Shown: positions 1 through 38,123 of the stretch, in pieces
Position numbering within the stretch: the stretch's first letter is position 1
Layout: each line of letters begins with the position of its first letter
From: Caldifarciminota bacterium
Lineage (GTDB): Bacteria; Hydrothermota; UBA3073; JACQXS01; JAGMCI01
DNA length: 38,123 nucleotides
Assembly (NCBI GenBank): GCA_023129325.1
Contig: JAGMCI010000047.1
Coordinates: forward strand, 1 to 38,123
Direction: 5' to 3'
Program-made: the position numbers and the translations under genes
The notes under the pieces: model-generated
Told to the model about the DNA's origin: nothing
What the model saw: only the letters and a program-made list of their open reading frames with translations
Database searches by the model: none

Positions 1-2597
1 CGATTAATGTCCACAAGTAAGGGTGCACAGTATTGTATTGGTCCTCCAGTCCCATAAGCCCAGAGAAGAGTGCCATCAATTCCATTAAGTGCATATACTG
101 TATCATTCACACTCCCAATAACTACATCAAGGATAGTATCAAGATTAAAATCAGCCAGTCCCGGGGGAGTGCCTATTGCACCGCTTACTTGATGATGCCA
201 TAGCTCATTACCAGTAGGACCATCAATAGCATAGACATAACCTGAGCCATCACCTATTACAATATCATCCCAGCCATCCCTATTGAGGTCGCCTGCCAAT
301 GGGGAGTTTCCATAATTTATATCACCAAGAAGTGTATGAGTCCAGAGTTCTTCTGGCTTAGTTATCTGTCCAGAGCCAGACTTCAATCCTGTTCGCTCTT
401 TATTATATCTCCAGTTTATGGCTTGGTATATACCTTCAGTAGCAGTTGACTCAGCAACCATTAATTGAACTATTTGATACCTTGATGAATCAGATGAATT
501 AGGCCTGCACTTTCCTCTTGTCCAAGGTAACCACCTATCCTCAGGCGGTTCAGGTGCTGGGTCACCAATTGGCTGAGTAGTTTTATCTGCATCAAAACTG
601 AACTCCGCATCTCCAAAATAATAACCCTCAGTCTTAACCATAGAGGGAGAACCTCCTCTATTATACTCATGCAAATTACCACCTTTATCATATTCATACT
701 CCCTAATCTTAAACCAGGTACGAATATCAGTATATTCAATGCCTTCTGGTCCCCAAACACCTTCATATGGAGTACGAGGGCTATAATTACTTCCCTCGTA
801 AACTGGTCCTCCACCTGATGATGTAATAGTTACAGTTTCAGTATACTCATCAGTTATTGGTTTATAATCTGGCGGCTCATCCTTCAATATCTCCACACTC
901 CCATACCATTCCTGGACAACATCAGATGAATCATTATTGTTAAATATAAGATTATCTGTCATAAGCGAAGTCTCATTTAAAGGTATACAATCCAGTGAAT
1001 AAATGCCATGATTTAGATTTGTGGCAATAAAATTTATATTAGCAGTACCACCAATAATAGGCCAGGATAAAATATCGTCACTATAATCTTCTGGTGCATA
1101 AGTACCCCCAAAGTGAACAAAATTCCCAATCCCATATTTACCATTATCTGTAAATTGATTATTTATAATCTTCGGTGAAGCACCTAAGTTATAGATACCA
1201 CAGGAGTCATTTAGAGCAATCATATTGTTATCAATCAAATTATCACCATTAGGAGGTGGAGTCTCTCCAGCATTATGAGTTATCCTGTTATAAATACCAT
1301 GCCTTTGGTTGAAGGTGATAGTATTCTCCCTAATCAGATTAGAATAGGATAGATTCTCGATTGCAATCCCGTCTACCTCATTCCCCAATATGTCCCAAAA
1401 GGAATTGGTACCTATATAGTTATGGTCTATTCTGATACCTCCACGAACGCCTGTTAGATATGTAGAATCTATACGAATCCCACAGCCTCCATTGCAACTG
1501 ATAGTATTTTGACTAATAATGCATGAATCTGCCCAGTTAGGAGGATTTAGGAAGCTAAACACATTGCCTTTGATAAACACCCCATCTGCTCCATTTCCCA
1601 AAGGTGTTCTCCCATCACGAGCTACTCCTATATAATTGTCTATAATCTTGTTACCATGAAGCTGAGCAACTGCTGGGTCAGCATAAAAATAAATACCGTA
1701 TATAGGATTACCAGAAATTACATTGCGTGCACCTGATAAAGTATCGCCAATATTGCCATAGCCAACGATCCCCTCTGCCCAATGCACAATACCATTCCCT
1801 CCATCTGGAATAGTGCTATCTGGTGGAAGTGCTCGCATTCCAGTCACACCAGTGCCTATGTAATTTCCAAGAATTTGGGTCTTTGTGGCTATTTGCATCC
1901 AGATGTTAGCTTTCCAATTTCCTGAGATGATATTTCTATCTTGTGGTTCAGTTCCACCAATTATAATACTATCCGTACTGCCCCAGAGGTACAGCCCATT
2001 TTTATGGTTGCCCTTTGCTTCTGTTCCATAAGTATTAGTTCCTATGTAATTTCCTATAATCTCATCGAAATGTGCATACCATCCATTAAGGAATATGCCG
2101 TTGCCATCAAAACCGTTTATACATAGACCTCTTACAACATCATAATTAGAAGCTAAGTAAAGTCCGTTTATATTATTCCCAGCATTTGAGCCATCAATCT
2201 CAATGTTGAGATTGGCTGGCGCTCCGTCCGTAGCAGGTGTGGCATTCTTCTGAGTATAACCATCAATTGTAGTGTAGGCATCAATTATTGAAGGCAATGT
2301 CCCTAAACTTGGATTAACTTGAATGGTCCAGTAATCGTCAAAGTTACCTTGTTCACCATCTGGATTACGAAAACCAGGATCATCATAAGGAATATCAAAT
2401 TCAACCCTGTCCGGTCCACTGTATTCATTACTAAGTCGTATACACTTCCTTAATGTATTTGAATCAGGTGGTACATCGTAGCCCAAACCATTATCTACAT
2501 CACTACCATTATTAACGATAAAGATATCCGACCATCCCTGCCCTGCAAACAGCAACAAAATTCCACATACTGCAAAAATCTTAAATCCTCTAAACAT
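1..2597 (-). CDS. Secreted beta-helix / beta-propeller repeat protein (partial, C-terminus beyond window)
   Basis: One uninterrupted minus-strand frame of about 865 codons runs from ATG at 2597 to the window edge, so the C-terminus is missing. The start follows AAGGAGGTG by four bases, and a clear signal peptide (MFRGFKIFAVCGILLLF, likely cleaved near residue 23) implies export. After a CSLREA-like stretch (TLRKCIRLSN, about residue 50) come many right-handed beta-helix repeats with the typical NYIGTN/NYIGTG and GNGI/GIY motifs (about residues 100-540). A linker follows, then FG-GAP/PQQ-type propeller blades (GDLNRDGWDDIVIGDGSG, VYAIDGPTGNELW, ADFNLDTILDVVIG) from about residue 730. Such proteins are extracellular or surface-anchored. 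The missing end may carry a sorting domain like that of the next gene. Function beyond a surface or adhesion role cannot be read. It ends a minus-strand block with the kelch gene, separated by a palindrome. Confidence 0.85.
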   Translation of the reverse strand, partial: MFRGFKIFAVCGILLLFAGQGWSDIFIVNNGSDVDNGLGYDVPPDSNTLRKCIRLSNEYSGPDRVEFDIPYDDPGFRNPDGEQGNFDDYWTIQVNPSLGTLPSIIDAYTTIDGYTQKNATPATDGAPANLNIEIDGSNAGNNINGLYLASNYDVVRGLCINGFDGNGIFLNGWYAHFDEIIGNYIGTNTYGTEAKGNHKNGLYLWGSTDSIIIGGTEPQDRNIISGNWKANIWMQIATKTQILGNYIGTGVTGMRALPPDSTIPDGGNGIVHWAEGIVGYGNIGDTLSGARNVISGNPIYGIYFYADPAVAQLHGNKIIDNYIGVARDGRTPLGNGADGVFIKGNVFSFLNPPNWADSCIISQNTISCNGGCGIRIDSTYLTGVRGGIRIDHNYIGTNSFWDILGNEVDGIAIENLSYSNLIRENTITFNQRHGIYNRITHNAGETPPPNGDNLIDNNMIALNDSCGIYNLGASPKIINNQFTDNGKYGIGNFVHFGGTYAPEDYSDDILSWPIIGGTANINFIATNLNHGIYSLDCIPLNETSLMTDNLIFNNNDSSDVVQEWYGSVEILKDEPPDYKPITDEYTETVTITSSGGGPVYEGSNYSPRTPYEGVWGPEGIEYTDIRTWFKIREYEYDKGGNLHEYNRGGSPSMVKTEGYYFGDAEFSFDADKTTQPIGDPAPEPPEDRWLPWTRGKCRPNSSDSSRYQIVQLMVAESTATEGIYQAINWRYNKERTGLKSGSGQITKPEELWTHTLLGDINYGNSPLAGDLNRDGWDDIVIGDGSGYVYAIDGPTGNELWHHQVSGAIGTPPGLADFNLDTILDVVIGSVNDTVYALNGIDGTLLWAYGTGGPIQYCAPLLVDIN

Positions 2598-2656
2598 CAC
2601 ACACCTCCTTTTCCAATGTTCTTTCCCTGACGTAGTCGGGGATTAGAACATTGAGA

Positions 2657-2682
2657 ATCCCGCACATAATTATGTGCGGGAT
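2657..2682. terminator. Perfect 26-bp palindrome between two secreted-protein genes
   Basis: ATCCCGCACATAA is followed directly by its exact reverse complement. It lies just after the stop codon of the kelch gene (2691) and about 60 bases before the start of the next minus-strand gene. It can form a stable hairpin, but no T-run follows, so termination is only likely. The CCCGCAC core is shared with the palindrome at 29951-29978, which points to a dispersed element family. Confidence 0.5.
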
Positions 2683-2690
2683 GGCTTCCC

Positions 2691-4493
2691 TCATCGTATC
2701 AACAAGAGCTTTTTTGTGGCAATAAAATCACCACAGGTCAATTTGTAAAAATAAATTCCACTGGGCACCTTTTTGCCCAGCTCATCTCTACCATCCCATA
2801 TGACTTGGTTTCCGCCAGAGGCGGATCCCTGCCCGACGGACGGCAGGCGGGCACCTTCGGTGGAAAATGGTTGATTTCCGCCTGAGGCGGATAAATGGTT
2901 AATTGGTCCATCAACAAGACTTCTTATGAGCCTACCAGAGAGATCGTAGATGCCGAGAGAAACATGTTCCGATTCAACGGGTAACGAATAACGAATAACG
3001 GTCTTTTTGGAAAATGGATTTGGATAAGCTTCATATAGTCTGACTTCTGTCTCCTGCCTTCTGTCTTCTGTTTCTTCAACTCCACTTACAGAAACAACCT
3101 GTGCATAAGCAGTATCATTAGATGGAACAGTATCGCAAAAAAGAGTTGTAAATACTTTAATATTGTAAGTCACACCGGGTGTAGAACCTACTTTCCAATA
3201 ATAAAAACCAACCTTTGAAATAGAATCAGGCAGAATTTCATTAGTAAACTTTGTTTTATCATAAACAACTACCCCAAGAATATCAATAACACACCTTACA
3301 TAAAAAGCTTCAGATACTTCACCATAATTCTTTACCGTTGCTTTTAAAGTATAAGTAGAATCTACCCACACCGATTCAGGACAACTTATAGAAACAACTC
3401 CCACATCACGAAATACATCAAGCGAAAGCTCCCATAAATCATTATAGACAACGGTTTCTTTGTCAGGCTTTTTTACAGGTCCTTTTGCACCTCCAAATAT
3501 TACCATTCGTCGATAATAGGGGTCATAAACCGCCCTATGCCTAGCACGTTTACCTGGAGGCTCGCCTTCGATATTTAATGCGAGCCATTTCTCCTTACCC
3601 GGTATAGAGATATCAAGCGCCCAGCAGGTATTAAGATAAGCATCCGGATTAGAACCACCATACCTGCCAAAATAAACTATCCATTGATTCACAGGGTCAT
3701 ATATACCTGTATGTCCAGAGACCCCATATAAATTAATCGTCTCTGGTAAAGTTCCTTCCGGATGGAGCTCTGTCCATTTTAGTGTATCCAGATCAAGTGC
3801 CCAGCAGTCTTTTAGAGAGGTAGAACCTTCTCCGCCAAATATAATCATACGGTGCTCAACAGGCTCATATACAGTAGGGCTATTATGCCTAGGCTCAGGC
3901 TTTTGGCCTAATGGATTAAGTTTTTCCCATACACCATCCCAAGTGGTTAAATCAAGCATCCAACAGTCATTAGTCACTCCCAAAGACCATAATCTTCCAC
4001 CAAATGTAATCATTTGATACTCTTTTTGGTTATAAATTGCAGTATGCCCAAATATAGAATCTGGCAGTATAGACTCTGGGTGCAGCTCTATCCATCTACC
4101 TCCATAAGGAATAGAGTCAAGTGACCAACAATTATTTACAACTTCATGGATTTCATCGTGATAGCCACCAAATGAAATAACTCGTTGGTTGAGGCTATCA
4201 TATATGAGGGTATGCGAATCTCTGCAACCCGCTGGTGAATCATCCAATCGTGTCCACACACCATCCTTTATTGATAGGTCAAGTGTCCACACATCTTTCA
4301 TGCCGCCTCCATCAGGAGAAAATCCGCCGTATAAAACCATTATTCGATTGAGTGGGTCAAATGCTACTCTCAGGTCAGCCCTTTTCTGTGGCAACCCGTC
4401 ACTCATAGTATCAGGCTTCATCTCCCTCCACCTAATCTCCGCCTGCACAAGAATAGGCAAAAACAAAATCAACCAAACTATCAACTTCCTCAT
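2691..4493 (-). CDS. Secreted kelch-repeat protein with CARDB-like and type IX-like C-terminal sorting domains
   Basis: About 600 residues with a signal peptide (LIVWLILFLPILVQA). Five or six kelch blades follow (YGGF, FGGYH, FGGRLW, FGGEGS, FGGAKG, with CWALDL repeats) to about residue 345. Next comes a CARDB-like Ig domain (VGVVSISCPESVWVDSTYTL, about 360-450), then a Por/T9SS type A sorting domain with YPNPF, LGIYDLSGRLIR and SGIYFYKL. Kelch propellers bind ligands; the sorting domain implies export and surface attachment in bacteria with type IX-like secretion. Two ATGs are possible (4496, 4493). I chose 4493 because the -10 box (TAAGAT, 4501-4506) ends exactly seven bases before it, as in other genes here. 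The sorting domain is interrupted by about 32 residues encoded by GC-rich palindromes (2811-2891). The linker before it, rich in Glu, Asp, Arg and Gln, is encoded by a CTTCTGTCT-like simple repeat. Confidence 0.85.
   Translation of the reverse strand: MRKLIVWLILFLPILVQAEIRWREMKPDTMSDGLPQKRADLRVAFDPLNRIMVLYGGFSPDGGGMKDVWTLDLSIKDGVWTRLDDSPAGCRDSHTLIYDSLNQRVISFGGYHDEIHEVVNNCWSLDSIPYGGRWIELHPESILPDSIFGHTAIYNQKEYQMITFGGRLWSLGVTNDCWMLDLTTWDGVWEKLNPLGQKPEPRHNSPTVYEPVEHRMIIFGGEGSTSLKDCWALDLDTLKWTELHPEGTLPETINLYGVSGHTGIYDPVNQWIVYFGRYGGSNPDAYLNTCWALDISIPGKEKWLALNIEGEPPGKRARHRAVYDPYYRRMVIFGGAKGPVKKPDKETVVYNDLWELSLDVFRDVGVVSISCPESVWVDSTYTLKATVKNYGEVSEAFYVRCVIDILGVVVYDKTKFTNEILPDSISKVGFYYWKVGSTPGVTYNIKVFTTLFCDTVPSNDTAYAQVVSVSGVEETEDRRQETEVRLYEAYPNPFSKKTVIRYSLPVESEHVSLGIYDLSGRLIRSLVDGPINHLSASGGNQPFSTEGARLPSVGQGSASGGNQVIWDGRDELGKKVPSGIYFYKLTCGDFIATKKLLLIR
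2811..2891. repeat. Three GC-rich palindromes inserted in frame in the kelch gene
   Basis: TCCGCCAGAGGCGGA (2811-2825), TGCCCG...CGGGCA (2830-2853) and TCCGCCTGAGGCGGA (2877-2891) sit inside the sorting-domain region. They encode SASGGNQ twice and an ARLPSVGQG stretch between residues that are normally contiguous. The last palindrome is flanked by near-identical AAATGGTTGATT and AAATGGTTAATT, resembling a target duplication. The middle element matches the core of the element in ribD (17432-17461), read there in another frame. Confidence 0.75.
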
Positions 4494-4500
4494 CATTTTA

Positions 4501-4528
4501 ATCTTATCCTCATTCCTTAAAATGTCAA
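4501..4528 (-). promoter_or_regulatory. Promoter of the kelch gene; predicted leaderless start
   Basis: On the minus strand TTGACA (4523-4528), a 16-base spacer and TAAGAT (4501-4506) lie directly before the gene. A start site about seven bases past the -10 box would fall on the ATG at 4493, leaving no 5' leader. Confidence 0.6.
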
Positions 4529-4571
4529 ATATTTTTTATGAAAAAGATATTTTTAAGAGAGAAAGTGTGTG

Positions 4572-4742
4572 TTATACATTAAACGTTCCAAATCTTAAGG
4601 AAATCATTGATATATCGGCACCAGAATCAATATACATTGGGACTTCTACTCTAATTCTTTTGTTCTCTAAAGTAATATCAGCTACTGGACGCAAAACCTT
4701 TCCTAATGACCCTATTTCTTCTCTGTACCTGTATCTAATCAT
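4572..4742 (-). pseudogene. Truncated retropepsin-like aspartic protease gene
   Basis: This 56-residue frame is coupled to the DUF5678 gene by an ATGA overlap (ATG at 4742, upstream stop at 4741-4739). It reads MIRYRYREEIGSLGKVLRP at the N-terminus and then VPMYIDSGADISMI, the D-S-G-A active-site flap of clan AA retropepsin-like proteases with its usual flanking strand. It stops seven to eight residues later at a TAA (4572-4574). Family members are normally about 110-140 residues, so the second half, with the conserved G-rich strand, is absent. The bases beyond the stop show no continuation and already contain the next promoter. Most likely a deletion remnant. A sequencing error is less likely because no homologous continuation is evident in any frame. 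Confidence 0.6.
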
Positions 4743-4933
4743 AAAACCATCATCCTTTCATCAGGAATTTTGGCTACAAATGGGACTTCCTTCGGATACT
4801 TCTTCCTAACCCGTTCAAGCATTCTCTCAATGTCCTCACCCTTTTCCACTATTTTCTCGTTCACCATTACTATATACTTGTTTTGAAGCCCTTTTTTATT
4901 TAATTTAAGGAATACTTCAAAATTCTTGGACAT
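4739..4933 (-). CDS. DUF5678-type small protein
   Basis: 64 residues: an N-terminal helix (MSKNFEVFLKLNKKGLQNKY), a beta pair (IVMVNEKIVEKG), a charged helix (DIERMLERVRKKYP), then a strand VPFVAKIPDERMM. The pattern of 'KYIVMVNEKIVEKG' followed by 'KKYPKEVPFVAKIP' is that of DUF5678, whose molecular role is unknown to me. Members often sit beside retropepsin-like protease genes, as here, where the stop overlaps the start of a protease fragment. AGGAG lies about six bases before the ATG. A promoter (TTGACA, 16-base spacer, TATATT) lies just upstream on the minus strand. Because the partner is broken, this gene may be an orphan half of a former two-gene unit. Confidence 0.6.
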   Translation of the reverse strand: MSKNFEVFLKLNKKGLQNKYIVMVNEKIVEKGEDIERMLERVRKKYPKEVPFVAKIPDERMMVL

Positions 4934-5035
4934 TACAGTCTCCTATTCATTTACAATATATTACCTTTTCTAAGAATGTCAAATTTTTTAAAAAAGTTTC
5001 TGAAAAAGTTATAAAAAGAGACCTTTCTTTTTTAT

Positions 5036-5309
5036 TTGCACGATTTGAAATCGTGCCTACAATTTTTTTCTGTTGCCGAGGATAAACCTCGGCGCTACTC
5101 TGTGTCCTCTATGACTATTATTTGGATAATTCATGGTTACAATTTTCATTTTTTCAATCTTAATAATCTGTGCCTATCTGCGTCCTGTTTTTTTTGCCCA
5201 CTCTGTGTTCTCTATGGTTTCAGTTTTTTTCTTGACCCTTTGATAAGCTCAGGGTCAGAAAAAGTAAGTATTACCTCCTCACTTTGTTCGGAGTGTTAGC
5301 AACTTTTTC
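5036..5309. repeat. Repeat-filled spacer: hairpins, word repeats and a promoter-bearing composite element
   Basis: This part of the 412-base gap (4934-5345) has no gene. In order it holds a GCACGATTTGAAATCGTGC hairpin, a GCCGAGG...CCTCGGC hairpin, word repeats (CTCTGTGTCCTCTATG, ATCTGTGCCTATCTGCG, CTCTGTGTTCTCTATGG), the widespread palindromic motif CCCTTTGATAAGCTCAGGG (5237-5255), and a CCTCC...GGAG palindrome. The last two are set in a frame sequence that recurs upstream of gltX. The reading frame covering 5036-5299 is composed of these repeats and is not a gene. Confidence 0.75.
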
Positions 5310-5338
5310 TTGACTTTTAAATATTTAATTTGTATTAT
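5310..5338 (+). promoter_or_regulatory. hutH promoter; predicted leaderless start
   Basis: TTGACT (5310-5315), 17-base spacer, TATTAT (5333-5338), then exactly seven bases to ATG at 5346. No Shine-Dalgarno site could fit on the transcript. The -35 box lies inside a 23-base block (5296-5318) that recurs identically at 29980-30002 before gltX. Confidence 0.7.
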
Positions 5339-5345
5339 ATAAATT

Positions 5346-6905
5346 ATGCTAAATCGCTTAACAATAGATGGTAATTCTTTAAAGATTGAAGATGTCGTTA
5401 AGGTGGCTCGTGACCCGAAGATAAAAGTTGTTTTATCTAAAAAAGCTAAGACTAAAGTCAATGAAAGTGCTAACTGGGTTGAAGAAAAAGTGAAATCTCC
5501 GAAGCCTATTTATGGAGTAAATACAGGAATTGGTTCCAAAGAGAATATTAAAATCCCACTTTCGGAACTTGACAATTTTCAAGAAAAAATAATTTTGTCT
5601 CACTCTTCAGCAGTGGGTAATCCTTTGCCTGAAGAAGTTGTGCGCGCTACTATGCTTCTTAGGGCAAATACTCTTGCAAAAGGGTATTCTGGAATAAGAT
5701 TGAAAACTATTGAAACGCTTCTTGATTTACTTAATCTTGGAGTCTATCCCGTTATTCCTGAAAAGGGCTCTGTTGGAGCATCTGGTGATTTGTCTTTATT
5801 GTCACATCTATCACTTGTTCTTATAGGAAAAGGGGAAGCTAATTGCCAGGGACAAAGGATGTCAGGACTCCAAGCGTTAAGACTTACTGGAATTAAGCCT
5901 ATCAAGTTAAAGCCAAAAGAAGGGCTTGCTCTTATAAATGGAAATCAAGTCTCAACTGCAATTGCTGCTATTGCCGTCAAAGACTCAAAAGACCTTTTGA
6001 AAAATGCTCTAATTGCCTCCTCATTAACTCTTGAAGCACTTAAATGCTTCAGAGCTCCATTTAGACTTGAAACTCATCGTCTGAGACCATATCCGGGAAT
6101 GTTAAGAGTTGCACGAGCTATTCAAAAAATAACTCAAGGAAGTAAGCTTTTAGATAGCGATACTAAACATATTCAAGATGCTTATTCTTTACGATGTATT
6201 CCTCAAGTTCTTGGACCTATCTGGGATATTATAGAAAAGGCAAAAGAGATAATAACGATTGAAATAAATTCAGCTACTGACAATCCTCTTGTCTTCCCCG
6301 GGCTTAATAAAACTATTTCTGGAGGTAATTTTCATGGAGAGCCAATTGCTTTATGGATGGATATTCTTGGGCTTGGGATGGCTAATCTGGGTAATATTTC
6401 AGAGCGACGGATTTTTAGATTGCTTTCGCATCACTTAAATAAAGGACTTCCAAGTTTCCTTGTTATTAATTCTGGTTTAGAAAGTGGTTTTGCTCTTGCT
6501 CAATATACTGCCGCCTCATTGGTTTCAGAAAATAAAGTCCTTGCTTATCCTGCTTCTGTTGATTCTATTCCTACTTGTGAATCTCAAGAAGATTATGTTT
6601 CAATGGCACCAACATCAGCAAGAACTGCAAGAGAAATTATAAGTAATGTAGAACAAGTGATTGCAATAGAGTTCCTTGTTGCGACACAAGCAATAGATTT
6701 AAGATTAATCCGTCATCCGCTTCAGGCGGAGACGGATGAGAAGCACAAGTTATCAGAACTTGGAAAAGGAACACTTATTGCATACAAAAAGATAAGAGAA
6801 AAAGTCCCTTTTTTAAATAAAGATAGAGAAATCTACAAAGATATTAAGAAAGTATTAGCACTTTTAAAAAGTCAAGAAATTTTAAAAGCAGTTAAGGGTA
6901 TTTAA
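5346..6905 (+). CDS. hutH: Histidine ammonia-lyase
   Basis: 519 residues, the usual length for the aromatic amino acid lyase family. The MIO prosthetic-group triad Ala-Ser-Gly is at 145-147 (GSVGASGDLSLLSHLS). The active-site loop YGVNTGIG is at 56-63, INSATDNP near residue 315, and the lid motif DAYSLRCIPQVLGP near 279. Ser85-His86 (ILSHSSAVG) is the substrate-selecting pair typical of histidine ammonia-lyase, not tyrosine (HL) or phenylalanine (FL) lyases. It converts histidine to urocanate and ammonia in the cytoplasm. The other hut genes are not nearby, so degradation is not the only possible role. The start is fixed by a strong promoter seven bases upstream. A palindromic element (6710-6735) encodes about ten extra residues (HPLQAETDE) just before the C-terminal helices. 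Confidence 0.9.
   Translation: MLNRLTIDGNSLKIEDVVKVARDPKIKVVLSKKAKTKVNESANWVEEKVKSPKPIYGVNTGIGSKENIKIPLSELDNFQEKIILSHSSAVGNPLPEEVVRATMLLRANTLAKGYSGIRLKTIETLLDLLNLGVYPVIPEKGSVGASGDLSLLSHLSLVLIGKGEANCQGQRMSGLQALRLTGIKPIKLKPKEGLALINGNQVSTAIAAIAVKDSKDLLKNALIASSLTLEALKCFRAPFRLETHRLRPYPGMLRVARAIQKITQGSKLLDSDTKHIQDAYSLRCIPQVLGPIWDIIEKAKEIITIEINSATDNPLVFPGLNKTISGGNFHGEPIALWMDILGLGMANLGNISERRIFRLLSHHLNKGLPSFLVINSGLESGFALAQYTAASLVSENKVLAYPASVDSIPTCESQEDYVSMAPTSARTAREIISNVEQVIAIEFLVATQAIDLRLIRHPLQAETDEKHKLSELGKGTLIAYKKIREKVPFLNKDREIYKDIKKVLALLKSQEILKAVKGI
6710..6735. repeat. Palindromic element inserted in frame in hutH
   Basis: CCGTC-A-TCCGC-TTCAG-GCGGA-GACGG forms a hairpin with a one-base bulge. The core TCCGCTTCAGGCGGA is the same element type as in the kelch gene but is read in a different frame (PLQAE against SASGG). 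The residues fall where related lyases have a short connection, between AIDLRL and LGKGT. Confidence 0.65.
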
Positions 6906-6911
6906 AAATAA

Positions 6912-7060
6912 AAAATCACGGAAGCACCCCGATAATATCGGGATAAACTCCATGAGGGAAACACAGAATTTGTATTTAATTAAAAAACAAAGACTTAAAA
7001 ACTTTTATCCTTTCCGTGTTTCTTTCTTTTTTCTGTGATTCTGTGATAAAATCAGGGTTT
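6912..7060. repeat. Intergenic word-repeat element before hisS
   Basis: The spacer starts with ATCACGGAAGC, holds a nested CCCCGATAATATCGGG hairpin (about 6937-6952) and ends with TTCTGTGATTCTGTGAT. The two arms are loosely complementary. No gene is present. Confidence 0.55.
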
Positions 7061-7087
7061 TAGGAGAGGTGATAGAATTATAAACTT

Positions 7088-8431
7088 ATGAAGATAGAGC
7101 CCAAACTTTTAAAGGGAATGCGAGACTTTCTACCAGAAGATATGAGAAAAAGAGAATATGTTATTAGGGGTATAAAGAATATTTTTGTAAAATATGGTTT
7201 TGAGCCTCTTGAGACCCCTGCTATTGAGTATTGGGATGTATTATCTGGCAAAGATAGATATGGAGAAGAAGAGACACTCATTTATAAATTTAAAGACCGA
7301 GGCAAAAGGGATGTGGGCTTGAGGTTTGATTTTACTGTTCCATTGGCAAGAGTTATTGCAATGTATCCTGAAATTACCATGCCGTTTAAAAGATACCAGA
7401 TTCAGCCTGTATGGAGAGGGGATAAACCTCAACACGGAAGATTTAGAGAATTTTATCAATGTGATATTGATATTGTAGGAACTCACTCTATGTTTGCAGA
7501 TGCTGAAATACTTGCTATAACTTGTGAGATATTTTCAGCACTTGGATTCAAAGAGTTTAAAATAAAAATTAATAATCGTAAAATCCTTAAAGCTATATGT
7601 GAATGTGCAGGCGTATCTCAAGTTCAAGAATTTACTGTCTATAGAGCGATGGATAAATTTGAGCGTATAGGAATTGAAGGAATAGCAGAGGAGCTTAGGT
7701 CAAATAAAATTTCGAATACTGCAATAAAAAAGATTCTTAATATTTTACAAACCAGTAAATCTATATTAGATTTAGAAAAAGTATTACCTCAAAAGGAGGG
7801 ATTACAGGAACTCAAATCTCTTTTTGGTTATTTAGAGACTTTTAACATCAGGAAAGAGTGTTTCTCTTTTGACCCCTGGCTTGCAAGAGGACTTGATTAC
7901 TATACAGGTCCTATATTTGAAGTTATAGTAGAGAAGCCAAAAATTGGGAGTCTGGCAGGAGGTGGAAGGTTTGATAAACTTATTGGTATGTTTTCAGGAA
8001 GAGAAATACCTGCTGTTGGGATTGCCATTGGCTTGGAACGTATTATTGCTGTGATGGATGAACTTAGTATGTTATCAGAGATTGAGCCACAAGTTAAAAT
8101 CCTTGTGACACAATTTGATGAAGAAAGTTCTCCTTATTCAATAAGTATTGCTAATGAGCTTAGAAATTTAGGGCTCTCCACTGAAATTTATCCTGATTTT
8201 GTTAAGCTCTCAAAGCAATTTAAGTATGCTTCTCGACGTAAAATACAATGGGTAATTGTAGCAGGACCTGATGAAATAAAAGCAAAGACAGTTAATATCA
8301 AGAATATGACTACAGGAGACCAAAAATCCATTAAAAGAGACAAATTAAGCCTATGGGCAAAGAAAAAAGGCAAAATCCAAAACAGCACACAGATTTACAC
8401 AGATAGCAAGGATAGACACAGATTTGAATAA
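7088..8431 (+). CDS. hisS: Histidine--tRNA ligase
   Basis: 447-residue class II synthetase that charges tRNA-His. Motif 1 lies around ETPAIEYWDVL, motif 2 is RYQIQPVWRGDKPQHGRFRE, the histidine-specific loop is ARGLDYYTGPIFEV, and motif 3 is VGIAIGLERII. An anticodon-binding domain follows from about residue 335 (VKILVTQF). GGAGAGGTGAT lies rather far upstream (about 15-25 bases), and the N-terminus KIEPKLLKGMRDFLPED supports this ATG. The last roughly 15 residues (STQIYTDSKDRHRFE) are encoded by the dispersed CACAGAT repeat that continues into the spacer. They are therefore not part of the family fold and probably arose by loss of the original stop. Next to hutH, but the two share only histidine as substrate. 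Confidence 0.93.
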   Translation: MKIEPKLLKGMRDFLPEDMRKREYVIRGIKNIFVKYGFEPLETPAIEYWDVLSGKDRYGEEETLIYKFKDRGKRDVGLRFDFTVPLARVIAMYPEITMPFKRYQIQPVWRGDKPQHGRFREFYQCDIDIVGTHSMFADAEILAITCEIFSALGFKEFKIKINNRKILKAICECAGVSQVQEFTVYRAMDKFERIGIEGIAEELRSNKISNTAIKKILNILQTSKSILDLEKVLPQKEGLQELKSLFGYLETFNIRKECFSFDPWLARGLDYYTGPIFEVIVEKPKIGSLAGGGRFDKLIGMFSGREIPAVGIAIGLERIIAVMDELSMLSEIEPQVKILVTQFDEESSPYSISIANELRNLGLSTEIYPDFVKLSKQFKYASRRKIQWVIVAGPDEIKAKTVNIKNMTTGDQKSIKRDKLSLWAKKKGKIQNSTQIYTDSKDRHRFE

Positions 8432-8486
8432 AATAAATAAATTATTCTGTGATAATCTATTAAATCTGTGTGTATCTGTGCGCAGA
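8387..8486. repeat. Inverted word-repeat element overlapping the hisS 3' end
   Basis: The left arm has GCACACAGATTTACACAGAT and GACACAGATTT; the right arm has AAATCTGTGTGTATCTGTGC. The arms are complementary, giving a hairpin of about 100 bases. The left arm is translated as the hisS tail, and the right arm extends the frame of the next gene upstream of its likely ATG. Confidence 0.7.
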
Positions 8487-8491
8487 GTTTT

Positions 8492-9346
8492 ATGATAGAT
8501 ATTTTAATATCAATGCGTCCCAGGCAATGGATTAAGAATCTTCTTCTCTTTGCGGGGCTTATTTTTTCAAAGAACCTTTTTAATATAAATCTTTTTGGTA
8601 AAACCGCAATTGCATTCATTATATGGTGTTTACTGTCAGGAATAGTATATATAGTTAATGATATAATTGATAGAGAAGAAGATAAGTTACATCCCTCAAA
8701 ATCAAAAAGACCTATTGCAAAAGGGGATTTAAGTGTAAAAAATGCAGTTGCAAGTGCTATCTTAATTGGCATAATAACTCTTTCTGTTTCATTCTGGTTT
8801 GACCCAAAATTTTCATTGGTTGCAATTGGATATCTTATTTTAATACTTATTTATTCTTTTGTTTTACGCAATATAGTGATACTTGATGTAATGGTAATAG
8901 CTTTTGGATTTTTGCTTCGTGTGATTGCAGGAGCAATTGTTATAAAAGTTGAGATATCGGTATGGTTATTTATTTGTACTTTTCTCTTGGCATTATTTCT
9001 TACACTAAGTAAACGTAGGCATGAACTTGTGTTAATTGGAACACAAGTGAGAGGAACATTATCTCATTATTCGCCAGCATTGCTTGACCAGCTAATTTCA
9101 GTTGTTACGGCATCAACTCTTTTAAGTTATATATTGTATACAGTATCACCTGAAACAATAGCAAAATTTCATACCAAATGGCTTATTTTAACAATTCCTT
9201 TTGTGCTTTATGGAATATTTAGATATTTATGGCTTGTGTATCAAAAAAAATTAGGTGGAACCCCTGAAAGAACTCTTTTGCTTGATAAGTCTTTACTTAT
9301 TAATATAATTTTGTGGATAATAAGTGCTATTGTAATAATAAGTTAA
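8492..9346 (+). CDS. UbiA-family prenyl-phosphate phosphoribosyltransferase (DPPR synthase-like)
   Basis: 284 residues, eight or nine membrane segments. The first signature is NDIIDREEDKLHPSKSKRP followed by IAKG, the N-x(3)-D-x(3)-D...HP-K-RPIA-G pattern of decaprenyl-phosphate phosphoribosyltransferases (Mycobacterium Rv3806c type); most other UbiA enzymes lack the HP-K-RP part. A second acidic/basic region is LTLSKRRHELVLIG. The inferred reaction joins 5-phosphoribosyl diphosphate to a polyprenyl phosphate at the membrane, giving the lipid-linked pentofuranose donor for cell-surface glycans. The frame is open from GTG at 8468, but those eight codons lie in repeat DNA; ATG 8492 starts IDILISMRPRQWIKN, the usual family N-terminus. 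First gene of a four-gene plus-strand set to 13603. Confidence 0.82.
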   Translation: MIDILISMRPRQWIKNLLLFAGLIFSKNLFNINLFGKTAIAFIIWCLLSGIVYIVNDIIDREEDKLHPSKSKRPIAKGDLSVKNAVASAILIGIITLSVSFWFDPKFSLVAIGYLILILIYSFVLRNIVILDVMVIAFGFLLRVIAGAIVIKVEISVWLFICTFLLALFLTLSKRRHELVLIGTQVRGTLSHYSPALLDQLISVVTASTLLSYILYTVSPETIAKFHTKWLILTIPFVLYGIFRYLWLVYQKKLGGTPERTLLLDKSLLINIILWIISAIVIIS

Positions 9347-9378
9347 ATATTAAGTATGCTTAAGTGAAAGGAGGTAAT

Positions 9379-10413
9379 GTGAAAGTTGTTATTACTGGAG
9401 GTGCAGGGTTTTTGGGTTATCATTTATGTAAAGGATTTGTAGATAAGTTTGACGAAATTATAGTATTGGATATTGTGCCAATAAAGCCAGATGAATATCC
9501 AAAAAATGTTAAATATTTTAAGATTGATGTTCGAAATTCAGATGCGATTGATAAAATACTTAAAAATGTTGACCTTGTTGTTCATGGAGCTGCTGCATTG
9601 CCATTATGGAAATGTAAAGATATTTTTGATATTAATGTCAAGGGAACAAGAAATGTGTTAGAAGCATCAAAAAATAATGGTGTCAAGCGTGTTGTTTATG
9701 TATCTTCAACTGCTGTGTATGGTGTTCCTGAGAAACATCCTATTTATGAAAATGATGAACTTGTTGGGGTAGGCTCTTATGGAGAAAGTAAGATAGAGGC
9801 TGAGAAAGTATGTGAAGAATATAGGAAAAAAGGTATGTGTGTTCCTGTTATTAGACCTAAAACTTTTATTGGTACTGGAAGACTCGGTGTTTTTCAAATA
9901 TTATACGATTGGGTAAAAAACGGCAAAAAAATACCTATTATTGGTAATGGTGAAAATCACTATCAATTATTAGAAGTTGAGGATTTAGTGGATGCAATTT
10001 ACTTGCTTCTCACTGCTTCCCCTGCAAAGGTAAATGATGCTTATAATGTTGGTGCAAAAGAATTTGGCAGGGTATTGGATGATGTTGGTGCATTATGTGA
10101 GTTTGTAGGGAGTGGTGCTCGTGTGATGACTACTCCAGCTCGATTGGTAAAATTTTTATTAGTACTGTTTGAGAAATTAAAGTTATCTCCACTTTATAAA
10201 TGGGTTTATGGAACAGCAGATACTGATTCTTTTGTATCGATAGAAAAAATAGAAAAGGCACTCGGATGGTTACCAAAATACAGTAACGCTGAAGCTTTAA
10301 TAAGGTCGTATAAGTGGTATCTTGAACATTGCGATGAACTTCAAGGAACTGGCATAACTCATCGTGTGGCTTGGAATCAGGGGATACTTGCAATGTTTAA
10401 AAAGTTATTGTGA
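9379..10413 (+). CDS. NAD(P)-dependent extended SDR, sugar epimerase/dehydratase-like
   Basis: 344 residues. Rossmann motif GGAGFLG near residue 7, a DVRNSD acidic region, and the catalytic pair Tyr-x3-Lys in GSYGESK with an upstream Ser (YVSSTAVYG). GTG at 9379 is preferred because AAAGGAGGTAAT precedes it; the upstream GTG at 9364 would sit before the ribosome site. Extended SDRs of this type act on nucleotide sugars or lipid-linked sugars. Placed between a pentose-lipid synthase and an AftB-like transferase, a role in epimerising or reducing the sugar donor is reasonable, but the substrate cannot be read. The C-terminal 60 residues (KALGWLPKYSNAEALIRSYKW) match the usual family end. Possible alternatives: UDP-glucose 4-epimerase-like or 3-beta-HSD-like. 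Confidence 0.8.
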   Translation: MKVVITGGAGFLGYHLCKGFVDKFDEIIVLDIVPIKPDEYPKNVKYFKIDVRNSDAIDKILKNVDLVVHGAAALPLWKCKDIFDINVKGTRNVLEASKNNGVKRVVYVSSTAVYGVPEKHPIYENDELVGVGSYGESKIEAEKVCEEYRKKGMCVPVIRPKTFIGTGRLGVFQILYDWVKNGKKIPIIGNGENHYQLLEVEDLVDAIYLLLTASPAKVNDAYNVGAKEFGRVLDDVGALCEFVGSGARVMTTPARLVKFLLVLFEKLKLSPLYKWVYGTADTDSFVSIEKIEKALGWLPKYSNAEALIRSYKWYLEHCDELQGTGITHRVAWNQGILAMFKKLL

Positions 10414-10461
10414 GATTTTCTTAGTGAGTAAAAAATTAAGATAGCAATTTTAAACTAATAA

Positions 10462-12594
10462 ATGAAAACGAAAGGTAAGAGGAAAACATTCCGAAAAAAT
10501 CTGAATAAAAGAGTAATAATACAGATTTGCTTCCTATTGGTAATAATTGGTTTATTCCTTTGGAATGCATATGTATTGAAATTCATACAAGATGATTCAT
10601 ATATTACATATCGGTATGTGCGTAATATTCTTCGTGGAAATGGTCCGGTATTTAATATAGGAGAATATGTTGAGGGATACACAAATTTTTTCTGGATGAT
10701 AATTCTTACCTTTTTTGGGTCACTTGGTGCTTCTCTTGATAGTATAATTACATTGTCACAAGCTCTTGGGATTTTTTTAGGGGTGTGTACTCTCATTTTA
10801 GTTTTTTTCTTCTCAAGAAAAGTCTTTTCTTCAGGCTCTATTGTCTTAGCTGTGCTCTTTCTTGTTGCAAATGGAGCTTTCGTGTGTTGGTCAACCAGTG
10901 GAATGGAGACGGTTCTTTTCTCCTTTATGGTTACTCTGTCAATTTTTACTTATCTTATATTTAAGAATTTCAAATGGCAGTATGGAGTTTCATCACTTTG
11001 TTTTGGATTAGCCTCGCTTGTGAGACCTGAAGCCTATTTTTTATGGGGCATGACTTTTCTTCATGCTGTATTTATTATACAAAAGGGAAAAAATGATACT
11101 CATAACCGATTGATAAAATATTTATATCTCCTCTTACCATATGGAATTATAGTAGCTCCTCTTTTTATTTGGAGATATTTTTATTATGGAGCACTTCTAC
11201 CCAATACTTTTGCTGCCAAGACTGGTTTTGGTATGGGGTATTTAGCAACAGGATTTGATTCTATATGGAGATTTTTAAAACATTATGGCTTTTATGGATT
11301 GGGCTTTATACTTCCTTTATTCAGTTTGAGGAAAAAGATAATAAAACTGGATTCTCCTTATTTTTACATTACTTATATGCTTATCATATATTGTCTTTAC
11401 ATTATTGTATTAGGTGGCAATGTTGTTCAAATTCATCGTTTTTATGTCCCAATGATACCTATGTTTTACTTATTATTACAGGAAGGAATTCTTAATATTC
11501 GCTCTAACAGATGGGTGAAAACTGTAATTGTTGTTTTACTTTTGTTTTTAACATATTGGGTACCAAAAAATTACATACAGCATATGAGGATGCTTGAGAT
11601 AGGATTGGTAAGTAAGATGAGTGCCACTGGGAGATGGTTAAATAGGAAAATGTCTTCTGAGGAATGTGTTGCGGCTACTACAATTGGTGCTCTTTCCTAT
11701 TATTCGGACAAGGAGCTTATTGATATGCTTGGTCTCACTGATGCCTATATTCCAAGGCATTCTGAGCACTTGGAAGGAATTCGTGCTACCTGGAGGGAAA
11801 GACTTTATAACACGCGATATGTTTTAGAGAGAAGTCCGCTCTTTATATATTTCTCCACAGGTATCAAGCCAAGTGCCCCAGCTGAAAGGGCGCTATTTTT
11901 AAGAGAGAGGTTCAGGACAGGTTATTATCCATATTATTTCCACTTAAATAAAAACCCAAGAGGGCTTGAAACTATATACAAGAGAAAACCTTTGGCTGAA
12001 TCAATTCCGTTGACGATAGGGAAAAGTATGGACCCAAATTTTGTTAATTTGTATAATGAAGCCATAAATACACTTAAGAGAGATAAGAATAAGGCTATTA
12101 GCAAGTTTAAAGAAACGATAGAGGCTGGTCCAAAAGACTTTGCATTACCGTATGAATGGATAGGAAGAATATATGAAATGTCCCAGATGTTGGATTCAGC
12201 CTGTTACTATTATGAGGAAGCTGTGAAAATAGATGACTATTGCGTTGTAGCTCATCTAAACCTGGGTAGGCTTTTAATAAACAGAGACGAATTGAAAGAG
12301 GCTGAGATGCATTTTGCAAAAGCACTAAAGTATGACCCAGACCAATTTGAGAGTTATTGGTGGCTTAGCTTAGTATATGAGCAGTTAGGTGAAAAAAGAA
12401 AAGCTCTGGGTTTGTTAGAAAGGGCAACTGAGATAGTATATGGATTTAGCGATTTTTATCTCAGATTAGCTAAGCTTTATGTTACCTGTGGTGAATTAAG
12501 AAAAGCAGAAGGTGTTCTTTCAGCAATCCTAAAAGCGGAGCCGGACAATACTCAAGCTATGGAATTATTAAGAAAAATTCTTCACCAAAGGTGA
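10462..12594 (+). CDS. GT-C membrane glycosyltransferase (AftB-like) fused to C-terminal TPR repeats
   Basis: 710 residues. Residues 1-400 hold about ten membrane helices. The first extracytoplasmic loop has the catalytic-type Asp pair (FIQDDSYITYRYVRNIL, 42-58) followed by GEYVEGYTNFFW (67-78). This DD-Y-RY...EGYTN pattern is seen in AftB-like terminal arabinofuranosyltransferases and related GT-C enzymes. A soluble region (about 400-510) follows, then four or five TPRs from about 515 to the end (AISKFKETIEAGPKD, ACYYYEEAVKIDD, EAEMHFAKALKYDPD, KALGLLERATEI, KAEGVLSAILKAEPD). Related GT-C enzymes usually end before the TPR part, so this looks like a domain fusion that may recruit a partner outside the membrane. 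The neighbouring phosphoribosyltransferase would supply the polyprenyl pentose donor. Substrate is inference. Confidence 0.75.
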   Translation: MKTKGKRKTFRKNLNKRVIIQICFLLVIIGLFLWNAYVLKFIQDDSYITYRYVRNILRGNGPVFNIGEYVEGYTNFFWMIILTFFGSLGASLDSIITLSQALGIFLGVCTLILVFFFSRKVFSSGSIVLAVLFLVANGAFVCWSTSGMETVLFSFMVTLSIFTYLIFKNFKWQYGVSSLCFGLASLVRPEAYFLWGMTFLHAVFIIQKGKNDTHNRLIKYLYLLLPYGIIVAPLFIWRYFYYGALLPNTFAAKTGFGMGYLATGFDSIWRFLKHYGFYGLGFILPLFSLRKKIIKLDSPYFYITYMLIIYCLYIIVLGGNVVQIHRFYVPMIPMFYLLLQEGILNIRSNRWVKTVIVVLLLFLTYWVPKNYIQHMRMLEIGLVSKMSATGRWLNRKMSSEECVAATTIGALSYYSDKELIDMLGLTDAYIPRHSEHLEGIRATWRERLYNTRYVLERSPLFIYFSTGIKPSAPAERALFLRERFRTGYYPYYFHLNKNPRGLETIYKRKPLAESIPLTIGKSMDPNFVNLYNEAINTLKRDKNKAISKFKETIEAGPKDFALPYEWIGRIYEMSQMLDSACYYYEEAVKIDDYCVVAHLNLGRLLINRDELKEAEMHFAKALKYDPDQFESYWWLSLVYEQLGEKRKALGLLERATEIVYGFSDFYLRLAKLYVTCGELRKAEGVLSAILKAEPDNTQAMELLRKILHQR

Positions 12595-12625
12595 ATCTGC
12601 CTCAGGCATGAATAGACAATAAAAT

Positions 12626-13603
12626 ATGAGGAAAAAATGGTTCTGGATTGGAATAGTATTGAGCATATTCTTCTTATGGCTTGCCTTTAGAAAAGTTGAC
12701 TTTCATGAGCTTGGAGAAGCATTAAAATCAGCTAATTATTTCTGGGTAGCTATTGCGGCAGTGCTTAATTTAGCAAGTTTTTTACCACGTACATATAGAT
12801 GGAGGTTTATACTTGACCCGATAAAACATGTAAACTTTGGTAATGCTTTTGGAGCCACAACAGTGGGATTTATGGCAAATTCACTGTTGCCTGCCAGGTT
12901 GGGAGAAATTGTTAGAGCATTTGCTATAGGACATAGTGAAAATATACCTAAAAGTGCAAGCTTTGCCACAATACTGATTGAAAGAATTTTTGATATGTTT
13001 GTATTGCTTTTCTTTTTCTTTGGATTTTTGGTTATTTTTCCATTTCCAAGTGGGGTCAAAAAGGCAGCTTTTGTAGCACTTGGCATTACTTTTTTTGGGT
13101 TAGGAGTCTTGATATTGCTTAAAACAAATCCCAATTCTATATTTAAGTTGATAAATTTCGTGCCTGCAAAATTAAGAGTTAACCTTAAAGGTTTTTTAAC
13201 CTCTTTCATAAAGGGATTAGAGATATTAAAAGATTGGAAAACGATGGGCTTAATTTTAGGACAATCTATATTAATATGGGTATACTTTGCAAGTGTATAT
13301 TACATATTTTTTCGTGCCTTTAATTTTAACCTTCCAATAGGAGCAGCTTTTATAGTTATGGTAATATGTTGTCTTGGGATTATGCTTCCATCTTCACCTG
13401 GATTTGTGGGAACATATCATTACTTTGCAATATTAGGACTTTCTTTGTTTCATATTCCAAAAAGTGAGGCTTTAAGCTTTGCTATTGTAGCACATATTGT
13501 TAGTTTCTTACCCGTTGTATTCTTGGGACTTATTTGTCTTCAGAAATTAGGTCTCTCATTTAAAGAAACTAAAAGAAGTTTAACCACGAATAAACACGAA
13601 TGA
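12626..13603 (+). CDS. LPG-synthase-TM/UPF0104-type integral membrane protein, flippase-like
   Basis: 325 residues, about eight membrane segments, with the family signatures NLASFLPRTYRWRFIL (RxxRW-like), GFMANSLLPARLGEIVRAF (40-100 region) and SSPGFVGTYHYF. The family includes the membrane half of lysylphosphatidylglycerol synthase and AglD-type proteins, and it is common in polysaccharide and lipid-linked sugar loci. It follows the GT-C gene by 31 bases, where TGCCTCAGGCA forms a small palindrome, so it is probably co-transcribed. The last residues (TTNKHE) come from the dispersed ACCACGAATAAACACGAAT repeat. Transport or export of glycan intermediates is inferred only from context. Confidence 0.75.
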   Translation: MRKKWFWIGIVLSIFFLWLAFRKVDFHELGEALKSANYFWVAIAAVLNLASFLPRTYRWRFILDPIKHVNFGNAFGATTVGFMANSLLPARLGEIVRAFAIGHSENIPKSASFATILIERIFDMFVLLFFFFGFLVIFPFPSGVKKAAFVALGITFFGLGVLILLKTNPNSIFKLINFVPAKLRVNLKGFLTSFIKGLEILKDWKTMGLILGQSILIWVYFASVYYIFFRAFNFNLPIGAAFIVMVICCLGIMLPSSPGFVGTYHYFAILGLSLFHIPKSEALSFAIVAHIVSFLPVVFLGLICLQKLGLSFKETKRSLTTNKHE

Positions 13604-13725
13604 AATACGAAAAGCACACAGATAAACACAGATTGAACAGATTTTCACAGAAAGACCAGAATAAGCAAAACTTTTTACCGGAATCTGTGTCTATCGACTA
13701 AAATCAGTGAGAATCTGTGTGCAAA
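13580..13725. repeat. Inverted word-repeat element, 13.6 kb
   Basis: AACCACGAATAAACACGAAT begins inside the upstream gene. GCACACAGAT (13614-13623) and ATCTGTGTGC (13713-13722) are exact inverted ends of an arm structure that also contains AAACACAGATT and AATCTGTGTCT. It fills the spacer before the EndoQ gene. Confidence 0.7.
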
Positions 13726-13741
13726 GTTGAAATTTTTATAA

Positions 13742-14992
13742 ATGAGATTTTTTGCTGACTTTCATATTCATTCAAAGTATTCAAGAGCCACATCCAAGGA
13801 AATGAGAATAAGTTCTATATCCAAAATGGCAAAGATTAAAGGGATAAAACTTATGGGAACAGGCGATTTTACACACCCTATCTGGCTTAAAGAACTCACG
13901 GAAGAGCTTGTGCCTGTTGATGGAAACCTTTTTTCCGCCAAAGACAGACCCGCCTCCAGCGGGGGAGACACATTTTTTGTACTCACAGTCGAAGTGAATA
14001 ATATATATAATAAAAATGGTAAATTGAGAAAAATACATAATTTAATATTTGTTCCTACGTTTAAAGATGTAGATAAAATTAATTCTTTTCTTGGAAGCTA
14101 CGGTAATTTAGCTTCTGATGGTAGGCCTATACTGGGACTTGATTCTGAAATTATGGTAAAAAGAATATTTGAACTTGTGCCTGATGCTTTTATTGTTCCT
14201 GCTCATATATGGACACCCTGGTTTGCATTATTTGGGTCACATTTTGGTTTTGATTCAATAGAAGAGTGTTTTGGTGATGAGACTGAGAATATCTTTGCTC
14301 TTGAGACTGGCTTATCATCAGACCCTCCAATGAATTGGAGGTGGTCAGCACTTGATAGATTTGCACTTATATCTAACTCTGATGCTCATTCTCCTAAAAA
14401 TATTGGCAGGGAGGTAAATTGCTTTGATTGTGAGCTTGATTATTTTAAAATTATAGATGCAATTAAGTTAAAAGACCCTGAGAAGTTTAAATTTACAATA
14501 GAATTTTTTCCTCAAGAAGGAAAATATCACTGGGATGGGCATCGGAAGTGTGAAGCAAGAATATCTCCAGAAGAAGCGATGGCAAATGATAATCTTTGCC
14601 CTAAATGTGGAAGACCAATTACAGTAGGGGTGATGCATCGCTTGATTTCTCTTTCTGATAGGAAGGAGCCAAAAGAAGGTAAAATTCCTTGTAAACACTT
14701 GATTCCTTTAGCTGAAATTATAAGTAATGCTATTGGGGTTGGCAAGGAGACAGAAAAAGTATTAAATGAATATAATAAGTTGATTTATCATTTTGGGACG
14801 GAATTTAATTGTTTATTAGAAATTCCTTATGATGAGTTAAAGAAAGCGACTTTACCCAAAATTGCTCAGGGTATTTGTAATGTAAGGGAAGAAAAAGTGA
14901 ATATTTTACCTGGATATGATGGAGTTTATGGGAAAATAAGTGTATTCACAGAAGAGCAAAAAGAAGAGAAACAACAATTAAATCTATTTTAA
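13742..14992 (+). CDS. Endonuclease Q-like PHP-domain nuclease
   Basis: 416 residues. PHP metal-site motifs: FADFHIHSKYS (His8, His10), GTGDFTHP, VPAHIWTPW, and SNSDAHSP near residue 220. A zinc-finger-like segment follows (CEARISPEEA...CPKCGRPITVGVMHR). This order is that of endonuclease Q (TIGR00375 family), which nicks DNA 5' of deaminated bases (uracil, hypoxanthine) and abasic sites; it is known mainly from Thermococcales and some bacteria. A role in repair of deaminated DNA fits a heat-exposed organism. A palindrome (13949-13963) encodes RPASSGGD in a loop before the conserved strand FFVLTVEVNNIY. The C-terminal 70 residues are lysine/glutamate rich. ATG 13742 starts right at the family N-terminus. 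Confidence 0.83.
   Translation: MRFFADFHIHSKYSRATSKEMRISSISKMAKIKGIKLMGTGDFTHPIWLKELTEELVPVDGNLFSAKDRPASSGGDTFFVLTVEVNNIYNKNGKLRKIHNLIFVPTFKDVDKINSFLGSYGNLASDGRPILGLDSEIMVKRIFELVPDAFIVPAHIWTPWFALFGSHFGFDSIEECFGDETENIFALETGLSSDPPMNWRWSALDRFALISNSDAHSPKNIGREVNCFDCELDYFKIIDAIKLKDPEKFKFTIEFFPQEGKYHWDGHRKCEARISPEEAMANDNLCPKCGRPITVGVMHRLISLSDRKEPKEGKIPCKHLIPLAEIISNAIGVGKETEKVLNEYNKLIYHFGTEFNCLLEIPYDELKKATLPKIAQGICNVREEKVNILPGYDGVYGKISVFTEEQKEEKQQLNLF
13949..13963. repeat. Palindromic element inserted in frame in the EndoQ-like gene
   Basis: CCCGCCTCCAGCGGG, the same general element type as in the kelch gene, encodes PASSG at about residues 70-75 in a loop. Confidence 0.55.
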
Positions 14993-15008
14993 ATTAACTT
15001 CATTTTAC

Positions 15009-15036
15009 TTGCATTTTTGGGGTTTCGTGATATAGT
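15009..15036 (+). promoter_or_regulatory. Promoter of the RNase HIII-HIT gene; predicted leaderless start
   Basis: TTGCAT (15009-15014), 16-base spacer, TATAGT (15031-15036), then seven bases to ATG 15044. Confidence 0.55.
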
Positions 15037-15043
15037 TTTCAAG

Positions 15044-16183
15044 ATGAATTCTTGGATTGGAACAGATGAGTCGGGAAAAGGAGATTATTTTGGTGGGCTT
15101 GTAATAGCTGGTGTGATGGTTGACGAACATACAGAACCAAAACTAATTGAACTTGGAGTTAAAGATTCAAAAAAATTATCTGATAGTAAAGTTAAATTAT
15201 TAAGTAAAGAAGTTCAAAAAATATGCCCTCATTCTGTGGTTATGATTGGTCCCGAAAAGTATAACGAACTTTACTCTAAACTCCATAATCTAAATCATAT
15301 TCTTGCATGGGGACATGCACGAGTGATTGAAAATTTGCTTAAAAAAGTAAATTGTGAGCTTGTTATAACAGACCAATTTGGGGATAAAAAATATATTGAA
15401 AATGCTTTAATGAAAAGGGGCAAACAAGTAAAACTTGAACAGTATCCAAAGGCAGAAAACAATTTAGCGGTTGCGGCTGCTTCAGTGCTTGCAAGGGATA
15501 AGTTTCTTGATGGGCTTTCAAAAATTTCAGCACAAATTAAAGTTTCATTGCCCAAGGGAGCATCTGAGAAGGTAGAGCAAGTTGCCAAAGATTTAGTGGG
15601 CAATTATGGCAATACCATACTTAATGAAATTGCTAAAGTTCATTTTAAAACAACCAATAAGATTAACGAACAGAGTTACCCTGCCCTCACAGTTTCTGAT
15701 TCAAAAAGATTATGGGCTCCTTGGAGGGCAGAATATATTTATTCTCCTCAACCAGAAAAGTGTATATTTTGTGAGGCTCTTGCAAAAAAGAATGATGAAT
15801 CTTATCTTTTATATCGTGGTTCAAAGTCATTTGTGATGATAAATCTCTTTCCCTATAATAATGGGCATCTTATGGTTGCGCCTTATAGACATATAGCAGA
15901 TACTGAAAAGCTTACTTCCGAAGAAATTTCTTCAATAGTAGAACTTATTAAAAAATCTATAAAAGCTTTAAACACTACTATGAATCCTGCTGGTTTTAAT
16001 ATAGGGATGAATATTGGAGCTATTGCAGGTGCAGGGGTGCGCGACCATATTCATATACATATAGTCCCAAGATGGACAGGAGATACGAACTTTATGCCAG
16101 TAATATCTGATACAAAGATAATATCTCAATCCATTGAGGAATGTTATAAGTTATTGAAAAAAGCATTTGACAAGAATGTGTAA
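15044..16183 (+). CDS. rnhC: Ribonuclease HIII fused to a HIT-family nucleotide hydrolase/phosphorylase
   Basis: 379 residues, two enzymes in one frame. Residues 1-205 are an RNase HII/HIII catalytic core: GTDESGKGDYFGG gives Asp8 and Glu9, ITDQFGD gives Asp110, and NNLAVAAASVLARD follows. Gly-Lys-Gly and Asp-Glu are the HIII form. The N-terminal substrate-binding domain of typical HIII (about 80 residues) is missing. Residues 222-379 are a HIT domain that begins with RLWAPWRAEYI and CIFC (240-243), as in Ap4A phosphorylase-like HIT proteins, and has the HIHIH active site at 335-339 (DHIHIHIVPRW). The join (about 205-222) is short and smooth. RNase HIII removes RNA from RNA-DNA hybrids; HIT enzymes cleave dinucleoside polyphosphates or adenylates. 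An open TTG 27 bases upstream is rejected because of the promoter. Confidence 0.85.
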   Translation: MNSWIGTDESGKGDYFGGLVIAGVMVDEHTEPKLIELGVKDSKKLSDSKVKLLSKEVQKICPHSVVMIGPEKYNELYSKLHNLNHILAWGHARVIENLLKKVNCELVITDQFGDKKYIENALMKRGKQVKLEQYPKAENNLAVAAASVLARDKFLDGLSKISAQIKVSLPKGASEKVEQVAKDLVGNYGNTILNEIAKVHFKTTNKINEQSYPALTVSDSKRLWAPWRAEYIYSPQPEKCIFCEALAKKNDESYLLYRGSKSFVMINLFPYNNGHLMVAPYRHIADTEKLTSEEISSIVELIKKSIKALNTTMNPAGFNIGMNIGAIAGAGVRDHIHIHIVPRWTGDTNFMPVISDTKIISQSIEECYKLLKKAFDKNV

Positions 16184-16213
16184 TGTAAGCATTTCACATA
16201 ATACAATTTACGC

Positions 16214-16624
16214 ATGCAGTGGAAATCGCAGCCGTGTAAAGAGCACCCAAGAAAAACAATTCTTTTAATTATCTTTCTTGTGGCACTTGGTATTGGGATA
16301 TATTTTTCTTTTAGCTGGTATTGGGTTATTATTGCATATATTCTTGTTGGAGGAGGAATTTTACCTTATTTTTTACCTACATATTATTCTTTAGAGAATG
16401 AAGGAATGACAATAAAAGGAATTGTGATTGAAAAGAAAAAGCAATGGGAAGATTTCAAGACATATTATAAGGATAAGAACGGTGTGCTCTTATCTCCATT
16501 TGATAAGCCATCAAGGCTTGAAAACTTTAGAGGAACTTATATCAGATTTAACGATAACGAAAAGGAAGTAATAGATTTTATATCAACAAGAATTGAAGAA
16601 CCACAGAGAACACAGAGTCCATAA
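16214..16624 (+). CDS. Small membrane protein of unknown function, PH-like C-terminal half
   Basis: 136 residues. Two hydrophobic segments (TILLIIFLVALGIGIYFSF and VIIAYILVGGGILPYFL, about 15-55) precede a soluble part, TYYSLENEGMTIKG...WEDFKTYYKDKNGVLLS, which resembles bacterial PH-like membrane proteins (YcxB/DUF type). I cannot name the family firmly. It follows the rnhC fusion by 30 bases. The last eight residues (EPQRTQSP) are encoded by the dispersed GAACCACAGAGAACACAGAG repeat, so the original stop was probably lost or overwritten. Confidence 0.55.
   Translation: MQWKSQPCKEHPRKTILLIIFLVALGIGIYFSFSWYWVIIAYILVGGGILPYFLPTYYSLENEGMTIKGIVIEKKKQWEDFKTYYKDKNGVLLSPFDKPSRLENFRGTYIRFNDNEKEVIDFISTRIEEPQRTQSP
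16600..16622. repeat. CCACAGAG-type repeat overlapping a gene end
   Basis: ACCACAGAGAACACAGAG is the half-arm word of the dispersed element. It encodes the C-terminal tail of the small membrane protein and lies 20 bases before the ribD promoter (TTGACA at 16638). Confidence 0.6.
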
Positions 16625-16637
16625 AAACGAGAAAAAC

Positions 16638-16665
16638 TTGACATTTGTAAAATTTAAGTTAGTTT
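16638..16665 (+). promoter_or_regulatory. ribD promoter with very short leader
   Basis: TTGACA (16638-16643), 16-base spacer, TAGTTT (16660-16665), then ten bases to ATG 16676. At most a few untranslated bases are expected. No FMN riboswitch is visible. Confidence 0.5.
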
Positions 16666-16675
16666 TAAAATTAAG

Positions 16676-17782
16676 ATGGACTATATGAAAGAGGTCTTAA
16701 GACTTGCCAGGCGCGGACTTGGAGCTACTTCTCCAAATCCTATGGTTGGTGCAGTTGTAGTGAAAGAGGATAAAATTATTGGAAGGGGTTATCATAAGTG
16801 TAAAGGTGAGCCACATGCTGAGGTTATTGCTTTAAAACAAGCTGGTCCAAAAGCTAAAGGTGCTACCCTTTATGTGAATTTTGAGCCCTGTTGTCATTTT
16901 GGGGTTACCCCTCCCTGCACCAAAGCAATAATTGATACCGGGATTAAAGAAGTCCATATTTCAATTATTGACCCTTCACCATGGGTTAATGGCAAAGGAA
17001 TTAAAGAACTTAAAAAAGCTGGTATTAAAGTTATACTTGGAGATTGCGAACAAGAAGCACAAAAATTAAATGAAGTGTATCTTAAATATATAAAGACTGG
17101 TCTTCCATTTATTAGTTTAAAGGCTGCTCTGACTCTTGATGGAAAGATTGCAACATTAAATGGAGAGTCAAAGTGGATAACTTCTCTTGAATCAAGAAGA
17201 TTTGTTCATCGTCTTAGGTCTCAAGTTGATGCAGTTATGGTAGGTATAGGAACTGTGCTTGCTGATGACCCAGAACTTACCGTAAGACTTGTTAGAGGGA
17301 GAAATCCAAAGCGAATTATTTTGGATTCAAATTTAAGGATAAAGCACAAAGCAAAAGTCTTGGGCCCTGGATGCATAATTGCGACTCTTAAGTCCCAAAA
17401 AATTGATGGCACAGAAACCTGGCAAATAAAACCCGCCTGCCATAGTGAAGCAGCGGGCAGGAAAGACTCAAATGGAAGAGTGGATATTTTGGAAGTTTTA
17501 AAGCGAGCTAGTAAGTCTGGTATCCAGAGTATTTTGATAGAAGGAGGCAAGGAAGTATTTACTGAAGGTTTAGCCAATAAGCTTGTTGACAAGATTTACT
17601 TTTTTATTGCTCCAAAGATTCTGGGAGATGGAGTGCCAGTTGTTGGAGATTTAGGGATAAGAAAACTTAAAGATGCATTATCTCTGTCTTCTGTTAAGTT
17701 CAAGAGACTTGAGAATGATATTCTTATTGAATCCTACCTGTATTCCAATAGGATTGGGATTTTAGCAAGCAAGGTGAATTGA
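16676..17782 (+). CDS. ribD: Bifunctional riboflavin biosynthesis deaminase/reductase
   Basis: 368 residues, normal length. The N-terminal deaminase domain has the zinc motif His47-Ala-Glu49 and PCCHFGVTPPC (Cys72, Cys81); homologues usually have Gly-Arg/Lys-Thr-Pro-Pro-Cys where this has Gly-Val-Thr. The reductase domain starts near 143 (ISLKAALTLDGKIA) with SKWITSLESRRFVHRLR and GIGTVLADDPELTVR, and ends with SILIEGGKEV. It converts the pyrimidine intermediate after GTP cyclohydrolase II by deamination and NADPH reduction. No other rib genes are in the window. A palindrome (17432-17461) inserts PACHSEAAGRK between two strands of the reductase. Start at 16676 or 16685. Confidence 0.92.
   Translation: MDYMKEVLRLARRGLGATSPNPMVGAVVVKEDKIIGRGYHKCKGEPHAEVIALKQAGPKAKGATLYVNFEPCCHFGVTPPCTKAIIDTGIKEVHISIIDPSPWVNGKGIKELKKAGIKVILGDCEQEAQKLNEVYLKYIKTGLPFISLKAALTLDGKIATLNGESKWITSLESRRFVHRLRSQVDAVMVGIGTVLADDPELTVRLVRGRNPKRIILDSNLRIKHKAKVLGPGCIIATLKSQKIDGTETWQIKPACHSEAAGRKDSNGRVDILEVLKRASKSGIQSILIEGGKEVFTEGLANKLVDKIYFFIAPKILGDGVPVVGDLGIRKLKDALSLSSVKFKRLENDILIESYLYSNRIGILASKVN
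17432..17461. repeat. Palindromic element inserted in frame in ribD
   Basis: CCCGCCTGCC, 13 bases, then GGGCAGG forms a stem. The kelch gene (minus strand of 2830-2853) carries CCCGCCTGCC, seven bases and GGGCAGG, the same element. Here it is read as PAC...AGR, there as ARL...VGQG, so the similarity is in the DNA and not the protein. Confidence 0.7.
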
Positions 17783-19069
17783 ATGAAGATAAATCTTATT
17801 TATCCAAATAAAGCTTACAGAAAAGGAAGGCAGAAAGCAATTAGAAGTTTCTTCAGGACACCGCCTCTTAATTTATTATTTTTGGCTGGGTTGACTCCAA
17901 GAGATATAAAAGTCCACATAATAGATGAGAGATACGAACCTATAAATTTTGATGAGCCTGTTGACCTTGTTGCTATTACAGCAATTACTTCTATAGCTCC
18001 AAGAGCATATCAAATTGGAGATGAGTTTAAGAAAAGAGGAATTCCTGTAATATTAGGTGGTATTCATCCATCATTTTTGCCTGATGAAGCTTTAAAGCAT
18101 GCAACAACAGTTGTAATAGGAGAGGCAGAACTAATCTGGGAAGAAGTGATTAAGGACTTTCAATCGGGTAAGCTTAAGAATTTTTATCGTTGTTCTGAAT
18201 ATTCAGATTTAAAAGGACTGCCGATGCCAAGATGGGACATTTTACCAAATCGGAAAAAATATATTCCCTTTATTCAAACCACGAGAGGGTGTCCGAACAA
18301 TTGTGAATTTTGCTCTGTAACTACTTTTTCAGGGCGGAAAATAAGAACCCGACCGGTTGATGAAGTAATAAAAGAAATAAAAGCATTGTCAAGAGGATTT
18401 GTTGTATTTGTGGACGACAATATTTTTGCGAAGCCAAAATATGCCAAGGAATTATTTCACAAGCTTACCCCTTTACGTATAAAATGGGGAAGTGAGGCGT
18501 CTTTAAATTTTATAAAGAACTTTGAACTCCTAAAATTAGCGGCACAAAGTGGATGCCGTGCTCTCTTTATAGGAATAGAATCTGTATCACAAAAAGCCCT
18601 TGATTCAATGAGTAAAGGATTCAATAAGGTAAAAGAATTTAAGTCAATTATTAAAAAACTACACGAATATAAGATTGCTGTCAATGCCTCACTTATATTT
18701 GGTTTTGATGAAGATGATAAAGGAGTATTTGAGCAAACGGTAAAATTTTTAGATGATTCCAGAGTTGATTCAGCTAACTTTTCCATACTTACTCCTCTTC
18801 CAGGTACAAGGCTTTATTCTAAGTTGAAAAATGCTGACAGAATATTTGAAAAGGATTGGTCAAAATATGATACCCTTCATGTAACTTACTTTCCCAAAAA
18901 TATGTCAATTGATGAATTGAAGAAAGGACTTGGTTGGACTTACCGTAAATTTTACTCTTTTTCTAATACATTCAAACGTATGTTTCGTTCCATAGGAAGA
19001 TGTCCCTTTATGATTCCTGCTAATCTTGGTTTTTTTATTGCGGCAAGAAGAAAATTGATAATAGATTAA
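17783..19069 (+). CDS. B12-binding-domain radical SAM protein
   Basis: 428 residues. The N-terminal 140 residues form a B12-binding-like Rossmann fold (MKINLIYPN..., DLVAITAITSIAPRAYQIGDEF, IPVILGGIHPSFLPDEAL, VVIGEAE). The radical SAM core has the cluster motif RGCPNNCEFCSV (about 165-176) and SRGFVVFVDDNIFAKP, followed by GIESVSQKALDSMSKGFNK. Such enzymes catalyse methylation or rearrangements on lipids, cofactors or secondary metabolites; the substrate cannot be told. It starts one base after the ribD stop (TGAATG-like junction) with AAGGTG upstream, so it is translated with ribD. A link to flavin metabolism is possible but unproven. Confidence 0.8.
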   Translation: MKINLIYPNKAYRKGRQKAIRSFFRTPPLNLLFLAGLTPRDIKVHIIDERYEPINFDEPVDLVAITAITSIAPRAYQIGDEFKKRGIPVILGGIHPSFLPDEALKHATTVVIGEAELIWEEVIKDFQSGKLKNFYRCSEYSDLKGLPMPRWDILPNRKKYIPFIQTTRGCPNNCEFCSVTTFSGRKIRTRPVDEVIKEIKALSRGFVVFVDDNIFAKPKYAKELFHKLTPLRIKWGSEASLNFIKNFELLKLAAQSGCRALFIGIESVSQKALDSMSKGFNKVKEFKSIIKKLHEYKIAVNASLIFGFDEDDKGVFEQTVKFLDDSRVDSANFSILTPLPGTRLYSKLKNADRIFEKDWSKYDTLHVTYFPKNMSIDELKKGLGWTYRKFYSFSNTFKRMFRSIGRCPFMIPANLGFFIAARRKLIID

Positions 19070-19073
19070 TCAT

Positions 19074-19180
19074 TTATACCTGATTACACAGATTTTAAAA
19101 TACGATTACACAAATTAAGAAATCAATCTCTATATTCCATAATCTGTATAATCAGTTTTTGTAATCTGAGTAATCAGACA
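19074..19180. repeat. Inverted ATTACACAGATT/AATCTGTATAATCAG element
   Basis: The left arm CTGATTACACAGATTTT... is answered by AATCTGTATAATCAG and AATCTGAGTAATCAG on the right. The first 45 bases (19074-19118) are identical to 28505-28549. It lies between two convergent genes. Confidence 0.75.
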
Positions 19181-19181
19181 T

Positions 19182-19197
19182 CCCTATCTTTATAGGG
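19182..19197. terminator. Small hairpin at a convergent gene end
   Basis: CCCTAT-CTTT-ATAGGG spans the stop codon of the minus-strand gene. There is no clear T-run, so termination is only suggested. Confidence 0.35.
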
Positions 19198-20497
19198 TGT
19201 CATTCTTTAAAATATACAACCGTTTTATTGATTCCACATTTGTTAATATTCCTAAGATTATCAAAGTATAAAATATTTGATTAAATAATGCTCCTATCAT
19301 GATTAAAAATAATCTTATATCCCTTCCAACCCTTATTTTAAATTTCTTTTTAAAAACATTATCATATTTGTCCGCAGTATAACTATTCATAAAACTTCCA
19401 ATAAGTGCAATAAAACTTACAATCCATATCCCAATATTGTGGTGTAAATTCCAATATCCATATGCCATTCCAAAAATGATTAAAGCATCAACATATCTAT
19501 CAAGTACTGCATCAAACCATGCTCCATAACTTGATTCTTGGGATTTTAGCCTTGCAATTTCGCCGTCACATCCATCAATAATTGAGGAGAATTGAGCCAG
19601 TAATCCACCAATAATAATATGTAAATAATTCCCTAAACAAAAAAAGAAAACAGATAGCATTCCGATAATAAAACTCATAAATGAAATCAAATTTGGTTTT
19701 ATCTTAGTTTTTAATAAAAGTTTTGATATCCTTATAGAGATTTGTCTATTCAATAACTTGGATATTGGTCCATCGGTTGGTTTTATTAATCTTTTACACA
19801 ATATCTTTTCAGCTTTTCTGTAATTATCTTTTGTATCAATATCAATCCAAAAGTTCTCCTTAATATCAAAAGCTTTTATTTTTTCTTTTTTCGCAAGAAC
19901 TCTTATTCCTCCGGATAATGTTTCATTTCCATTTTTGATACTTTCCTCCAATGCTTCAAATATAGCAGGTGACAATAAGAATATTCCACAATCAATACCA
20001 TTGTAATTATCTATTTTTTTACCAATATCTACTATGTAACCATTCTCTATTTTGACTTTGGTTGCTTCGTCTAAACCAATGTGCCTTTTTAACATTTTAT
20101 CAACCGCTAACGCACATTCATTGTTATCTAATCTTATTCTTTTCAATTCACTTAATATTTTTGGTTCAAAAATATGGTCAGCCATCAATAAAATAAATTT
20201 TCCATTAAGCAATTCTTTAGCCTTTAAAACAGAGACCCCATTTCCTTTTTCCCATTCCATATTTTCAATATAAGTTATTTTCACCCCATACCTATCCCCA
20301 TTGCCTAACTTCTTTTTTATCTTTTCTCCAAGGTGCCCAACAACTATTATAAACTCGTTAGTACCAGATTGTTTTGCAGTTAATATCACTCTTTCAATTA
20401 AAAATAAGCCTAAAAGTTGAATTAAGGGCTTGGGTTCATTTTTGGTTAAGCTTTTGATTCTACTGCCTTTTCCAGCAGCAATTATTAAAGCTTTCAT
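19190..20497 (-). CDS. Bifunctional inositol-1-phosphate cytidylyltransferase / CDP-alcohol phosphotransferase (DIPP synthase-like)
   Basis: 435 residues. Residues 1-235 are a nucleotidyltransferase (ALIIAAGKGSRIKSLTKNEP, KPLIQLLG, LLMADHIFEP, DIDTKDNY). Residues 240-435 carry several membrane helices and the CDP-alcohol transferase signature DGCDGEIARL...GAWFDAVLDRYVDA. This pairing is the bifunctional IPC transferase/DIPP synthase of Archaeoglobus and some thermophilic bacteria. It makes CDP-inositol and couples it to inositol-1-phosphate, giving the phosphorylated precursor of di-myo-inositol phosphate, a heat-stress solute. A role in an inositol-type lipid is the main alternative. The inositol-phosphate synthase and the phosphatase are not in the window. 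TATAAGG precedes the start, and TATAAT lies about 45 bases upstream. Confidence 0.78.
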   Translation of the reverse strand: MKALIIAAGKGSRIKSLTKNEPKPLIQLLGLFLIERVILTAKQSGTNEFIIVVGHLGEKIKKKLGNGDRYGVKITYIENMEWEKGNGVSVLKAKELLNGKFILLMADHIFEPKILSELKRIRLDNNECALAVDKMLKRHIGLDEATKVKIENGYIVDIGKKIDNYNGIDCGIFLLSPAIFEALEESIKNGNETLSGGIRVLAKKEKIKAFDIKENFWIDIDTKDNYRKAEKILCKRLIKPTDGPISKLLNRQISIRISKLLLKTKIKPNLISFMSFIIGMLSVFFFCLGNYLHIIIGGLLAQFSSIIDGCDGEIARLKSQESSYGAWFDAVLDRYVDALIIFGMAYGYWNLHHNIGIWIVSFIALIGSFMNSYTADKYDNVFKKKFKIRVGRDIRLFLIMIGALFNQIFYTLIILGILTNVESIKRLYILKNDTL

Positions 20498-20557
20498 TTT
20501 TTACCTTATATAAACTGGATTAGAGGATAGAATAGCTACAATTTTTACCAGAGAATA

Positions 20558-22018
20558 TTATACCTTTTGATTCAAATATTTTTCCTTCCAGTATTTGCCA
20601 GTTAGTTTTTCAATTTCTTCTCCATATTTAATAAGTCCTTTTCTATAATCAGCATCTTCAATTGCAAGTTGTGCATTCTCATCTATTGGACGGGCATTAG
20701 TTGACTTAAGAATTTTGTATATATCCCCATAGTGGTCTCTTATAGGGCACTGGCGAAGTAAATTACCTACTTTATCAGGTGGCTGTTCATAGCCATATTC
20801 TGCCTGCCAATGTCTTATTGATTTAAAGAGTTCTGAATTTATTACTGTGCTGAGATTGCTTCCATTTTTATATACTTCTATAATGTTGTGTGTTGAATAT
20901 GGGATAAAGACACAGGGCATTACATCACCATCCCAATCAATATAGAAGTAGCCACCACCTCTTGCTGCGCAGATGCAACCATCGGATGAAGTGCCTGAAT
21001 TCCAAAAATCAGCAAGAAATATCCCCTTTTCTCTTACTATTTTCCATTCCTTATGAAGTAAATTTACCCTTTGTTCAGGAGTTGGCAATAAATCAAGTGT
21101 AAATTCTCTCCCTATTGGCATGTAATGAAATACCCAGCCATATATTGCACCTTGCTCTTTGAAATAAAAATCAAGGAATTTTTCTGAGATAATCAAGTCT
21201 GTATTATATTTTGTAGCAGTTATAGACATACCAAATGGCACTCCCTCTTCTCTTAAGTTATGCATAGCAGACATAATTTTCTTAAATACACCTTTGCCCC
21301 TTCTCTTATCAGTTTCTTCTTCTAAACCCTCAACTGAAATAGCAGGTGTGATATTGCCAAGTTCAGCAAGTCGTTTAGCCATTGACTTGTTGATTAGAGT
21401 GGCATTTGTATACATTAAGAAGAAACAGTCTGAGTGTTTTTCTGCTAAGTCAAGGAAAGTTTTTCCTTCGCTTTTATAAATTAATGGTTCTCCTCCTGAG
21501 ATGACAAAAAAATTTGCTCCCCAGGAATCTTTAGCATCTTTAATAATTTTATCAAGGATGGGAAATGGAATCTTGCCCAAGTTGGGATTAGAGGCTGCAT
21601 AACAGCCAGTACATTTAAGATTACAAGCACCAGTGGGAGATATAGTAATAAACATTGGGGGCTTAAATCCATGCTTATTGATAAAATCTCGTCGTTTATA
21701 AAAACCTCCAAAGAGTACATTTCCTAAAAAGACGGAAATCAAGCCACGGATTGCCTTTCTTGAGATATATCCTTTTTCTAAAGACTTACCGATAGATAAA
21801 AGAAGAGCTTTCCCCATCATATATTTATCATCTTGTACTTGTAAAGGACGGTTGTCAGGGTTAGCTAAAATTAAATCTTTATATATTCGTTGTTTTACTT
21901 GATGCAATAAAAAATTTCTTACAAACGAAATTCTGGCAGCCAATTCACCAACTTTTATAAGTAGATTCACTATCAATAAATTTTTAATTCGTTCTATCTG
22001 TGTAATTTGTGTTTTCAT
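20558..22018 (-). CDS. Radical SAM/SPASM-type protein
   Basis: 486 residues. After a 110-residue N-terminal extension comes MFITISPTGACNLKCTGCYA with the CxxxCxxC cluster motif, then VISGGEPL and YTNATLI. The C-terminal part has several cysteines (SDGCICAARGG, DGDVMPCVFIPY, RQCPIRDHYGD) in the pattern of a SPASM domain holding extra Fe-S clusters. SPASM enzymes modify peptides, lipids or cofactors; the substrate is unknown. The start overlaps the stop of the aminotransferase gene as ATGA (22018-22015), implying translational coupling. Codons 2-9 (KTQITQIE) match the dispersed CACAAATTACACAGAT word, so the true N-terminus may have been remodelled by the repeat. Confidence 0.8.
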   Translation of the reverse strand: MKTQITQIERIKNLLIVNLLIKVGELAARISFVRNFLLHQVKQRIYKDLILANPDNRPLQVQDDKYMMGKALLLSIGKSLEKGYISRKAIRGLISVFLGNVLFGGFYKRRDFINKHGFKPPMFITISPTGACNLKCTGCYAASNPNLGKIPFPILDKIIKDAKDSWGANFFVISGGEPLIYKSEGKTFLDLAEKHSDCFFLMYTNATLINKSMAKRLAELGNITPAISVEGLEEETDKRRGKGVFKKIMSAMHNLREEGVPFGMSITATKYNTDLIISEKFLDFYFKEQGAIYGWVFHYMPIGREFTLDLLPTPEQRVNLLHKEWKIVREKGIFLADFWNSGTSSDGCICAARGGGYFYIDWDGDVMPCVFIPYSTHNIIEVYKNGSNLSTVINSELFKSIRHWQAEYGYEQPPDKVGNLLRQCPIRDHYGDIYKILKSTNARPIDENAQLAIEDADYRKGLIKYGEEIEKLTGKYWKEKYLNQKV

Positions 22019-23223
22019 TCAGCTTCCTCTTTTATCAGTCCGCCGAGTCTTTGTATTCCTTTTATTATTAGTTTAAGTGTTGGATAGGAAAAGTTAAGTC
22101 TCAAAGTGTTTTTACCTGAATCATTATAATAGAAATAAGAACCTGCCACATAAGCCACTTTTTTCTCAAGTGCTTTAGAAAATAGTTTTTCTGTATTCAT
22201 ATAATTAGGTAAAGTTACCCATAAAAAAAGACCGCCATCTGGTTTTGTCCAAGATAAATCTGGTAACTCTGGCATATATTTGTCAAGAGAATTAAGCATA
22301 CACTCTCTCTTATCCCTATATCTTACCACGAGTTTTTTAATATGCTCATCAATTACATCTCTTTTCAATATTTCACAGAGTATTGCTTGAGTGAATGGTG
22401 GAGTGCATAAATCTGTGGATTGTTTTGCAATTACAAGCTGATTTATAATTTCTTTATCTCCAAGAATGTAGCCAAGTCTTAAGCCAGGGAAAAGAACTTT
22501 ACTAAATGTATAAAGTGATACAACTCTATCTCTTGGGGCGAGTGCAAAAAGAGATGGAATTGATTCCCCCCGGTATCGTAGCTCTCTATATGGGGTATCC
22601 TCTAAAATTAAAATATTGTATTTTTCTGCAAGTGCAATTATTTTTTTTCTTCGTTCAATGGATAGCGTTACCCCAGCTGGATTTTGGAAATCAGGGATTA
22701 CATAAATAAATTTGACCCGATGCTGTCCTCTTCTCAGGACTCTTAATTTTTCTTCTACTAAATCAACCCTCATTCCATTGTCATCTAATGGTATCCCTAT
22801 AAACCTTGCCCTGTAACTATGGAAAGCGCCCAATCCTCCCAAATAAGTTGGTAGCCCGACTATTACAATATCTTCAGGGTCTATAAATATTTTACTCACC
22901 AGGTCAAGTCCCTGTTGCGATGCTGTAGTTATAAGTATTTCATTTTCATTGATTTTTATGTTTCGCCGTGTTTCCAGACGTTTTATTAGTTCTTCTTTTA
23001 ATCCTTGATGTCCCTCTGTTGGTCCATATTGGACTGCCCTTTTACCTTCTCTTTCCAATACAGATTTAACTGCGTCCCCAAGAAGCTTTATAGGAAAAAG
23101 AGATGGGTCTGGCATTCCACCTGCGAACGATATAATTTCAGGGTTTAAAACAAGTTTTAATAACTCTCTTATTGCAGACCTTTTCATCGTTTTGGTTCTT
23201 ATGGAAAATTTATCTTCAAACAT
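22015..23223 (-). CDS. PLP-dependent class I/II aminotransferase (2-aminoadipate/aromatic type)
   Basis: 402 residues of fold type I. FAGGMPDPSLFP near the N-terminus, YGPTEGHQGLKEEL, YVIPDFQNPAGVTLS (Asn and substrate side), EDTPYRELRY (PLP-binding Asp/Tyr), and YTFSKVLFPGLRLGYI with the Schiff-base lysine. The 'FAGGMPDP' and 'PDFQNPAG' motifs place it with 2-aminoadipate/kynurenine-type transaminases (LysN, AadAT-like); the exact substrate is open. Strong ribosome site AAAGGAGG before the ATG. First gene of a coupled pair with the radical SAM protein, so the two may act on a common substrate. Confidence 0.85.
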   Translation of the reverse strand: MFEDKFSIRTKTMKRSAIRELLKLVLNPEIISFAGGMPDPSLFPIKLLGDAVKSVLEREGKRAVQYGPTEGHQGLKEELIKRLETRRNIKINENEILITTASQQGLDLVSKIFIDPEDIVIVGLPTYLGGLGAFHSYRARFIGIPLDDNGMRVDLVEEKLRVLRRGQHRVKFIYVIPDFQNPAGVTLSIERRKKIIALAEKYNILILEDTPYRELRYRGESIPSLFALAPRDRVVSLYTFSKVLFPGLRLGYILGDKEIINQLVIAKQSTDLCTPPFTQAILCEILKRDVIDEHIKKLVVRYRDKRECMLNSLDKYMPELPDLSWTKPDGGLFLWVTLPNYMNTEKLFSKALEKKVAYVAGSYFYYNDSGKNTLRLNFSYPTLKLIIKGIQRLGGLIKEEAE

Positions 23224-23288
23224 TTTTCCTCCTTTTGAAAGAATTTTAACTTAATTTTCAGAATTTTGCAAGAAAAAAATGTTTTTTA

Positions 23289-23317
23289 TTGACAAATTTG
23301 TACTTTTATTTTAAAAT
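23289..23317 (+). promoter_or_regulatory. tldD promoter
   Basis: TTGACA (23289-23294), 17-base spacer, TAAAAT (23312-23317). The transcript would begin near the ATG at 23322, but GGGAGGA five bases before ATG 23343 marks the real start. Confidence 0.6.
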
Positions 23318-23342
23318 TATAATGTTTAAAATGGGAGGAATT

Positions 23343-24773
23343 ATGAAAGATTTTACAAAATTGGTGAGGGAACGTATGCCTTCAAGTCTTGATTATGGTG
23401 ACACAAGAGTTGTATTAGAGAATAGTGAATCTATTGCTGTAAAGAATGGAAAAGTTGAAAATGTAGGAGTTTCTGAATCTATGGGATTTGGAGTTAGAGT
23501 CCTTTTAAATGGTGCATGGGGATTTGCCTCAAGTTCAAAACTTAAGAAAGAAGAGATAGACAAAGTAATTAAGCAGGCAGTTCAAATTGCTGAGGCTTCA
23601 GGGATTGCCAAGAAGAAAGATGAGATATCTCTTGCACCGGTTGAGAAAGCAGAAGGTTTTTTTAAGACTCCTTATAAAGAAGACCCTTTTAAGGTCAGCC
23701 TTGAATCTAAAGTTTCAACACTTCTTGAAGCAGATAAAATTTTAAGAAGAGCTAATGAAATTAAAGTAGCCGAGTCAGAGTTTATATTTAAACGCATACA
23801 CCAAATTTTTGCCTCCACCGAGGGTTCTCTTGTAGAGCAAGAGATTATAGTTTCAGGTGGAGAAATAATTGCCACTGCCGTGAAAGAGGGCCAGCTTCAG
23901 CGACGTTCTTATGGTGATTTTGGGAGTTCAGGGTATGAGTTTGTTCGAGGTCTTGAATTGATTAAGAATGCACCAAGAGTTAGAGATGAAGTGTGTCAAC
24001 TTCTTAAAGCAAAACCCTGTCCATCTGAGAAGCATACTGTAATAATTGATGGGGACCAAATGATATTACAGGTACATGAATCTATTGGTCATGCGGTAGA
24101 ACTTGATAGAGTTTTAGGGACTGAGGCTTCATATGCAGGGACTTCATTCGTTACTATTGATAAACTAAACAAATTTAAGTATGGTTCTGAGATTGTAAAT
24201 GTAACTGCGAATGCTAAATCTCCGCTTGGACTTGGGACATTTGGCTGGGATGATGAAGGTGTGCCTGCTCAAGTCACTCCAATAATAAGGAATGGCATTT
24301 TTGTTGGCTATCTTTCTTCAAGAGAGACTGCTCCTGTGATTAATGGTTTGAGTTCAGGAGCTATGAAAGCAGATGGTTGGAACCGAATTCCAATTATTCG
24401 GATGACGAATATAAATCTTGAACCAGGGACATGGAAGCTGGAAGACCTTATTGCAGATACTCAAGATGGTCTTTTTCTTCAGACAAATAAATCCTGGAGC
24501 ATAGATGATATGAGGGAGAATTTTCAATTTGGGGTTGAATTTGCTCGGGAAATAAAAAATGGAAAGTTAGGCGAAGTTGTTAAAGATGTGACTTATACTG
24601 CCTATACTCCCGAGTTCTGGGGTTCTTGTGATGCAATATGTAATTCAGATTTTTGGAAAATGCATGGCGTAATGAATTGTGGAAAAGGAGAACCAGGTCA
24701 AACAATGATGGTTGGTCATGGGACTACACCTGCGAGATTTAGGAATGTGAGAGTAGGAGTATTTAAGAGATGA
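23343..24773 (+). CDS. tldD: TldD-family metalloprotease
   Basis: 476 residues. The zinc motif is His245-Glu-Ser-Ile-Gly-His250 (QVHESIGHAVELDR), and the C-terminal metal-ligand region CGKGEPGQTMMVGHG is present. GFGVRVLLNGAWGFASS near residue 50 is the usual TldD/E N-terminal signature. TldD and TldE form a heterodimer that degrades or matures unfolded peptides; TldD carries the protease site, as here. A tldE/pmbA partner would often be adjacent but does not follow, and the next genes are DUF4097 and TonB-like. The frame is open to 23289, but that start lies inside the promoter. Confidence 0.9.
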   Translation: MKDFTKLVRERMPSSLDYGDTRVVLENSESIAVKNGKVENVGVSESMGFGVRVLLNGAWGFASSSKLKKEEIDKVIKQAVQIAEASGIAKKKDEISLAPVEKAEGFFKTPYKEDPFKVSLESKVSTLLEADKILRRANEIKVAESEFIFKRIHQIFASTEGSLVEQEIIVSGGEIIATAVKEGQLQRRSYGDFGSSGYEFVRGLELIKNAPRVRDEVCQLLKAKPCPSEKHTVIIDGDQMILQVHESIGHAVELDRVLGTEASYAGTSFVTIDKLNKFKYGSEIVNVTANAKSPLGLGTFGWDDEGVPAQVTPIIRNGIFVGYLSSRETAPVINGLSSGAMKADGWNRIPIIRMTNINLEPGTWKLEDLIADTQDGLFLQTNKSWSIDDMRENFQFGVEFAREIKNGKLGEVVKDVTYTAYTPEFWGSCDAICNSDFWKMHGVMNCGKGEPGQTMMVGHGTTPARFRNVRVGVFKR

Positions 24774-24813
24774 GAATATTGTTGTTTTCTCACTTTTATT
24801 GTTAGGAGGTTAT

Positions 24814-25464
24814 ATGTTATTATATACAGAACATTTTGAAAAGCTCTTTGATTTAAAAGAGGGCAGCGATTTTGAACTCGAGAACAAAAATGGTGGAGTG
24901 AGAGTTGAAGGCTGGGATAAAGCTCAGATTAAGATTGAGGCTGAAAAGAAGGCAAGAACCAAAGGAATACTTAAGAAAATAGAAATTGATATAACTACAA
25001 CGAATAATAAGGTTAAGGTTTTGACGAAATACCCAAAATTAAGGTGGGGTGGAGCTGGGGTGAGTTATAAGATTTGGCTTCCTCAAAAGAGCAATATAGA
25101 AATAAAGACCATGAATGGTGGGTTAAGGCTCTTTAATTTAATTGGTAATTTAAACAGTAAAATTATGAATGGAGGAATAGAGATAAAAGATTGTGCGGGA
25201 CCTACATTTATGAACACTATGAATGGCGGAATAGAGGCTGATTTCTCAACTATAAAAAAGGGAGATACTTTTGAGTTTAAGACAACAAATGGTGGGATTG
25301 ACTTAACAATTCCAGAGGTGGAGAATATAAGCATATATGCCAAGACAGTGAATGGCAAGGTTCAATCTGACTTTCCAATTTGTGCGGAAGAATCTTCTCT
25401 AAAAGGTGATATTATTATAAAAGCCAAAACTACTAACGGAGGGATTCGTATCAATAAGAAATGA
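24814..25464 (+). CDS. DUF4097-type beta-repeat protein (putative adhesin family)
   Basis: 216 residues, mostly beta strands in a ladder with repeated NGG turns: KNGGVRVEG, TMNGGLRLF, IMNGGIEIK, TMNGGIEADF, TTNGGIDLT, TVNGKVQSD and TTNGGIRINK, spaced by about 18-25 residues. This is the DUF4097 (LiaX/YvlB C-terminal) fold. No signal peptide or anchor is visible, so it may be intracellular or exported by another route. AGGAGG is five bases before ATG 24814. Its end overlaps the TonB-like gene by ATGA. In Firmicutes this domain is fused to a SHOCT-like N-terminal domain; here a separate SHOCT-like gene lies convergently just downstream (26061-26354). Confidence 0.75.
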   Translation: MLLYTEHFEKLFDLKEGSDFELENKNGGVRVEGWDKAQIKIEAEKKARTKGILKKIEIDITTTNNKVKVLTKYPKLRWGGAGVSYKIWLPQKSNIEIKTMNGGLRLFNLIGNLNSKIMNGGIEIKDCAGPTFMNTMNGGIEADFSTIKKGDTFEFKTTNGGIDLTIPEVENISIYAKTVNGKVQSDFPICAEESSLKGDIIIKAKTTNGGIRINKK

Positions 25465-32094: not shown

Positions 32095-33111
32095 ATGGAT
32101 GCAAGGGATAAAATATTAAAATATTTACGCAGGGAAAAATCAGCTTCTGGGAGAAAAATATCTGAGTTACTTGGGATTTCAAGGCAGGCAGTGAATAAGC
32201 ATTTTAAGATATTGGTTCAAAAAGGCAATGTTATAAAAGAGGGGAATACGAGAGGTGCAGTATATAAGATTGCAGGAGGGGTCAAGCCAGTACAACGATT
32301 TAAAAAAAGATACAATCTAATAGGGTTAGAGGAAGATAAGATATTCAGGGAAGTGGAACTACTTTTAAGTTTACGAAAGAAATTAAGTAAAAATACTTTT
32401 GATATAATTAACTATACATTTACGGAGATTTTAAATAATGCTATAGAGCACTCCAAATCGAAAGATTGTGATATTGAAGTCCTTCTTGAACAATATGTAT
32501 GTAATTTCACTATAAGGGATTATGGAATTGGCATTTTTTATTCAATATACGCAAAATTTAATTTACCTGACGAAGTATCTGCCCTTGGAGAGTTAATTAA
32601 AGGGAAGACAACTACAATGAAAGAGAAGCACACAGGGGAAGGGGTATTTTTTTCTTCAAAATCTGGAGATTGTATGGCTTTCAGGTCTCATAGAATGAAT
32701 CTTATCTTTGATAATATAAAGAAAGATGTTTTTGTTAAAGAGAAAAGGTTTATAAAGGGCACCGAGGTAAAGTTTAGCATCAGTCGAGCATCAAAGAAAA
32801 GTCTTAAGAGAATCTTTGAGCAGTATGCTCCAGAAGAGTTTGATTATAAGTTTGAGAAAACAAAGGTATTTGTAAAACTCTTTCAAAAGGAATACATTTC
32901 CAGGTCAGAAGCAAAAAGATTGCTTTCTGGGCTTAATAAGTTTAAAAAATTTATATTAGACTTCAAGGGAGTGCAATCTCTTGGCCAGGGATTTGTTGAT
33001 GAAATATTCAGAGTATTCAAAAGACAACATCCGGATATAGATATAGAGGTTGAAAATGCGAGTCCTCCCATTGCTTCAATGATAAAACATACAGTTGACA
33101 ATAAAATTTAA
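32095..33111 (+). CDS. Winged-helix DNA-binding protein with GHKL ATPase and STAS-like (DUF4325) domains
   Basis: 338 residues. Residues 1-65 are a winged helix (DKILKYLRREKSASGRKISE, LLGISRQAVNKHFKIL). A HATPase-like domain follows (about 85-225): FTEILNNAIEHSKSKDCDIE is the N-box, RDYGIGIF the G1-box, and HTGEGVFFSSKSGD the G2/lid region. Residues 260-338 are a STAS-like DUF4325 domain (SRSEAKRLLSGLNKFKKFIL, DFKGVQSLGQGFVDEIF). Such ATPase-STAS pairs recall anti-sigma kinase and antagonist modules fused to a DNA-binding head. The likely role is a ligand- or ATP-dependent transcription regulator. Direct repeats of GTTGACA lie both before and after the gene in identical spacing, pointing to autoregulation and control of the next genes. 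Confidence 0.8.
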   Translation: MDARDKILKYLRREKSASGRKISELLGISRQAVNKHFKILVQKGNVIKEGNTRGAVYKIAGGVKPVQRFKKRYNLIGLEEDKIFREVELLLSLRKKLSKNTFDIINYTFTEILNNAIEHSKSKDCDIEVLLEQYVCNFTIRDYGIGIFYSIYAKFNLPDEVSALGELIKGKTTTMKEKHTGEGVFFSSKSGDCMAFRSHRMNLIFDNIKKDVFVKEKRFIKGTEVKFSISRASKKSLKRIFEQYAPEEFDYKFEKTKVFVKLFQKEYISRSEAKRLLSGLNKFKKFILDFKGVQSLGQGFVDEIFRVFKRQHPDIDIEVENASPPIASMIKHTVDNKI

Positions 33112-33134
33112 TATAAGTTGACAAAAGGTTGACA
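33094..33134 (+). promoter_or_regulatory. Second operator-like GTTGACA array, downstream of the regulator gene
   Basis: GTTGACA at 33094, 33117 and 33128, the same 23- and 11-base spacing as at 32037. Each first heptamer is followed by ATAAAA, and each second by AAAGG. The first copy lies in the last codons of the regulator gene. It precedes the small-gene set at 33.2 kb. Confidence 0.65.
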
Positions 33135-33176
33135 ATTATTTTTTATATATTTTTGGGGAGAGTCAAAGGGTGAAAA

Positions 33177-33227
33177 ATGATTGAAAGGATAAAGGAGAGA
33201 AGCTGCTCCCATTACACCATCAAATAA
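33177..33227 (+). pseudogene. Short remnant related to the 33.6-kb small ORF
   Basis: ATGATTGAAAGGATAAAGGA opens a 16-codon frame (MIERIKERSCSHYTIK). The same 22 bases, with one or two changes, occur inside the small gene at 33653 and again at 34625, so this looks like a fragment of a duplicated small gene. Confidence 0.35.
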
Positions 33228-33282
33228 AAATTGACATTTAATATTTTCTATGATAAGGTAAAAAATCAAGGAGGTGAGAAAA

Positions 33283-33585
33283 ATGCCTAAGATTGAGTTA
33301 AAGGAAATCTCTGATATTGCTCGGGGATTAGAGATTCCTCCTGATATTTTTCTTTCAGAAGCAGTGGAATCCTTTCTTAAAAAGGAGTTAAGGAAAGTTC
33401 AGGCAGAGATATATCATCTATGTGGGAAGTACGAAGTTAATAAATCTTCTGATATTGATGAGAAATATCGAAAGGGAGAACTAAAGGAAGAAGGCTCATG
33501 GGAGGATTATTTCAAGTTAGACCACTTGGAGTATAGGAGAAAGCAAATTTTAAGTGCACTGGAGAAACTAAATGCTATTAGTTGA
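33283..33585 (+). CDS. Small helical protein, possible antitoxin-like partner
   Basis: 100 residues. A short RHH- or HTH-like start (IELKEISDIARGLEIPPDIF, then LSEAVESFLKKEL) leads into a helical region ending in SWEDYFKLDHLEYRRKQILS. Proteins with this 'WEDYFKLDHLEY' end are often encoded just before small toxin-like (DUF6516/TumE-type) genes; this is from memory and uncertain. The expected toxin is absent: a 54-residue ORF overlaps the end instead. GGAGGTG lies seven bases before ATG 33283. TTGACA (about 33231) could be its promoter. Confidence 0.55.
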   Translation: MPKIELKEISDIARGLEIPPDIFLSEAVESFLKKELRKVQAEIYHLCGKYEVNKSSDIDEKYRKGELKEEGSWEDYFKLDHLEYRRKQILSALEKLNAIS

Positions 33586-33736
33586 TATAGAAAAAATTGC
33601 CCAAATTGCTGAGATAGAGTTTTCAGATATTGTTGAGGATACGGTTGTTGGAATGATTGAAGGGATAAAGGAGATATATGGTGATAAAAAAGAACCCGTT
33701 CCCCACACTTCCCACACTTGGCTGGGTAAAGATTAG
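33572..33736 (+). CDS. 54-residue small ORF overlapping the preceding gene
   Basis: MLLVDIEKIAQIAEIEFSDI continues with VEDTVVGMIEGIKEIYGDKK and ends PHTSHTWLGKD. The ATG overlaps the end of the previous gene by 14 bases, with GGAG about eight bases upstream, a layout typical of coupled small genes. The composition (helix of Ile/Glu/Asp, charged end) looks coding. Function unknown. Its central DNA word recurs at 33177 and 34625. Confidence 0.5.
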   Translation: MLLVDIEKIAQIAEIEFSDIVEDTVVGMIEGIKEIYGDKKEPVPHTSHTWLGKD

Positions 33737-33754
33737 GATAGTTTGAGAAAAAAT

Positions 33755-34099
33755 ATGGAGATTGTAAAATCAAGAATTACTAAAAAGGAACTTATAGCGA
33801 ATATTAGGTATTTTAAGACTATGATTAAAGCAGTGGTTGATGTTAAGAGAAGAATTATTGCAGTGGAGGATGAATTACACTCGGACTTAGAGGTTTATCT
33901 TTTAGAAGATGGGTCCGAACAGGAAGATATATGGGGGATAAACTTATATCCTTACCAGAATAGAGATAATTTTATTGAATATACTGCTTTAGTAAATATC
34001 CGTCCTCATCAGAATAATCAGTCTATGGAAATTGAGGATTTTAACTTAAGGAAAAAAATAGAAGACATAGTTTTTGAATTGATAGATTATGAATCTTAA
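33755..34099 (+). CDS. DUF5674-family protein
   Basis: 114 residues. MEIVKSRITKKELIANIRYF, then MIKAVVDVKRRIIAVEDELH, SDLEVYLLEDGSEQEDIWGI, NLYPYQN, FIEYTALVNIRPHQNNQSME and IEDFNLRKKIEDIVF. The His-Ser-Asp...LEDGS-EDIWG-IN-YP pattern is that of DUF5674, a small conserved family of unknown role found across many phyla. ATG 33755 gives the usual N-terminus; an in-frame TTG at 33743 is less likely. The end overlaps the next gene by 11 bases, so the two are probably translated together. Confidence 0.7.
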   Translation: MEIVKSRITKKELIANIRYFKTMIKAVVDVKRRIIAVEDELHSDLEVYLLEDGSEQEDIWGINLYPYQNRDNFIEYTALVNIRPHQNNQSMEIEDFNLRKKIEDIVFELIDYES

Positions 34100-34445
34100 A
34101 TATCACAGGACATTAACTAAAGATAAGTGGGTATTATTTCCCTTCTCAAAACAACTCCTTATGATTGCCAACGAATTAAACAGGGCAAATAAATGGATAG
34201 AGGAAAAAGATTTCAACGAACAAAAACTTTGTTACGAACGAGCTTTTGAACTTTTGTATTTAACTATCCAATCACTACAAGATACAAAAGATACAAGAAA
34301 ACTCAGAGAAATTTTACGCTTCAAAGAAATACTGGCTTCCCTTTATAATAAAGGTATACCATCTATTGAAGAAAATAAAAAATTACTTAAAGCATTAGTC
34401 TTACTGGATAAAGATAGTTTTTCTATGCTCGGAAATTCAATATAG
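34089..34445 (+). CDS. Conserved small helical protein paired with DUF5674
   Basis: 118 residues, predicted largely helical: WVLFPFSKQLLMIANELNRA, NKWIEEKDFNEQKLCYERAF, ELLYLTIQSLQDTKDTRKLR, EILRFKEILASLYNKGIPSI. The middle has a TPR-like or four-helix look. I do not recognise the family. It overlaps the DUF5674 gene by 11 bases, which supports a shared function. Could belong to a small accessory or toxin-antitoxin-like unit. Confidence 0.55.
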   Translation: MNLKYHRTLTKDKWVLFPFSKQLLMIANELNRANKWIEEKDFNEQKLCYERAFELLYLTIQSLQDTKDTRKLREILRFKEILASLYNKGIPSIEENKKLLKALVLLDKDSFSMLGNSI

Positions 34446-34456
34446 GAGATAAAATA

Positions 34457-34495
34457 ATGGCTAAAACTATAATTATTACTGTTGGGAGTAATTAA
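34457..34495 (+). pseudogene. Twelve-codon remnant with CARF-like N-terminal motif
   Basis: ATAGGAGAT precedes ATG, then MAKTIIITVGSN and TAA, whose last base starts the next ATG (TAATG). The start 'KTIIITVGTS' is typical of CRISPR-associated CARF proteins of the APE2256/Csm6-like type, but a 12-residue match is weak. If right, nearly all of that gene has been deleted. No CRISPR array is in the window. Confidence 0.25.
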
Positions 34496-34632
34496 TGGAT
34501 AACGCAAAAGAGAACTTAGATGCGGAAAAACTCTATGAAATGGCAAAAGAATTCGTTGAAGAAGGAACTAACTATTTAAAGATAAGTAAAAAATTTATCC
34601 CGTGTATGCCACGCATTATTCGGGATGATTGA
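34495..34632 (+). CDS. 45-residue small ORF, possible remnant
   Basis: MDNAKENLDAEKLYEMAKEF continues VEEGTNYLKISKKFIPCMPR and ends IIRDD. It looks coding (amphipathic helix) and starts by a TAATG junction with the previous remnant. The DNA past it repeats the ATGATTGAAGGGATGAAGGA word (34625) found in the 33.6-kb small gene, suggesting rearrangement. Function unknown. Confidence 0.35.
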   Translation: MDNAKENLDAEKLYEMAKEFVEEGTNYLKISKKFIPCMPRIIRDD

Positions 34633-34667
34633 AGGGATGAAGGAGATAGGGGAATGGATTTTTGTTT

Positions 34668-34828
34668 AGCCACTCCGTGGACTTCGGCGAGCGTTTCGGC
34701 TGACTCAACGGAAGCCTCAGTCGAGTCGTGAAGGTCGTGGTGAACCACAGAATTACACAGAAGGTATGGAATGCTGTGCTGAGAAAAAACCTGTCCATAT
34801 TGCTTATGCTTATGTAATCTGTGGCTTT
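34668..34828. repeat. AGCCACTCCGTGG...GTGGCT inverted element
   Basis: The block CCACTCCGTGG...AAGGTCGTGGTGAACCA closely parallels 29664-29717. It continues with ACCACAGAATTACACAGAAG and ends in TGTAATCTGTGGCT. It lies just before the promoter of the next gene cassette and fills the spacer 34633-34830. Minus-strand frames here are repeat-derived. Confidence 0.65.
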
Positions 34829-34832
34829 TTAC

Positions 34833-34860
34833 TTGACATTTCAGAGAATATAAGTATAAT
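34833..34860 (+). promoter_or_regulatory. Promoter of the transporter/isoprenoid cassette
   Basis: TTGACA (34833-34838), 16-base spacer, TATAAT (34855-34860): a consensus-grade promoter directly after the repeat end GTGGCTTTTTAC. A leader of at least 40 bases follows. Confidence 0.7.
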
Positions 34861-34951
34861 TAATAAAACAGAGTTCGGATATAAACGAGTTAGATGAAAT
34901 TGTGTTCCTTTGAATGAGACACCAACGGCAAGAAAAAGAAGAAGTTTCTTC

Positions 34952-35572
34952 ATGAAAAACGTAGTGGCAGGCGAAAACGAAGTTTCGGACCGTTTGTATA
35001 AATTATATATGGAGTTCATTGCGCTGGCCACGTTTGTTGCTTTGCTCTACCCGATAATATTTCTATTGTCCAACAAAAATAAGATTTCGTATGCAAATGT
35101 TCTCAGCTTAATTGCTGCTATACTGATGATTTTATGCTTCCTTCTATATATGATGTACAAGAAGGACCTATTTGCTTGTATTCCAACTAAAATGGCAGGA
35201 GGGATTTTGTATGGATGGGGATTGGTCTTATTGATTTTGGCAGCTTGGCTAGTCTTCTGCACCGGAGGAATACAGTCTAGTATTTTTGTCTGGCTATTTG
35301 CATATGCAGTCATAGCCGCAATATTAGTCAGGCCAAAGTACGCGCAGACCCGCCTTAAACAATGGAGACCTGTTTTGATTACGGGAGGATTTGAGTTTTC
35401 AATCATTATTATACTGATTTATCTCGGTGAGAATTCAATTCCAATACCTAATGAAATGAAAAAGTCTATGGCTCTCTGGGGCGGGTTTTCAGCGATTTCT
35501 TCACTCATTGCAAGCGTCTTTTTACTCTATGTTGGTGAGAAAATAAGGGAGAAAATAAGGGAGATAACTTAG
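34952..35572 (+). CDS. Multi-pass membrane protein of unknown function
   Basis: 206 residues with six to seven hydrophobic segments (FIALATFVALLYPIIFLL, VLSLIAAILMILCFLLYMMY, GILYGWGLVLLILAAWLVF, SIFVWLFAYAVIAAILV, FEFSIIIILIYLG, SAISSLIASVFLLYVG) and a charged C-terminus (EKIREKIREIT). No family is recognised. ATG 34952 is used; the frame is open from TTG 34910, which would add NETPTARKRRSFF, and neither has a clear ribosome site. It precedes the MFS gene by 15 bases, so it is part of the same cassette. Arg codons of the CGN type are more frequent here than in the rest of the window. Confidence 0.55.
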   Translation: MKNVVAGENEVSDRLYKLYMEFIALATFVALLYPIIFLLSNKNKISYANVLSLIAAILMILCFLLYMMYKKDLFACIPTKMAGGILYGWGLVLLILAAWLVFCTGGIQSSIFVWLFAYAVIAAILVRPKYAQTRLKQWRPVLITGGFEFSIIIILIYLGENSIPIPNEMKKSMALWGGFSAISSLIASVFLLYVGEKIREKIREIT

Positions 35573-35587
35573 GGTAAGGAGTTAGAA

Positions 35588-36823
35588 ATGTATAAGCCAA
35601 CAAATAAAGAATGGTCGTGGGCTATGTATGATTTTGGCAACTCCGCCTATGCCTTAATCGTCATGACAATATTTTTCCCTCTGTTTTTTGCAGAGTACAT
35701 TGTAAGTGGAAAGCTAACTGCAGCTTTGTGGGGTTTGTCGGTCGCGATTTCCATCCTCTTAGTTGGCTTGATTTCACCGCTTTTGGGAGCTCTTGCCGAT
35801 AAGGAAGCAAAAAGAAAGAGCTACTTTGTTCTTTTTAGTATCATGGCTATAATTGGGACAATGGTGCTTTCTTTTACTGCCTATATACCTCTGTACCTAG
35901 GAATTCTTATCTTTATCCTCGTCAATTTTTCCTTTGGTTTAGCTCTCTCTCTGTACGATTCTTTTATCACCGTAGTACCTCAGAAGAAGAACGTATCGAC
36001 TACCCTATCGGGGATTGGCTGGGCAATTGGCTATATTGGAGGACCTTTATGTCTTCTGATTGCATGGTTCTTGATGGGGAGAAAATTGCCTGTTGATCTC
36101 TCGGACTACAGAACATTGTTTCTTGTTACAGGACTCTTTTTCTTTGCTTTTTCCATATGGCCTTACCTTTCCCTACCTAAAGATAAACTAAGTCCTGCCG
36201 TAAGTACAGGTTTGAGTGCTCTCCGAACTGTGTGGCAGACGCTACGTTCATGGCGCAACAGGAAGCACATTTTCATCTTTTTGATCGCAATGTATTTCCT
36301 TATGGATGGTCTTACAACTATGGTTTACTTTGTCTCCTTATTTGCAAAGGTAACTCTTGGATTTACTATTGAACAGATTGTTATCCTTTTGTTGATTGTA
36401 CAAGGTATAGGCATTTTTACAACGGCAATTATGAGTTGGCTGGCAGAAAAGTTTGGTGAGATAAGACTTCTCATACTTTGCTCAATACTATGGATCGTAA
36501 TTAGCTTCTTGATATTCTTCTCCAGTGATTACGCTTCATTTCGCATTGTTGCTTATCTAACAGGTATAGTCATCGGTTCGACTCCAGCTATTGCGCGTGG
36601 CTTTCTTGGAAAAATTATCCCAGTAGAGAAACGGGCAGAGTTTTTTGGTTTTAACACCCTTGCAGGTCGTATGGCTACTCTTATAGGACCACTTGTCTTC
36701 GGTATTGCAGCCTATCTTTGGAATATGAGGATTGCCATTTTAACTGTGGTTCCTTTCTTTGTGATCGGAGCAATTCTGCTCATTTACCTCAATATGAATT
36801 TTAAGAGGTGGCAAAATGCTTAG
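35588..36823 (+). CDS. UMF1/Atg22-like MFS transporter
   Basis: 411 residues, about 12 membrane helices. The opening WSWAMYDFGNSAYALIVMTI is the hallmark of the UMF1 (Atg22-like) branch of the major facilitator superfamily. GLISPLLGALADKEAKRKSY carries the loop 2-3 MFS motif (G-x3-D-x-xx-R/K). The substrate is unknown; Atg22 members export amino acids, bacterial ones are largely uncharacterised. GTAAGGAG precedes ATG 35588. The stop overlaps the next start by eight bases, tying it to the isoprenyl diphosphate synthase-like gene. Confidence 0.82.
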   Translation: MYKPTNKEWSWAMYDFGNSAYALIVMTIFFPLFFAEYIVSGKLTAALWGLSVAISILLVGLISPLLGALADKEAKRKSYFVLFSIMAIIGTMVLSFTAYIPLYLGILIFILVNFSFGLALSLYDSFITVVPQKKNVSTTLSGIGWAIGYIGGPLCLLIAWFLMGRKLPVDLSDYRTLFLVTGLFFFAFSIWPYLSLPKDKLSPAVSTGLSALRTVWQTLRSWRNRKHIFIFLIAMYFLMDGLTTMVYFVSLFAKVTLGFTIEQIVILLLIVQGIGIFTTAIMSWLAEKFGEIRLLILCSILWIVISFLIFFSSDYASFRIVAYLTGIVIGSTPAIARGFLGKIIPVEKRAEFFGFNTLAGRMATLIGPLVFGIAAYLWNMRIAILTVVPFFVIGAILLIYLNMNFKRWQNA

Positions 36824-37733
36824 CATAGACACAGTTCGGCAGGAACTCCAATGCGAAATAGAGGTTTTTATAAATGATATCTGTGATGAACGGCAAAAAG
36901 AGCAAATGCGTTTTGTTTTTTATGGGGGAGATAGCAAAATACCTAAGTGGGGTTCGTTGGCAAGAGGATCGCTACTTTTGTTATTATCCGGCGGCGGAAG
37001 CGGCCGATTGCTACTGGCAAAGTCCATAGAACTAAGTCATCATGCCTCGTTGATCGTGGATGATCAAATTGATAAGGCGTATACAAGGAGGGGGAAGCCG
37101 GTGTTCTGGATTAAATATGGCTCTGAGGATTGCATATTGTTCTCTCACATGATGGTAGCGATGGCGATTACAGGTTTTGCTTTGTTTGACCGTAATCATG
37201 ATAGAGGCGGTCATGCTCAAAGCTACGCGCTTAAAGCAATGCATCATATGGCTGATGCAGAGTTAGAGGCAAGACGAACACCGATTGATAGTCTGGAAAT
37301 TTATCTTAGTCGTGCACATCGTAAGACAGGTAGTCTCTATAAGCTTGTGGGACAATTGGCAGGATTAATCTCAACAACAATTATATTAGACAGAAATTCA
37401 TGTGTATCTGCCCTACAAATGATTGGTGTTGCTCGTCAAATGCTTGATGATTTTGTTGATGCAACGCCAACCTCCCAACAAAACAGTATTTTTGTCTCTC
37501 AGAGAGCCGAAGAAGAGAATCGCAATCGGAGCATTTATCAGTTGCTGGAATACGGCTTTACCCTGAATCAGTTAAAGAAACTTCATGAACAATATAGCTG
37601 CGAAGCTATTCAGTCATTGAAGCAGTGCCTTTGCAATGGCCCAGAAAAGCAGGTTATAATAAGTTTATGTGAGCAAGTATGTCTCGGTTCATCTTCAGTT
37701 GCTAAAGCGCGAGTTTCAGCGAGATCGTTATAA
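36816..37733 (+). CDS. Isoprenyl diphosphate synthase-like (trans-prenyltransferase fold) protein
   Basis: 305 residues. The first aspartate-rich motif is Asp82-Asp-Gln-Ile-Asp86 (SLIVDDQIDKAYTRRGKP), the second Asp211-Asp-Phe-Val-Asp215 (RQMLDDFVDATP), and HRKTGSLYKL (about 168) holds the conserved Lys-Thr. These are the metal and diphosphate sites of class I prenyl elongation enzymes. The second motif is usually DDxxD with a following K; here the downstream Lys is not evident and the region is Ser/Gln-rich, so chain length or even activity is uncertain. It overlaps the MFS gene by eight bases. Together with the membrane protein this suggests a transferred unit for making and moving an isoprenoid-derived product. 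Confidence 0.75.
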   Translation: MLSIDTVRQELQCEIEVFINDICDERQKEQMRFVFYGGDSKIPKWGSLARGSLLLLLSGGGSGRLLLAKSIELSHHASLIVDDQIDKAYTRRGKPVFWIKYGSEDCILFSHMMVAMAITGFALFDRNHDRGGHAQSYALKAMHHMADAELEARRTPIDSLEIYLSRAHRKTGSLYKLVGQLAGLISTTIILDRNSCVSALQMIGVARQMLDDFVDATPTSQQNSIFVSQRAEEENRNRSIYQLLEYGFTLNQLKKLHEQYSCEAIQSLKQCLCNGPEKQVIISLCEQVCLGSSSVAKARVSARSL

Positions 37734-37749
37734 TAACCATGTACCTCTC

Positions 37750-38046
37750 TTATGCTGTAGATAGAAATGCTAAGTTATTAATCGCAAAGGATGGGGACAA
37801 TTTCATATAACACGGTGTAAAAGACTGCACTTCGCTCCGTCCAAATTCGGCTTGGCGAACTTTTTTTACACTGGAAATATTAGCCAAAATTTGATCCTCA
37901 GACAGCAAAAATTTCTCTGTTAGCCAAGGAAATTGGGCTCTCCACCCGTTAAACAGAAACACGCAGAGAGACACAAAGCCTAAGCGTGCTATCATAGCGT
38001 TAGCGATTAGGTCATTTACACCTCTATATCCATAGCTCTCTTCTGA
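37750..38046 (-). other. Open minus-strand frame without recognisable function; possible remnant
   Basis: The frame is open from 38046 to 37750 on the minus strand and reads SYGYRGVNDLIANAMIARLG, FVSLCVFLFNGWRAQFPWLT, EKFLLSEDQILANIS. The first half could be coding; the second half contains a repeat-like stretch (TTCGCTCCGTCCAAATTCGG on the plus strand). The only ATG is internal (37995) and lacks a good ribosome site. The region 37734-38123 is otherwise without a gene. Confidence 0.25.
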
Positions 38047-38123
38047 TCAATGCGGGCAAAAGAACCTCATGGTTATTCCTGAGATTGGCTTGCTTCGGCT
38101 TTCACCCTCACCTTAATCCTCTC

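Follow-up and report, generated by a model that had tools for sequence, protein, structure and literature searches.

A fusion of an RNase HIII catalytic core with a HIT domain, conserved in five families of one class of Hydrothermota

A single uninterrupted reading frame from a Caldifarciminota bacterium (phylum Hydrothermota) encodes the catalytic core of ribonuclease (RNase) HIII followed by a HIT domain, and the fusion is genuine, since the joined frame recurs in ten genomes of five families. It is a conserved and apparently undescribed protein built from known parts: a literature search found no paper in which RNase HIII and a HIT domain are both mentioned, in line with the preliminary description of this DNA, which knew of no report of such a fusion. 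Also new here are the position of endonuclease Q (EndoQ) directly upstream both of the fusion and of standalone HIT genes, a class without detected RNase HI, and a fusion of RNase HII with a Clp1-type domain. The reading that we tentatively favour is that of a bifunctional nick-processing enzyme, in which the HIT domain would remove 5'-adenylates, a role like that of aprataxin for a protein that is not an aprataxin.

Architecture of the Fused Protein

The fused gene and its two neighbours lie on the forward strand of the window, that is, the whole stretch of 38,123 nucleotides that was analysed:

13742..14992, + strand: EndoQ homologue of 416 aa, directly upstream of the fusion, matching PfuEndoQ (5zb8) and ending in QLNLF
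15044..16183, + strand: RNase HIII-HIT fusion gene, 379 aa
15050..15658, + strand: RNase HIII catalytic core, residues 3-205, matching TIGR00716 and aligned to 4py5, 3asm and 2d0a
15659..15703, + strand: linker, residues 206-220, delimited by the alignment of ten fused proteins and varying in length and sequence among relatives
15704..16171, + strand: HIT domain, residues 221-376, with Pfam PF01230, 6af2/3ano as nearest solved structures, and invariant columns
16214..16624, + strand: W11, a small conserved protein of 136 aa with a hydrophobic N-terminal stretch, adjoining HIT in many relatives

Besides the ATG at 15044, a TTG at 15017 offers an alternative in-frame start of the fused gene. The Pfam family RNase_HII is matched by residues 5-204 of the protein with 121 bits (cut-off 25.8) and the HIT family (PF01230) by residues 250-343 with 53.4 bits (cut-off 21.5), while the NCBIfam model of RNase HIII (rnhC, TIGR00716) scores 209.4 bits against a cut-off of 161.2 and the HII models score under their cut-offs. 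The TIGR00716 match spans model positions 82-284 only and, because it starts at position 82, the N-terminal TBP-like domain of RNase HIII is absent; judged by its sequence, the nuclease half is the catalytic core alone. Residues D8, E9, D110 and E138 of this half, together with GKG, align with the solved RNases H3 4py5 and 3asm, the four acids being the counterparts in the alignment of Asp78, Glu79, Asp180 and Glu206, the catalytic acids of the Thermovibrio enzyme (PMC4132731). In the HIT half, HIHIH (H335/H337/H339) and CIFC (C240/C243) are invariant among 36 aligned relatives, and the protein ends at residue 379, right past this domain. The preliminary description had claimed precisely such a pairing of an RNase HIII core without its N-terminal domain and a complete HIT domain, which is borne out by the profile matches and the motifs and is conserved.

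Compared with the known RNases HIII (rnhC) of Bacillus stearothermophilus (2d0a/3asm) and Thermovibrio ammonificans (4py5), the fused protein has the same D/E/D/E and GXG core but lacks the N-terminal TBP-like domain and carries a HIT domain at its C-terminus. No other gene of the genome carries either domain, and the remaining RNase H there is RNase HII. An AlphaFold2 model of the protein (pLDDT 58.7) is usable for the HIT half; the shallow alignment left the HIII half at low confidence, so that no domain interface can be read from it.

Distribution Among Relatives

A search of 147 genomes of the phylum, of the kind proposed in the preliminary description, revealed both domains in a single open frame in ten genomes, the window's own included, which belong to five families of the same class (G000 and G001 of family f1; G005, G007 and G008 of f2; G003 and G006 of f3; G004 of f4; G010 and G012 of f6). 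The fused gene of G004 is the same gene as on contig JAUWAR010000065.1. The linkers range from about 10 residues in f6 to about 70 in f3, where they are rich in Pro, Gln and Ser, and the identity of the window's protein to those of f6 is about 50%. The fused proteins have kept the four DEDE acids in HIII and the HxHxH and CxxC motifs in HIT, with the exception of the HIII start in G005, and the N-terminal HIII domain is missing in all of them. In the HIII tree, a weakly supported branch (68/78) separates all the fused sequences and that of G002 from the rest.

Close relatives with two separate genes and a stop codon near residue 205 had been named in advance as the sign of an assembly error. 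This arrangement is found in G002 (f2) alone, where HIII and HIT occupy adjacent frames and the junction reads GGAGGG-TAA-ATATG, with a stop, an SD-like site and an ATG, which looks like genuine translational coupling. In family f5, the HIII and HIT genes are separate and unlinked, and the HIII frames (204-222 aa) are likewise without the N-domain. Assembly error as a general explanation is thus ruled out by the ten joined frames in five families.

Two of the genes show local damage. In G002 (L143, 7470-7990), a small deletion puts HIT out of frame at the GDTNFMP motif, near the catalytic region, through either decay or a sequencing error. The fused gene of G005 (L146, 8050-8190) has lost the first 40 HIII residues, including the catalytic DE pair, and has unrelated sequence upstream; either recombination or misassembly would account for this 5' loss.

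Outside the class, no fusion was found in the 147 genomes of the phylum, nor in the other 79 of the best 80 of 352 relatives. An apparent fusion from Dehalococcoidia (L034) was rejected, because the HIT gene there stands alone and the gene before it resembles that of an RNA polymerase sigma factor.

Relationships of the HIT Domain

In a profile search of solved HIT proteins, the nearest were Ap4A phosphorylases, with 169 and 166 bits, followed by the next HIT protein with 75 and by aprataxin with about 20. A fold search agreed, its top matches being the Rv2613c-type Ap4A phosphorylase (6af2/3ano). Aprataxin is among the weakest HIT matches of the family profile (E of about 0.003-0.04). The likeness to the Rv2613c-type enzymes (3ano, 6af2, 3wo5) extends over the full length, including the RLWxPxR start and the HxHxHxVPRWxGDxNF motif; the HIT domain of the fusion differs from Rv2613c in having a CxxC pair, which is absent in the aligned stretch of the latter, a Gly in place of Ser147, and a nuclease as partner. 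In fact, Ser147 of Rv2613c, located through the S147Q entry 3wo5, corresponds to Gly331 of the fusion, a Gly that is invariant in 36 relatives, and phosphorylase activity can therefore not be assumed for the HIT half. Neither this activity nor a deadenylase activity is assignable to it by residue.

With aprataxin/Hnt3, the fused protein shares the HIT fold and the proposed role at 5' ends generated by RNase H or ligase, but its HIT domain is not followed by the C-terminal C2HE zinc finger of aprataxin, the ligands of which have been described (PMC4499129), and its partner is a nuclease. Nit-Fhit (1ems) is likewise a natural HIT fusion, but with a nitrilase as partner and a HIT domain of the Fhit type.

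Nearly all the 147 genomes of the phylum have a HIT gene, which also occurs standalone widely in bacteria and archaea with mixed neighbours; outside the EndoQ-linked families, these are mostly unrelated to repair. A comparison of fused or EndoQ-linked HIT proteins with unlinked ones gave no convincing active-site difference. An apparent difference at T345 was discounted, being biased by the search pattern WTGDTNFM.

EndoQ and the History of the Locus

The gene directly upstream of the fusion encodes a separate protein, which is like PfuEndoQ (5zb8, 7k30-33) over its full length; the match to 5zb8 has E=8.9e-61 over residues 5-414, with the zinc/catalytic residues E76, H84 and H139 aligned. EndoQ leaves a nick 5' of the lesion with ligatable 5'-phosphate and 3'-OH ends (PMC4357722). 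Whereas archaeal EndoQ uses a PCNA-binding motif, most copies of the phylum end in QLxLF, like motifs that bind the bacterial clamp. More generally, the EndoQ proteins of the phylum (window 13742-14992; L030, L031, L142, L167-L221) mostly bear a C-terminal Q-[LMQK]-x-L-F, which the copies of family f14 are without, and this ending would be a typical bacterial sliding-clamp-binding motif.

EndoQ lies immediately upstream of a standalone HIT gene, on the same strand, at 31 loci in 10 other families of the phylum; the gaps that were measured span -1 to 144 nt, and the two genes stand in an operon-like arrangement. In many of these loci, HIT is followed by W11, for which no Pfam match was found. 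The order EndoQ, HIII-HIT, W11 is seen in the window and in G001; family f1 is the one in which EndoQ still adjoins the fused gene, with an extra opposite-strand ORF between in G001, and in families f2-f6 EndoQ is found away from it. A tree of HIT proteins places the class (fused proteins and f5) inside a group whose other members are all EndoQ-linked families, with an SH-aLRT of 92. Most simply, the locus would have started out as EndoQ-HIT-W11, and an ancestor of the class would have gained RNase HIII at the 5' end of HIT.

Other RNases H of the Class

None of the 16 genomes of the class gave a match to RNase HI (PF00075), as is usual where HIII occurs, and 12 of 14 other genomes of the phylum that were searched have it. 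With RNase HI undetected, HIII is likely the hybrid-degrading enzyme and probably carries this role in the class; the same role has been proposed for RNase HIII in general (PMC1950709).

In families f1, f2, f3 and f5, RNase HII in turn runs on into a CLP1_P domain (PF16575), which scores 108 bits in the window's genome. Copies outside f3 include:

L002 763-1965 (contig C57, window's genome), - strand: RNase HII-CLP1_P fusion, PF16575
L224-L227, L229-L232 and L235 (families f1, f2 and f5): RNase HII-CLP1_P fusions

The copies of f3 (L237, L238) have lost the P-loop (Walker A motif), that of G005 is truncated, and the RNase HII of f4 and f6 has no CLP1_P domain. Proteins of the Clp1 family are 5'-OH polynucleotide kinases (PMC6777427), and the kinase domain on RNase HII is a possible second 5'-end enzyme. 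A literature search found no paper joining Clp1, polynucleotide kinase and RNase HII, and a large survey of the Clp1 family is silent on RNase H.

Possible Functions of the Fusion

The nicks of type 2 RNases H fall on the 5' side of ribonucleotides, and bacterial ligases too adenylate 5' ends. To our knowledge, bacteria have no assigned counterpart of aprataxin, and a literature search for one gave nothing relevant. In eukaryotes, the HIT enzyme aprataxin takes the AMP off adenylated 5' ends, its accepted substrates (PMC4499129). The HIT domain described here is joined to one nicking enzyme and stands in an operon-like arrangement with another, and 5'-adenylate removal is favoured because the nicks made by EndoQ and RNase H leave ends that a ligase may try to seal. 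The architecture, conservation and neighbourhood come from the sequences, and from them we infer substrate and chemistry. The RNase HIII half would remove RNA from RNA:DNA hybrids (primers, R-loops), replacing the undetected RNase HI. RNase H and EndoQ would nick 5' of an aberrant nucleotide, a ribonucleotide or a deaminated or abasic base, respectively, leaving 3'-OH and 5'-phosphate, and DNA ligase could stall on such nicks after transferring AMP to the 5'-phosphate. The tethered HIT domain would then strip the adenylyl group, converting A-5'pp5'-RNA/DNA into a 5'-phosphate by hydrolysis or phosphorolysis, and excision could resume. Phosphorolysis (AppDNA + Pi -> ADP + pDNA) seems as possible as hydrolysis, because the closest characterised HIT relatives are phosphorylases. 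The flexible linker would merely hold the HIT domain at the nick.

For this role speak the fusion in ten genomes, the conserved residues, the linkage to EndoQ, the HIT tree, the lack of detected RNase HI and the RNase HII-CLP1_P fusion. Against it stand the Ap4A phosphorylases as nearest relatives, the missing zinc finger, the mixed neighbours, the lack of an active-site marker, the separation of EndoQ in f2-f6 and the varied linkers, which do not point to a rigid active site common to both halves. The idea of the preliminary description, that RNA removal is linked to the clean-up of adenylated ends, is accordingly upheld in part: the EndoQ-HIT arrangement and the fusion of RNase HII with a kinase-like domain lend it indirect support, while its parallel with aprataxin is weakened by the proximity of the HIT half to the Mycobacterium Ap4A phosphorylase and by the lack of the aprataxin zinc finger.

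The same proximity, in sequence and fold, to the Rv2613c-type enzyme leaves room for the rather unlikely alternative that the HIT half still does housekeeping work on dinucleoside polyphosphates, as an Ap4A phosphorylase or hydrolase, and was joined for co-expression or for local clearance of Ap4A, with nucleic-acid ends left untouched. Such a function would suit a domain that is near-universal in the 147 genomes of the phylum and widespread as a standalone protein with mixed neighbours, and Ap4A is a by-product of tRNA synthetases and of ligases, of which DNA ligases make it in side reactions (PMC7705103). However, the Gly in place of Ser147 of Rv2613c argues against it, and two links to nucleases, the EndoQ operon and the RNase HIII fusion, are unexpected for plain nucleotide clean-up. 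A near-neutral fusion of neighbouring genes that kept unrelated roles, with no mechanistic meaning in the join, would be in keeping with the variable length and sequence of the linkers, the separate but coupled genes of G002 and the unlinked genes of f5. This is improbable, given that the fusion has been retained in five families over a large divergence, that HIII sits exactly between EndoQ and HIT in f1, and that a second fusion of a type 2 RNase H occurs in the same class.

It is quite improbable that the HIT domain, which in HIT proteins forms dimers or tetramers, has a structural role, multimerising the HIII core and substituting for the missing N-terminal substrate-binding domain. The N-domain of RNase H3 does aid substrate binding (PMC4132731), and it is gone from all the fused proteins; yet the HIII of f5 is without both N-domain and HIT, so that HIT is not required to make up for the loss, and the HIT catalytic residues remain invariant. 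Very remote is the idea that the HIT half takes NpnN- or NAD-type 5' caps off the RNA of hybrids, be it a primer or an R-loop, and leaves the body of that RNA to HIII. The chemistry fits HIT enzymes, some of which degrade capped RNA fragments (PMC7705103), but the linkage to EndoQ, which concerns damaged DNA bases, is left unexplained.

Returning to 5'-adenylate removal, a broader and more speculative possibility is that bacteria have a module for nick repair, where a HIT protein other than aprataxin would deadenylate the nicks made at ribonucleotides (HIII) and at deaminated or abasic sites (EndoQ), with the Clp1-type kinase on RNase HII as a second healing enzyme, in convergence with eukaryotic aprataxin and PNKP. 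The HIII-HIT tether, the EndoQ-HIT link and the RNase HII-kinase fusion together make up a candidate system for 5'-end clean-up in the repair of ribonucleotides and deaminated bases in bacteria. Should the HIT half prove to be an Ap4A enzyme, the fusion would still suggest that dinucleotide metabolism and the repair of DNA nicks are connected.

Elsewhere in the window, on the reverse strand (19190-20497), a frame of 435 aa resembles, by eye, a fusion of a nucleotidyltransferase with a CDP-alcohol phosphatidyltransferase.
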